This document shows, one piece after another, positions 1-49,640 of a stretch of DNA of 49,640 bases (position 1 is the first letter of the stretch; every line of letters starts with the position of its first letter). The DNA comes from Candidatus Methylomirabilis sp. (GTDB taxonomy: Bacteria; Methylomirabilota; Methylomirabilia; Methylomirabilales; Methylomirabilaceae). Below the pieces are notes generated by a model that ran no database searches, had not been told where the DNA came from, and saw nothing but the letters and a program-made list of their open reading frames with translations. The translations under genes and the position numbers were made by a program. The DNA lies in the NCBI RefSeq assembly GCF_028716865.1, contig NZ_JAQUOY010000020.1, positions 1 to 49,640 on the forward strand, given 5' to 3'.

Positions 1-579
1 AAAGAGGCGCTGCAGCACCCGACATGGATCATGGGGAAGAAGATTACCATCGATTCGGCTACCCTCATGAATAAGGGGCTGGAAGTCATCGAGGCCAGTT
101 GGTTCTTTTCTCTCACGCCGCAACAGATCGACGTGATTATTCATCCGCAGAGCATCATCCATTCGATGGTAGAGTTCATAGACGGGGCGATCCTGGCTCA
201 GATGGGGGTGACGGATATGGGATTGCCGATCCTGTACGCCCTCTCATACCCTGACCGGCTTCAGACTCCACTGCCGCCCCTCGACCTGAACGCCCTGTCG
301 GCTCTGACATTTGAACCGGTTGACCACGAGAGGTTCCCCTGCCTCGGATTCGCCTATCAGGCGCTCCAGGCGGGTGGAACCTATCCGGCCGTTCTCAACG
401 CAGCCAACGAAGTGGCGGTAGACCTGTTTCTCTCCGGACGGGTCACCTTCCCTGACATTCCCGCCCTGATCGCTAAAGCGATGGACAGTCACCGAGGTCG
501 CAAGATCGATTCTCTTGAAGATGCCCTGGATGCCGATCGCGAGGCTCGGAGGCTGGTTTTTGCGGCACTGCAAAACTAA
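1..579 (+). CDS. dxr: 1-deoxy-D-xylulose 5-phosphate reductoisomerase, C-terminal part
   Basis: The reading frame is open from base 1, so the 5' part of the gene lies outside the window. The first residues read KEALQHPTWIMGKKITIDSA, followed by TLMNKGLEVIEA, a strongly conserved DXR segment. The later PQSIIHSMVEF, DMGLPILYAL and NAANEVAV blocks are also typical. The enzyme converts DXP to MEP with NADPH in the cytoplasmic non-mevalonate isoprenoid pathway. The stop at 577-579 is 15 bases before rseP, and ispG of the same pathway follows rseP, so the three genes are probably one transcript. The C-terminal helical domain is complete. Identification is firm; only the N-terminal NADPH-binding part is unseen. 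Confidence 0.96.
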   Translation, partial: KEALQHPTWIMGKKITIDSATLMNKGLEVIEASWFFSLTPQQIDVIIHPQSIIHSMVEFIDGAILAQMGVTDMGLPILYALSYPDRLQTPLPPLDLNALSALTFEPVDHERFPCLGFAYQALQAGGTYPAVLNAANEVAVDLFLSGRVTFPDIPALIAKAMDSHRGRKIDSLEDALDADREARRLVFAALQN

Positions 580-594
580 GGCAAGGAGAGGGGC

Positions 595-1737
595 TTGTAC
601 GTTGGTATGATAGCCTCGGCATCTACGGTTGCTCTCAGCCTCTTAGATGTAGTCGATCCACGACCATTCCTTTCGCGTCTTGACTATCTCCTTTGGGCTG
701 TCCTCGTCCTGGGCGCGCTCATCTTCGTCCACGAGCTCGGTCACTTCCTAGTCGCCAAGCGGGCGGGAGTCAAGGTCCTGAAGTTTTCCCTCGGTTTCGG
801 CCCAAAGATCATCGGGCTCACGCGCGGCGGGACCGAATATCTCCTGTCCGCCATCCCGCTTGGCGGCTATGTCAAGATGCTGGGCGAGGATCCGAAGGAA
901 GAGGTCGCCGACCCGGAAGGATCATTTTCCGCAAAACCGGTCGGGTGGCGCTCGCTGATCATCCTGGCCGGCCCTGGATCCAATCTTCTCCTTGCCGTCA
1001 CCATTTTCTGGGTTGTCTTCACGGTCGGCGTCCCGACTCTCGCTACCAAGGTGGGGGAGGTGATGCAGGACTTCCCGGCGCACGAGGCCGGCGTGCTGGT
1101 CGGCGATCGGATCAAGGCGATCGACGGGCACCCCATTGAGAAGTGGGAGGAGTTGGCAACCCAGATCCATAAAAGCCCCGGGCGGCCTGTTCGTCTAACA
1201 GTCGAAAGAGCAGGAAACCGGTTTGATCTGGTAGTGGCTCCAAAGGCCACTCGTCAGAAGAATCTGTTCGGGGAGGAGCAGGAGATCGGTCTGCTTGGTA
1301 TCGCGCCGGCAGAAGAGTTCCTGATCGAGCGAGCCAATCCAGTCACCGCATTTGCAAGAGCGATCTACAAGACGTACGATCTCAGCCGCCTGATCCTGCT
1401 GACCTTTGTCAAACTGATCCAGGGCGTTGTCCCGGCCAAGACGATCGGCGGACCGCTCCTTGTGGCGCAGATGGCCGGCCAGCAGGCGCGTCTGGGCATC
1501 TTGAACCTCCTGTTCTTTACGGCGCTGCTGTCCATCAACTTGGCGATCCTGAATCTGCTTCCGATCCCTATTCTGGATGGGGGGCACCTGTTCTTCTCGC
1601 TGATTGAAGCCATTCGCGGTAAACCAGTTAGTCTGCAGAAGCGAGAGATGGCCCAGCAGGTCGGATTAGCCCTGTTGGTGGCTCTGATGATTTTTGCCTT
1701 CTACAACGATATCTTCCGCCTGCTTGGAAGACAGTAA
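595..1737 (+). CDS. rseP: RseP-type site-2 zinc metalloprotease (M50)
   Basis: This membrane-embedded protease cleaves transmembrane substrates such as anti-sigma factors. Visible features are the zinc motif HELGH at residues 46-50 inside the first hydrophobic segment, one PDZ domain around residues 115-205, and the second catalytic motif NLLPIPILDGG with Asp about 328, followed by a final transmembrane helix. The length of 380 residues is normal for bacterial single-PDZ members. The start is a TTG at 595, preceded at 583-588 by AAGGAG; an in-frame ATG at 607 would lack such a site. It sits between dxr and ispG with a one-base gap to ispG, implying co-transcription. The substrate in this organism cannot be told from the window. 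Confidence 0.93.
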   Translation: MYVGMIASASTVALSLLDVVDPRPFLSRLDYLLWAVLVLGALIFVHELGHFLVAKRAGVKVLKFSLGFGPKIIGLTRGGTEYLLSAIPLGGYVKMLGEDPKEEVADPEGSFSAKPVGWRSLIILAGPGSNLLLAVTIFWVVFTVGVPTLATKVGEVMQDFPAHEAGVLVGDRIKAIDGHPIEKWEELATQIHKSPGRPVRLTVERAGNRFDLVVAPKATRQKNLFGEEQEIGLLGIAPAEEFLIERANPVTAFARAIYKTYDLSRLILLTFVKLIQGVVPAKTIGGPLLVAQMAGQQARLGILNLLFFTALLSINLAILNLLPIPILDGGHLFFSLIEAIRGKPVSLQKREMAQQVGLALLVALMIFAFYNDIFRLLGRQ

Positions 1738-1738
1738 C

Positions 1739-2815
1739 ATGATTGAACGACGTGAGACGCGGCAGATTCAGGTAGGAGCAGTCAAGATCGGCGGTCACGC
1801 GCCGATATCGGTCCAGTCGATGACGAAGACCGACACGCGGGACGTCCGGGCCACGGTGGACCAGATCTGGGCATTGGAGGTGGCCGGATGCGACATCGTG
1901 CGGGTCGGTGTCCCGGTCAAGGAAGCCGCAGAAACGCTGGGCGAGATCCGCAAGCAGATCCGGATCCCCTTGATTGCCGATATCCACTTCGACTATAGGC
2001 TTGCCCTGATTGCCCTCGAACAGGGAGTAGACGGCCTCCGTCTCAACCCCGGCAACATCGGGGACCGTTCTCGTGTGGAGGAGATCGTCAAGGCAGCAGC
2101 CGAGCGAAAGATTCCGATCCGCATCGGCGTGAACGGCGGATCCCTGGAGAAAGACCTGCTGACCAGGGATGGCGGGCCAACGCCAAAGGGAATGGTGGAG
2201 AGCGCCCTACGCCACATCCGGATTCTCGAAGATCTGAACTATCCTGAGATGAAGATCTCACTGAAGGCCTCCGATCCCCTGATGATGATTGAGGCCTATC
2301 GCCTCCTGGCGGAAGAGATCGAGTACCCCCTCCATCTTGGCGTCACAGAGGCCGGAACGCCTGGGGTGGGAACGATCAGGTCGGCCGTCGGTATCGGAAC
2401 ACTGCTTGCCGAGGGGATCGGCGACACTATTCGGGTGTCGCTCTCGGCCGATCCCGTCGAGGAGATCAAAGCAGGAGTCGAGATCTTGAAGTCACTCGGT
2501 CTTCGAAAGGGCGGGCTGACCTTTGTCTCCTGCCCGTCTTGCGCGAGGGCCGATATCGATCTGGTTGCCATGGCCCAGGAGGTGGAGCGGCGACTGGCTG
2601 GGATCACCAAGGAAATCCACGTTGCCGCGATGGGGTGCGAGGTGAACGGACCTGGGGAGGCCAGAGCCGCCGACATCGGGGTCGCCGGTGGTAAGGGGAT
2701 CGGCTGGATTTTCAAAAAGGGAGAGGTGATCCGGAAGGTCAAGGAGTCGGAGATCGCCGATGCCCTGATAGAAGAGATCAATAAGATGGTGGTAGAAGGC
2801 GACGGCCAGCCGTAA
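1739..2815 (+). CDS. ispG: 4-hydroxy-3-methylbut-2-en-1-yl diphosphate synthase
   Basis: IspG (GcpE) carries out the penultimate MEP-pathway step, reducing MEcPP to HMBPP with a 4Fe-4S cluster. The protein starts MIERRETRQIQVGAVKIGG and contains the QSMTKTDTRD block near the N-terminus. The three cluster cysteines are visible as CPSC (Cys265, Cys268) and GCEVNGPGE (Cys300). The ATG at 1739 is chosen over an in-frame ATG at 1694 because the latter lies inside rseP and encodes non-conserved residues; GGAAG at 1726-1730 gives a proper ribosome site. The resulting 358 residues match the usual bacterial size. It is followed by an intrinsic terminator, closing the dxr-rseP-ispG unit. Confidence 0.96.
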   Translation: MIERRETRQIQVGAVKIGGHAPISVQSMTKTDTRDVRATVDQIWALEVAGCDIVRVGVPVKEAAETLGEIRKQIRIPLIADIHFDYRLALIALEQGVDGLRLNPGNIGDRSRVEEIVKAAAERKIPIRIGVNGGSLEKDLLTRDGGPTPKGMVESALRHIRILEDLNYPEMKISLKASDPLMMIEAYRLLAEEIEYPLHLGVTEAGTPGVGTIRSAVGIGTLLAEGIGDTIRVSLSADPVEEIKAGVEILKSLGLRKGGLTFVSCPSCARADIDLVAMAQEVERRLAGITKEIHVAAMGCEVNGPGEARAADIGVAGGKGIGWIFKKGEVIRKVKESEIADALIEEINKMVVEGDGQP

Positions 2816-2850
2816 AAGCGGGAGTGGATGGCCGATCGGCGGCGAGCGAG

Positions 2851-2883
2851 GGAGGATGGACAATCCAATCCTCCTTTTGTTTT
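2851..2883 (+). terminator. Rho-independent terminator after ispG
   Basis: A 7-bp stem GGAGGAT (2851-2857) and ATCCTCC (2868-2874) with a 10-base loop is followed directly by TTTTGTTTT (2875-2883). It lies 36 bases after the ispG stop and before proS. Confidence 0.75.
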
Positions 2884-2919
2884 GGCTGATTAGATAGAGA
2901 TGAAACGACGGGTGTTGCC

Positions 2920-4611
2920 ATGCGCTGGACAAGGTCACTAATCCCAACCCTGAAAGAAGAACCAGCAGAAGCCGAAGCGATCAGTCACACGCTGATGCTC
3001 CGGGCCGGCTTGGTCCGGCAACTCGCGGCCGGGATTTACGTCTACCTACCGCTCGGGCAGCGGGTCATGGACAAGGTAAACGGTATCATCCGCGAGGAGA
3101 TGAACCGGATCGGTGGGCAGGAGATTACCATGCCGATCCTGCACCCGGCCGAGTTGTGGCAGCAAACCGGACGATGGACGGCCATCGGTGAGGAGATGTT
3201 TCGGCTGCAGGATCGTGGCAAGCGTCAGATGTGCCTGGGGATGACCCATGAAGAGGTCATCGCCTGGCTTGCAGCCCGAGAAATCCGGTCATACCGGGAT
3301 CTTCCGCAGATCTGGTACCAGATCCAGACCAAGCTCCGGGACGAGGCCAGGCCCAAGAGCGGTATCCTCCGGACGCGGGAGTTCCTGATGAAGGACTCCT
3401 ATTCCCTTGACCGGGATGAGAAAGGGCTGGAGAGGAACTACGAGCTTCACAAGGAGGCCTACGGTCGCATCGTGACGCGGTGCGGCCTGTCCTGTCACGT
3501 CGTCGAGAGTGATCCTGGGATGATGGGCGGTGCAACCGCGCACGAATTCATGGCGCCGAGCGAGGCCGGAGAGGATGAGGTTGCCCTCTGTGAGCGCTGC
3601 CACTACTCGGCCAATGTCGAGATGGCTATCTCCAGACCGCGAAGCCCGGTATTTCCCGAATGGCCCCTCGAAGAGATCGCCACACCGGACGCCCGAACCA
3701 TTGAAGAGGTATGCCGGTTCCTGAATATCGATCCGGCGCTGACTATCAAGTCGTTACTGCTTGTAAACTGCGATGGACCGCTTCTGGCTCTTCTGAGAGG
3801 CGATCAGCGACTTCACGAACGAAAGCTCGCACGCGTGACCGGAGAGGTTCGCCCAGCCCATCGCGATGAAGTTGTTGCCTCCCTCGGGGCCGAGCCTGGC
3901 AGTATCGGTCCCGTCGGGGTGAAGCTTCCCATCATCGCCGATGAGTCGTTGCGCGAAGGCCGGTATGTCGTCGGGGCCAACAAGAGCGGTTTCCACCTGC
4001 GTGGGATCGTACCAGGCATTCACTTTCAGCCCAGGTGGGCCGACATTCATCAGACCAAAAGCGGGGATGGGTGTCCGCATTGCGAGGGGAGTCTCTCTAT
4101 CGAGCGCGTGATCGAGGTGGGAAATATCTTTAAGCTCGGGACAAAATATTCGACCCCTCTCAAGGCGATGTATCTGAATGAGGCCGGAGAGGAGCGTCCC
4201 ATCGTTATGGGGAGTTATGGGATCGGGCCGGCCCGGATCGCCGCTGCCGCGATCGAACAACACCATGACGAACTTGGGATCGTCTGGCCCCCGGCCATCG
4301 CGCCCTTTCAGCTTCATCTGCTGCCGGTCAACGTGCGGGACCAGAAGCTGGTTGAACTGGCCGAGGCGATCTATACTCAACTGACCAGGGAGCGGATCGA
4401 GGTCCTATATGATGACCGAGATGAGCGCCCAGGCGTAAAGTTCAAGGACGCCGATTTGCTTGGTCTGCCTCTTCGAATGACCGTCGGGACTCGTGCCCTC
4501 AAGGAGGGGATGGTTGACTTGAAGATACGAAAGGCCGGCGAGGAGGTACAGGTCCCACTCTCTGAAGCGGTCGCCAGGGCGCACACCATCCTTTCTCACC
4601 TTTCTGATTAA
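2920..4611 (+). CDS. proS: Prolyl-tRNA synthetase, bacterial type with editing domain
   Basis: This class II synthetase charges tRNA-Pro. The catalytic core includes TxE-loop residues THEE about residue 110, motif 2 in RDEARPKSGILRTREF, and motif 3 in GSYGIGPARIAA about residue 430. A YbaK-like editing insertion occupies roughly residues 225-400, which defines the bacterial ProS type. The C-terminal anticodon-binding domain follows from about residue 460. The length of 563 residues is normal. Two cysteine pairs (CERC and CPHC) bracket the editing insertion. The ATG at 2920 has only a weak upstream purine stretch, but the N-terminal SLIPTLKEEPAEAEAISH sequence is canonical. It is transcribed separately from ispG, which has its own terminator. 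Confidence 0.96.
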   Translation: MRWTRSLIPTLKEEPAEAEAISHTLMLRAGLVRQLAAGIYVYLPLGQRVMDKVNGIIREEMNRIGGQEITMPILHPAELWQQTGRWTAIGEEMFRLQDRGKRQMCLGMTHEEVIAWLAAREIRSYRDLPQIWYQIQTKLRDEARPKSGILRTREFLMKDSYSLDRDEKGLERNYELHKEAYGRIVTRCGLSCHVVESDPGMMGGATAHEFMAPSEAGEDEVALCERCHYSANVEMAISRPRSPVFPEWPLEEIATPDARTIEEVCRFLNIDPALTIKSLLLVNCDGPLLALLRGDQRLHERKLARVTGEVRPAHRDEVVASLGAEPGSIGPVGVKLPIIADESLREGRYVVGANKSGFHLRGIVPGIHFQPRWADIHQTKSGDGCPHCEGSLSIERVIEVGNIFKLGTKYSTPLKAMYLNEAGEERPIVMGSYGIGPARIAAAAIEQHHDELGIVWPPAIAPFQLHLLPVNVRDQKLVELAEAIYTQLTRERIEVLYDDRDERPGVKFKDADLLGLPLRMTVGTRALKEGMVDLKIRKAGEEVQVPLSEAVARAHTILSHLSD

Positions 4612-4620
4612 CAACCCAAA

Positions 4621-4660
4621 AATAAACCCCCCACCAGAGTCAGGTCTCTGCTGGAGGGTC
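4621..4660. terminator. Likely bidirectional terminator between proS and the convergent gene
   Basis: CCACCAGAG (4631-4639) pairs with CTCTGCTGG (4646-4654), with one bulge and a short loop, extended by C and G runs on either side. Read on the minus strand the stem is followed by GTTTATTTTT, a good T tail for the leftward gene ending at 4722. On the plus strand the tail is weaker (CATCATTTTA). Its placement between two convergent stops supports the assignment. Confidence 0.6.
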
Positions 4661-4721
4661 CATCATTTTACGTCTGTTCGGCTACAATAGAGTTTCCGGA
4701 TGAGGACCGTGGCGCCCCTTT

Positions 4722-5498
4722 TTAGGCCGGTTTCTTCCGCCTGCCGTTCATATAGAATCTTACGACCAATACCAAGGCGAAAATCGCCAACAATGAACCG
4801 GCCATCTGAAACCCAAGATTTGAGAAGAACCAAGGAAGACGGCTCTGCGCCCGTACCGCCAAGCCCACCGTAAAGGGGAAGCTGTAGGTAGGATCAACGG
4901 CATGCATCTGCGCTTCTGTCGGATCGGTCCCTGGCCCGTGGGTGTGGCTGACCCGCTGCCACTCCCCGATCTCGGAACCGCGATGAGGTTTGTGGGCAAT
5001 GCCAGGACCTACCTTTTCCAATGTCATGAGGGCGATGTAGTGACCAGCCTTGAGGATCTCGGTATCGATCCGTATCGACCCATCACCGTACACAGCCGGC
5101 GGAAGAGAGAAGACCGTGTGCGAGTGCGCGCTATCGCCCTTGTCCTCGTGGGCCCCAACAGCCTCAACAATCCGGACAGAGATGGGAAGCTGTCGCATCT
5201 CTTCATTGTACAGGTCAAAGGCGATAGAAAACTTACCCGTCTTCGGGACGCCTTCGCAGTAGGACTGAAACTCCTTCTTTACCTGCGCCGAACCCACTTC
5301 GTGCAGTAAAGGAATCATGCCCGAACCTACAATCTCCTGATAGGCTGTAAAGTGAACGGTATAGTGGCCCTTCAGGGCGGTACAGGCATCCGCTGCATCC
5401 CAGTCGCCCATCGTATCACCACCACCATGACCACGAGCCTGAGATGCCCAGAAAACGGGCAGAAGTACAGCGCATAATAACAATATGAAGCGTTTCAT
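4722..5498 (-). CDS. Unknown exported protein with C-terminal membrane anchor
   Basis: I do not recognise the family. The 258-residue product starts MKRFILLLCAVLLPVFWAS, a clear Sec signal peptide, and is followed by a His/Gly-rich stretch (RGHGGGD). The middle is predicted periplasmic and rich in His and acidic residues. The C-terminus has one hydrophobic helix (GSLLAIFALVLVVRFYM) followed by RRKKPA, so the bulk of the protein would sit outside the inner membrane with the tail inside. The ATG at 5498 is preferred to an upstream in-frame start at 5567 because it places the signal peptide at the terminus and follows GAGGAG on the minus strand. Histidine clusters could bind metal, but that is only a guess. 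Confidence 0.75.
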   Translation of the reverse strand: MKRFILLLCAVLLPVFWASQARGHGGGDTMGDWDAADACTALKGHYTVHFTAYQEIVGSGMIPLLHEVGSAQVKKEFQSYCEGVPKTGKFSIAFDLYNEEMRQLPISVRIVEAVGAHEDKGDSAHSHTVFSLPPAVYGDGSIRIDTEILKAGHYIALMTLEKVGPGIAHKPHRGSEIGEWQRVSHTHGPGTDPTEAQMHAVDPTYSFPFTVGLAVRAQSRLPWFFSNLGFQMAGSLLAIFALVLVVRFYMNGRRKKPA

Positions 5499-5605
5499 TG
5501 TATTCCTGCTCCTCTCCCATACTAATCTAGGGCGCTCGTTCCCCGCCGTCAAGCTCAATATCCCCACTAGATCAGCAGTATATGGGATGTCTCTCCGTCA
5601 GACCA

Positions 5606-7018
5606 TCACGATGACTTATCCAGCTTGCCTGGCAGGCCGGGCTCGGTCAGTTTCATCGGATCCAGGATCTGGATTATCTGAGCATCGGTGAGCAGCTTTT
5701 CCTCGCGGACGATGTCGATGATCGTCTTTTGCTCTCGTGCGGCGCGCTTTACTACCTCTGCGGCCCTAGCATAGCCGACCAACACATTCAATGCTGTCGC
5801 CAGCGCCATACTACGCTCGGCATAGCGGCGACATCGGTTGGCGTCGGCAACAATGCCGCCGACACAGCGGTCAATAAAAACCCGGATAGCATTTTTCAGG
5901 ATCTCAATCGACTGGTGGAGATTATAGGCCATAACCGGCATCATGACGTTCAGTTCAAGCTGTCCGGCCTGGACCGCCATCGAGACGGTCAGATCGTTAC
6001 CGATAACCTGAAAGCAGACCATGTTCAGCATCTCAGCCATAGAAGGGTTGATCTTACCCGGCATGATCGAGGAACCTGGCTGCACCGCAGGCAGCTTGAT
6101 CTCGGCCAACCCGGTGGTGGGACCTGAGGTCAGCAGACGCAGATCGTTGCAGATTCGTGTAAGTTCAAGCGCCAACAGCCTCAGGGCTGATGAGGCCTCG
6201 GCGATAGGGAGATTCGACTGCATCGCTTCGCGCATGTCGGGCGCATTGCGCCATGCGATTCTCGTCCAGGCCTGCAGGTACCCCACCAGCCTGGCACGAT
6301 ATTGTGGGTGAGTATTCAGGCCGGTACCGGCCGCGCTCCCGCCGACCCCCAACTCTTCAAGCGATTGCGCCGCGGCAGCGATCCGCTCCCCACATTTTCC
6401 GATGGTCACGGCATAGGCCGCGAACTCCTGCCCCAAACGAATCGGAACGGCGTCTTGTAAATGTGTTCGAGCCGATTTCAGGATACCGTCAAACTCCTTG
6501 GCCTTTTCGGTCAGGGCGGTCTGTAGATCGTTCAGGACCGGCAGCAGCTCTGCAAGCAATAGGCGGCCAGCCATCCGTATGGCGGTTGGAAAGACGTCGT
6601 TGGTGGACTGAGCCATATTCACATGGTCATTGGGATGAACAATCGTATAGTCCCCCTTCTTCCCACCCAACAGCTCGATGGCCCGGTTGGCCAGGACCTC
6701 GTTCACGTTCATGTTAAAAGATGTCCCGGCACCTAGCTGGTAGACGTCTACAACAAACTGATCACGGAGCTTGCCGGTCAGGACCTCGTCGGCCGCCGCT
6801 GCGATCACCCTGCTGATCTCCGGCTTCAAGAGCTCCAGGTCAGCGTTGACCAGCGCGGCCGCCTTCTTCACCAGAACGATCGCCTCCACCATCCGAGGGT
6901 GCATCTTGAGGCCGCTGATAGGGAAATTCTCCATCGCCCGTACCGATTGCAGGCCATAATAGACCTCGGCCGGTACCTCCTGTTCCCCTAATACGTCCTT
7001 CTCGATTCGCGTCGCCAT
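5606..7018 (-). CDS. aspA: Aspartate ammonia-lyase (aspartase/fumarase superfamily)
   Basis: The protein belongs to the fumarase/aspartase superfamily. Superfamily signature GSSIMPGKINP lies at residues 315-325 and contains the catalytic serine loop. Substrate-binding blocks are GAGTSFNMNVNEV (97-109), AQSTNDVFPTA (136-146), the RTHLQDAVP region near 184, and GTGLNTHP near 231. The TSFNMNVNE variant and the VCFQVIGND sequence after the signature point to aspartase (aspartate to fumarate plus ammonia) rather than class II fumarase. The size of 470 residues fits. AGGGAG precedes the ATG at 7018. It is 17 bases downstream of the LigD-type phosphoesterase on the same strand. Substrate assignment is by motif similarity only. 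Confidence 0.85.
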   Translation of the reverse strand: MATRIEKDVLGEQEVPAEVYYGLQSVRAMENFPISGLKMHPRMVEAIVLVKKAAALVNADLELLKPEISRVIAAAADEVLTGKLRDQFVVDVYQLGAGTSFNMNVNEVLANRAIELLGGKKGDYTIVHPNDHVNMAQSTNDVFPTAIRMAGRLLLAELLPVLNDLQTALTEKAKEFDGILKSARTHLQDAVPIRLGQEFAAYAVTIGKCGERIAAAAQSLEELGVGGSAAGTGLNTHPQYRARLVGYLQAWTRIAWRNAPDMREAMQSNLPIAEASSALRLLALELTRICNDLRLLTSGPTTGLAEIKLPAVQPGSSIMPGKINPSMAEMLNMVCFQVIGNDLTVSMAVQAGQLELNVMMPVMAYNLHQSIEILKNAIRVFIDRCVGGIVADANRCRRYAERSMALATALNVLVGYARAAEVVKRAAREQKTIIDIVREEKLLTDAQIIQILDPMKLTEPGLPGKLDKSS

Positions 7019-7035
7019 CTTTTTCTCCCTGGCGG

Positions 7036-7548
7036 CTATAAGGTTTCACACGGTGGAATCTTCACCGCCAGCGCCTTGAGTCGAGTCGGCGTGAGTTCAC
7101 TCCTGAGCGTCCAGGCAGGATCGGCATACTGATCCCTTTTCTTCATCAGCAACCATTCCTTCCCGGTCTCGCCCCTGGCGAACCGGGCCAGCGCGAACGC
7201 CCCCTTCAGTTTCTGCCCTCTCAAAATGAACGCGAATTTCCCCGCTGCCATCTGCGCCTCTGGTAGCCCCGCCTCGCTCATTCCGTAGGTCCCGTGGTCC
7301 CAGACTACCACGGGTCCAGCGCCGTAGCTCCCCTCCGGGATGATTCCCTCAAAGTCGATATACTCCAACGGGTGATCCGCAACCATCATGGCCAGGCGCT
7401 TGTCAGCAGGATTCAGGGATGGACCTTTGGGAACCGCCCACGATTTGAGGACCCCGCCCATCTCGAGCCGGAAGTCATAGTGTAGCCGCGACGCCCTATG
7501 TTCGTGGACGACAAACCGTAGCGTCATGCTTACTGTGGGTTTCACCAT
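7036..7548 (-). CDS. Standalone LigD-type 3'-phosphoesterase domain protein
   Basis: The 170-residue protein consists only of the phosphoesterase (PE) domain otherwise found fused to ATP-dependent DNA ligase D. The catalytic/metal-binding region [19 protein letters not shown] is intact (His15, His17, His23, Asp25), followed by [11 protein letters not shown] and [11 protein letters not shown], which are hallmarks of the family. The activity expected from the family is trimming of 3'-phosphates or ribonucleotides at DNA ends. No ligase or Ku gene is nearby. It starts at 7548 (an alternative ATG is residue 8) and reads into aspA 17 bases downstream. Whether it works with a ligase encoded elsewhere cannot be seen here. 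Confidence 0.88.
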
Positions 7549-7713
7549 CTTCTCGCATCTTCCCTGAAAGTAATCTCAATCCTTCCGGCATTATGTCATA
7601 AGTAAAAGTGGTGGAGCAAATATCTCGTGGCGTTCACCATTGATGCGGTTGCCCGCCTCGCATCCGCGTAGTAGAATGGCGCAGTGTCATTTTCCAGCGT
7701 AACGAAGCGGCGA

Positions 7714-7742
7714 TTGAGTTGGCTGCAGGACGGGTTTATAAC
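7714..7742 (+). promoter_or_regulatory. Sigma-70-type promoter for the glycosylase-HAD-kinase genes
   Basis: TTGAGT at 7714-7719 and TATAAC at 7737-7742 are separated by exactly 17 bases. Transcription would start near 7749, placing GAGTGAGGTGA (7758-7768) as a Shine-Dalgarno in a very short leader. This helps locate the glycosylase start. The rest of 7549-7713 shows nothing else I can name. Confidence 0.55.
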
Positions 7743-7775
7743 TCGCATTTACCACCGGAGTGAGGTGACGACACC

Positions 7776-8519
7776 ATCAGCGCGAGCGTAGATGAAAAAT
7801 CACTTCAGCATCATCTCACTTGCGAGACGCGCGGGCTGGAGACACTCTGCCAACAGGTCATCGCCTGTCGACGCTGCCTGCGGCTGGTGCAACATCGGGA
7901 GTGGACAGCTCAAGAAAAGGTACGGCGGTACCGCGAGTGGGAGTACTGGGGGCGACCGGTCCCCGGATTTGGCGATCCGGCCGCGCGCCTACTCGTGGTC
8001 GGCTTGGCGCCCGCCGCTCACGGAGGCAATAGGACTGGTCGGATCTTCACCGGGGATCGAAGCGGAGACTTTCTGTATCGGGCCCTCTATCGGGCTGGGT
8101 TCGCCAACCAGCCAACCTCAATCGATCGCAACGATGGCCTTCACCTCACGGATTGCTATATCACTGCCGTTGTCCGATGCGCCCCACCAGACAACAAGCC
8201 AACCCCAATCGAACTTAAGCGCTGTCTCTCCTTCCTCCTGGAGGAACTCACGCTGCTCCGGCAGGTCCGGGTGATCGTGGCCCTGGGCCAAATCGCCTTT
8301 CGGGCCTGCCTGGATGCCTTGGAGGCTCGTGACGTTCCACTCCCGACCCCCAGGCTCCACTTCCGGCACGGGCAGGTCACGGCCCTTCAGAATGATCTCG
8401 TACTGGTAGCCTCGTATCATCCGAGCCAGCAGAATACCCAGACCGGCAGGCTGACCGAGGTGATGTTTCAGCAGATCTTTGACGTAGGAAGGCGCTATCT
8501 GGATCCGCACTCGGGTTGA
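7776..8519 (+). CDS. Uracil-DNA glycosylase, family 5-like (Fe-S), probable non-canonical start
   Basis: The protein removes uracil (and in this family other deaminated bases) from DNA. Conserved segments are EYWGRPVPGFGDP, the active-site motif GLAPAAHGGNRTGR, FTGDRSGDFLY, and the C-terminal SYHPSQQN loop. The 4Fe-4S ligands are C-x2-C (CRRC, codons at 7866 and 7875) and C-x14-C (RCAPPDN to KRC). The first pair lies upstream of the first conventional start in this frame (GTG 7887), so the real start must be further 5'. The frame is open back to a TGA at 7761-7763 and holds no ATG, GTG or TTG. ATC at 7776 sits 7 bases after GAGGTGA and is my best guess (247 residues). A sequencing error or frameshift from ATG 7792 is the alternative. 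Confidence 0.8.
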   Translation: MSASVDEKSLQHHLTCETRGLETLCQQVIACRRCLRLVQHREWTAQEKVRRYREWEYWGRPVPGFGDPAARLLVVGLAPAAHGGNRTGRIFTGDRSGDFLYRALYRAGFANQPTSIDRNDGLHLTDCYITAVVRCAPPDNKPTPIELKRCLSFLLEELTLLRQVRVIVALGQIAFRACLDALEARDVPLPTPRLHFRHGQVTALQNDLVLVASYHPSQQNTQTGRLTEVMFQQIFDVGRRYLDPHSG

Positions 8520-8541
8520 CCAGACACACAATCACAACACA

Positions 8542-9246
8542 GTGAGTAAGATGCAAAACAAGGCGCGAGGCATCCTGTTGGATTTTGATCATACCCTCTT
8601 TGATACCGATCGCTTCTTCTGGGTCGATCTCAAGTCCGCCTTTGCCCGCTTCGGCATCCCCGATGACGCCTGGGAAAAGAGCTACGAGGCGATCTGGCCA
8701 TCAGGATATTCGTTGGAGAAGCACCTCGAAAAGCTTGCGCGCCTCGGCACGGTTGCTGATTCTTCAACAGCACAGGCGATGCTGGAGGCCCTTAAGAGTG
8801 CCTTCTCAGATCTCCAACCTTATCTTTTTCCTGATGTCCTGGAGTTCCTGGATGCTGCGCGATACCGCGGGTTCGAGTTGATCCTCCTCTCCTTCGGTGA
8901 TCCGGCCTGGCAGAGCTACAAGGTGCAGGCCTCCGGGCTCACGCCATACTTCACGCAGATCTTGTATACGGCCAAAGAGGCGGGCAAGGCAGCATTATGC
9001 GCTGAGTGCGCACTGGAGTACGGAGAACTTTACGCTATCGATAACAATCCGGCGGACCTTGATGCCATGAAGGCGTCTACCCCACGGTTGCAGACGTATC
9101 TGATCTGTCGTGTGGAGCCATCCCTCCTTGAGGGGGCTGATCCGCTGGTTCGGGATCGCTTCCGCGAGGCCGCCAGGTATCTTACGATTCCCTGTCTTCT
9201 CACGCATCATCGGTGTTATAGCCTCAAGGAGGTGTCTCTTTCATGA
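8542..9246 (+). CDS. HAD-superfamily hydrolase
   Basis: This 234-residue haloacid-dehalogenase-fold protein is probably a small-molecule phosphatase. Motif I is LLDFDHTLFD (nucleophile Asp14, acid/base Asp16), motif II is in LILLSFGD, the motif III lysine lies in YTAKEAGK, and motif IV is AIDNNPADLDAM. A cap domain fits between motifs I and II. The start is GTG 8542 or ATG 8551; neither has a strong ribosome site. It overlaps the next kinase gene by four bases (ATGA at 9243-9246), implying translational coupling and a shared pathway. A sugar-phosphate phosphatase would fit the neighbour, but the substrate is unknown. Confidence 0.85.
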   Translation: MSKMQNKARGILLDFDHTLFDTDRFFWVDLKSAFARFGIPDDAWEKSYEAIWPSGYSLEKHLEKLARLGTVADSSTAQAMLEALKSAFSDLQPYLFPDVLEFLDAARYRGFELILLSFGDPAWQSYKVQASGLTPYFTQILYTAKEAGKAALCAECALEYGELYAIDNNPADLDAMKASTPRLQTYLICRVEPSLLEGADPLVRDRFREAARYLTIPCLLTHHRCYSLKEVSLS

Positions 9247-10283
9247 CCGAACCGATCGTCGCGAGGGCTCCGACGCGCATCGACTTCGCTGGCGGCACAC
9301 TCGATATCCCGCCGCTTTACCTCTTTCACCAACCGGCGATCACCATCAACGTCGCGATCGACCTTGTCGCCGAGGTTGCTGTGACGCGGCGGCCCGGTCG
9401 CGCTATCCGACTCTTTGCTTCTGACCAGGGGCGGCAAGCGACTTGGCCGTCGCGTGAACAGATCACCTGGAAGCGCCAGCCATTTCTGGAGATGCTGGCC
9501 AGGCTCATCCAGTCGCTCGCGCCTGATGGCGGCCTCGATGTCCGAACTGACTGTCAAGCTCCGGCCGGCGCCGGGACCGGCGGCTCTTCGGCGCTGGCGG
9601 TCGCAACGGCGGCTGCCTTGGCTGCGGTCGCAGACCTGCAGGTCAAGCGTTCAACGCTGATCGAATACGCAAAGAGTATCGAGACGCAGGCGATCCGTGT
9701 CCCCACCGGGTATCAGGATTACTACGCCGCGGTTTACGGCGGTGCCAGCAGCATCGAATTCGGGCTCACCGGCATCCGCCGAACCGTTATCGCGGAGAAG
9801 GCATTTCTTACGCAGCTCGAGCGGCACCTGCTGTTACTGTACCTCGGCAAGCCTCGCTTCTCAGGTGCCAACAACTGGGATTTATTCAAGCGCCACATAG
9901 GAGGGGATCACAGGACACTGGCTCTCTTCGACGCGCTCCAGGAGAATGCTCTCGCCATGCAGCGCGCCTTCCAATCGCAGGACCTACACAGTATCGCCCG
10001 TATCCTGAACCGGGATTGGGAGACCCGGCGACGGGCGCTTCCCACCATGAGTAGCCCGGCCATCGACCAATTGATTCGTTCTCTGAGGCGGGCTGGCGCT
10101 ATCGGAGCCAGGGTCTGCGGCGCGGGCGGCGGCGGCTGCCTTGCCCTCATCATTGAGCCGGAGGCCAGAGCGACACTCATCGCCTTGGCCAAGGCCGCGG
10201 GCGCTAAGAGCCTGCCCTCCGTCGTCAATACGCGAGGCCTAGTAGTTCACCGCGGCAAAGAAAACTTTCAGGTGAGCACCTAG
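9243..10283 (+). CDS. GHMP-family sugar kinase, HddA-like
   Basis: The N-terminal RAPTRIDFAGGTLD block and the ATP-binding loop APAGAGTGGSSALAVA (about residues 106-121) place this 346-residue protein in the GHMP kinase superfamily. The C-terminal glycine-rich motif GARVCGAGGGGCLAL is also present. Among GHMP kinases the opening resembles D-glycero-D-manno-heptose 7-phosphate kinases and related sugar kinases, so a phosphorylated or free sugar is the likely substrate. AAGGAGGT at 9227-9234 inside the preceding HAD gene gives a strong ribosome site for ATG 9243. The tight overlap with the HAD gene suggests the pair makes or recycles an activated sugar. The exact sugar cannot be determined. Confidence 0.85.
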   Translation: MTEPIVARAPTRIDFAGGTLDIPPLYLFHQPAITINVAIDLVAEVAVTRRPGRAIRLFASDQGRQATWPSREQITWKRQPFLEMLARLIQSLAPDGGLDVRTDCQAPAGAGTGGSSALAVATAAALAAVADLQVKRSTLIEYAKSIETQAIRVPTGYQDYYAAVYGGASSIEFGLTGIRRTVIAEKAFLTQLERHLLLLYLGKPRFSGANNWDLFKRHIGGDHRTLALFDALQENALAMQRAFQSQDLHSIARILNRDWETRRRALPTMSSPAIDQLIRSLRRAGAIGARVCGAGGGGCLALIIEPEARATLIALAKAAGAKSLPSVVNTRGLVVHRGKENFQVST

Positions 10284-10285
10284 CA

Positions 10286-10362
10286 GTTAGGAGTGTGGGC
10301 TGAAGGCTGAAGTCTTTCGATATAGCCCCTCTCCCCCATTCAGTCTTCAGCCCATCTACCTA
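10286..10362. repeat. Hairpin repeat of the GGCTGAAG word family, copy 1
   Basis: GGGCTGAAGGCTGAAG (left arm) and CTTCAGCC with CAGTCTTCAGCCC (right arm) form an imperfect inverted repeat between the kinase stop and the small RNA unit. Related copies occur at 23808-23893, 43220-43318 and inside tsaD. It could act as a weak transcription barrier at the end of the kinase operon. Confidence 0.7.
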
Positions 10363-10406
10363 CCTTTCCTTATGAGCTGATAACCGAACGCTCTTCAACT
10401 TTTTCC

Positions 10407-10435
10407 TTGCATCCGCCGAAAGGTTCCACTATCGT
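10407..10435 (+). promoter_or_regulatory. Promoter of the small RNA / mini-ORF unit
   Basis: TTGCAT (10407-10412) and TATCGT (10430-10435) are spaced by 17 bases, followed by an A/T-rich TAAATG. The predicted start near 10443 is only a few bases upstream of the extended Shine-Dalgarno at 10449. Confidence 0.45.
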
Positions 10436-10463
10436 AAATGTACACAAGAAAGGAGGTGATCCA

Positions 10464-10511
10464 GTGGGCTTACCATTAACCATCTGGACATGTGAGGTGA
10501 TTGTAACGTAG
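10464..10511 (+). CDS. 15-codon mini-ORF behind a perfect Shine-Dalgarno
   Basis: GTG at 10464 opens a frame reading MGLPLTIWTCEVIVT and ending at TAG 10509-10511. The ribosome site AAAGGAGGTGATCC ends one base before the start codon, so the effective spacing from GGAGG to GTG is about 7-8 bases. Such complete complementarity is far stronger than for any other gene in the window. The peptide is not one I recognise. It may be a true small protein, or a leader peptide whose translation controls the folding of the downstream stems. Confidence 0.35.
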   Translation: MGLPLTIWTCEVIVT

Positions 10512-10575
10512 GCGTGTCCTCCTCACCGGATCGACTGCCTATGGATTTCGCCTGCGGAATCCCAGCAGTCACCGA

Positions 10576-10650
10576 GCCCTGAAGCCTTGGCTTTGTCCGA
10601 CCAGGCCCTGCGATGCTATCGCAGGGAAGCGCTTCGGGGCTTTTTATTTT
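10576..10650 (+). terminator. Nested Rho-independent terminator of the small unit
   Basis: Outer stem GCCCTGAAGC (10576-10585) pairs with GCTTCGGGGC (10631-10640) with one G-U pair, followed by TTTTTATTTT. Inside it a perfect stem CCCTGCGAT/ATCGCAGGG (10606-10626) with a 3-base loop is nested. Confidence 0.75.
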
Positions 10651-10719
10651 GTTGGCGACAACTTGAGCGTTACACCTTCGAAGAGACCATCATTGCATAC
10701 ACTTTGGTCTCACTCGCCC

Positions 10720-11103
10720 CTACTTGATCTGGAAGCTCTCTCTTAGCCGCATCATCGGGTCCTTCACCCAGCTACTGCAACTGCCCTTCTCCTCGCGGAG
10801 CCACGACTCGCCGAAAGCATCATATTCGATCCAGAAGACCCGGTTATCGAAGAAGTGGACCCTCAGAATCTCTATCTGTCCGGGTTTCATCCCGGGCACC
10901 CATCGTCCCCAGACCTCCTGCTTCAGATCCATGGGGCCCTGGGAGGAGACGAGCTTTGAGACCTGTTCGCGGGTCATGCCCAGCACAAGTGTCTGATACG
11001 CCTGGCGTGTAGGCGTGACGGCCGGCGGCGCTTGCTGCGCGAAAACCGGGGTTGCTAGGTAAAGCATTGCTACCAGCAGCAGGACGCTGGCTGCTCGGGT
11101 CAT
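10720..11103 (-). CDS. Small exported protein, possibly BamE/SmpA-like
   Basis: The 127-residue product begins MTRAASVLLLVAMLYLATPV followed by FAQQ, a Sec signal peptide with an AxA-type site and no lipobox cysteine. The mature part has the pattern LVLGMTREQVSKLVSSQGP followed by aromatic strands (VWGRWVPG, VHFFDNRVFWIEYDAF), which loosely resembles the BamE/SmpA-OmlA fold. ATG 11103 is preferred to the upstream in-frame start at 11214 because AAGGAGGG lies just before it. The gene is 64 bases downstream of gspD on the same strand, so it may be the last gene of the secretion operon. A role in secretin assembly is possible but not shown. Confidence 0.65.
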   Translation of the reverse strand: MTRAASVLLLVAMLYLATPVFAQQAPPAVTPTRQAYQTLVLGMTREQVSKLVSSQGPMDLKQEVWGRWVPGMKPGQIEILRVHFFDNRVFWIEYDAFGESWLREEKGSCSSWVKDPMMRLRESFQIK

Positions 11104-11167
11104 GATACCCTCCTTCCGTCTAGGTATGAGATTCGACAATAACGATCTTCGATATCGGATCCCTGAT

Positions 11168-13327
11168 CTACCATCCAAGATCGCCTTTCCCCTGATCACC
11201 CGACTTCGGCGCAAGTCCTGATGGGGAGATCGTGGGTGACGATTTCATCAGCAACTCCAACGACTCCACCCTACTCCTGAACTGCTCGCTCATAAGCTTA
11301 CCCTCTTCCGGGGTTCCAACGACATGAGGTGTGATCAGGATGAGGAGCTCGTCCCGATTGAGCGACTCAGTGGTTCCACGGAACAGATATCCGAGCAGCG
11401 GGATCGAGCTTAGAAACGGGATGCCGGTGTAGCTTTTCGATTTGTCAGTCCGGATGATCCCTCCAATAAGCAGCGACTGGCCATCCTGCACCACCACCGC
11501 TGTCTTTGTTGTCGTCTTGTTGAACGAGGCTCCGCCCTCAGACGCGGCCGTGGGACTGCCTCCGGTTGGAGCTATGCTGGTATTTTCTGTTTCTATGTCC
11601 AGGGTGACGAATCGCTTCTCATTCACGTGCGGCTTAATCTTCAGGATAATCCCGATATCCTTGCGCTGGAACGTGCTGAAAAGATTGGAGGTGGCGCCAC
11701 CCTCGGTACTGCTAGTGGTCCCCAAAGTTTGTACGCCGGTGGGAATCGGTACCTCCTGACCGATCTGGATAGCAGCCTCCTTGTTATTCGCCGTAAGCAG
11801 ATGCGGGTTGGCCAGGACCTGCGCTTTCGACACCTCAGCAAGATTTCTTAGGACCACGCGAACTTTATCCTTGTCTACGAAGGCGAAGGTAAGACCAGAG
11901 GCGAGTTTTTTTGTCGGGTCCTGCACAACTCCAGCGATCGCCTGGGTGATGGGACCGCCAAATTGTCCCCCCACGAGGAATTGACCGCTCCTGATAATCT
12001 CCTCCAAGCTAAAACTAAAACCGTCGCTCAAGGTGATCCGGGCGAGCATAAGCTCGATCAACACCTGTTTCGGAACGATGTCGATTTGCTTGATCGTTGC
12101 CTCGATGATCTCGTAGTTGCGCGGAGAGGTCTTGATGATCAGCGCATTGGTCGCTTCATCGGATACAATGGTCACCTCGCCTACGACTTCACCAGGCGCC
12201 GCCTCAGCGCCTGGCGGCAGCGCGGCCCCTTGGGTTGACGAAGCGGGGGCGGGCTGGCCAGGGGCCGGTTGGGGTGTAGGAGCGGCCGGTGGCGGCGTAC
12301 CAGTTCCCGGTTTTGCGGACGGCTGGCCCGGTCTCGTCCCTGCCGACGCGGCACCCCGCACCAGGTCTCGGCGACCGTAGAGGGTATTGAGGGTATTCGC
12401 CAGCTCGGCGGCCTTCGCGTTCTCCACGAAATAGACGAAGATCCGCTGGATATTATCCCGCTTAGATGGGATATCAAGGGCCTTAATAGTGTCGAGCAGC
12501 CGATTGATCGTTGAGCTGAAGCCGGCAATGATCAGGCTGTTGGTCTCCTTGTGGACCAACATCTTGGCGCCCTTGGCTAAGAACGACTGAAGGATCTTGG
12601 CCATCTCGTCGGCAGAGAGGTGGTCAAGGTGAACAATCTGGGTCATGTAGCGTTCCCGCTCTTCAGCACGTTCTTTTCCCACCTGCACGTCCTGAGGTTC
12701 CTGCTGGGCGACCGCGATCGGGACAATCTTGTAATAAGAGCCTTCCTTCACCGCCACTAGGTTATTGACCTCCAGCACCGATTCCATGATGGAGAAGACC
12801 TCGGTAGCGGGAACCCTGGTCGTCGTCCGCATCGTGACGTTTGCCTTGACGCCGGGGCCGATGATGAAGTTGATCCCGGTGATATCGGCGATGGAACGAA
12901 GAACCAGCTCCAGATCGGCGTTGTCAAAGTTCAATGAAACGTACTGCGGTCCTCCAGGCTGGGCGGGTACTCCTCCTTTCGCCACATTATCGGGGTAAGC
13001 CCCCGATCCTGTTGAAGCAGCAGGAGCGCCTTCTTTCGACCCGGACGGAGGCACCGTGGCAGGTTCCAATTCTGTCACTGGCGAGCTTTCTGCCTTTTCC
13101 TCCTCTTTTTTCACCTCCATCTCTGTCTCCGCTACCTGCGGAGGCGCAGGGGTCGTAGCGGTGATCGGAGAAGCAGGCACCGGCGTCTGCGCCGGGGCTT
13201 CGGCCTTTGGAGGTGGTGCCTTCGGCTCCTGCCTGAATAGTCCCACAGTGTCAAAGCCAGTGCACGCTGACAGCAAAACCGCAACCGTCGAGATCAGAAG
13301 CACGAGAACATGCTTACGACTAGCCAA
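11168..13327 (-). CDS. gspD: Type II secretion secretin GspD, lipoprotein form
   Basis: GspD forms the outer-membrane channel of the type II secretion system. The N-terminus ends in LLSAC, a lipobox, so the mature protein should carry an N-terminal lipid. A Pro/Ala/Glu-rich linker follows, then the N0 domain (VSLNFDNADLELVLRSIADI), repeated N-domains, a second Pro-rich insert (PGTGTPPPAAPTPQPAPG) inside N3, and the C-terminal secretin barrel ending with the GGIIRTD and IPFLSSIPLLGYLF blocks. I choose TTG 13327, which follows AAGGAG with 6 bases between and gives MASRKHVLVLLISTVAVLLS as leader. In-frame starts at 13357 and 13375 would add a charged extension. It is preceded by gspC. Confidence 0.93.
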   Translation of the reverse strand: MASRKHVLVLLISTVAVLLSACTGFDTVGLFRQEPKAPPPKAEAPAQTPVPASPITATTPAPPQVAETEMEVKKEEEKAESSPVTELEPATVPPSGSKEGAPAASTGSGAYPDNVAKGGVPAQPGGPQYVSLNFDNADLELVLRSIADITGINFIIGPGVKANVTMRTTTRVPATEVFSIMESVLEVNNLVAVKEGSYYKIVPIAVAQQEPQDVQVGKERAEERERYMTQIVHLDHLSADEMAKILQSFLAKGAKMLVHKETNSLIIAGFSSTINRLLDTIKALDIPSKRDNIQRIFVYFVENAKAAELANTLNTLYGRRDLVRGAASAGTRPGQPSAKPGTGTPPPAAPTPQPAPGQPAPASSTQGAALPPGAEAAPGEVVGEVTIVSDEATNALIIKTSPRNYEIIEATIKQIDIVPKQVLIELMLARITLSDGFSFSLEEIIRSGQFLVGGQFGGPITQAIAGVVQDPTKKLASGLTFAFVDKDKVRVVLRNLAEVSKAQVLANPHLLTANNKEAAIQIGQEVPIPTGVQTLGTTSSTEGGATSNLFSTFQRKDIGIILKIKPHVNEKRFVTLDIETENTSIAPTGGSPTAASEGGASFNKTTTKTAVVVQDGQSLLIGGIIRTDKSKSYTGIPFLSSIPLLGYLFRGTTESLNRDELLILITPHVVGTPEEGKLMSEQFRSRVESLELLMKSSPTISPSGLAPKSGDQGKGDLGW

Positions 13328-13408
13328 TACTCGCTCCTTCCTCGTAGCAGGTGTCATGAGCCGACGGCCACTCATTCATGAAAAAGCCGTCAGCCCTCAA
13401 TGAGGCTC

Positions 13409-13990
13409 TCACCGTGACGGCGCTCCCTCGACCGTCCCCGGAGGCCGGGGTAAGGGCGCGACCAAGGCAGGCGCAGCTCCGGCTCGCGCAGGCATGGGGG
13501 CCTGCGTGTGCGACGCCGCGCCAGGCTGAATCGGCGCCTTGAGCGTGATCTCCGAAATCGCGTCTCCCCGTTTGTAGAACACGCGATCTTCTCTGATATC
13601 GGTTACTGTCCCTCCCGCCACCTCCTGGCCAACTGAATAGATGTTCGCTTTGCCTCGGTCACTCAGGATCGCTTTGCGCTCGTGATCGACGAGCATAGTG
13701 CCGACAAGCGTTGGGGGCGGGATCGGGGGAGGGGGAGGGGGACCGGGCGGTCCCACGGGCCGGGGAGGTGGCTGCTTGAACGGATTTTTTTCGAGCAGTA
13801 CATTGAACTGCGCCAGGGGCGGGCGCACGGTCGGGTTGAAAGTAAGAGATGTCGCCTCGGACGACGACTTCGCCGCGGCGAGGCTCGGGATCGGGGCACT
13901 GGGAGAAACCCAACTCTTTACCAGGGCGCCTCCGATCAGCACCGCGATCAGTCCCAAGGCGATATTCAGAAACCGCAGGGGCCTGTTCAT
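13409..13990 (-). CDS. gspC: Type II secretion inner-membrane protein GspC
   Basis: GspC links the inner-membrane platform to the secretin. The 193-residue protein starts MNRPLRFLNIALGLIAVLIG, giving a cytoplasmic tip and one membrane helix. A poly-proline segment (PPRPVGPPGPPPPPPIPPP) precedes the homology region: LVGTMLVDHERKAILSD followed by YSVGQEVAGGTVTDI and VFYKRGD, the pattern seen in GspC/PulC HR domains. No PDZ domain follows, so this is a short form. ATG 13990 is one base after the gspM stop. The Pro/Ala-rich C-terminus is low complexity. Its position after gspM rather than at the head of the operon is unusual. Confidence 0.82.
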   Translation of the reverse strand: MNRPLRFLNIALGLIAVLIGGALVKSWVSPSAPIPSLAAAKSSSEATSLTFNPTVRPPLAQFNVLLEKNPFKQPPPRPVGPPGPPPPPPIPPPTLVGTMLVDHERKAILSDRGKANIYSVGQEVAGGTVTDIREDRVFYKRGDAISEITLKAPIQPGAASHTQAPMPARAGAAPALVAPLPRPPGTVEGAPSR

Positions 13991-13991
13991 G

Positions 13992-14555
13992 TCAGCTTTT
14001 TTCCTCAAACGTCGACGTGTATCCACTGACCACAACTGTCACCTGCAGTTCGGCGCCAGGCCTGGGGAAACTCGCGTTGACCATGAGCTTGGGCACGGTC
14101 AAGAGCTTTCCAGCGCTCTCGATCTTATACAAGAAGTCGCGAAGCTTCTGGAGATCAGCGTTCAAGGAAAGTTCCACCGCAACCTGTGTGAACCCCTCTG
14201 CTTTCTTCGGCGGGTGGATGCTTTCACTTACGATGGTGACCCCGCTCTCTGAAGCCACCTTGTGCAACATCGCCTGAAGGTCGGCAGCGGCGAGCGTTAC
14301 TTTCTCGCCAGACAAGAGTCGCTGCTGCAGTTGCTTGTACAGCCCTTCGGCCTCAGCGAATTTCTTCTCGTACCGTCTCTTGCCCTCTACAACCAGTTGG
14401 AACCGTTCAAGGGCCTGGAGTCTTTCCCGGTACTCGCTTCGAACCTGCATTTGGCTTAAAATGGCCGGAACGATGGCATAATTGATGGTGAGAAAAGCCA
14501 CCAAGGCGGCTCCGCCCGCCACAAGAAGCCTGCGCTCACGGGAGGAGATGGTCAC
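13992..14555 (-). CDS. gspM: Type II secretion protein GspM (PilO-like)
   Basis: The 187-residue bitopic inner-membrane protein begins MTISSRERRLLVAGGAALVA with one membrane helix, followed by a coiled-coil (about 40-90) and a ferredoxin-like periplasmic domain. The alternating pattern (TQVAVELSLNADLQKLRDFLYKIE) is typical of GspM/PilO. It partners GspL in the assembly platform. Its ATG overlaps the gspL stop (ATGA, 14552-14555), showing translational coupling. Assignment rests on size, topology and gene order rather than on invariant residues. Confidence 0.8.
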   Translation of the reverse strand: MTISSRERRLLVAGGAALVAFLTINYAIVPAILSQMQVRSEYRERLQALERFQLVVEGKRRYEKKFAEAEGLYKQLQQRLLSGEKVTLAAADLQAMLHKVASESGVTIVSESIHPPKKAEGFTQVAVELSLNADLQKLRDFLYKIESAGKLLTVPKLMVNASFPRPGAELQVTVVVSGYTSTFEEKS

Positions 14556-16000
14556 GGCTGCTTCTCCTTCTCCTTCTCCTTTTTGGCCTCAAGGAGCGCC
14601 TTGATCTGAAACTCTTGCCCTTCAGCGCCTCGCTGGGCCACCGGCGAGGTGAATTGGGCGTTTTCGAAAACTGACGACTGTTCTAGAATCGAGATCAGAT
14701 CGGAGGCAGAACCGGTGATGACGCCGCCGATCTTCACTTCTCTCTTCTCGACCGTAAAGAGCGTGAGGGTCACACCCTTCGGCAGGATCTGGAATAATTC
14801 GCGCAGCATATCGAGCTTCCTGACCTCCTCTCGGTCAATGGTTTCCAGGGTGGTAATTTGACCGGCGAGAGAAGCGACCTCCCCCTTGAGTGACTCCACC
14901 TTCGCTGCCTCGGCCTGTACCCGATTCAGCGTATCGGTCAGCTCCGCCAAAGCCCGGCGCTCATGAATCGCACCATTCACCAGATATACGAGACCTAGGG
15001 CCACAATAAGGGCCAGGAGTCGGAAGGTCATCGCAAGGCTGGGATCGCGGCGGGGGGGGACCAGCTCTTTGGGCAGCAGGTCGATATCAAGCGGGAGCGC
15101 GACGAGCCCGTGAAGTGCCAGTCCGACAGCCACACCAAGAGAATGGGCCGCCTGAGAATCTACACCTCTTGCCTTAATCCGTCGGAAAGGTTGAAGGAAC
15201 TCTACCTCAAGACCGGTTCGTTCGGCCAGGTGGCGCAACAGGTCTCCCCTGCCCACGCCCATTCCTGCGACAGAGATTCGCCCCACCTGTCGACCGCCAT
15301 TGGCTTCGAGGTGAGCGAAAAGGCCAGCAATTTCCGGTACCAGCACATCAAGCGGCGCGGCCTGGCCAAGGATCACGTATCGGGAGTATTGAAGGATTCC
15401 CCGCTTGGCCAGACCCAGCTCGGCCTCCCCGTTCCGCAGATCGATGAGGGCTCTCAGGGGCTCCGCACCTCGCTCCTGGTTGTAAAGGAGAACATTAAGC
15501 GACGCGAACGCCGAGACACCAACAGCAGTCGGTGTGATCCCTGCTTCCTGTAGCAGAGCAAGGTATCGGCCGATCTCCTCTTTCCTGGCCGCGGCCAACA
15601 GGACAACGGCCTTTTCGGCGTTGCGCTCAAGTATCTGGAAGTCGTACTGCGCCTCCTCTGGAGGGAAGGGAACGTATCGTTCAACCTCATAGTCCAGGAT
15701 CCCCTGGAGTTCCTCCTCGCCCACCGCCGGCATGCTCACCGATCGCATTGTGACAAAACGCCGAGGCAGGCCAACCGTCACGAAGGCGGGACGCTTGGGG
15801 AACCGAGCCGAGAGACCGGCCAGCTTCTCTTTGAGGACTTCTGGCCTGTCTTTCTCTTCGGCCGGCAGCTCTTCGATACCCCAATCGAGGAGTTGAACCC
15901 TCCCAAACGCTTTGCTCAACAAAGCATGGCAGAGCAGGCCACCCCGAATGTCGATACCCAGACTGACTTTCGGTTTTGGGATCAACTCGCTGAGCGTCAT
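14552..16000 (-). CDS. gspL: GspL-type platform protein with PilM-like and PilN-like halves
   Basis: GspL binds the GspE ATPase and anchors it at the inner membrane. Residues about 1-310 form an actin-like domain of the PilM type: VSLGIDIRGG, VTVGLPRRFVTMRSVSMP and LDYEVERYVPFPPEEAQYDF are characteristic. A membrane helix (ALIVALGLVYLVNGAI, about 330-345) leads into a coiled coil and a PilN-like domain ending with a Lys/Glu-rich tail (EAKKEKEKEKQP). The 482-residue length equals a PilM-PilN fusion, consistent with the accepted relation of GspL to PilM/PilN. The ATG at 16000 overlaps the gspK stop by four bases. Confidence 0.88.
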   Translation of the reverse strand: MTLSELIPKPKVSLGIDIRGGLLCHALLSKAFGRVQLLDWGIEELPAEEKDRPEVLKEKLAGLSARFPKRPAFVTVGLPRRFVTMRSVSMPAVGEEELQGILDYEVERYVPFPPEEAQYDFQILERNAEKAVVLLAAARKEEIGRYLALLQEAGITPTAVGVSAFASLNVLLYNQERGAEPLRALIDLRNGEAELGLAKRGILQYSRYVILGQAAPLDVLVPEIAGLFAHLEANGGRQVGRISVAGMGVGRGDLLRHLAERTGLEVEFLQPFRRIKARGVDSQAAHSLGVAVGLALHGLVALPLDIDLLPKELVPPRRDPSLAMTFRLLALIVALGLVYLVNGAIHERRALAELTDTLNRVQAEAAKVESLKGEVASLAGQITTLETIDREEVRKLDMLRELFQILPKGVTLTLFTVEKREVKIGGVITGSASDLISILEQSSVFENAQFTSPVAQRGAEGQEFQIKALLEAKKEKEKEKQP

Positions 16001-17106
16001 ACACCTCCCTGTCTCGGGTCAAGGCTCCAGAGCCGCACAGAGAGCTTCGGTCGGCCTGGCGTCCCGTCGTTTCGGAGAATGGCAGCCACGCGAACCGTGA
16101 GTCTTGATCCCGTCATCTGCGCAGCCGATTCAACTGAGAAACTCGATGAAGTAGCCCTGACAAGCGAGCCGAGGCTGGCGCGGACTTGGCTCTGGTTGTC
16201 GCGCCCAGACAGACCTGCGCAGCCGGCAGAAGTCAAGAGAACAGTCAGTTGCCCCACCGCATCCCCCCGAAAGGGCTCTCCTGTTCTCCGGCTGAGGACG
16301 CACTTCGTCTCTGCGGGCGTCAGCCCAAGCGCCATCAATACGTCTGAACTAGCCGTGTTGACATTCACCTGACCCGAGCTATGAACAGACAGGTGCTGTG
16401 CCACTCCAAGGTATTCGCCTGGCTTGAGATTCCGTTCCCAGGAAGGCTGGTCCCCCAGTTCCTTCAGCCTTTGCGGGCTGGCGATGTTGCCATACAGGAT
16501 CTCCGAGGTCATCCCTTTGACTAGAAGCAGTTCGTCGATAGATTCGAAGTTGGCGTTCTTGGCCCGGTATGGGCTGGGGAGGGACAGGTAGTAGTCGTCC
16601 TCGGCGCCGCTTAAGCGATGAAGAGTGTCGGCGTCGCGCCAATCCTGAATCGAATCGACGATGGTGGAAAGGAGTTTCTCATCCCTCACGCCAGAGTTAG
16701 AGAACAGCCGACGAAGCATCGCGTCGTATTGGGGGGTAATCTGCCCGTTTAGGGGAATCTTGCTCTCCTCATCCCTGACCGCCACCCAGTAATGCCCACC
16801 CCCCAGCGCCACATTCTCATAGGCGGCCGGATTGGTATGCCAGTGCTCGTCCAAGGCGTCGTAGCTCTTTGAATCGGGCGGGAAATCGCGATCAGCATTG
16901 ATGATCTCCGCCGCCGCCCGGTACACACCGGCCTCCGCCAGGTAGTACGCCTCCGCCTCCTGCCTAAAGTTGCCGGCCGCGGCCAGCTCTGTGCGCATCG
17001 AAAAGGTGAAGGCCGTAAATACGACACTCAGAAACGTAAGGATCCAAAGCACAACCACTAGCGCCAACCCGCGCTCTGTGCTCCGCGCTTCGGGCATTTT
17101 TTTCAC
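15997..17106 (-). CDS. gspK: Minor pseudopilin GspK
   Basis: The start GTG at 17106 overlaps the gspJ stop (GTGA). The 369-residue protein has a short leader and hydrophobic N-terminus (ERGLALVVVLWILTFLSVVF) that lacks the usual Glu at mature position 5, as is normal for GspK, the tip pseudopilin. A large alpha domain follows (KIPLNGQITPQYDAML, DSIQDWRDAD, SIDELLLVKGM), then VNVNTASSDVLMALG, all typical. It caps the pseudopilus with GspI and GspJ. An ATG at residue 4 is an alternative start. Confidence 0.92.
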   Translation of the reverse strand: MKKMPEARSTERGLALVVVLWILTFLSVVFTAFTFSMRTELAAAGNFRQEAEAYYLAEAGVYRAAAEIINADRDFPPDSKSYDALDEHWHTNPAAYENVALGGGHYWVAVRDEESKIPLNGQITPQYDAMLRRLFSNSGVRDEKLLSTIVDSIQDWRDADTLHRLSGAEDDYYLSLPSPYRAKNANFESIDELLLVKGMTSEILYGNIASPQRLKELGDQPSWERNLKPGEYLGVAQHLSVHSSGQVNVNTASSDVLMALGLTPAETKCVLSRRTGEPFRGDAVGQLTVLLTSAGCAGLSGRDNQSQVRASLGSLVRATSSSFSVESAAQMTGSRLTVRVAAILRNDGTPGRPKLSVRLWSLDPRQGGV

Positions 17107-17849
17107 AGCGTTCGTCCCACTTGTACCGGAAAGACCAGCGGTGGGAGGCTCACCTCACGGAACACCCCCTGCTTCGCCTGTCGGATGAGTACGGTCATTT
17201 CTACAGCTAATGGCAACTGATAAGGGCTCTCCAAAGTAAGTGGGCCCCCCAGCGAAAGCATAACAACCGTTCTGTCCCGAGAAGGATCCCACAACTCGCG
17301 CCATACGGGGGGCAACCTCTCTTCAGGTTTTCCCTCCGGTACCAGATATCGAAATCGGACCTCCGATACCCGCTCATCGATCTGTTTCGCTCGTTCTTCC
17401 TGGGAACCCTGGGCAGTCCCTGGACCCAACATCGGGTAGCTTTCGGTAGCCACTAATCCACGTCCCGATTCCACTGCGTACGTCACCATCCTGATCATAT
17501 GACTGAATGGCTCAGCTCCATAGCTCTGGGGAAGCGTGGCAAATGTAAGGGAATCAGAACTACCACGAAAGACGGTAACATCCTTGTCCAGCTCTTTCAC
17601 GCGCAAAGGGTATATCGTCGTCAGATCCCGTGCGAGGGCATCGACAAGAGCACGAGTGCGCTGGCTCTCTTCTGCCCGCGCCTCCCCGCTCTCCCACGAC
17701 TTGACTCCAATCTGGATCGCACCCAGCACAGCGACAAAGATGAGCGCCAAGATTGTCAGCGAGATCAAGACCTCGAGTAAGGTAAAGCCGGAAACAGTAT
17801 GGGGCGCTTCGGACTTCTTTGTTGGTACTTCACACAATACGTCAACCAT
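17103..17849 (-). CDS. gspJ: Minor pseudopilin GspJ
   Basis: Prepilin motif SGFTLLEVLISLTILALIF follows a 20-residue leader, with Glu at mature position 5. The 248-residue product has the long C-terminal beta domain of GspJ (for example RVSEVRFRYLVPEGK with PVWRELWDPSRDRTV). GspJ forms the tip complex with GspI and GspK. The ATG at 17849 is 21 bases after the gspI stop, and the gene overlaps gspK by four bases. Confidence 0.9.
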   Translation of the reverse strand: MVDVLCEVPTKKSEAPHTVSGFTLLEVLISLTILALIFVAVLGAIQIGVKSWESGEARAEESQRTRALVDALARDLTTIYPLRVKELDKDVTVFRGSSDSLTFATLPQSYGAEPFSHMIRMVTYAVESGRGLVATESYPMLGPGTAQGSQEERAKQIDERVSEVRFRYLVPEGKPEERLPPVWRELWDPSRDRTVVMLSLGGPLTLESPYQLPLAVEMTVLIRQAKQGVFREVSLPPLVFPVQVGRTL

Positions 17850-17870
17850 TTCGTCGCCTGACCCCTGCGC

Positions 17871-18395
17871 CTACCTGCCGAGTGCCGAAGCGACACGCGT
17901 CTGCCCCAGTTTCTTCTCGTCTACCACCATCCTCAAGGTCTGAAGGTCCACAAACTTCTCTCCACGGCGACCAAGCCAACTGACGCGGACCCGCACACTG
18001 TAGAGCCGACCGGGAAGCTCTTCCTCCTGTTCGAACGGCTGGACTTCAGAGGCCCAACGGAATCCCCCGCCGAATTCCCCTGTGTTGGCCGAGCCCGTGA
18101 GATTCTGCGCCGCGGCGACCTCGGCCATTTTCTGCCGGGCCAACAGGACCGCCTGGGTGTAGTCCTCAGATGCCTTCGCAGAGCGAACTCCAGCGGCCAA
18201 CAGTTCCATGGCCAAGGCGAACCCGACGCCGAGAATGGCCAGGGCAACAATGACTTCCAGTAAGGTAAAGCCGGACTCGGAAGAGCGTTCCTGGAACCTT
18301 GGTCGTAGGGACAAGAGCGATCTTAGGTCTTGGGTCTTGGGTCTTAGATCAAAGATCCAACATCTGAAATCTACGATCGCCGTTCTTCTATCCAT
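17871..18395 (-). CDS. gspI: Minor pseudopilin GspI with repeat-derived leader
   Basis: SGFTLLEVIVALAILGVGFA is the prepilin peptidase site and hydrophobic helix. The 120-residue mature part includes ARQKMAEVAA, a GspI-like helix. If translation begins at ATG 18395 the leader is 42 residues, much longer than usual, and its first 27 residues (for example VDFRCWIFDLRPKTQDLR) are encoded by an inverted-repeat element (18317-18408). A TTG at 18314, just inside the native sequence, would give a normal 15-residue leader (MSLRPRFQERSSESG) but has little ribosome site. GspI initiates pseudopilus tip assembly. The gene lies 15 bases after gspH. Confidence 0.85.
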   Translation of the reverse strand: MDRRTAIVDFRCWIFDLRPKTQDLRSLLSLRPRFQERSSESGFTLLEVIVALAILGVGFALAMELLAAGVRSAKASEDYTQAVLLARQKMAEVAAAQNLTGSANTGEFGGGFRWASEVQPFEQEEELPGRLYSVRVRVSWLGRRGEKFVDLQTLRMVVDEKKLGQTRVASALGR

Positions 18396-18408
18396 GATCT
18401 AAGATCGC
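18317..18408. repeat. Inverted-repeat word element at the gspH/gspI junction
   Basis: GCGATCTTAG at 18317-18326 is the exact inverse of CTAAGATCGC at 18399-18408. The 92-base interval is built of short reiterated words (GTCTTGG, TCTTAG, AGATC). It covers the gspI start codon and its first codons. Confidence 0.65.
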
Positions 18409-18410
18409 CT

Positions 18411-18965
18411 TCATATTTCTTTTGCGGTACTGATGCGAACCAGCCCAACCGACGGATCCACAACAATTCGATAGGCTCGCCCCTTCTCGTCAGAGAGGTC
18501 GATCGATCCACCCGTCGAGCTTCCCTGCGGGAAGAAGGCAATGCCGCCACGCTCATCTGACCGAAGAGGGCCGGTGACGAGGAGAACTGACTTCAGGCTC
18601 ACGCCAGGCGGGAGGGAACGGACCCGGGCTTGCCGCATCTGCACCTGCTGTTCCGGGTCCTCGACCGTGGCTACCTGATCGATACCGCTCAGGCGCCCGA
18701 CAATCCAGTCGGGTCCCCTCAACCAGTAGCGATTGGTCTGCCGGTCAAGCACCACCTCCAATACGTTCTGGTTAGCAATCGCCTGCGTTCTGGCAAATCG
18801 GCAGAGGGCGGCGATATCCCTCGCCGAGGCTTTGATCTGAGCCTGTCCGAATGAGCGACTGAAGGCTGGTGCGACCAGTACTGTCGCCAGCGTGAGGATG
18901 AACAGCACCACAGTGAGTTCGAGGAGCGTGAATCCACTCGCGCCCCGCACCGGTCTACTGTTCAA
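18411..18965 (-). CDS. gspH: Minor pseudopilin GspH
   Basis: Leader plus prepilin motif ASGFTLLELTVVLFILTLAT is followed by the GspH/FimT-type segment IKASARDIAALCRFARTQAI. The 184-residue length fits. The start is TTG 18965, which overlaps the end of gspG by 11 bases and follows GGGAG; GTG at residue 6 is an alternative. GspH is the pseudopilin joining the tip to the major pilin GspG. The C-terminus RISTAKEI ends three bases outside the adjacent repeat element. Confidence 0.88.
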   Translation of the reverse strand: MNSRPVRGASGFTLLELTVVLFILTLATVLVAPAFSRSFGQAQIKASARDIAALCRFARTQAIANQNVLEVVLDRQTNRYWLRGPDWIVGRLSGIDQVATVEDPEQQVQMRQARVRSLPPGVSLKSVLLVTGPLRSDERGGIAFFPQGSSTGGSIDLSDEKGRAYRIVVDPSVGLVRISTAKEI

Positions 18966-19461
18966 CCCGCTCTCCCGCCCGTTTGATACCCATCCAGCTC
19001 ACGATATCCTGGTTCTCGCCATCGCCGCCCGTCACGCCATCTGCACCATAGGAGATGATATCGTAATCCCCATGCTCCCCTGGCGACTTGTAGATATAGG
19101 CATGGTTCCATGGATCAACGGGAACCTCTTGCTTCTTCAAATAGGGACCATCCCAGTTCTCAATCCCGCCAGGATTGACGAGGAGTGACTTGAGTCCTTC
19201 GCCGCTGGTCGGGTACCGGCCAACGTCGAGTCGAAAGTTGTCCAGGGCGGCGCCAAACAGCTCGACCTGGGCTTGGGCTGCCGCCTGCTTACCCTTCCCC
19301 ACTCTGCCGAACAGCTTCGGCCCGACGAGGGCGGCCAACAGACCGATGATGATAATGACAACCAGCAACTCAATGAGGGTGAAGCCAGCCTGATTACGGC
19401 GCGAGGTCCTGGCCCTCGCTTTTTGCCATGCCTGGATATCTTCAACTCGCTGCATTCTCAC
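18955..19461 (-). CDS. gspG: Major pseudopilin GspG
   Basis: This is the main pseudopilus subunit. The prepilin site is QAGFTLIELLVVIIIIGLLA with Glu at mature position 5. The C-terminal calcium-binding loop (ISYGADGVTGGDGENQDIV) and the GRYPTSGEGLKSL block are diagnostic. The start is GTG 19461 with AAAGGAG 6 bases upstream; an ATG lies two codons later. The leader is 26 residues, somewhat long, and contains MQRVEDIQAWQKAR, which resembles the start of four-helix-bundle (23S rRNA intervening-sequence) proteins. The mature protein is of normal size. Confidence 0.95.
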   Translation of the reverse strand: MRMQRVEDIQAWQKARARTSRRNQAGFTLIELLVVIIIIGLLAALVGPKLFGRVGKGKQAAAQAQVELFGAALDNFRLDVGRYPTSGEGLKSLLVNPGGIENWDGPYLKKQEVPVDPWNHAYIYKSPGEHGDYDIISYGADGVTGGDGENQDIVSWMGIKRAGERVEQ

Positions 19462-19528
19462 GCTCGGCTCCTTTTACTCCATGCTCCATCTGTATGTATT
19501 TTCACACTCCGCACCCCGCACACCGTAC

Positions 19529-20755
19529 TTAGAGCGGAAGCTCATTGATGCTAAATATCGCCAGCAGCATCGACAGCACGATGAAGCCGACAATGAGACC
19601 GAGGGACAGGATCAGGACCGGCTCCAGCAACGAAGTCAAGCGCTTGACCGTCCGCCGCACCCGGTCATCGTAGGTGTCGGCCACCTTGATCAGCATCTCC
19701 TCCAGCTTTCCGGTCTCTTCTCCCACCCTGGCCATGTGGATGGAAAAGGAGGGAAAGGCGCCAGTGGCCCGCAGCGGGCCGCTGATTCCCTCGCCCCGCT
19801 TCACCCCCTCTTGTAATCTGGACATAGCGCCGGCGATCACCCGATTGGTAACCGTCTCTTTGACGATAGAGACGGCGTTCAGGACCGGGACCCCGCTTTG
19901 GAGAAGTGTCCCGAACGTCCGGGCAAAGCGGGAGACCTCGATCTCCTGAATCAGGCTACCCAGCAGCGGGAGCGCCAACTTCCACTGGTCCCACTGCATC
20001 TTCCCCTGCTCGGTCTGCAGATAGGCTCGAAGACCGATCCAGCCCCCGACGATCAGCCCCACAAACACCCACCAGTAACCGGTCGTGAACGCGCTGATCG
20101 CTAACAGTATCCTGGTCGGAAGTGGCATGAGCTGCTTGGTGTCGGCAAAGATCTGAGCAAACCGTGGAATCACGAAGTTCATCATAACCACTACCGCGCC
20201 GCCACCCACCAAGAGCAGCAGCAGCGGGTAGATCAGGGCCGACGTCACCTCATCACGGACCGCTTTGGATCGCTCCATGAACCCTGACAGTCGGGACAGG
20301 ATGACCTCCAACACACCGCTCGCCTCCCCCGCCTTGACCATATTGACGTACAGCCGAGAGAAAAGCCGAGGATGTTTGGCCAAACTGTCGGCGAATGAGC
20401 TACCGGCCTGGATATCAGCCAAGGTACCACGGAGAATCAGTCGAAACCGTTGATTATCAGTTAAGTCGAGCAGGATCGCCAAGCTCCGGTCCAGTTCCAT
20501 CCCAGCATCGAGCAATGTAGCAAGCTGTTGCGTGAAGGCCAGAACATCCTGGGCAGACGGTCCCCGGGCAAGTCGGATCTGGAACGGGATCTGACCGGGT
20601 CGAGCCCCCACTGCGCCACCGGCCTGTCCAATCTTGATCGGGTAGTAGCCGTTGGCATGAAGCCAGGTCACGACCGCCTTCTCGTCGGCGGCCTCCATAC
20701 TCCCCTGGATGATCTTGGCGGTGCGATCAGTGGCGGTGTATTGAAATGTTCCCAT
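19529..20755 (-). CDS. gspF: Type II secretion inner-membrane platform protein GspF
   Basis: The 408-residue polytopic protein has two tandem T2SSF domains: one around AFTQQLATLLDAGMELDRSL and a second around RFARTFGTLLQSGVPVLNAV. It also has the conserved segment GEETGKLEEML and ends with a hydrophobic helix (ILSLGLIVGFIVLSMLLAIF). It starts MGTFQYTATDRTAKIIQG, typical of the family. GspF sits at the centre of the assembly platform above the GspE hexamer. It is the first gene after the terminator that separates it from gspE, and a candidate promoter lies upstream. Confidence 0.95.
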   Translation of the reverse strand: MGTFQYTATDRTAKIIQGSMEAADEKAVVTWLHANGYYPIKIGQAGGAVGARPGQIPFQIRLARGPSAQDVLAFTQQLATLLDAGMELDRSLAILLDLTDNQRFRLILRGTLADIQAGSSFADSLAKHPRLFSRLYVNMVKAGEASGVLEVILSRLSGFMERSKAVRDEVTSALIYPLLLLLVGGGAVVVMMNFVIPRFAQIFADTKQLMPLPTRILLAISAFTTGYWWVFVGLIVGGWIGLRAYLQTEQGKMQWDQWKLALPLLGSLIQEIEVSRFARTFGTLLQSGVPVLNAVSIVKETVTNRVIAGAMSRLQEGVKRGEGISGPLRATGAFPSFSIHMARVGEETGKLEEMLIKVADTYDDRVRRTVKRLTSLLEPVLILSLGLIVGFIVLSMLLAIFSINELPL

Positions 20756-20783
20756 ACGTAGGTTTTACTATTATTGACACCGA

Positions 20784-20813
20784 ATTACACTCGGTGGTTT
20801 AGGACTATAGCAA
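20784..20813 (-). promoter_or_regulatory. Candidate promoter for gspF and downstream gsp genes
   Basis: On the minus strand TTGCTA (20813-20808) and TGTAAT (20789-20784) are 18 bases apart, upstream of gspF and downstream of the gspE terminator. The match is moderate. The -10 box lies within a small inverted repeat (CACCGA...TCGGTG). Confidence 0.35.
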
Positions 20814-20868
20814 CTACCGATGCACTGTCAACAGAAATCAGTCTCTGCAAGTTGCTTGAACCGATCTC

Positions 20869-20905
20869 AAAAACAAGGCAGAAAGGGGATCCCCTTTCTG
20901 CCTTG
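20869..20905 (-). terminator. Strong terminator after gspE
   Basis: CAAGGCAGAAAGGGGA at 20874-20889 is followed directly by its perfect reverse complement (20890-20905), a 16-bp palindrome. On the minus strand it is followed by TTTTTGAG. It lies 45 bases after the gspE stop. Confidence 0.75.
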
Positions 20906-20949
20906 CTGACAAAAGTCGTACGATATCTCGCATCAGGAAATGGCTCTGC

Positions 20950-22719
20950 TTACGCCTCCTCTTTAGTGACTCGGAGCAGGTCCTCCAGGGTCGTGACCCC
21001 CAACTCGACGTTCCTCCATCCATCCTCCCAGAGCGTCTTCATGCCAAGCTGGAGCGCCTTCTGCCGAATCATGTTGGAGTCGGCTTTCTCCAGGATCAAT
21101 TGTTGAATCTCTTCGCTGATCACCAAAAACTCGTAGATACCTCTACGACCATGATAGCCGGTAAAGTTACAGGCGGCGCAGCCCTTACCCCGAAACACAT
21201 GCAGCGCGTGAGCGACCTCAGCCTTGATCCCCATTTTCCGGACAGCGGTCGCCTCCAATTGGTACGCCTCTCTGCACTCAGGGCAGATGACGCGCACCAG
21301 GCGCTGAGCCAGGACCGCCACCAGGACGCTGGAGACCAAGTAGTTTTCGATGCCCATGTCCAGAAGTCGAGTAATTGCGCCGGGCGCATCGTTCGTGTGC
21401 AGGGTACTGAAGACGAGATGTCCGGTAAGAGCCGAATGGATGGCGATATCCGCCGTCTCCGCATCGCGGATCTCTCCGATCATGATGATGTCGGGATCCT
21501 GGCGAACAATCGAGCGGAGGCCGTTGGCGAAGGTCAAGCCGATCTTGGCTTTGACGTGAATCTGATTGACACCCCGAAGCTGATACTCCACCGGGTCCTC
21601 GATAGTAATGATCTTTTTGTCGGCTGAGTTGATCTCGCTCAACGCAGTGTAGAGAGTCGTGGTCTTGCCGCTTCCCGTCGGCCCCGTCACCAGAATCATA
21701 CCGTGGGGCTTGCGGATCAGGCGCTGAAACTGCAGCCGTACGTCATCGGGAAAGCCAATCTCCCCCAAGCTCAAGAGGAGGCTGCTGCGATCCAGGATCC
21801 GCATCACGACGCTCTCGCCGTACAATGTCGGGATCGTGGAGACTCGGAGGTCGAGGTCCTTGCCGAGAATCTGAAGGCGGATCCGGCCGTCCTGCGGAAG
21901 ACGTCGCTCGGCGATGTTCATCTTCGACATGATCTTGACCCGCGAGATCACCGCTCGCTGGAGCCGCTTGGGAGGGGACTCGTGGTCCACCAGCACGCCA
22001 TCCACCCGGTAACGGATCCGAAGGGTATCCTCGAACGGCTCGATGTGGATGTCGCTGGCGCGAGCCTCGACCGCCCGAGTGATGAGGAGGTTCACGAGCT
22101 GGATGACGGGGGCCTCGGAGGCCAGGTCCCGCAGGTGATCGACGTCTTCGCGATCCTCGCCAGGCGCCCCACCCTCCTCTTCGTTGTACCCCTTGACGAT
22201 CTTCTCGATCGTTGTCTGACCATCGCCATAATACTGATCAATCGCCTCAAGGATCTCCCGCTCCTGAGCTAAACAGACTGTGATAGCGAGACCCGTGCTT
22301 AGCCGGAGGTCGTCCAGGGTATATGGATCAGTCAGATCGCTCATCGCAACGGTTAACGCGCCATCTTTGGCCTCAATCGGGAAGACCTTATGCTCTCGCA
22401 GGTATTTCGGCGACAGACGGTTCGGCACCGGTGTAATCGAGAGGGCTGCGAGGGACAGATAAGGGACTGCACATTGCAGGGCAAGAGCTTTTGCGACGTC
22501 TTCTTCTGATACATACCCAAGCTCTACAAGAGTTTCTCCAAGCCGTTTACTGACCTCCCGTTGGTGAACTAATCCTCGTTGAAGCTGTTCCCGAGTAACC
22601 CAGCCCTCACGAACCAGGATTTCACCGAGCGGTTCGCGTACCCCGCCAGCTTGCCGACTACTCATTATGCGATCCATCTTGCAAGATGTACAAACCGTCC
22701 CCTGCTGAATCGGCCACAC
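20950..22719 (-). CDS. gspE: Type II secretion ATPase GspE
   Basis: This cytoplasmic hexameric ATPase powers pseudopilus assembly. In the 589-residue version the N-terminal MshEN-type domain covers about 28-130 (PLGEILVREGWVTREQL, LGETLVELGYVSEEDV). Walker A GPTGSGKT is at 346-353, followed by the Asp box (IEDPVEY), Walker B (DIIMIGEIRD) and His box (TGHLVFSTLHTND). A tetracysteine zinc site is formed by CPEC (479-482) and CAAC (514-517). The start is uncertain: GTG 22719 gives an N-terminus containing CTSC; ATG 22677 or 22665 are alternatives. No start has a strong ribosome site. It is encoded alone, with its own promoter and terminator, upstream of the gspF-D cluster. Confidence 0.93.
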   Translation of the reverse strand: MWPIQQGTVCTSCKMDRIMSSRQAGGVREPLGEILVREGWVTREQLQRGLVHQREVSKRLGETLVELGYVSEEDVAKALALQCAVPYLSLAALSITPVPNRLSPKYLREHKVFPIEAKDGALTVAMSDLTDPYTLDDLRLSTGLAITVCLAQEREILEAIDQYYGDGQTTIEKIVKGYNEEEGGAPGEDREDVDHLRDLASEAPVIQLVNLLITRAVEARASDIHIEPFEDTLRIRYRVDGVLVDHESPPKRLQRAVISRVKIMSKMNIAERRLPQDGRIRLQILGKDLDLRVSTIPTLYGESVVMRILDRSSLLLSLGEIGFPDDVRLQFQRLIRKPHGMILVTGPTGSGKTTTLYTALSEINSADKKIITIEDPVEYQLRGVNQIHVKAKIGLTFANGLRSIVRQDPDIIMIGEIRDAETADIAIHSALTGHLVFSTLHTNDAPGAITRLLDMGIENYLVSSVLVAVLAQRLVRVICPECREAYQLEATAVRKMGIKAEVAHALHVFRGKGCAACNFTGYHGRRGIYEFLVISEEIQQLILEKADSNMIRQKALQLGMKTLWEDGWRNVELGVTTLEDLLRVTKEEA

Positions 22720-22754
22720 CGGCCCAGAGATAATTTGCCAATCGAGTCACTCGA

Positions 22755-22784
22755 ATGATAGACCGGCCCGGAAGAACGTGTCAA
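22755..22784 (-). promoter_or_regulatory. Promoter of gspE
   Basis: On the minus strand a consensus TTGACA (22784-22779) is followed after 18 bases by TATCAT (22760-22755). Transcription would start near 22747, about 28 bases before the GTG at 22719. The remainder of 22720-22902 shows no other signal I can support. Confidence 0.6.
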
Positions 22785-22902
22785 GGACTTAGCCCGACTT
22801 TGGCGGTTGACCTCATGCGTTAGTTTGCTCACAGAACCTGATCCGGCCTGGCTGCGTGGTCGACCTCCTCTGTTGCGCTAAACGAGGCCCATACATCCCT
22901 CA

Positions 22903-23775
22903 TCAAGCGGGTGTCGGCCTTTCTGCACCTCCCGCCATGAAAGGGGAGTTGGTGGAGAACCCCACGATATCCTCGCCTCCATCCACCCCGAGCACGTTGC
23001 CCGTCATCCAGTAGGTTTCCGGGCGGCTCAAGACCACGAGGGCTGCGGCGATGTCCTCGGGCGTGGTGAGGCGGCCGGAGGGATTCATCGCCAGCGCGAT
23101 CTGGACGATCTCCCGGTTTCCGGGAATCTTTCGAAGCGCCGGAGTATCGGTAACCCCTGCGCGGATAGCGTTCGCCGTGATCCCCAGGGGGGCCAACTCC
23201 ATCGCGAGCTGTCGGATGTGCGACTCCAGGGCCGCCTTGGCCGCCGACACGGCCCCATAGCCGGCCCAGACCCGCGTCCCACCGGAGCTGGTCATCGCGT
23301 ACACTCGCCCACCGCAGACCATCAACTTCCGCGTCACCAGCTCCTGTACCCAATAGATGAGGCTGTGAGCCATCACATCCAGGGTCATGTCCATCTGAGC
23401 TTGGGTGATGGTGTCCTTGGGCGAAGGGGCGACAAACGGCTTCAGTGTCCCGAAGGCGAGGGAGTGTAATATCACCTTCACCGAGGAAGACTCCCCTCGA
23501 TCAGCCAGGATCTTCTCCATCTGATCCAGGACCTCGCGCCGTTTCTCCGGATCGGAGGCGTTCACGTTGAAGAAGACCGCTTCCCGCCCGGTTTGTTTGA
23601 TCTCGGCGGTAATCCGGTCCACATTCGGCATCGTTGCTCTACGGTCCAGGTGTACACCGAAAATATGCATCCCTGCTTTCGCCAGGGCAAGAGAGGCGGC
23701 TCCACCGAAGCCGCTTGAGGCCCCCAGGATCAGGGCCCACCCATGCAGCCCAGGACTCTGCGTTGTTGTAGTCAT
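22903..23775 (-). CDS. Enoyl-ACP reductase-type short-chain dehydrogenase (FabL/FabI-like)
   Basis: The 290-residue Rossmann protein has the cofactor loop GASSGFGGA (about 18-26) and the catalytic pattern Tyr173-x6-Lys180 (GYGAVSAAK). This spacing is typical of FabI/FabL enoyl reductases, not of classical YxxxK dehydrogenases. Other matching segments are ILHSLAFGTLKPF, MTSSGG and GITANAIRAGVTDTPAL. The C-terminal GNVLGVDGGEDIVG also fits. It would reduce trans-2-enoyl-ACP in fatty-acid elongation. FabL of Bacillus is the closest type I can name. GAGGAGGAG precedes ATG 23775. The ABC exporter lies upstream on the same strand, separated by a repeat. Confidence 0.8.
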   Translation of the reverse strand: MTTTTQSPGLHGWALILGASSGFGGAASLALAKAGMHIFGVHLDRRATMPNVDRITAEIKQTGREAVFFNVNASDPEKRREVLDQMEKILADRGESSSVKVILHSLAFGTLKPFVAPSPKDTITQAQMDMTLDVMAHSLIYWVQELVTRKLMVCGGRVYAMTSSGGTRVWAGYGAVSAAKAALESHIRQLAMELAPLGITANAIRAGVTDTPALRKIPGNREIVQIALAMNPSGRLTTPEDIAAALVVLSRPETYWMTGNVLGVDGGEDIVGFSTNSPFMAGGAERPTPA

Positions 23776-23807
23776 GCACTCCTCCTCGTCTGTTTTTTCA
23801 GGTTGTT

Positions 23808-23893
23808 AGGCTGAAGGCTAAAGGCTAAGGTATCTTAAAAGCCGCATATCGTCCACCTTCAGCCTATCCTCCTTCAGTCTTCAGTCTATCTAC
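23808..23893. repeat. Hairpin repeat of the GGCTGAAG word family, copy 2
   Basis: AGGCTGAAGGCTAAAGGCTAAGG on the left is answered by CCTTCAGCC, CCTTCAGTCTTCAGTC and TATCTACCT on the right. It lies between the ABC exporter and the enoyl reductase on the minus strand. Its right end (CTTCAG, then C-TATCTACC) is almost the same as that of copy 1. Confidence 0.7.
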
Positions 23894-23904
23894 CTGCCCT
23901 CATC

Positions 23905-25686
23905 TTAGGTCAAGGGTTGATACTGCAACTCGTAGAGTCGGCTATAGAGCCCGCCACTAGCCAGCAATTCCTGATGGGTCCCTTCCTCCCGGATGCGTCC
24001 CTTGTGCAGAACAATGATTCGATCGACGAACTGGATAGTCGAGAGGCGGTGGGCGATGATCAGGGCGGTCCGCCCGAGCAGCAGCGCCCTCAGGGCATCC
24101 TGAATCAGCAACTCCGTAGCCGTATCCACCGAACTGGTCGCCTCGTCCATGATCAGGATCGGTCTGTCGAAGGCCAGAGCCCTAGCGAAAGAGAGAAGCT
24201 GGCGTTCGCCCTGGGAGAGCGTCAAGCCACGCTCCTCCACAACGGCACGGAATCCACCGGGCAGCCGATCGATAAAACCCTGGGCGTGAACGCGTTGCAC
24301 TGCTTCGATCATCTGCGCCTCTGAGACAGCGAGATCGCCGAGGCTGATATTGCGGGCGATATCTCCGGAAAAGAGAAAGACATCCTGCAGCACCAACCCC
24401 AGGTGCCGCCGTAACGTCCGTTTATCCCATTCCCGCACGTCGATGCCATCGATCCGAACGCTGCCGCTCTGAACATCGTAGAACCGGCAGAGGGCCGAGA
24501 TGATCGAGGTCTTTCCGGCGCCCGTGGCGCCAACTAAGGCCACCTTTTCGCCGGGGGCCACCCGGAAGGAGATCCCCTTGAGGACCGCTTCGCCGGCCGC
24601 GTAAGAGAGCCAGACATCCTTGAACTCGATCTCGCCGCGTAGGCGAATTGGGTGGACGGGTGTGGCAGGTTCTATCAGCGATTCCTGCACATCGAGCAGC
24701 TTAAATACCCGTTCGCTCGATGCCATCGCCGCCTGAAGGATGTTGTACTTCTCCGCCAGATCACGAATCGGCCCAAAGAGGCGATGCACATACTGAGTAA
24801 AGGCGATGATGACGCCGGGGAGGACCCGCCCGTCGAGAATCATGGCGCCGCCCACCCAGAGGACGAGGCCGACGGTGATGGCGCTTAACAGCTCGATCGA
24901 GGGGAAAAAGATCGCATTGTACTGGATACTCTTGAGCAGCACGTCGCGATGCTGGGTATTGATCTCTTTAAACCTATTAAAGTGACGCGCCTCCTGACCG
25001 AAGGCCTGGATGGTGGCCATACCGGAGATGTTCTCCTGGAGGTAGGCATTCATCCGAGCCAGGATCCGTCGGCTGTCGCGGTAGTTTTCGCGTGCCCGCT
25101 TGCGATAGGCAGCCGTCGCGCTCAGCATCAGCGGGAAGGACACAAATGAGATCAGAGCCAGGCGCCAGTCCAACGCCAACATGGCCACCGCGATCCCGAC
25201 CAGTGTCAGCAGATCGCCCAGCAGCGCGACGACCCCCGATCCGAACAGCTCGTTCAGGGTCTCCACATCGTTGATGACCCTGGTCATGAGCCGGCCGACC
25301 GGATTCCTGTCGAAGAAGGCGAGGTCCTGTCGTTGCAGATGGGTAAAGAGCTGTGTTCTGAGGTCATGCATGGCCCGCTGGCCGGTATACTGCATGGTGT
25401 AGCTCTGGGCGTATTGGGACAGGAATCCGACAAGCACGGTGATCAGATAGGCCAGGACCGCAAGGTTCAGGCCATGCAGATCGCGGGCGGCGATATAAGT
25501 ATCGATCGCGACTTTGGTAATATACGGCCCAAGCAGTTGCATCCCCGTCGTCAGAAACAGGAGCAGAAGGGAGACCGCGACCCACCACCGATACGGCGCA
25601 AGGTACCCGCACAGCCGCCGTGTCAGTTGGGCATCGTAGGCCTTACCCAGCAGTTCCTCGTCCTGGCGACCCTGCTCTTCCTTCAT
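23905..25686 (-). CDS. ABC exporter half-transporter (second subunit)
   Basis: The 593-residue protein has an N-terminal six-helix exporter domain (about 30-320) and a C-terminal ATPase. Walker A is GATGAGKTS and Walker B PILIMDEATSS retains the catalytic Glu. The signature motif is LSQGE rather than LSGGQ. The H-loop is IAHRLSTI. Its ATG (25686-25684) overlaps the stop of the other subunit, so the pair probably forms a heterodimer of the YheI/YheH (BmrC/BmrD) kind. Expected function is export of lipids, drugs or peptides across the inner membrane; no substrate clue is present. Confidence 0.9.
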   Translation of the reverse strand: MKEEQGRQDEELLGKAYDAQLTRRLCGYLAPYRWWVAVSLLLLFLTTGMQLLGPYITKVAIDTYIAARDLHGLNLAVLAYLITVLVGFLSQYAQSYTMQYTGQRAMHDLRTQLFTHLQRQDLAFFDRNPVGRLMTRVINDVETLNELFGSGVVALLGDLLTLVGIAVAMLALDWRLALISFVSFPLMLSATAAYRKRARENYRDSRRILARMNAYLQENISGMATIQAFGQEARHFNRFKEINTQHRDVLLKSIQYNAIFFPSIELLSAITVGLVLWVGGAMILDGRVLPGVIIAFTQYVHRLFGPIRDLAEKYNILQAAMASSERVFKLLDVQESLIEPATPVHPIRLRGEIEFKDVWLSYAAGEAVLKGISFRVAPGEKVALVGATGAGKTSIISALCRFYDVQSGSVRIDGIDVREWDKRTLRRHLGLVLQDVFLFSGDIARNISLGDLAVSEAQMIEAVQRVHAQGFIDRLPGGFRAVVEERGLTLSQGERQLLSFARALAFDRPILIMDEATSSVDTATELLIQDALRALLLGRTALIIAHRLSTIQFVDRIIVLHKGRIREEGTHQELLASGGLYSRLYELQYQPLT

Positions 25687-27482
25687 GCCCTCGCCCCTGC
25701 ATTGTCGCTTATGGCATCGATCTCCCGCGTCAACAACTGTCGGCGATACAGGCGGTAGTAGTGGCCCCGCAAGGACAGCAACTCTTCGTGACTGCCCCGC
25801 TCCACGATCCGACCTTCCTTCAGATACACAATCTGATCGGCCGCCATGACCGTTGAGATCCGGTGCGAGATCAGGATCGTGGTCCGCTCGCGCATGAACC
25901 CTTTCAACTGTTCGAGAATCCGCTCCTCGGTTTCGGTGTCCACGCTGGAAAAAGCGTCATCCAGGATCAGGATGGGCGAATTCTTGATGATGGCTCGAGC
26001 CAGGGCGGTACGTTGTTTCTGGCCGCCGGACAGCCTCACCCCTCGCTCCCCCAGCAACGTCTCGAATTGCTGCGTAAATCCCTGGATACTGGGGGTGAGT
26101 TGCGCGAGATCGGCCGCCATTTCCAGCTCCTCCGATGTGGCATCGCCGTTGCCAAAGAGGATGTTTTCTCGAATCGTATCGGAGAACAGAAAGATGTCTT
26201 GAGAGACATAGCCGATGGCTCGCTTCAGAGTTTTCAAAGGAAGCTGTCGAATCTCCACATCGTCGATAAACAGGGTTCCAGGCGGCGGCTCGTGCAGGCG
26301 CAGCAGGAGGCTCACCAGCGTACTCTTTCCAGCGCCGGTGTCGCCAACCACCCCGCACCAGGTGCCGGCCGGGATCGTCAGGGTAATCCCTTGCAGGGCG
26401 ATCGGCGCATCGGGACCATAGCGGAAAGACAGATTGCGGAACTCGATCTTGCCGTGTAACTCTGGGACCTGCCCGGTTTCCGGTACCTCCAGTGAGGCTG
26501 TCGAATCCACCTGATACCCTGCCGCTACCGGCGCATCCAGAATCTCCACGAGGCGCGCCAGCGAGGCTGAACCGCGCTGATAGAGCGTAATGACATACCC
26601 GACCGCCATCATGGGCCAGGTCAGCATAGCCAGATACCCGTAGAATCCGGCCAGTTCCCCGAGGGACATCGTCTGCATGGCAACCTGGCGGCCACCGATC
26701 CACAAGACGACCGTCGCGGCCAGGCCGGACAGGACGCTCGTGACCGGCCAGAAATAGCCCCAGCGCTTGGTCAGCTCGAGGTTCTTAAATCGATACTCCC
26801 GGCTCAACCCATCGAAATATCGCTGTTGGTTTTCCTCCTGCGCGTAGGCCTGGACGACCCGGATGCCGGCCAGGTTCTCCTGGACAAATGTACTGAGGGT
26901 ACTGAGATGCCGCTGGATATCCCGATACCGGTTGAAGATCCGGTTGCCGGCTACGAGCATGAGGGCGGTGATGCCGGGAAGGGGCAGGAGGCTCCATAAC
27001 GTCAACCACGGATCGATGACCACCATCAGCAGCAGGCTACTGGAAACCATCAAGACGGCGTCGATCGTCGCCATGGCCCCCATCCCCAGCATCTCGCGGA
27101 CGGAGACCATATCGTTGGTCAGCCGCGACATCAGGTCGCCGGTTTTGGTACGGGTGAAGTAACTGAGCGGCAGGCGCTGCAAGTGGGCAAAGATCTCATT
27201 CCTGAAATCCCATTCGATATGCCGCGAGAACCCGAATACGTGAGTCCGCCAGTAGTAGCGAAAGATCACCTGAAAGCCGGCGGCCAGGATAATCAGTGCA
27301 GGATACTTCCAGAGGGGAACGGTCATCTCCGGACCGCCCAGCAAGGCGTCCAGGGCATCCTTGGTCAACCACGGGATAGCCAGCCCGCACAGGTCAGTCA
27401 TAACCAGCGCAGCTAGACCGATGAACAGGAACCGCCGGTGCCGGTACAGGTACGGTCGAAGCCGGGCGAACTTCTTGAAAAT
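25683..27482 (-). CDS. ABC exporter half-transporter (first subunit), probable AUU start
   Basis: This is a transmembrane exporter domain plus ATPase. Walker A is GDTGAGKST, the signature is LSGGQ, and Walker B reads LILDDAFSS with Asp in place of the catalytic Glu, marking the degenerate site of a heterodimeric exporter. The first ATG in frame (27401) would cut into the first membrane helix. Upstream the frame continues FKKFARLRPYLYRHRRFLFI, a normal exporter N-terminus, back to TAA at 27498. In that stretch the only plausible start is ATT at 27480-27482, preceded by CGGAGG with 6 bases between. The product would be 599 residues. The TGA overlaps the next ATG. Confidence 0.85.
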   Translation of the reverse strand: MFKKFARLRPYLYRHRRFLFIGLAALVMTDLCGLAIPWLTKDALDALLGGPEMTVPLWKYPALIILAAGFQVIFRYYWRTHVFGFSRHIEWDFRNEIFAHLQRLPLSYFTRTKTGDLMSRLTNDMVSVREMLGMGAMATIDAVLMVSSSLLLMVVIDPWLTLWSLLPLPGITALMLVAGNRIFNRYRDIQRHLSTLSTFVQENLAGIRVVQAYAQEENQQRYFDGLSREYRFKNLELTKRWGYFWPVTSVLSGLAATVVLWIGGRQVAMQTMSLGELAGFYGYLAMLTWPMMAVGYVITLYQRGSASLARLVEILDAPVAAGYQVDSTASLEVPETGQVPELHGKIEFRNLSFRYGPDAPIALQGITLTIPAGTWCGVVGDTGAGKSTLVSLLLRLHEPPPGTLFIDDVEIRQLPLKTLKRAIGYVSQDIFLFSDTIRENILFGNGDATSEELEMAADLAQLTPSIQGFTQQFETLLGERGVRLSGGQKQRTALARAIIKNSPILILDDAFSSVDTETEERILEQLKGFMRERTTILISHRISTVMAADQIVYLKEGRIVERGSHEELLSLRGHYYRLYRRQLLTREIDAISDNAGARA

Positions 27483-27730
27483 CTTACGCCTCCGTGTTTA
27501 GATGCAGGAATTTAGACCAGTTAGTAAAGTGATTGTACGTGAGCCTACGCCCCTTGTAAAGGTATTGCAGGCCGCAGTGGCCTTAGGTCAAGGCCGTGGC
27601 GTTCGGTTGGAAGAACTGTCCGATCGTTGAGGGTGATATCCTATCGAGTCTCCTGCCAGAAGGGAGGGGCCAGTGATGGGAAACACACCTGACTCGGCGC
27701 ATCTGGCAGTAACGACGTTGGACGGCGTTA

Positions 27731-28786
27731 TTAGTGCCAGACGCCGGGGATCGTGGTCCCGCAGGTGGGGCAGGCGCCGTCTTTGAGGGTATTTTTAAGG
27801 ATGGTGTAGCCGTTCCGCTCGATCAGCAGTTTGTGGCACACAGGACAGTAGGTGTTCTCGTGTGCGCCGACGCGGCCCGGCAGATTGCCGGCATAGACAT
27901 AACGCAGGCCGGCTTTCTTTCCGATCTCGGCCGCTCGGAGCAGGGTGGCAACCGTCGTGTTGGCATGGTCCAGCATCTTGTAATCCTGATGGAACGCCGT
28001 GACATGCCAAGGAAGATCGACGGAGACAGACGCCAGAAACTCGGCGATCTGGGTCAACTCCGCATCCGAATCGTTGAACTCCGGCACGATGAGTGTGACG
28101 ATCTCAACCCAAAACTGCTTCTCCACAAGCAGCGTGATCGTCTCCAGGACGTTTCCTAACACGCCGCCCAGCTTCCGGTAGTTGGCGTCGTTGAACCCCT
28201 TCAAATCGACCTTGTACAGGTCCACCCAGGGCTTCAGGTGCTCGATCACCTGCGGCGTGCCGTTGCCGTTGCTGATGTAGGCAGTCTTTAAGCCGTTCGC
28301 TTTGGCCACGCGGAAGATCTCGACCGCCCACTCGCTGGTGATCAGGGGTTCGTTGTAGGTACTGGCGACGATCGGCGCGCGGTGACGTTCCGCCATGCCG
28401 ACCAGGTCGTCGGCCGACACCAGCTCCGGCGGGCTCACCGCCTCGGGATCGCGCAACGCCTGCGACGTGAGCCAATTCTGGCAGTAGCCGCAATGGAAAT
28501 CGCAACCGAGCATCCCGAAGCTCATGGCGAGTGAGCCGGGGAGCACATGATAAAATGGTTTCTTCTCCACCGGATCGACCTGCAAGGCGCTGACGTAGCC
28601 GGTGGGAACTTGCAGGACGCCTCCCTTGTTGAACCGGACCCGGCAGACCCCTTGTCGCCCCTCCGGGATCAGACATCGGTGGCCGCACGCATAACACCGC
28701 ACCCGCCGGTTGGGAAGCTTCTCGTACAGCTCCCCCTCCTTGGTGAGTCTGGCTAAGGTATCAGCAAGGGTCATCACGGCCGGCAT
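27731..28786 (-). CDS. amrS: AmmeMemoRadiSam system radical SAM enzyme AmrS
   Basis: The 351-residue protein has the radical SAM motif C-x3-C-x2-C at Cys95, Cys99 and Cys102 (GCDFHCGYCQN), preceded by KKPFYHVLPGSLAMSFG, which is typical of AmrS. An N-terminal cysteine group (RCYACGHRC and GVC) and a C-terminal zinc-ribbon-like set (CPVCHKLL, CPTCGTT) are present. AmrS-type enzymes usually occur with MEMO1- and AMMECR1-like proteins; neither is visible in this window, and the biochemical product is unsettled. It starts at ATG 28786 after GAGG. The 27483-27730 stretch downstream contains no supported gene. Confidence 0.87.
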   Translation of the reverse strand: MPAVMTLADTLARLTKEGELYEKLPNRRVRCYACGHRCLIPEGRQGVCRVRFNKGGVLQVPTGYVSALQVDPVEKKPFYHVLPGSLAMSFGMLGCDFHCGYCQNWLTSQALRDPEAVSPPELVSADDLVGMAERHRAPIVASTYNEPLITSEWAVEIFRVAKANGLKTAYISNGNGTPQVIEHLKPWVDLYKVDLKGFNDANYRKLGGVLGNVLETITLLVEKQFWVEIVTLIVPEFNDSDAELTQIAEFLASVSVDLPWHVTAFHQDYKMLDHANTTVATLLRAAEIGKKAGLRYVYAGNLPGRVGAHENTYCPVCHKLLIERNGYTILKNTLKDGACPTCGTTIPGVWH

Positions 28787-28984
28787 GGGAGTCCTCTGGT
28801 TGACAAGCCTCGTTGTCTCAGTTCCTACTCACAATATAGCGCTCCGCTTGGCCTCCTACAAGCTGCCGCTCTTCGTGGCTTTTTGCCATGCGGACTCGGC
28901 ACTGGTTTTCTCGCCGCGCCTATGGATGCATTGACACCTCGGATCGCCTCGTTATAGAGTGCATCGACGTGAGCGGGCATAGAA

Positions 28985-30715
28985 ATGATCGATGTCACAG
29001 AAGTTGTCGATGATCGTCGTACGGGCGAGACGGTCCTGGAGGTCCCCCTCTGGGGTCGGCTGTTGCTGGACTGCTCCCTGTTGAATAAGGGAAGCGCCTT
29101 TTCCGAACAGGAGCGACGCGACTTCGGCTTGGTCGGCCTGCTGCCTTCCCGTGTAAGCACCTTGGAGGAACAGGCGACCCGGAGGTATGAGGAGTACCTG
29201 AAGAAGACGACGGCGCTGGAGCACTTCCTTTTCCTCCGTGCCCTGCAGGACCGGAACGAAACGCTATTTTACCGTCTGCTGCAAGACCACCTCACCGAGA
29301 TGTTGCCGATGATCTACACCCCGGAGGTGGGAGAGGTCTGTCAGCGCTACAGCCATATTTACCACCGGTCTCGCGGACTGTTCATCTCCTATCCACAACG
29401 GCAGGAGATGGACACCATTCTGGAAAACCGGCCGTATCGCCAGGTAGACGTGATCGTCGTGACCGATGGCGAGCGCATCCTCGGGCTCGGCGATCAGGGG
29501 GTGGGCGGGATCGGCATTCCAGTCGGGAAGTTGGCCCTGTACACCGTGTGCGGCGGGGTAGACCCCGGCCGGACGCTGCCCGTCGTGCTCGATGTGGGGA
29601 CGAACAACCCGGAGAGGCTGGCGGACCCGGACTACCTCGGCTGGCGGCATGAACGCGTGCGCGGGCCGGACTACGACGCCTTCGTGGACGAGTTCGTGCA
29701 GGCTGTGGAGCGGCACCTGCCCGGCGTACTGCTGCAATGGGAGGACTTCGGCAAGGATCATGCCCGCACACTACGGGACCGCTACCGCGACCGGCTCTGC
29801 AGTTTCAACGACGACATCCAGGGGACCGCGGCGGTGACCCTCGCCGCCTTGCTGGCTGGGGGGAGGGCCACCGGCCGCCCTCTGGGCAGCCAGCGCGTGG
29901 TCATCTTGGGCCCCGGCTCGGCCGGGACGGGTATCAGCGATCTGCTGGTGGCGGCGCTGGTCCATGAAGGGTTATCCGAGGATGAGGCCCGATCGCGGCT
30001 CTGGCTGGTCGGGCGCCACGGTCTGCTGCACACGGGGATGTGCGATCTCAGGCCGGCTCAGCAGCGGTACCGCCAGCCGCTGGAGCGGCTCGCCGGCTGG
30101 GAGCGCGGGCCGGCCGGAGAGATTCCCCTGGCCGAGGTGGTGCGTCGCGTGCGACCGACGGTGCTGATCGGCGTGACCGGCCAGCCCGGTCTCTTCACCG
30201 AAGACGTGATCCGGACCCTGGCCCGGCAGGTTGAGCGCCCCATTCTCTTGCCGCTTTCCAACCCAACGGCCCAGTGTGAGGCTTTGCCGGCCGACCTGGT
30301 GGCCTGGACCGAGGGGCGGGCGCTGGTGGCAACCGGCAGCCCCTTCCCAGGTGTCGCGTACCAAGGACGCACCATCCCGATCAGCCAGTGCAACAACGCC
30401 TACGTCTTCCCCGGATTGGGCCTGGGCGTGATCGCCTCGGGGGCCCGGCGTGTCACAGACGAGATGTTCCTGGCGGCAGCACGGGTCCTGAGCGACAGTG
30501 CGCCCCCACAGACGGGATTCGACGCGCCCCTCCTGCCGCCGCTTGCAGAGATCCGCGCCCTATCGCGTCGCATCGCGCTGGTCGTGGGACTCGAAGCCCA
30601 GCGCCAGGAACTCGCCCCGCGAACCTCGCTCCAGGAGTGGGAGCAACTACTGGATACCAGACAGTGGGAGCCGCGTTATCGGCCCATGCGTCCCCAACGT
30701 CGCCCAGCGGATTGA
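28985..30715 (+). CDS. NAD-type malic enzyme (oxaloacetate-decarboxylating malate dehydrogenase)
   Basis: This 576-residue protein is of the long malic-enzyme class related to MaeA/SfcA. The N-terminal malic domain contains ALQDRNETLFYRLL and MIYTPEVGEVCQ, the substrate/metal region GLGDQGVGGIGIPVGKL, and the metal site FNDDIQGTAAV. The NAD domain has VILGPGSAGTGISDLL. The late segments LPLSNPTAQCEALP and NNAYVFPGLGLGVIASGA are also diagnostic. It converts malate to pyruvate with CO2 release. ATG 28985 has no strong ribosome site. Cofactor preference is assumed from class. The 28787-28984 gap to the divergent amrS contains a TTGACA at 28800-28805 without a convincing -10 box. Confidence 0.9.
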   Translation: MIDVTEVVDDRRTGETVLEVPLWGRLLLDCSLLNKGSAFSEQERRDFGLVGLLPSRVSTLEEQATRRYEEYLKKTTALEHFLFLRALQDRNETLFYRLLQDHLTEMLPMIYTPEVGEVCQRYSHIYHRSRGLFISYPQRQEMDTILENRPYRQVDVIVVTDGERILGLGDQGVGGIGIPVGKLALYTVCGGVDPGRTLPVVLDVGTNNPERLADPDYLGWRHERVRGPDYDAFVDEFVQAVERHLPGVLLQWEDFGKDHARTLRDRYRDRLCSFNDDIQGTAAVTLAALLAGGRATGRPLGSQRVVILGPGSAGTGISDLLVAALVHEGLSEDEARSRLWLVGRHGLLHTGMCDLRPAQQRYRQPLERLAGWERGPAGEIPLAEVVRRVRPTVLIGVTGQPGLFTEDVIRTLARQVERPILLPLSNPTAQCEALPADLVAWTEGRALVATGSPFPGVAYQGRTIPISQCNNAYVFPGLGLGVIASGARRVTDEMFLAAARVLSDSAPPQTGFDAPLLPPLAEIRALSRRIALVVGLEAQRQELAPRTSLQEWEQLLDTRQWEPRYRPMRPQRRPAD

Positions 30716-30808
30716 CTCGGATTGCATCCGGAGAGCGGCTCAATCGGGCGAGAATAGCCTAGCAATAGATGCAGTGTTTGTCCCCTCTGGGGAACCTAGA
30801 AAATCCTT

Positions 30809-30845
30809 GCTAACCGCTGAAAAACACAATAAACTCCACGTTAGC
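30809..30845. repeat. Short inverted repeat GCTAAC...GTTAGC upstream of the nuclease gene
   Basis: GCTAAC (30809-30814) and GTTAGC (30840-30845) are exact inverses 25 bases apart. The right half, CACGTTAGCTAC, resembles the attC-like end at 31951-31960. Nothing else is recognised in 30716-30933. Confidence 0.3.
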
Positions 30846-30933
30846 TACAAAAGTAGTTGATCAAGATAGGCTAAACAATCGACTCAATAGTTGTCGGGAC
30901 ATGGGTTTACCCACAGCGCGGAGCGCCTGAAAC

Positions 30934-31767
30934 ATGCCTTCGCTTTACTGGAAGAGTAGGACCGGCCGGGTTAAGCCAGTCACCCTGGCCCCATATCGCT
31001 CAGAGCAGGAGTTTGAGCAGGACGTCTTTCAAACTCCAGAGCTCTTGGAGGACGTCTTCCTTCTCAAGCGTCAGATTCGAGGAGGCGCCAAGTCCGGGAT
31101 CCCCGACATCATCGGGATCGATGTCGACGGGAAGGTCTGCATCATCGAGATGAAGAATGTCCCAATCGATGCGGCCGTCATTCCGCAGATTCTCGAATAC
31201 GCTATCTGGGCCGAAAGTAACCCGGACTCGATCAAGTCGCTCTGGTTGGAGGCTCACGACCGACCGAACGATCGCGTGATTGATTGGGACAACTTGGAGG
31301 TTCGCGTCCTTGTTGTCGCGCCGAGCATCGATCGGGCGACGCTCGAGCATGTCAACAAGATCAACTACCAGGTCGAACTTATCGAGATCACACGCTGGAC
31401 GTCCGGTAGAGATACCTGGCTTCTCGTGAACCGCCTTGAACCCCTCCCTCCCAAGAAGAAACGCCCGGTCAGCGGGCTGACCATTTACGATCGAGCTGCA
31501 TACGAGGAGAACCACAACGCAGAGGCCGTACGTGCTTTCCTCCAAACGTGCGACGATCTCCAGGAAATCGCCACGCGTCGCAAATGGCCCGTGGACCGTA
31601 AGTTCAACAAGTACTACTGTGGCTTCAAGGTCGGGAACTACATCGTCTTCGGCGTAAAGTGGATCAGCGGCAAGAGCTTCGGCGTCTTCCTGAAGATTCC
31701 GGAGGCTGCCATGCGCCGCTCCAAGATCGCGGGCTTCGAATCGAAATACGAGCCGCAATGGAACTAG
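30934..31767 (+). CDS. PD-(D/E)XK-type nuclease-like protein
   Basis: The 277-residue protein has a nuclease core reading GIPDIIGIDVDGKVCIIEMKN, with Asp58, Glu72 and Lys74 in the D-x(n)-E-x-K arrangement and Gln85 following. This resembles NucS/DUF91-like endonucleases and defence-linked restriction-type folds. The C-terminal half (about 170-277) is rich in basic and aromatic residues (RRKWPVDRKFNKYYCGFKVG) and may bind nucleic acid. No methylase or helicase partner lies nearby. It opens the accessory patch between malic enzyme and HicBA. I cannot say whether it acts in repair or defence. Confidence 0.7.
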   Translation: MPSLYWKSRTGRVKPVTLAPYRSEQEFEQDVFQTPELLEDVFLLKRQIRGGAKSGIPDIIGIDVDGKVCIIEMKNVPIDAAVIPQILEYAIWAESNPDSIKSLWLEAHDRPNDRVIDWDNLEVRVLVVAPSIDRATLEHVNKINYQVELIEITRWTSGRDTWLLVNRLEPLPPKKKRPVSGLTIYDRAAYEENHNAEAVRAFLQTCDDLQEIATRRKWPVDRKFNKYYCGFKVGNYIVFGVKWISGKSFGVFLKIPEAAMRRSKIAGFESKYEPQWN

Positions 31768-31881
31768 GCGGTCTACCGGCCTAGGGGGCCATCGTTCAGC
31801 GTCGCCAAGATGAGACCGTTCCTGGAAAAGGCGTTGGAGGCCAGAGTGGAGTGACGGGCCGGATAACATGGCCATGAACCC

Positions 31882-31957
31882 GCTAGCCGGCGCGGAACGT
31901 CCTCAGACAGCGAGCAGGTTTGAATTTGCGCCAGCCGCGGGTTATCGCCGCGTTAGC
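31882..31957. other. attC-like imperfect inverted repeat
   Basis: GCTAGCCGGCGCGGAAC (31882-31898) and GTTATCGCCGCGTTAGC (31941-31957) are imperfect inverses, with the two halves of the match offset by one base as expected for an extrahelical base in an integron attC site. The right end GTTAGCT deviates from the GTTRRRY consensus. ATG 31967 follows within 9 bases. The rest of 31768-31881 shows no supported gene. Confidence 0.3.
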
Positions 31958-31966
31958 TGCTTAAAG

Positions 31967-32371
31967 ATGAGCGACGCATACATGACCATCGAGAGCATTT
32001 GGAACCGTTACTTTTCCGGTTTTGCTATTGATGTCTCGAAAGAAGTCCTGGACCTGCTGCTCCAGGAAGACATCAGGATTCGTCAAAAGGACGGTACGTT
32101 GAAGCAGATAAACATTTCACGGCCGACATCAATGCCAAGTAGCTTCGTGGTCGGTCTTCGCTACATGAAGAAGGACGGGACACCAACCGAAGATCATTTT
32201 CTCTGCCGAAACGGTTGCCCTATAGAGCGGCACTACGGGAAGCAACTTGAGATGGTGCTCCCGGAGTACAAAGGAACACATAAACAGAGAGTCGATCTTT
32301 CCGTGCCAAGTACAACCGGCATGCCCATCACGTATGTAAATACCATCAGCTTCCAAAGAAGCAATCCGTGA
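31967..32371 (+). CDS. Unknown cassette-like protein
   Basis: The product is about 134 residues, starting MSDAYMTIESIWNRYFSGFA. I do not recognise the family and see no signal peptide, membrane segment or catalytic motif. An in-frame ATG at 31868 would add an unlikely N-terminus that runs through the attC-like repeat; an ATG at 31982 is another option. The gene begins almost directly after one attC-like end (31957) and is followed by about 150 bases of non-coding sequence ending in another (AAGCGTTAGAGG at 32517-32528). That is the arrangement of an integron gene cassette. Function is unknown. Confidence 0.55.
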   Translation: MSDAYMTIESIWNRYFSGFAIDVSKEVLDLLLQEDIRIRQKDGTLKQINISRPTSMPSSFVVGLRYMKKDGTPTEDHFLCRNGCPIERHYGKQLEMVLPEYKGTHKQRVDLSVPSTTGMPITYVNTISFQRSNP

Positions 32372-32564
32372 GTGGCCGGTGGCACGTACGCCTGACCAGC
32401 CGGGGACACGGGTTGCACTTGATGACGTGTCAATCTACCATATTCATCCTCGACCCGCATGTGGCGTTCATGGAGCCGACGGCGCAATGGTTTCCGCAAG
32501 TGCCGCAGGTGAACTTAAGCGTTAGAGGTTACACCTTGCCCTTAGGAATACGACAGGACAAGAT
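32372..32564. other. Non-coding stretch after the cassette-like gene, with attC-like end
   Basis: No gene is supported here. GCCTGAC (32388-32394) and GTTAGAG (32521-32527) could be the outer boxes of a long attC, and GCACTTG (about 32413) pairs with CAAGTGC (about 32499). The pairing is poor overall, so this is only a possibility. Confidence 0.25.
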
Positions 32565-32672
32565 ATGATCCAAAAGACAGTGACGAAACGCCGCGCGCAG
32601 GATCCTGCCTCTACGAAAGAAGATTTGGTATACTGGTTGAGTAGACGTAGAAGGAACGCGTCGCAACCGTAA
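32565..32672 (+). pseudogene. 35-codon fragment with YWLSR motif
   Basis: ATG 32565 opens a 35-residue frame (MIQKTVTKRRAQDPASTKED, then LVYWLSRRRRNASQP) ending at TAA 32672. The TKEDLVYWLSR portion resembles the N-terminus of small proteins of the EDLxYWLSRxPEER type that I associate with toxin-antitoxin or nucleotidyltransferase neighbours. The match then stops, so this is probably a truncated remnant rather than an active gene. It precedes hicB by 38 bases and could overlap its promoter. Confidence 0.3.
32626..32634 (+). promoter_or_regulatory. Possible extended -10 promoter for hicBA
   Basis: TGGTATACT matches an extended -10 (TGnTATAAT) and lies about 77 bases before hicB. No clear -35 box accompanies it. 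Confidence 0.3.
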
Positions 32673-32710
32673 ACCTTTTGGGGCAACAATACTTACGAAG
32701 GGGTATCCCG

Positions 32711-32908
32711 ATGGAAACGAAGCTGAAAATGGTCTACTGGAAGGGAGAAAAGTATTGGGTCGGTAAGCTAGTCGATCACCCAGAGATCATGACGCAGGGC
32801 GAAAACCTTCAGGAGTTGGAAGAGAATATCGTTGATGCATATCGGCTGATGGCTTTTGATGATATTCCGGCGGAACATGCGATTAAAGAAATTACCTTGG
32901 TCGTATGA
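32711..32908 (+). CDS. hicB: HicB-family antitoxin
   Basis: The 65-residue product starts METKLKMVYWKGEKYWVGKL and continues with VDHPEIMTQGENLQELEENI, the partial RNase-H-like HicB fold, followed by VDAYRLM. This fold neutralises HicA mRNA interferase. ATG 32711 is chosen because GAAGGGG lies just upstream; a start at 32678 is possible but lacks a site. It has no DNA-binding tail, so it is the short HicB type. The stop overlaps the hicA ATG (ATGA, 32905-32908). The order here is hicB before hicA. Confidence 0.85.
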   Translation: METKLKMVYWKGEKYWVGKLVDHPEIMTQGENLQELEENIVDAYRLMAFDDIPAEHAIKEITLVV

Positions 32909-33078
32909 AGCGGAAGGAACTGATCAAGAAACTCATGGCCGCTGGTTGTGTTTTTGTCCGTCCCGGCGCACGACATGACTTATATATGAACCCGAAGACC
33001 AACCGGAAGCAACCCGTGCCTCGGCATACGGAAATAGACGAGAACTTGGCCAGACACATATTGAAGATTTTGGAATGA
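32905..33078 (+). CDS. hicA: HicA-family mRNA interferase toxin
   Basis: A 57-residue frame starts at ATG 32905 within the hicB stop and reads MKRKELIKKLMAAGCVFVRP followed by GARHDLYMNPKTNRKQPVPR, then HTEIDENLARHILKILE. This is the complete dsRBD-like HicA toxin. The conserved His is in GARHDLYMNP (family GSxH). It would cleave mRNA when free of HicB. The small size is normal. A strong hairpin follows the stop. Confidence 0.87.
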   Translation: MKRKELIKKLMAAGCVFVRPGARHDLYMNPKTNRKQPVPRHTEIDENLARHILKILE

Positions 33079-33088
33079 TATCCCGCTT

Positions 33089-33119
33089 CAGTGCAGCGGC
33101 ACAGCTCGCCGCTGCACTG
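33089..33119. terminator. Hairpin after hicBA
   Basis: CAGTGCAGCGGC (33089-33100) pairs perfectly with GCCGCTGCACTG (33108-33119) over 12 bp with a 7-base loop. No T run follows on either strand, so a Rho-independent role is uncertain. It lies between the hicA stop and the convergent CBS gene. Confidence 0.45.
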
Positions 33120-33188
33120 GCAGATAATAACCTGCTTGACTCTACCGTTATACACACATCAGCGGCTACGCCCTCGCGCTGACCACCT

Positions 33189-33602
33189 TTACGAAGCCTC
33201 CTCCAGATCGATCAGGGCTCGGATCATGTCCGTCTCGGTGATAATGCCGACGACCTTCTCATCCTTTAATACCGGCAGCGCGCCAATCCGTCGGTTGAGG
33301 AGCAGGCGCGCCGCCTCGGCAATCGTGGTTTCCGGCGTCACGGCGATCACTTTCTTGGTCATGATCTCTTTCACTGTCAATTTATCCAGCAGGTAGTGAA
33401 CCTCGTAGATAGACAGGCTCGTGGCAGGAGAGGGCCTCATAAGCCGAAAGTCCCGATCGGTGACGATCCCTCGTAGCTTGCCGTTATCGGTCACGAGGAG
33501 ATGTCGAATACCCTTCTTCTTCATCATGTACAGCGCGGCGTTGGCCCGCTCCTCGAGACCGACCATGACCACTTTGGTTTGCATGTACCGTTTGACTAGC
33601 AT
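33189..33602 (-). CDS. CBS-domain pair protein
   Basis: The 137-residue protein consists of two tandem CBS domains, one around ALYMMKKKGIRHLLVTDNGK, and one around EAARLLLNRRIGALPVLKDE with VVGIITETDMIRAL. Such pairs bind adenine nucleotides as regulatory modules. ATG 33602 is chosen because AAAGGAG precedes it; an in-frame start at 33734 would overlap the decarboxylase gene. It is the last gene of the metabolic cluster on the minus strand. No effector domain is attached. Confidence 0.85.
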   Translation of the reverse strand: MLVKRYMQTKVVMVGLEERANAALYMMKKKGIRHLLVTDNGKLRGIVTDRDFRLMRPSPATSLSIYEVHYLLDKLTVKEIMTKKVIAVTPETTIAEAARLLLNRRIGALPVLKDEKVVGIITETDMIRALIDLEEAS

Positions 33603-33654
33603 GGGTTCTCCTTTGGCTTCATATACCCCTCCTTCGTGTTGGGTTCTCCATGAA

Positions 33655-35268
33655 TTACTTGTGTGCCAGGCGGCGAACAGCGGCACCAAGGCGCTGCATC
33701 GGAGCCGAGTAGACACCTGGAGGAATGATCGCATCGATCAGGATTGTGGCATTGACCTCCAGTGCCTCCGCCAGTGCCCGCCCGAGCTCCTCAGCCGTAC
33801 GGACGCGGAAGGCACGGGCCCCCAGGCTCTCTGCGAGTCGCACATAGTCGGGAGCCGGCAACTCATATGATTTGGCCGGCCCATTCAACGCGGCCAGCAT
33901 GCCGTGGCTCCGATTGTTAAAGAGGATCACAATGGCGTGCAGGTTCAGGCGCACGCATGTGACCAGGTCCAGGCCGGTCATGAGGAAGGCCCCATCGCCC
34001 ACAAGGGCCACGGGACGCCGACCCGGTGCGGCCAAGCCCGCGCCGACGGCTGCCGGTACGGCGAAGCCCATGCTGGAGTAGTAGCCCGGCCCCAGGAACA
34101 TGTCCGTCGCCAGGTCTACACTCGCGAAGAGCGCATCACCCACATCGGCGGTGTACAGGACCGGCTGGCCGGCCGCCACCCGATTGAGCACGGCAATGAT
34201 GGTATCGGGCGTCAGCGTCCCAGCCGTGGCCGATTGAGACGGTAGTGGCGGCGGAAGCGGCTCCATACGCTTCGGCGGCTCCGGTAGGGTCAGGAGCGCA
34301 TCCATCAGCTCCTCCAAACTCACATCCGGAAATCTGTGATAGCTGACAGTGACACCCTCATGGACCGCCGAAATGACCTTGCGCCGATCGAATCGAGCCG
34401 TAAACATGCCGGTGTTCACGTCGGTCATGAGGGCGCCAAGCATCAGGACACAGTCGGCCGTCTCCAGCACCTTGCGGGCTCTGGGCGATCCTATTTCGCC
34501 GAGGTAGTTGCCCACAAAGAGAGGATGCTGCTCCGGGAAGACCGCCTTACCGTCCAGGGATGTGGCTACCGGCAGTCCGTACTTCTCAGCAAGCGCAACG
34601 AGCTTGTCGTGGAGCCGAAAGCGGCGGATCTCAGCCCCTGCATAGATGGCCGGCAACTCGGCCACCCGGATACGGGCCAACACCTCGGCCAGGGCTTCGT
34701 TAGCAGCGCGCTCATCTCGAGGCCGGACATCCTGCTCACGTCTGGCGGGGACGGGTACATCCGCTCGAATCAGGTCCCGCGGGATCTCGATGTAGCCGGG
34801 GCGCTTCGTGCGGAGGATGCTGTCGATCACCCGGTCCACCTCGGTGACAGCATGGGCCGGGTCGTCGAGGGCCGCAGCGGCGCCGGTGACCTCGCGGTAG
34901 ACTCGCAACTGGCTGGCAAAAGTCTTGACCCGGTGATGCAGGAGGGCGTCGGGGTCTCGATGGGCGATCTCGGGCGCGCCGGAGAGGACGAGTACCGGCG
35001 ATCGCTCGGCGTAGGCCTGGGCGATGGCGTTCACCATGTTAAGGGCGCCCGCGCCGTAGGTCACTGCCGCCACACCCAGACCTTGGATGCGCGCATAGGC
35101 ATCCGCCGCATACCCCACGGACGGCTCATGGGTGAGGATCACCGGCTCGATCCCCGGCTCCTCCTCCAGGGCGCGGAAGAACGGCAGAAAGAAATCGCCC
35201 GGCAGGCCGAACACATGCCGTACTCCGACTTCCTTAAAACGCCCAAACAGATACCGACACAGCTCCAT
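33655..35268 (-). CDS. ThDP-dependent 2-keto acid decarboxylase-like enzyme
   Basis: The 537-residue protein has the three-domain fold of pyruvate decarboxylase/acetolactate synthase. The cofactor-activating Glu48 is in THEPSVGYAADAYAR, and HH at 111-112 (DALLHHRVKTF) matches the catalytic His pair of the pyruvate/indolepyruvate decarboxylase branch. The ThDP/Mg motif is GDGAFLMTGLDL to NN. Expected chemistry is non-oxidative decarboxylation of a 2-oxo acid. GGAAGG precedes ATG 35268. It sits 6 bases after the DUF71 gene and shares an operon with a PfkB kinase and cupin. The true substrate is unknown. Confidence 0.8.
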   Translation of the reverse strand: MELCRYLFGRFKEVGVRHVFGLPGDFFLPFFRALEEEPGIEPVILTHEPSVGYAADAYARIQGLGVAAVTYGAGALNMVNAIAQAYAERSPVLVLSGAPEIAHRDPDALLHHRVKTFASQLRVYREVTGAAAALDDPAHAVTEVDRVIDSILRTKRPGYIEIPRDLIRADVPVPARREQDVRPRDERAANEALAEVLARIRVAELPAIYAGAEIRRFRLHDKLVALAEKYGLPVATSLDGKAVFPEQHPLFVGNYLGEIGSPRARKVLETADCVLMLGALMTDVNTGMFTARFDRRKVISAVHEGVTVSYHRFPDVSLEELMDALLTLPEPPKRMEPLPPPLPSQSATAGTLTPDTIIAVLNRVAAGQPVLYTADVGDALFASVDLATDMFLGPGYYSSMGFAVPAAVGAGLAAPGRRPVALVGDGAFLMTGLDLVTCVRLNLHAIVILFNNRSHGMLAALNGPAKSYELPAPDYVRLAESLGARAFRVRTAEELGRALAEALEVNATILIDAIIPPGVYSAPMQRLGAAVRRLAHK

Positions 35269-35274
35269 GCCTTC

Positions 35275-35976
35275 CTACCGTCCACCTGTCCCATCGCCGT
35301 CGGTTCCTGGCAGCAGGTCAGCGAAGACGAAACCGTCGCGGGTGACAACCTCGCCGAGGCTTACCGGAATGGAATGGGCGAACATCGGTCCGGCGCAGGC
35401 GAAGGTGTGAAACTCCCCCCGCTCGCCGCAGGGATCCACCTCATCAGGCAATTCATCCAACAGGATGCCATCAAACAGGCGTCCTGCATACGACGGAGAG
35501 AGTCTCTTCGGATCGATGCACGTGATCCGAGCCTTGAGGCCGGCGCCCACCATCTCGTAGGCAAGCGTGCGCGTTGGCCTGCCCCATAGCGGAAACAGCG
35601 GCGTAAGTCCGGTGCCTTGCATCCGACTCTCGCGATACTGCCGAACGTCCTCGAGAAAGAGGTCACCGAAGGCGACATGCGTAATCGTAAGCTGGGTACG
35701 GACCTCGGCCAGGGCTCGGCCCATCGCCTCCTCATAGGCCGCATTGGAGCAGGGCCAGGGCAGCGGCACATTGATGAGCGGAAGACCGGCGGCCCGTGCC
35801 TGCGCCTCGACCAGCCCTCGCCGTACCGCGTGCATGGCCACCCGGTCGAACACCTCGTTGAAGGTGGTGAGCAGCCCCACCACCTCCACCTCACCCGCCT
35901 GCCGCAGGACCTGGAGCGTCCAGGCCGAGTCCTTCCCGCTGCTCCAGGCGACGAGCGCCCGTGGACGGTTCGTCAT
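35275..35976 (-). CDS. DUF71/Dph6-like ATP-pyrophosphatase
   Basis: The PP-loop motif VAWSSGKDSAWTL near the N-terminus identifies an ATP-pyrophosphatase of the Dph6 (diphthine-ammonia ligase) family. Further family blocks are HVAFGDLFLEDVRQYRE and MVGAGLKARITCIDP. Such enzymes adenylate a carboxylate for amide formation; diphthamide is absent from bacteria, so the substrate must differ. ATG 35976 gives the normal N-terminus (233 residues). A TTG at 36030 with AAAGGAG upstream is an alternative that adds 18 residues. It lies between the PfkB kinase and the decarboxylase, so the three probably share one pathway. Confidence 0.82.
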   Translation of the reverse strand: MTNRPRALVAWSSGKDSAWTLQVLRQAGEVEVVGLLTTFNEVFDRVAMHAVRRGLVEAQARAAGLPLINVPLPWPCSNAAYEEAMGRALAEVRTQLTITHVAFGDLFLEDVRQYRESRMQGTGLTPLFPLWGRPTRTLAYEMVGAGLKARITCIDPKRLSPSYAGRLFDGILLDELPDEVDPCGERGEFHTFACAGPMFAHSIPVSLGEVVTRDGFVFADLLPGTDGDGTGGR

Positions 35977-36034
35977 CACGGAGCCCCGCCTTACGTCTGG
36001 TGCCGACATATACATTCGATCGGCGGTCAAGGCT

Positions 36035-36910
36035 CTAGCGCTCCTTTTCCCCTAGCCCTTCAAGGCCGATCTGGCCGCACTTCTTGCCAGCCAGGCGGCA
36101 GGCGAGCGACAGGGCGTCAGCCAGTCCCCGACCCCTGACGTAGGCATCGATCAGCCCGGCGTTAAAGGTATCGCCGGCCCCCAGCGTGTCTTTCACTTCA
36201 ACGGGAGAGAAGGCAGGACTGTGGTAGATCGCTCCCCGCCGGTCGAGGCCGTAGGCGCCCTCCTTACCCCATGTGACGATCAGGTCGGCCTGCGGCGCCT
36301 GCTCCCGTATCTTGAACAGCAAGGCGTGGGGCGCATCGAATCCCAGATAGTTGGCATAGACACGTGAGAAAACCAGCATCTTCACGTCCGCAAACACTGC
36401 CTCGATTCCTGGGCGCGGCTTCTCCACCTCGACTGAGCATAGGAGGTCCGGGCGGGTCTCGCGGAGGCGGCGAACCATACGGGCCGTTTCCGGACCGTCT
36501 CGACCCTCGAAGTGGACCCAGTCAAACGGCGTCAGATCAATTCGCTTGAACTCGGCATCTCCGTACTCAGGCAGGTCTCGAAAGTGCACGATGGTACGCG
36601 TGCCCCCTTCGAGACTCACCAGGACGCATGAGATTGGCGGTCGGCCGGCGACGCGGCGGCAGGCGGTGAGGTCGATTCTATGCCCAGCCAAGCGCTCAAG
36701 GATCGGGGTAGCCTCCTGGCCATCCGCCAGCACACCACCAAAGGCGCACATGTGACCCAGTTGGCTGAGGACAACCAGGGTATTGGCAGCGTTACCACCA
36801 AGGCTGGGGCGAAGCCCCCTGGCGCGAAGCTCGGCGTCCTCATCGGGGTAGTGCGTGAGGGTGAAGATGAGGTCAAGCGTCGCAGTACCGATGGCCAAGA
36901 TCCGCGCCAT
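36035..36910 (-). CDS. PfkB-family sugar kinase, ketohexokinase-like
   Basis: The 291-residue ribokinase-fold protein has the N-terminal GGNAANTLVVLSQLG motif and the catalytic/anion-hole motif DTLGAGDTFNAGL with its Asp base. The early segment (YPDEDAELRARGLRPSLGGN) and YANYLGFD resemble ketohexokinase (fructokinase) rather than 6-phosphofructokinases, so a ketose or similar sugar is likely. ATG 36910 follows AGGGGG. It is the second gene of the cluster, downstream of a cupin and an inverted repeat, and its stop lies within a few bases of the DUF71 gene. Confidence 0.8.
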   Translation of the reverse strand: MARILAIGTATLDLIFTLTHYPDEDAELRARGLRPSLGGNAANTLVVLSQLGHMCAFGGVLADGQEATPILERLAGHRIDLTACRRVAGRPPISCVLVSLEGGTRTIVHFRDLPEYGDAEFKRIDLTPFDWVHFEGRDGPETARMVRRLRETRPDLLCSVEVEKPRPGIEAVFADVKMLVFSRVYANYLGFDAPHALLFKIREQAPQADLIVTWGKEGAYGLDRRGAIYHSPAFSPVEVKDTLGAGDTFNAGLIDAYVRGRGLADALSLACRLAGKKCGQIGLEGLGEKER

Positions 36911-36927
36911 ACCGGTTCCCCCTTGAT

Positions 36928-37014
36928 GTGCTTCGACGGGCTCAGCACGAACGGGAAAACGTTAATCTTCTCAATGCCCATACCGTTCGCCCTGAGCATG
37001 TCGAAGGGTGAACG
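36928..37014. repeat. Inverted pair of the CTGAGC-GTCGAAG repeat family
   Basis: GTGCTTCGACGGGCTCAGCA plus CGAACGGG (36928-36955) and CCGTTCGCCCTGAGCATG plus TCGAAGGGTGAACGG (36983-37015) are the same repeat in opposite directions, about 27 bases apart. The core CTGAGC...GTCGAAG is a widespread dispersed bacterial repeat. A third copy lies in frame inside mfd (48841-48870). Between the cupin and kinase genes it could form a transcript hairpin. Confidence 0.8.
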
Positions 37015-37039
37015 GGGGATTGCAGGATAGGCTCCCGGC

Positions 37040-37312
37040 TCAGTCAAACTGGTAATGCTTTTTGATGGGGCGGAGGATGTCCCAGGTACAGGCCATCCCG
37101 ACGGGAAAGGTGACGAGATCCCCCTTGCCGATCCGGACCGGCTCCCCGCCCTCTGGCGTGACGATCACCTCCCCCTCCAGGACATAACAGGTCTCCGTAC
37201 TATCGTAGCTCCAGGGAAAGGTCGAGACCTCTTTACTCCAAGTTGGCCAAGTCGTGATCCTGAGCGCCGTGAGTCGCTCCGGAGAAGGGTTGCGCTCTAC
37301 CTGAATCTTCAT
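37040..37312 (-). CDS. Small cupin protein
   Basis: The 90-residue single-cupin-fold protein has the strand pattern TCYVLEGEVIVTPEGGEPVR and KGDLVTFPVGMACTWDI, and begins MKIQVERNPSPERLTALRIT. It resembles the cupin_3 (DUF861) group that includes EutQ- and ureidoglycine-hydrolase-like proteins. Metal-binding histidines of typical cupins are mostly absent, so it may bind or isomerise a sugar-like ligand without metal. GGAGGGCGGACAG precedes the ATG at 37312. It is the first gene of the metabolic cluster. Confidence 0.78.
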   Translation of the reverse strand: MKIQVERNPSPERLTALRITTWPTWSKEVSTFPWSYDSTETCYVLEGEVIVTPEGGEPVRIGKGDLVTFPVGMACTWDILRPIKKHYQFD

Positions 37313-37490
37313 CTGTCCGCCCTCCTTTCGTTTCAGTATGTCCCCTCAGCCAATGGCCGCATGGTAAGCTGCCCTTGACGTACCGGTCAAGCCGAAACTG
37401 GGACCTGAAGACGTGTGATGATCTGCCCTTTCGGACAACCATTGGAAACAATCGAGTGCTCTGTTATGATTCATATGAAAGGGAGAAGCT

Positions 37491-37730
37491 ATGCCAACCC
37501 CTGAGGAACTCAAGGAAGAGGACAGGAAGATACGGCAACTTCGGCTCGTGGTCAACCTCACAATGAGCACGATCAGCCAGACGACACTGTCGTTGGAGGA
37601 GGCCTCCAAGATGGTCGTCGCCACGAGGGAGTTGGCGCTGCGCCTCTTTCCCGGCAAGGAGCTGGCCTTCGATCTAATCTATCAGCCCCGCTTCCGGAGG
37701 CTCCTGGCTGAACGGTTCCGCCTCCATTGA
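37491..37730 (+). CDS. Small conserved-looking protein of unknown function
   Basis: The 79-residue product is largely helical and charged: MPTPEELKEEDRKIRQLRLV is followed by VNLTMSTISQTTLSLEEASK and an Arg/Leu-rich tail ending RRLLAERFRLH. GGGAGAAGCT precedes the ATG at 37491. I do not recognise the family and see no signal peptide or catalytic motif. It stands 31 bases before nfo on the same strand and may share its transcript. Confidence 0.7.
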   Translation: MPTPEELKEEDRKIRQLRLVVNLTMSTISQTTLSLEEASKMVVATRELALRLFPGKELAFDLIYQPRFRRLLAERFRLH

Positions 37731-37761
37731 GGTTGGGATCTCCTCGGCATCCTCACTAAGA

Positions 37762-38661
37762 ATGACGCAGAAATCGCAGCAGATCGCTAAGACCGACCTG
37801 CTCCTCGGCGCCCATATGTCGATCGCGGGCGGAGTCGATCTGGCGCCGCTGAGGGGCCAACAGGTCGGCTGTCGAACTATCCAGCTTTTTACCAAGAGCA
37901 GCAACCAGTGGCGGGCCAGGTCTCTGCCTTCTGACGAGATCGACCGATTTCGCGCCAATCTTCAGGCTGCCGCAATTGTTCCTGCCGTAGCCCACGGCGC
38001 CTACCTGATCAATCTGGCCTCGACCGATCCTGCGTTGTATCAGCGGTCGATGGCAGCCTGCCTGGAGGAGCTTGAGCGGGCCGAAGCGCTCGGCATCCCC
38101 TATCTGGTGATCCATCCAGGATCTCACATGGGAGCCGGAGAGGAGGCGGGATTACGACAGGTGGCGAACAGTCTCCGAGAGCTTCTGAAGCGAACGAATG
38201 GCTGTCGGGTCCAGGTGGTTCTCGAGACGACCGCCGGCCAGGGAACCGCTCTGGGGCATCGCTTCGAGCAGATCGCGCTGCTCTTGGATCAGATCGGACT
38301 GCCGGAGCGAACCGGCGTCTGCCTGGATACCTGCCATCTGTTTGCCGCCGGCTACGACATCCGGACCCTTGACGATTATCACGGCGTCCTCCGCGTATTC
38401 GATCAGGTTGTGGGCATCCCCTCCCTCAAGGTCATTCACGTCAACGACTGCAAAAAGGAACTGGGGTGCCGCGTGGACCGCCACGAGCACATCGGCAAAG
38501 GGACGATTGGCATCGAGGCGTTCCGTTGCCTGGTCACTGATCTCCGCCTATATGGAATCCCGATGATTATCGAAACCCCGAAGGACGGCGACTTCATGAA
38601 AGCCGATCGCCGGAATCTGAAGATCCTCCGAGGTCTTGTGAAGGAGCAGCGAACCGCGTGA
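37762..38661 (+). CDS. nfo: Endonuclease IV (AP endonuclease)
   Basis: The 299-residue TIM-barrel protein cuts DNA at abasic sites. Zinc-ligand segments are visible: GAHMSIAGG (N-terminal), HGAYLINLAS, VIHPGSHMGAG, LETTAGQG, CLDTCHLFAAGYD, VIHVNDCKKELGCRVDRHEHIGKG and IETPKDG, all in the canonical order. It would repair abasic sites left by the glycosylase family encoded earlier in the window. It lies immediately downstream of the 79-residue unknown gene. Confidence 0.95.
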   Translation: MTQKSQQIAKTDLLLGAHMSIAGGVDLAPLRGQQVGCRTIQLFTKSSNQWRARSLPSDEIDRFRANLQAAAIVPAVAHGAYLINLASTDPALYQRSMAACLEELERAEALGIPYLVIHPGSHMGAGEEAGLRQVANSLRELLKRTNGCRVQVVLETTAGQGTALGHRFEQIALLLDQIGLPERTGVCLDTCHLFAAGYDIRTLDDYHGVLRVFDQVVGIPSLKVIHVNDCKKELGCRVDRHEHIGKGTIGIEAFRCLVTDLRLYGIPMIIETPKDGDFMKADRRNLKILRGLVKEQRTA

Positions 38662-38843
38662 TAGCTTGCCGTGTAACCTCATTAATCGCTCCGCGCTTAC
38701 CCGGGAAGGTTTTTAGTTGCATTGATTCTGAAAAGGGGTTAACGTGAAGCCGCAAGGAGAGGTGAGAATAGCTCCGCGCCTGTGATCCTGCCGCAGGCCA
38801 GCGGGATAGAAGATATAAGGAGGTCAATCAGGGCTGTTTCGCT
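38662..38843 (+). other. Structured-looking leader region upstream of ftsE
   Basis: The 182-base gap contains no gene. GCTCCGCGC occurs twice (38689-38697 and 38771-38779), GGAG...CTCC can form a stem within it, and GCCTG pairs with CAGGC just after the second copy. AAGGAGGT (38818-38825) is 18 bases before the ftsE ATG, too far to be its normal ribosome site. I could not match it to a named riboswitch. Confidence 0.3.
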
Positions 38844-39551
38844 ATGATCCAGATGTTCCAGGTGTACAAGACGTTTGGAAAAGATCTGGAGGCCTTGGTC
38901 GATATCAATCTTCATATTCACAAGGGGGAGATGGTCTTCCTGGCTGGCCCCAACGGTGCCGGGAAAAGTACGCTACTCCGTTTGATCTTCCGCGACGAGC
39001 TTCCCACCTCTGGTCAGATCCTGGTCAATGGCCGCAACATCGTCCGCATGAAACCGAGGGCAGTCCCGTATCTGAGGCGGACTCTGGGGATCGTCTTTCA
39101 GGATTTCGCGCTCCTTCGCGACCGGACTATCGAGGAGAACCTTGCCCTGGTGGCCAGGGTGGTCGGTATGACGACGATACAGGTGCAGCGCAAGATCGCG
39201 CAACTGCTGAAACTGGTTGGGCTGTCTCACAAGGCACAAATGATGCCGTACAAGCTGTCGAGCGGCGAGCAGCAGCGAGCGGCGATGGCGAGGGCGCTGA
39301 TGAATGATCCTCTCATCCTCTTGGCCGACGAGCCGACCGGGAACCTGGATGCTGAGCTGGCCGCAGACGTCATACGACTTCTTGTTGAGATTAACGTGCA
39401 GGGGACTACCGTCTTGGTGGCCACTCACAATCCCAAACTGGCAGAGGAGGCGGGCTGCCGAACAGTGTTCCTCAAACAAGGAAGGATCGTTGAGGAATGG
39501 CAGCGAGTGGACCGGCCGATAAGCTTGCCTCAACAGAAGGGGCTGGGGTAA
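38844..39551 (+). CDS. ftsE: Cell-division ABC ATPase FtsE
   Basis: The 235-residue ATPase partners FtsX at the septum and controls murein hydrolases. Walker A GPNGAGKST (35-43), signature LSSGEQQRAAMARAL and Walker B LILLADEPTGNLD are intact. It starts MIQMFQVYKTFGKD, typical of FtsE. The strong AAGGAGGT lies unusually far upstream, so initiation may depend on leader folding or a weaker site. It is followed by ftsX, envC and ctpA, consistent with a division operon. Confidence 0.95.
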   Translation: MIQMFQVYKTFGKDLEALVDINLHIHKGEMVFLAGPNGAGKSTLLRLIFRDELPTSGQILVNGRNIVRMKPRAVPYLRRTLGIVFQDFALLRDRTIEENLALVARVVGMTTIQVQRKIAQLLKLVGLSHKAQMMPYKLSSGEQQRAAMARALMNDPLILLADEPTGNLDAELAADVIRLLVEINVQGTTVLVATHNPKLAEEAGCRTVFLKQGRIVEEWQRVDRPISLPQQKGLG

Positions 39552-39605
39552 AAGGCCTCGGGCTCAGGCGGGCCTCTCCCGTCCGGCGCACGGCGCATCC
39601 GACGA

Positions 39606-40502
39606 ATGGTTGAGAAGCTAAAACAGCTGTTGGCCCATGCCCTGATCAACCTGGTTCGCGCTGGGTGGGGTGGGCTGGCGTCGATTACCAGCATCGCGAT
39701 GTCGTTTCTCATCATTGGCATCTTTCTCCTGTTAGTCCAGCATTTTAATGCGCTTGTTGCCGAGTGGAAGGAACAACTCCAGGTCTCTGTCTTTCTGGAT
39801 GACCGGATTACCCCGATGCAGCTAGAGATGCTCAGGCGTCGGATCGAGAACGAGGCAGCCGTCAAGGCCTTCACGTTCACAACGAAGGAAGAAGCGCTGG
39901 CCAACTTCCGCCGCGAACTCAAGGGGCAGGAGAGCCTCCTCGAGGGTCTGGGTGATAATCCGCTCCCCGCTTCGTTCCAGCTCAAGATCCGCGGAGGGTA
40001 TCAAAGCCCGGAAGTCCTCAAAGGGCTCAGTGCGTTCCTGAGCCGCCTTGAGGGCGTGGAGGATATCCAGTACGGGCAGGAATGGGTCGAGCGCATTTCC
40101 CACGCTGCACGACTTATCAGGCTGCTCGGCATCATCATCGGTGCGGCGCTGACGCTAGGATCGGCCATGATCGTCTCGAATACTATTCGGCTCGCAGTCT
40201 ACGCCCGTGCGCAAGAGATTGAGATCATGCGGCTGGTAGGCGCCACCAAGGCATACATCCGCGCCCCCTTCCTGGTGGAGGGAATGCTCCAGGGCAGCCT
40301 TGGCGCCGGCCTCGCCTTGGGTGTGCTGTTTGCGGCCTACCGATTCGTCGCGCCGACCTTCAACTTGGCCTCCCCGCTCTTCCCGACGGCGGCTGGCCCA
40401 GGATTCTTGGAATCGTCGATGATGGCAGGTCTGGTAGGCGGGGGCGCAGCGATCGGGGCCCTGGGCAGTTTGATCGCGGTCAGTCGCTTCCTCAAGGTGT
40501 AG
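39606..40502 (+). CDS. ftsX: Cell-division membrane protein FtsX
   Basis: The 298-residue protein has an N-terminal membrane helix (IAMSFLIIGIFLLLVQHF), an extracytoplasmic domain containing VSVFLDDRITPMQLEML, and three further C-terminal helices with the FtsX motif VYARAQEIEIMRLVGATKAYIRAPF. FtsX transmits FtsE ATPase activity to EnvC outside the membrane. It lies 54 bases after ftsE; ATG 39606 has little ribosome site, so translation may be coupled to ftsE. Confidence 0.94.
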   Translation: MVEKLKQLLAHALINLVRAGWGGLASITSIAMSFLIIGIFLLLVQHFNALVAEWKEQLQVSVFLDDRITPMQLEMLRRRIENEAAVKAFTFTTKEEALANFRRELKGQESLLEGLGDNPLPASFQLKIRGGYQSPEVLKGLSAFLSRLEGVEDIQYGQEWVERISHAARLIRLLGIIIGAALTLGSAMIVSNTIRLAVYARAQEIEIMRLVGATKAYIRAPFLVEGMLQGSLGAGLALGVLFAAYRFVAPTFNLASPLFPTAAGPGFLESSMMAGLVGGGAAIGALGSLIAVSRFLKV

Positions 40503-40525
40503 CCGGCAGTCAGCAGAAGGGAGCA

Positions 40526-41761
40526 ATGGCTCGTTCGCCTCTTACCATCCGGGTGATGGTGGTCTTCATGGCAATCTTTCTCCTCGGCCCGCCAGCCGGT
40601 CTGGCAACTACAAAAAGGCCGGTGCCGCCATCGCGCCTTCGCGAGAAGCGCGAAGAGCTCAATCAGGTAAAAAGGGAGCTGGACCGGGAGCGTAAGCAGA
40701 CACAACAGGTGGCGCGGAAAGAGCGATCGCTTTCCGAGGATTTGGATCGGATCGATCAGGAGCTTCAGCAGAAGGGCCGAGAGCTGAAAGAGCTGCAGGC
40801 CGGGCTGAAGGTAAGTACGGAACGGCTTCAGGCCATCCAGAACAATATCAGGCTGATCAGAACTCGCCTGAACCAGACACAGGACCTGTTCCGGCGGCGT
40901 GTCCGCGCCATCTACAAACAGGGCCGGCATGGCTATGTCCAGGCCCTCTTGTCCTCAGAGGATATGTCGGGCGCCGGGCGTCGTATACGATACCTTGCTG
41001 CAATTGCGAATCAGGACCAGCGGATGGTTGCTGCCTACTCGACTGACCTCGAAACCCTGGGGGCTCAACAAGCTGAGCTGGAACGGTTGAAGGCTGAGCT
41101 GACCCTGAGCCAAAAAGCCGTCACCGCAAAACGCGAAGAGATCCTGGAGGAACAGCGTGCCAGACGCCTGTTGCTGGCCAAGGTTCAGGAGCAGAAAAAA
41201 AGCCATCTGGTCGCCATCCGGGAACTGGAGCTGGCCGCTCGCGAGCTTCAGGGCCTTATCGGTCGCCTGCAGCGAGAGAAACGGCCTCAGAGTGGGAGAA
41301 CGCCCCATCCCGAGTCGTTGCGGGCTCCTGGGCCTTCTGAAGGACCAATTGGGCCGTTCGCATCGCTCAAGGGCAAATTGCCGTGGCCGACGACCGGCAC
41401 CCTGACCTCTACCTTTGGCAAGCAAGAGCATGCGCGGTACAGGACGGTGACCTGGAGTCACGGCATCGAGATCAATGCTCCCGAGAGGCAGAAGATCGTT
41501 TCGGTCTTTGAAGGTGTTGTGCTCTACGCCGATTGGTTCAAAGGGTACGGCCGCTTGATCGTTCTTGACCACGGAGATGGCTACTACACCGTCTATGCGC
41601 ATGCCGCAGAGATTCTCGTCAAGGTGGGCGATCGAGTGGCAAAGGGGCAAGCCATCGGGTTGGTCGGTACCACCGGCTCGGTAACCGGGTCTCAGCTCTA
41701 TTTTGAAGTGCGGCATCGGGGCGGGCCACAGGATCCCGTAGCGTGGCTTGCCCCTAACTGA
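40526..41761 (+). CDS. envC: EnvC-like murein hydrolase activator
   Basis: The 411-residue protein has a signal sequence (MVVFMAIFLLGPPAGLA), a long coiled coil (about 35-250), and a C-terminal LytM/M23 domain (about 300-405). Catalytic residues of active M23 enzymes are missing: the HxGxD site reads SHGIEI and the HxH site reads QLYFEV. This matches EnvC, which is inactive itself and activates amidases under FtsEX control. Position right after ftsX agrees. The first ATG is at 40526, and residues 10-28 form the hydrophobic core of the signal. Confidence 0.9.
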   Translation: MARSPLTIRVMVVFMAIFLLGPPAGLATTKRPVPPSRLREKREELNQVKRELDRERKQTQQVARKERSLSEDLDRIDQELQQKGRELKELQAGLKVSTERLQAIQNNIRLIRTRLNQTQDLFRRRVRAIYKQGRHGYVQALLSSEDMSGAGRRIRYLAAIANQDQRMVAAYSTDLETLGAQQAELERLKAELTLSQKAVTAKREEILEEQRARRLLLAKVQEQKKSHLVAIRELELAARELQGLIGRLQREKRPQSGRTPHPESLRAPGPSEGPIGPFASLKGKLPWPTTGTLTSTFGKQEHARYRTVTWSHGIEINAPERQKIVSVFEGVVLYADWFKGYGRLIVLDHGDGYYTVYAHAAEILVKVGDRVAKGQAIGLVGTTGSVTGSQLYFEVRHRGGPQDPVAWLAPN

Positions 41762-41770
41762 TGTGAAACG

Positions 41771-41838
41771 AGAGGATCTAGGGTAGAGGGTTTAGAATCA
41801 AAGGGGACCCTCGAGACCCTAACCCCTATACCCTGTCC
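41771..41838. repeat. Inverted repeat of the AGGGTTTAG word family
   Basis: CTAGGGTAGAGGGTTTAGAA and GGGGACCC-CGAGACCCTAACCCCTATACCCT form an imperfect hairpin in the envC-ctpA gap. The same GGGTTTA word is used in the repeat inside tsaD (44006-44037). Confidence 0.6.
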
Positions 41839-41851
41839 TTAGGAGGAATCG

Positions 41852-43195
41852 ATGAGATCTGGAGGTCATTTTCGGAACGGGTGGAAGCGTCTGGTCGTCG
41901 CATTGGGCCTGGCGCTGTTGGTCATCAGTGGCGGCGGCACCCATGAGGTCACGGCTGTCGAGGACAGCTACGAGCAGTTGAAGGTCTTCACTGAGGTCCT
42001 GTCGCTGGTCCAGGCCAATTACGTGGAGGAGACGAAACCCCGCGATCTCATCTACAGCGGCATTAAAGGGATGCTAGAGTCGCTCGATCCTCATAGCGCG
42101 TTCATGCCGCCCGATATCTTTAAAGAGATGCAGGTCGAGACCCAGGGTTCGTTCGGCGGCCTGGGGATCGAGATTACGGTCAAGGACAGGATGCTCACGG
42201 TGGTGGCGCCAATCGAAGGGACCCCCGCCGATCGGGCCGGCATTCATCCGGGCGACCGGATTGTGAAGATCGACGGGAGCCAGACCAAAGACATGACCCT
42301 TATGGAGGCAGTGAAAAAGCTCCGGGGTCCCAAGGGCACGAGCGTCACACTGACCATCCTCCGTGAGGAGTCCCCTGGCCCGTTCGAGCTGACGTTGGTT
42401 CGGGAAGTCATCGAGGTGAAAAGCGTAAAGACCAAGGATCTGGGCGATGGGATCGTCTACGTCCGGATTAGCGCGTTCCAGGAGCGGACCGGGAAAGACC
42501 TCCTGAAGGCGATCGAGCAGTTGGGGCAGGGCGCGATGTCGGCCATGGTGCTGGACCTTCGCAACAACCCGGGCGGCCTCCTGAATCAGGCCGTCCAGGT
42601 GTCCGATCTGTTCCTGGACCAAGGGCAGCTCATCGTTTACACTGAGGGTCGAATCAAGAACCAGGATCTCCGTTTCTCGGCCGAACACGGGGCTCAGGTC
42701 CCCAAGATCCCCATTGTGGTCCTGGTGAATGGGGGCTCCGCCAGCGCCTCCGAGATCGTCGCGGGCGCGCTTCAGGACTGGAAGCGGGCAGTGATCCTTG
42801 GGACCAAAACCTTCGGGAAGGGGTCGGTGCAGACGGTTGTTCCGCTGAGCGATGGTTCCGGCCTGCGTTTGACCACGGCGAAGTATTTCACGCCAAAGGG
42901 ACGGTCGATCCACGGCACCGGGCTTGTGCCTGATATCATCGTGGAGGTACCGAGGCCCACCGCTGTAGCCAAGGCGCCGGGTGGCCCGGGTGAAAAAGAG
43001 GGTGAGCCAATAAAAGTACAGGCTGAGAAACGGCAGGAGAAGAAGATTTCCGAAGAGGAGGGAGACGCGAGTCTCCAGATCGGCAAGCGAGAGGGACCAG
43101 ATCCCAACAGCGACATCCAGTTAAAGCGAGCGATGGAGATTCTCAAGGCGAGCCGAATCATCGAGAAGGGATTTGTGAAAGGGAATGCAGGGTAA
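41852..43195 (+). CDS. ctpA: Carboxy-terminal processing protease (S41)
   Basis: The 447-residue exported protease has a signal peptide (LVVALGLALLVISGGGT), a PDZ domain (about 95-170, GGLGIEITVKDRMLTV) and an S41 domain with the catalytic pair Ser in GGSASASEIVAGAL and Lys in TFGKGSVQTV. It starts ATG 41852 after AGGAGGAATCG. CtpA/Prc enzymes cleave envelope proteins, including lipoproteins and hydrolase regulators, which fits its place after envC. The Lys/Glu-rich tail (about 370-415) is low complexity. Confidence 0.93.
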   Translation: MRSGGHFRNGWKRLVVALGLALLVISGGGTHEVTAVEDSYEQLKVFTEVLSLVQANYVEETKPRDLIYSGIKGMLESLDPHSAFMPPDIFKEMQVETQGSFGGLGIEITVKDRMLTVVAPIEGTPADRAGIHPGDRIVKIDGSQTKDMTLMEAVKKLRGPKGTSVTLTILREESPGPFELTLVREVIEVKSVKTKDLGDGIVYVRISAFQERTGKDLLKAIEQLGQGAMSAMVLDLRNNPGGLLNQAVQVSDLFLDQGQLIVYTEGRIKNQDLRFSAEHGAQVPKIPIVVLVNGGSASASEIVAGALQDWKRAVILGTKTFGKGSVQTVVPLSDGSGLRLTTAKYFTPKGRSIHGTGLVPDIIVEVPRPTAVAKAPGGPGEKEGEPIKVQAEKRQEKKISEEEGDASLQIGKREGPDPNSDIQLKRAMEILKASRIIEKGFVKGNAG

Positions 43196-43219
43196 ATGCA
43201 GCACTCAGTAAGGACAGGC

Positions 43220-43318
43220 AGGTGGATAGACTGAAGGCTGAAGACTGGAGGAGGTTATTAGGCTAAGGGCTGAATGTTTAGGTAGTTTTCCTTCGACCTT
43301 CAGCCTTCAGTCTAAACT
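43220..43318. repeat. Hairpin repeat of the GGCTGAAG word family, copy 3
   Basis: GACTGAAGGCTGAAGACTGG and GGCTAAGGGCTGAATG on the left answer CCTTCAGCCTTCAGTC on the right. It fills the gap between ctpA and tsaD. The word set is the same as at 10286-10362 and 23808-23893. Confidence 0.7.
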
Positions 43319-43333
43319 CCTAACCGCTGAATA

Positions 43334-44407
43334 ATGTCATATCTTACTCTTGGGATTGAAACCTCCTGTGACGAGACGGCGGCCGCTGTACTGGAGGATG
43401 ACCGGCGAATCCGTTCTTCCGTGATCGCCTCCCAGGATACCGTCCATGCCCCCTACGGCGGGGTTGTTCCTGAGTTGGCCTCCCGCCGTCACGTGGAGGC
43501 TGTCTGGCCGGTCGTCCAGGAGGCGCTCACCAAGGCAGGGGTCAGCCTCGCCGAACTTGACGGGATCGCGGCAACGTCAGGACCGGGGCTGATCGGTTCC
43601 CTGCTGGTTGGTCTCTGCTTCGGGAAGGCGCTTGCCTTTGCCCGTCATATCCCACTGGTCGGTGTGAATCACCTGGAGGGGCATCTCTATGCCGCCCTGC
43701 TGGATCATGAGGAGCTGTCCTTTCCCTTTACCGGGCTCGTGACATCGGGTGGCCACACTCACCTCTATCTGGCCACAGCCCCTGGCGTCTATCGCTTGCT
43801 CGGTCGGACCAGGGATGATGCTGCAGGAGAGGCCTTCGACAAGGTGGCCAAGTTCCTCGGCCTCGGTTATCCAGGCGGGCCGGTGATCGAGGAGTGGGCG
43901 CGTAAAGGCGACCCAAACGCTGTGCGGTTTCCAAGGCCTATGCGTGAGCAAGATTCATGCGATTTCAGCTTCAGCGGTCTGAAAACCGCAGTGGTCAATT
44001 ATGCGAAGGGTTTAGGGTTTAGGGTTCAGGGTTCAAGTAGTAGTTCGCTTCAGCCTTCAGCCTTCAGCCTTCAGCCTGTTCTCGACCCTACTCTCATAGC
44101 AGATATTTGCGCCGGATTTCAAGAAGCTGTGGTGGATGTGCTGGTTCGCGTGAGTCTGGCAGCGACGAAGGCGTCCGCCTCTCGCCGTCTCGTCCTGGCC
44201 GGAGGGGTAGCCTGCAATGGCAGGCTCCGGTCGAAGCTCACGGAGCGGGCGGCAGAGGAAGGGGTACAGATCTACTACCCCAGACCGTCCCTCTGCACCG
44301 ATAACGGCGCCATGATCGCGGCCGCCGGTTACCCTCGCCTTCTGCGCGGCGAGCGAGCCTTACTTGCATTGAACGCCGATGCCGATCTCGCTCTCGGTGT
44401 GACATAA
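43334..44407 (+). CDS. tsaD: tRNA threonylcarbamoyl transferase subunit TsaD, with repeat insertion
   Basis: TsaD makes t6A in tRNA together with TsaB and TsaE. Motifs include GIETSCDETAAAVLED, the iron-binding His113-x3-His117 (NHLEGHLYA), TSGGHTHLY and CDFSFSGLKTAVVNY. The protein has 357 residues because residues about 226-250 (FRVQGSSSSSLQPSAFSLQP) are encoded by a repeat of the GGGTTTA and CCTTCAG words (44006-44077). Family members are usually near 330-340 and lack this segment. Both flanks resume the conserved fold (DICAGFQEAVVDVL, VLAGGVACNGRLR), so the reading frame is kept. It precedes def by 10 bases. Confidence 0.93.
   Translation: MSYLTLGIETSCDETAAAVLEDDRRIRSSVIASQDTVHAPYGGVVPELASRRHVEAVWPVVQEALTKAGVSLAELDGIAATSGPGLIGSLLVGLCFGKALAFARHIPLVGVNHLEGHLYAALLDHEELSFPFTGLVTSGGHTHLYLATAPGVYRLLGRTRDDAAGEAFDKVAKFLGLGYPGGPVIEEWARKGDPNAVRFPRPMREQDSCDFSFSGLKTAVVNYAKGLGFRVQGSSSSSLQPSAFSLQPVLDPTLIADICAGFQEAVVDVLVRVSLAATKASASRRLVLAGGVACNGRLRSKLTERAAEEGVQIYYPRPSLCTDNGAMIAAAGYPRLLRGERALLALNADADLALGVT
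44006..44077. repeat. Word repeat inside tsaD
   Basis: AGGGTTTAGGGTTTAGGGTT, then CAGGGTTCAAG (44006-44037), is followed by four CTTCAGC units (44048-44077). The two halves belong to the word families seen in the intergenic repeats. The insert keeps the tsaD frame. Confidence 0.8.
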
Positions 44408-44417
44408 GGGAACACGA

Positions 44418-44921
44418 ATGGCGAAGCTACCCATCCTGCTCTACCCATCCCCCGTCATCCGAAAGAAATCGCTGCTGGTCACGTCCATCGATGGCCAGCT
44501 TCAGCGCTTCATCGATGATATGGTAGAAACCATGTATGCGGCTCCAGGCATGGGCCTTGCCGCTCCCCAAGTGGGAGCACTCAAGCGGGTCATCGTCCTG
44601 GACCCTTCTCACGATCCCGCACATGCACGGCCCCAGGTCCTGATTAATCCCGTACTGGTTAGCGGTGAAGGGCAAGTCGTGGAGGAAGAGGGATGCCTCT
44701 GCATCCCGGATCTGAACGAGTCGGTCTCACGATTCAAACAGGTGGTGGTAAAGGCATATGATCGGAATGAGAAGGAGGTTATTCTGGAGGGGGCTGACCT
44801 GCTGGCCCGTATCCTACAGCACGAGATCGATCACTTGGACGGTGTCCTGTTCATCGACCGTCTGAGCACGGCAAAGCGTCTCTTACTGAAGCGGCGGCTC
44901 AAGAAGGCGAAAAAAGACTAG
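44418..44921 (+). CDS. def: Peptide deformylase
   Basis: The 167-residue enzyme removes the N-formyl group from nascent proteins. Motif 1 GMGLAAPQ is at 44-51, motif 2 EGCLC at 91-95 provides Cys93, and motif 3 QHEIDHLDG gives His135, Glu136 and His139. The serine of the usual EGCLS is Cys here, a minor change beside the metal ligand. It lies 10 bases after tsaD and reads toward the convergent SurA-like gene. Confidence 0.95.
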   Translation: MAKLPILLYPSPVIRKKSLLVTSIDGQLQRFIDDMVETMYAAPGMGLAAPQVGALKRVIVLDPSHDPAHARPQVLINPVLVSGEGQVVEEEGCLCIPDLNESVSRFKQVVVKAYDRNEKEVILEGADLLARILQHEIDHLDGVLFIDRLSTAKRLLLKRRLKKAKKD

Positions 44922-44935
44922 GACGTAGTAGAATC

Positions 44936-45973
44936 TTACAATTTCATCTCGACGTTAGCCTTGGTCTTGAGACCCTCGATCCACTCCTTGAATGTGGCCT
45001 CGGCCTTCCGATCAAACAGAATGGTGCGAATCTGCTCCTTCACCTGGTCGAATGGAAGGACCCGGCCAGGAACCCGCTCTTCCACGACAATGATGTGGAA
45101 GCCGGCCGGAGTCGTGATGATGTCGCTGGCCTGCCCAATCGGCAGGGCAAGGGCGGCCTGCTCCAACTCCGGCGCGAGCTCTCCGCGCCTCATCATCCAG
45201 ACCTCACCGCTGGAGGCCGCGAGCGGCCCCTCCGAGTACTGCTGAGCGACCGAAGAGAAGTCGGTCCCTGACTTGATCAGCGCCTGCGCCTCCTCAATCC
45301 GGCGCTTGGCGCGCGATACCTCACTGGGCGTCGACCCCTTCGGTATAGCCACGAGGAGATGGCGCATCTTGAATTGGGACATGTCCCTGAATTGCGCCTG
45401 CTGTTGCTCGTAATATTGCTGGACCTCCTCGTCAAGTACGACGACCTTGGATCGCACCCGCCTCGCTACCAGCTTCGTCAGGACGACCTGGTCGGCAATC
45501 CCTCTCCGAAACTGCTCCTCGCTGAGCAGTTCTCTGGATAGAGCAGCCCGCAACTCCTCGTCGCTGGCCAACCCGTTGCGCTTCTTCAATTCCTCAATGG
45601 TCGACTGAATCTCTGCGGGGGCCGCCTCGATCTTCTCCTTTTTCGCCTCCTGAAGTTGCAACCTCCTGAGAATCAGCTCGTCCAGGATCTGGCGTTCCGT
45701 GCTGCGGAGCTGCTGCTCTCGCTCCATCCCCATCGTGTCCCGCACGATCCTTCGAATAGTCTGAAGCCCTTCCTCTTGCACCTCAGTCAGGGTGATCACG
45801 TCATCGTTGACAACGGCGACGACGCGATCGAGGATCACCCCGTGAGCCACGGAAGCCGTCAGCACCCCATAGAGGATGGCCATCCCCAACGGGAGCGTAG
45901 GGTATTGGAATCCACTGACCGCATTCCACTTCTGAACCTTGCGCTTTGCGCCTTGCGCTCTACACTGACTCAT
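44936..45973 (-). CDS. SurA/PpiC-like periplasmic peptidyl-prolyl isomerase
   Basis: The 345-residue protein has a SurA-N domain (ILDRVVAVVNDDVITLTEVQ, then the helical LILRRLQLQEAKK region) and one parvulin domain (MSQFKMRHLLVAIPKGSTPS, followed by SEGPLAASSGEVWMMRRGEL and ASDIITTPAGFHIIVVEERV). It would assist outer-membrane protein folding. ATG 45973 overlaps the mfd stop (ATGA); GTG 45979 is less likely. The N-terminal 30 residues before the hydrophobic MAILYGVLTASVAHG are unusual and contain a short GCGCAAG word repeat. A later start at 45883 would remove them but leaves a short signal. Confidence 0.85.
   Translation of the reverse strand: MSQCRAQGAKRKVQKWNAVSGFQYPTLPLGMAILYGVLTASVAHGVILDRVVAVVNDDVITLTEVQEEGLQTIRRIVRDTMGMEREQQLRSTERQILDELILRRLQLQEAKKEKIEAAPAEIQSTIEELKKRNGLASDEELRAALSRELLSEEQFRRGIADQVVLTKLVARRVRSKVVVLDEEVQQYYEQQQAQFRDMSQFKMRHLLVAIPKGSTPSEVSRAKRRIEEAQALIKSGTDFSSVAQQYSEGPLAASSGEVWMMRRGELAPELEQAALALPIGQASDIITTPAGFHIIVVEERVPGRVLPFDQVKEQIRTILFDRKAEATFKEWIEGLKTKANVEMKL
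45933..45960. repeat. Tandem CTTGCGC words in the SurA-like N-terminal codons
   Basis: CCTTGCGCTTTGCGCCTTGC then GCTC (about 45938-45960) repeats a 7-base word three times with slight variation, encoding QGAKRKV in the frame of the gene. Confidence 0.5.
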
Positions 45974-48900
45974 CGACACTCCTGAAGTCTCGACAGCAGG
46001 GCCTGAGTGGTAGCGATCTTGTCTACCCCGTCTACCCGGTATTCCAGTCTCTCATACCCCGCAGGCTTGGCATCTTTCGGGATGTAGCGCAACCGGCCGC
46101 CCTCTTCACGAAGCAGGGCTGCCACCTTGGCTGGAGCAAGAGGCGGCGACTCACTGAAAACGAGGCGGATCGTTTTACCGGAAGCATCGACCTCACGGAT
46201 ATGGAGCGTCCGAGCCAGAATCCTGAGAGTGATCGCGGTAAGCAGCCGCTCTGTCTCAGGGGGAGGCTCACCAAAGCGATCGACCAGCTCCTCCCGAAAG
46301 GCGGAGACCTCCTGTGCAGATGTGAGCGCAGCCAACCGTTTGTAGAGCTGGAGCCGGACGTTGGGATCCTCGACGTAGGCCTCCGGCATATACCCCTCCG
46401 CCTCCAACCTGACAGAAGGCTCGACAGGCTCCGCAGCCGCTTCACCCTTCAACTCCCTGACCGTTGACTCGATCAGCCTGCAATACAGATCAAATCCCAC
46501 GGCGGCGATCTGACCGTGCTGCTCTGCTCCCAGGAGGTTGCCCGCTCCTCTGATCTCCAGGTCCCGTGCCGCCACCTTGAATCCGGAGCCGAGTTCGGTC
46601 AGTTCCGCGATAACCTGGAGCCTCTTTTTTGCTACCTCTGAGAGCACAGCATCCTCCGGCACCAGGAGGTAGGCGTACCCTCGATGCTTGTCCCGACCGA
46701 CCCGCCCGCGAAGCTGGTAGAGCTGCGCAAGGCCCAAGGCATCGGCCCGATCAATGATGATGGTGTTGGCGGCACCGACATCCAAGCCGGATTCGATGAT
46801 AGTGGTGCACAGCAGAACATCGAACGTACCGCTGTAAAAGTCGCACATGATCCGTTCCAGGCGCTCTTCAGGCAGCTCGCCGTGAGCCACTGTCAGCCTC
46901 GCCCGAGGGACCAACCGCTTGATCAGGCGCGCCACGCGCTGGATACTCTCTACGCGATTATGAACAAAGAAGACCTGTCCTCCTCTGTCCAGCTCCCGCT
47001 CTATCGCCTCCTTGATAAGGGCCGGGTCGAACCTGGCTACAGTCGTCCTGATCGAAAGGCGATCCTCCGGCGGGGTTTCGATAGTGCTGATGTCCCTGAC
47101 TCCCAGCATCGACATGTGCATCGTCCTCGGGATCGGCGTGGCGGTGAGCGTCAGGACATTGACCTGTCGTCGGATCTGCTTCAGGCGCTCCTTAGCCGCG
47201 ACACCGAAGCGGTGCTCCTCATCTACCACAAGCAGCCCCAGGTCCCGAAAGTGGACATCCTTCTGGAGCAGGCGGTGGGTGCCAATGACAATATCGACGA
47301 TGCCGTCACGGACGCCACGCAGTACGTCGCCCTGCTCCTTTCGACTGCGGAAGCGTGAGAGCATCTCCACCGTGATCGGGAAACCGCCGAACCGCTCGGA
47401 AAAGGTCCGGGAGTGCTGCAGGGCAAGAACGGTGGTTGGGACTAGGATCGCGACCTGCTTCCCCCCCATGACCGTCTTGAAGGCGGCCCGCATCGCCACC
47501 TCGGTTTTGCCATACCCGACATCACCGCAGATCAGGCGGTCCATCGGCCGGTCTCGCTCCATGTCGGCCTTAGCCTCGGCGATTGCCTGAAGCTGGCCAG
47601 GGGTTTCCTCGTGCGGGAATCCAGCCTCGAATTCCCGTTGCCATGGCGTATCGGGGGGGAGGGCATACCCTTTGACCACCTGCCTGGCTGCATACAGCGT
47701 GAGCAGCTCCTGGGTCATCTCGCGAACGGAAGCCTTGACCCGCTCCTTGGCCTTGGTCCAGGAAGCGCTTCCTAACCGATCGAGGGCTGGTGGATTGCCA
47801 TCAGCGCCCGCATACCGATGGACCAGGTGGAGTTTGCTCGTGGGCACATAGAGCTTGGCGTGGTCGGCATAGACGATGAGCAGATAGTCACCCTCTGTCC
47901 CACCGACAGCAATCTGCCGCAGCCCTTTGTATACGCCGATTCCGTGATCCTCATGAACGACAAAGTCACCGTAGGCCAGATCCTGGTAGGAGGCGATGAG
48001 GGAGACCGCCTTCGGTCGTAAGCGGCGGGGCGGAATGTGTCGAGTCCCAAAGATCTCGGCTTCAGTAATATAGGTCAGTGACGCCCCATCCAGGTGGAAG
48101 CCGCCACTGAGTTCGCCGGCGAGGATAGTGATTTCGCTTGGCGACGCCATTCCTGGGCTGAGAGAGGCTGCGACGTCATGCTCCTTCAGCACCTCAGCCA
48201 GGCGCCGACCCTGGGCCTCATTTCTGCAGACCAGGTGGATTCTTCGACTCTGCCGACGCCACCCTTCAAGGTCCCGTACGAGTTCCATCATTCGTCCACG
48301 GTAGGCCGGGATGGTGCGCATCTGGAAACCGATAGCCGCCTCTCCCGCAAGGCAGTTGGTTGGCAAGAACTCCTCCAGGAAGATCCGCGGCCTCAGGGAG
48401 AGTCTCTGCTCAAGGTCGCTCCAATTGAGGAATGAGAGACAAGATCCGGTAACACCCTCCCTACCGCGCTCCGCGAGGCTTGTACTATTGGCCTTCAGGC
48501 TCGACTGGTCTATCAGGACCCAGACGGTATCGGGCGCCACGTACTGCATGAGATCGGCTGGTTCCGGATAACAGTACGGAAGATAGGCATGAAGAGCTGG
48601 GAACGGGCGACGATCCTCAAGTGCCTGGATGATCTCGGAAGGAACTGAGTCGCTCTGGGCCTTCTCTACCTTGCGGAGTGCGTCCAGGGCCTGTTGACAC
48701 GCTTCAGCCGTCAATGGCACTTCTACAACAGGCAGGACGGTGACCTGCTCGACAGAGCGGATGGACCGCTGTGTGGCCGGATCGAAGGCGCGGAGCTCAA
48801 GCAGTTCGTCGCCAAAGAACTCGGCGCGGACAGGAAGATCCGACCCTTCGACACGGCTCAGGACAGGTTTTGGAGGGAAGAGGTCGAGGAGATTCCCACG

Positions 48901-49410
48901 CAGACTGTATTCGCCGCGGTCGGTCACCTGATTTACTCGACGGTAGCCACCTACCTCCAAGGCGCCCAGAAGCTCATCCCGTGCGATCAGTCGTCCAACA
49001 TACAGCGTAAATGCCGCTCCCAGGAGGGCCGAAGGAGGGAGAAGGCGTTCGAGGGCAGCCTGGATAGAGACAACCGCCAAAGGAAGCTCCTTGGTGGCAA
49101 GGCCCGCCAGACAGGCAATTCGCTGATACCCGGTCTCGGGATCCTCATCACGTTCTGACAGGAAGCCCACCGGGCTGCGAAAGAAGACGTGCAGATCCTT
49201 CGCCAGAAGCTCGGCTTCGGCGGACGAGGAGGTCAATACCACGAGGGGACGCCTCGTCAGGCGAGCAATCTGGGAGAGGATCAACGCCTTCGAGGCCCCA
49301 AAGAGGCCGGTCAGATACAGCGCGTCGACCCCACTGTCAAGTCGGGCCACGATCTCGGCAATCTCAGGGATCAGGAGATCCTCCGACTGCTCCATCGATC
49401 GTATCACCAT
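45970..49410 (-). CDS. mfd: Transcription-repair coupling factor Mfd
   Basis: Mfd removes stalled RNA polymerase and recruits UvrA/B. The 1146-residue protein has the UvrB-homology N-terminus, an RNA polymerase-interaction domain (YQDLAYGDFVVHEDHGIGVY then KGLRQIAV), the helicase module with Walker A GDVGYGKTEV and DEEH box VVDEEHRFG, and the C-terminal TRCF domain. Residues about 181-190 (KPVLSRVEGS) are an in-frame copy of a dispersed repeat within the N-terminal FPP...DLPVRAEFFG segment. The length is normal apart from this. ATG 49410 follows GAGG. It overlaps the SurA-like gene by four bases. Confidence 0.96.
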   Translation of the reverse strand: MVIRSMEQSEDLLIPEIAEIVARLDSGVDALYLTGLFGASKALILSQIARLTRRPLVVLTSSSAEAELLAKDLHVFFRSPVGFLSERDEDPETGYQRIACLAGLATKELPLAVVSIQAALERLLPPSALLGAAFTLYVGRLIARDELLGALEVGGYRRVNQVTDRGEYSLRGNLLDLFPPKPVLSRVEGSDLPVRAEFFGDELLELRAFDPATQRSIRSVEQVTVLPVVEVPLTAEACQQALDALRKVEKAQSDSVPSEIIQALEDRRPFPALHAYLPYCYPEPADLMQYVAPDTVWVLIDQSSLKANSTSLAERGREGVTGSCLSFLNWSDLEQRLSLRPRIFLEEFLPTNCLAGEAAIGFQMRTIPAYRGRMMELVRDLEGWRRQSRRIHLVCRNEAQGRRLAEVLKEHDVAASLSPGMASPSEITILAGELSGGFHLDGASLTYITEAEIFGTRHIPPRRLRPKAVSLIASYQDLAYGDFVVHEDHGIGVYKGLRQIAVGGTEGDYLLIVYADHAKLYVPTSKLHLVHRYAGADGNPPALDRLGSASWTKAKERVKASVREMTQELLTLYAARQVVKGYALPPDTPWQREFEAGFPHEETPGQLQAIAEAKADMERDRPMDRLICGDVGYGKTEVAMRAAFKTVMGGKQVAILVPTTVLALQHSRTFSERFGGFPITVEMLSRFRSRKEQGDVLRGVRDGIVDIVIGTHRLLQKDVHFRDLGLLVVDEEHRFGVAAKERLKQIRRQVNVLTLTATPIPRTMHMSMLGVRDISTIETPPEDRLSIRTTVARFDPALIKEAIERELDRGGQVFFVHNRVESIQRVARLIKRLVPRARLTVAHGELPEERLERIMCDFYSGTFDVLLCTTIIESGLDVGAANTIIIDRADALGLAQLYQLRGRVGRDKHRGYAYLLVPEDAVLSEVAKKRLQVIAELTELGSGFKVAARDLEIRGAGNLLGAEQHGQIAAVGFDLYCRLIESTVRELKGEAAAEPVEPSVRLEAEGYMPEAYVEDPNVRLQLYKRLAALTSAQEVSAFREELVDRFGEPPPETERLLTAITLRILARTLHIREVDASGKTIRLVFSESPPLAPAKVAALLREEGGRLRYIPKDAKPAGYERLEYRVDGVDKIATTQALLSRLQECR
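48841..48870 (-). repeat. Dispersed repeat in frame inside mfd
   Basis: On the minus strand the 30 bases read AAACCTGTCCTGAGCCGTGT then CGAAGGGTCG, encoding KPVLSRVEGS. The core CTGAGC-GTGTCGAAGGG matches the intergenic pair at 36928-37015. Ten codons added, no frame change. Confidence 0.8.
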
Positions 49411-49419
49411 GAGATCCTC

Positions 49420-49640
49420 TTACTGCTCCTGCAACCTGGCCATCGTCATGATACGACGCAGGATATTGCTTGTAGAAGAGCCCTCCACCAACGGGATCGT
49501 CACGACCCGCCCGCCATGCCTCTCTACCGTCTCCCGACCGATGACCTCTTCCTTCGCCCAGTCGGCGCCCTTGACTAATACATCAGGCTCAAGCGCTTCG
49601 ATGATACGGCTCGGGTCCGGTTCCTCGAAGATCACCACGT
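49420..49640 (-). CDS. Heptose 1-phosphate adenylyltransferase (RfaE domain II), partial
   Basis: The frame is open to the window edge, so the N-terminal part is missing. The visible 72 residues include EPDVLVKGADWAKEEVIGRE and VVTIPLVEGSSTSNILRRI, the C-terminal signature of RfaE2/HldE-type adenylyltransferases that make ADP-heptose for lipopolysaccharide core. It could be a separate rfaE2 gene or the end of a bifunctional hldE; the missing part decides. It is 9 bases upstream of mfd on the same strand. The heptose link agrees with the HddA-like kinase at 9243, though that pathway normally uses GDP-heptose. Confidence 0.88.
   Translation of the reverse strand, partial: VVIFEEPDPSRIIEALEPDVLVKGADWAKEEVIGRETVERHGGRVVTIPLVEGSSTSNILRRIMTMARLQEQ

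Follow-up and report, generated by a model that had tools for sequence, protein, structure and literature searches.

The closest described systems are two RNA families that are filed in Rfam as small RNAs. RF02471 (Ms_IGR-5, "Actinobacteria sRNA") is listed as an sRNA gene, and RF01867 (CC2171) is an sRNA of Caulobacter. No link between CC2171 and RF02471 is drawn in Rfam, and the accessible part of the literature gives a function for neither. Homologues of the RNA described here are known from the literature to be transcribed in S. lividans, S. avermitilis and M. smegmatis. The homologues of M. abscessus and M. smegmatis are ribosome-protected (PMC4974804); since canonical non-coding RNAs are also listed there as protected, these mycobacterial footprints are weak evidence of translation. 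For Caulobacter, PMC4117421 describes ribosome pausing at internal Shine-Dalgarno (SD) sites and two earlier-predicted ncRNAs, not necessarily CC2171, that were found to be translated. Two functional classes are likewise comparable. Dual-function sRNAs encoding a peptide are small structured RNAs with an ORF. In transcription attenuators and leader peptides, translation of a short ORF would remodel the downstream RNA ahead of a terminator, and a regulated gene is needed downstream on the same strand.

The window analyzed here is a stretch of 49,640 nt from a contig of Candidatus Methylomirabilis sp. (NZ_JAQUOY010000020.1). One RNA in this window (Table 1) was matched by cmscan to RF02471 with 62.7 bits (E 1e-11), i.e., above the gathering score of 45 bits that defines membership. 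The match extended from end to end of the model (positions 1-184 of 184) and was the only one in the genome. Thus, the RNA, which the first-pass annotation could not assign to a family, is now placed in RF02471. CC2171 was rejected as its family, with 18.6 bits (E 0.06) being far under the gathering score of 75, and none of the 95 genomes of the phylum Methylomirabilota reached this 75-bit cut-off. A tmRNA was also discarded, as ARAGORN, which seeks tRNA-like ends and a tag frame, reported none in the window.

Table 1. Positions of the features of the RNA within the window.
Feature	Positions	Strand	Basis
Promoter-like elements TTGCAT (10407-10412), 17 nt, TATCGT (10430-10435)	10407..10435	+	read from sequence
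Whole RNA, Ms_IGR-5 (RF02471) member, about 207 bases	10442..10648	+	cmscan 62.7 bits; fold z -4.5
SD1, AAAGGAGGTGATCCA, complementary to 16S 3' tail	10449..10463	+	read from sequence
P0 hairpin around start, UCCAG (10460-10464) with CUGGA (10484-10488)	10460..10488	+	MFE fold; RNAalifold, three clades
Micro-ORF, GTG start (10464), 15 codons MGLPLTIWTCEVIVT, TAG stop (10509-10511)	10464..10511	+	sequence; frame conservation
SD2, GAGGTGAT, internal SD-like site, GAGGTG ending 9 nt before stop codon	10494..10501	+	excess hybridisation to 16S tail
P1 5' strand, GGTGATTGT, within last codons of ORF	10496..10504	+	MFE fold; RNAalifold; own-versus-swapped test
P1 3' strand, GCAGTCACC, resembling anti-SD end of 16S	10565..10573	+	MFE fold; RNAalifold; own-versus-swapped test
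Nested intrinsic terminator, outer arms GAGCCCTGAAGC / GCTTCGGGGCTT, then U-tract to about 10648	10574..10648	+	MFE fold; arms conserved in genus

The 5' ACACAAG, the SD and the elements UGGACAUGUGAGGUG and GCAGUCACC are common to RF02471 and the window RNA, and the Rfam structure line agrees with the window RNA in having the P0 hairpin and the terminator. In contrast, AGuCACC is unpaired in the Rfam structure line, whereas here it is paired with the end of the ORF (P1), with covariation. The host belongs to Methylomirabilota, whereas the family is named after Actinobacteria; a further difference is the entry of the family in Rfam as an sRNA gene. With CC2171, the window RNA has a GAAAGGAGGUGAUCC start module, a short ORF and a terminator in common, but the ORF and the internal helices are unlike. 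It differs from dual-function sRNAs in that its peptide is poorly conserved, and from attenuators in that no regulated gene follows on the same strand.

The first-pass annotation had proposed a covariance search in related genomes. At E 0.01, RF02471 was matched in 31 of the 95 genomes of the phylum, and the 19 above the cut-off were those in the genus and in one sister family. A degenerate pattern applied to GTDB genomes yielded 116 loci, mostly from Rokubacteria, Methylomirabilota and delta/Binatia-type MAGs, the other taxa including Myxococcota, Nitrospirota, Acidobacteria, actinobacteria and two Rhodobacteraceae. The sequence-only model R1 added alphaproteobacteria, actinobacteria and Acidobacteriota (17 of 119 genomes); many of the weaker R1 matches reach only to about model position 43 and, given the complementarity of SD1, were presumed as a group to lie antisense to the 16S end. 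Since the main pattern required GTGAGGTG and R1 was trained on pattern matches, its conservation is to some extent a product of the search itself, except in the RF01867 matches; the consensus of RF02471 itself also contains GTGAGGTG. The alphaproteobacterial sister form matches RF01867 under its cut-off. Within Methylomirabilota (L001-L030), the version found in two families is actinobacteria-like, and that of the others is Rokubacteria-like and has a long 5' flank; either horizontal transfer or old divergence may lie behind this difference. On a contig labelled as a Klebsiella pneumoniae MAG (L105), the ORF peptide was identical to that of a delta/Binatia-type locus (L051), suggesting misbinning.

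The promoter-like elements follow the pattern TTGCNT-N17-TAnnGT, which is kept across the genus and is looser in family f2. A consensus scan of the locus called neither promoter nor terminator, and both are supported by the genus-wide conservation of this pattern and of the arms of the terminator. The predicted fold of -88 kcal/mol (z -4.5) was not reached by any of 200 shuffles. The 17-spaced promoter, the several stems and the nested terminator described in the first-pass annotation were confirmed, the promoter-like elements and the terminator by direct reading and conservation in the genus although the consensus scan calls neither. The feature was to be refuted, according to that annotation, if close relatives did not conserve promoter, SD and stems; this check was run, and the feature survived. 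The predicted anatomy of the RNA is well supported by these comparisons.

SD1 had been described as exactly complementary to the 16S 3' end, which is borne out by the recurrence of its 12-mer AGGAGGTGRTCC antisense to the genome's own 16S 3' end. Its core GGUGRUCC, in which R faces a U of 16S, recurs across phyla, the pattern search of GTDB genomes itself having required GGUGRUCC. The genome contains eight copies of AGGAGGTGRTCC, including those in the window RNA and antisense to 16S. Two further copies have a candidate start at SD distance, i.e., a GTG opening a 116-codon frame (L297) and a TTG opening a 76-codon frame (L300), and the remaining four are without a start codon at this distance. 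Thus, a full SD is uncommon in this genome, as had been claimed, but not necessarily unique to this RNA. Within the window, AGGAGGTGRTCC with up to two mismatches was found 28 times versus 11 expected, so SD-like sequence is enriched generally.

The micro-ORF of 15 codons had been noted before and is read directly from the sequence. An in-frame ATG, GTG or TTG without a stop before GAGGTG was present at 132 of 143 non-redundant non-alphaproteobacterial sites, compared with 17 ± 4 after letter shuffles of the spacer and with 20 and 8 in the two shifted frames, and the stop followed exactly 9 nt past the internal GAGGUG at 135 of the 143; relatedness among the sites is not accounted for in these counts and shuffles, and GTGAGGTG had been either required or modelled when the sites were collected. 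The 11 sites without such a start include four pattern matches that lack the ORF and were set aside as non-members (L046, L109, L145, L146), one where the regular expression had caught an earlier GAGGTG (L048) and three where CTG occupies the start position in frame. In relative L016, a 3-nt insertion keeps the frame, and nearly all ORFs of Rhodobacterales have 18 codons. Translation of the micro-ORF, as judged from its frame, is strongly supported. At the actinobacterial loci L277, L279, L280, L283, L284, L289-L293 and L296, ATA, ATT or ATC stands at the start position, in frame with the conserved stop.

The internal SD-like site, SD2, is placed at a constant distance from the stop codon. In every group, hybridisation to the 16S tail is best for windows that begin 14-16 nt ahead of the stop. 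The signal persists in alphaproteobacteria where GAGGTG itself has changed, and it is weaker (z about -3.6) in CC2171-type loci, which were fetched without requiring GAGGTG. The two sites are spaced almost alike in the window RNA: 5 nt separate the GAGGTG of SD1 from the start codon, and 6 nt separate that of SD2 from the last sense codon.

Helix P1 is formed between the last codons of the ORF and a CAGUCACC-like strand just ahead of the terminator, with covariation; in family f2, this 3' strand is GCAATCGCC. When Methylomirabilis, family f2 and actinobacteria were each folded on their own with RNAalifold, P1 was recovered in all three, and in 113 of 134 cases pairing with the own partner was superior to pairing with swapped strands (Wilcoxon p 2e-19, relatedness ignored). 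In Rhodobacterales, a helix at the ORF end has different types of base pair in different sequences at a given column, i.e., compensatory changes. There, SD1 in turn faces an internal anti-SD ahead of the terminator: of 55 sequences, all 55 have the pairs at columns 12 and 14, 54 have that at column 15, and 37 retain the outermost one (column 11). Family membership, the micro-ORF, the predicted P1 and the geometry of SD2 are supported by these sequence comparisons.

The reading favored here, held with roughly even confidence, is that the window RNA is a stand-alone, structured, translated regulatory RNA whose fold would be set by ribosome occupancy and which would not act through its peptide. 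Since relatives in many phyla retain the frame, the fold and the contacts to the ribosome, whereas the peptide is not kept, the RNA probably works via being translated and not via its product. The 30S subunit would load on SD1, and the ribosome would translate the 15 codons, opening P0 and P1, and would then pause at the UAG, as its 16S tail would be bound by SD2. Which RNA conformation exists would thereby depend on ribosome occupancy. The freed anti-SD-like strand could re-pair, in Rhodobacterales with SD1 itself, and the output would be a signal on translation state or ribosome supply, given in trans or through ribosome holding. Pausing at the stop, the switching of the fold and a controlled target are what we infer from this arrangement.

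The conserved frame and stop could also be explained if the RNA were the mRNA of a functional micropeptide, with 15 residues here. E-V ahead of the last three residues recurs across the non-alpha phyla, and at this position several CC2171-type alphaproteobacteria have E and then V, I, T or F. However, residues and length vary widely across clades outside this motif, and in the non-alpha sets the bases that encode E-V are also those of GAGGTG and P1. Moreover, the C-terminal codons and residues of Rhodobacterales change along with the pairing partner of the helix. Since the residues vary and these codons follow the pairing partner, a functional peptide is unsupported; a conserved peptide was rejected as the driver, and the micropeptide explanation is considered unlikely. 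Thus, of the small-protein mRNA proposed in the first-pass annotation, translation of the micro-ORF is strongly supported and a functional peptide is not supported. A conventional antisense sRNA that acts in trans, with an ORF that is incidental or makes the RNA dual-function, would agree with the filing of RF02471 and RF01867 as sRNA in Rfam and with a stand-alone unit ending in a terminator. Yet the most conserved stretches are the SD, the ORF end and P1 rather than an exposed seed, and the conservation of the frame speaks against an incidental ORF; an antisense sRNA is considered very unlikely.

It is distinctly unlikely that the RNA titrates ribosomes or 30S subunits, as was also proposed in the first-pass annotation, by means of two sites complementary to the 16S tail, with the ORF merely positioning them: SD1 does cover the whole 16S tail and SD2 precedes the stop at SD spacing, but very high abundance would be needed, and titration alone leaves the covariation of P1 unexplained. 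A leader or attenuator of a neighboring gene, orphaned in this genome, has to be judged by the genomic context. Upstream of the window RNA lies a GHMP kinase gene. The first ORF past the RNA that was judged to be a gene (10720-11214) has minus-strand orientation, and the minus-strand genes on this side are a 164-residue ORF without a Pfam match and then a GspD-type secretin; the earlier statement that no same-strand gene follows was therefore correct. An inverted repeat, GGGCTGAAG / CTTCAGCCC (10297-10353), is present 3' of the GHMP kinase gene and is possibly its terminator. In Rhodobacterales (L154-L172, L235-L256), yhhQ is found upstream in 34 of 37 loci, and the ribosome-rescue gene arfB follows after the terminator on the same strand in 26 of the 37; the distance from the arfB start to the SD is 177 to 328 nt (pooled with one CC2171-type locus). 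The orphan leader proposed in the first-pass annotation agrees with arfB following there while no same-strand gene follows here. However, arfB is downstream at none of the 177 non-alpha loci, and a universal downstream gene was rejected since the neighbor clusters are lineage-specific. A leader is thus quite unlikely for the window RNA.

Beyond this locus, the two families filed in Rfam as sRNAs appear to be one translated RNA class across many phyla. It is proposed tentatively, and with more doubt than the reading of the window RNA itself, that RF02471, RF01867 and unassigned relatives in many phyla form one translated, self-structured class in which a ribosome parked at the micro-ORF stop by a second SD would switch the fold, so that the RNA would report the state of the ribosome or of termination; in Rhodobacterales, this output would be wired to arfB. 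If the two families are indeed one translated class, RF02471 and RF01867 should be re-annotated. The shared geometry of SD, ORF, second SD, stop and P1 would then provide a specific hypothesis, namely that ribosomes read out RNA structure.
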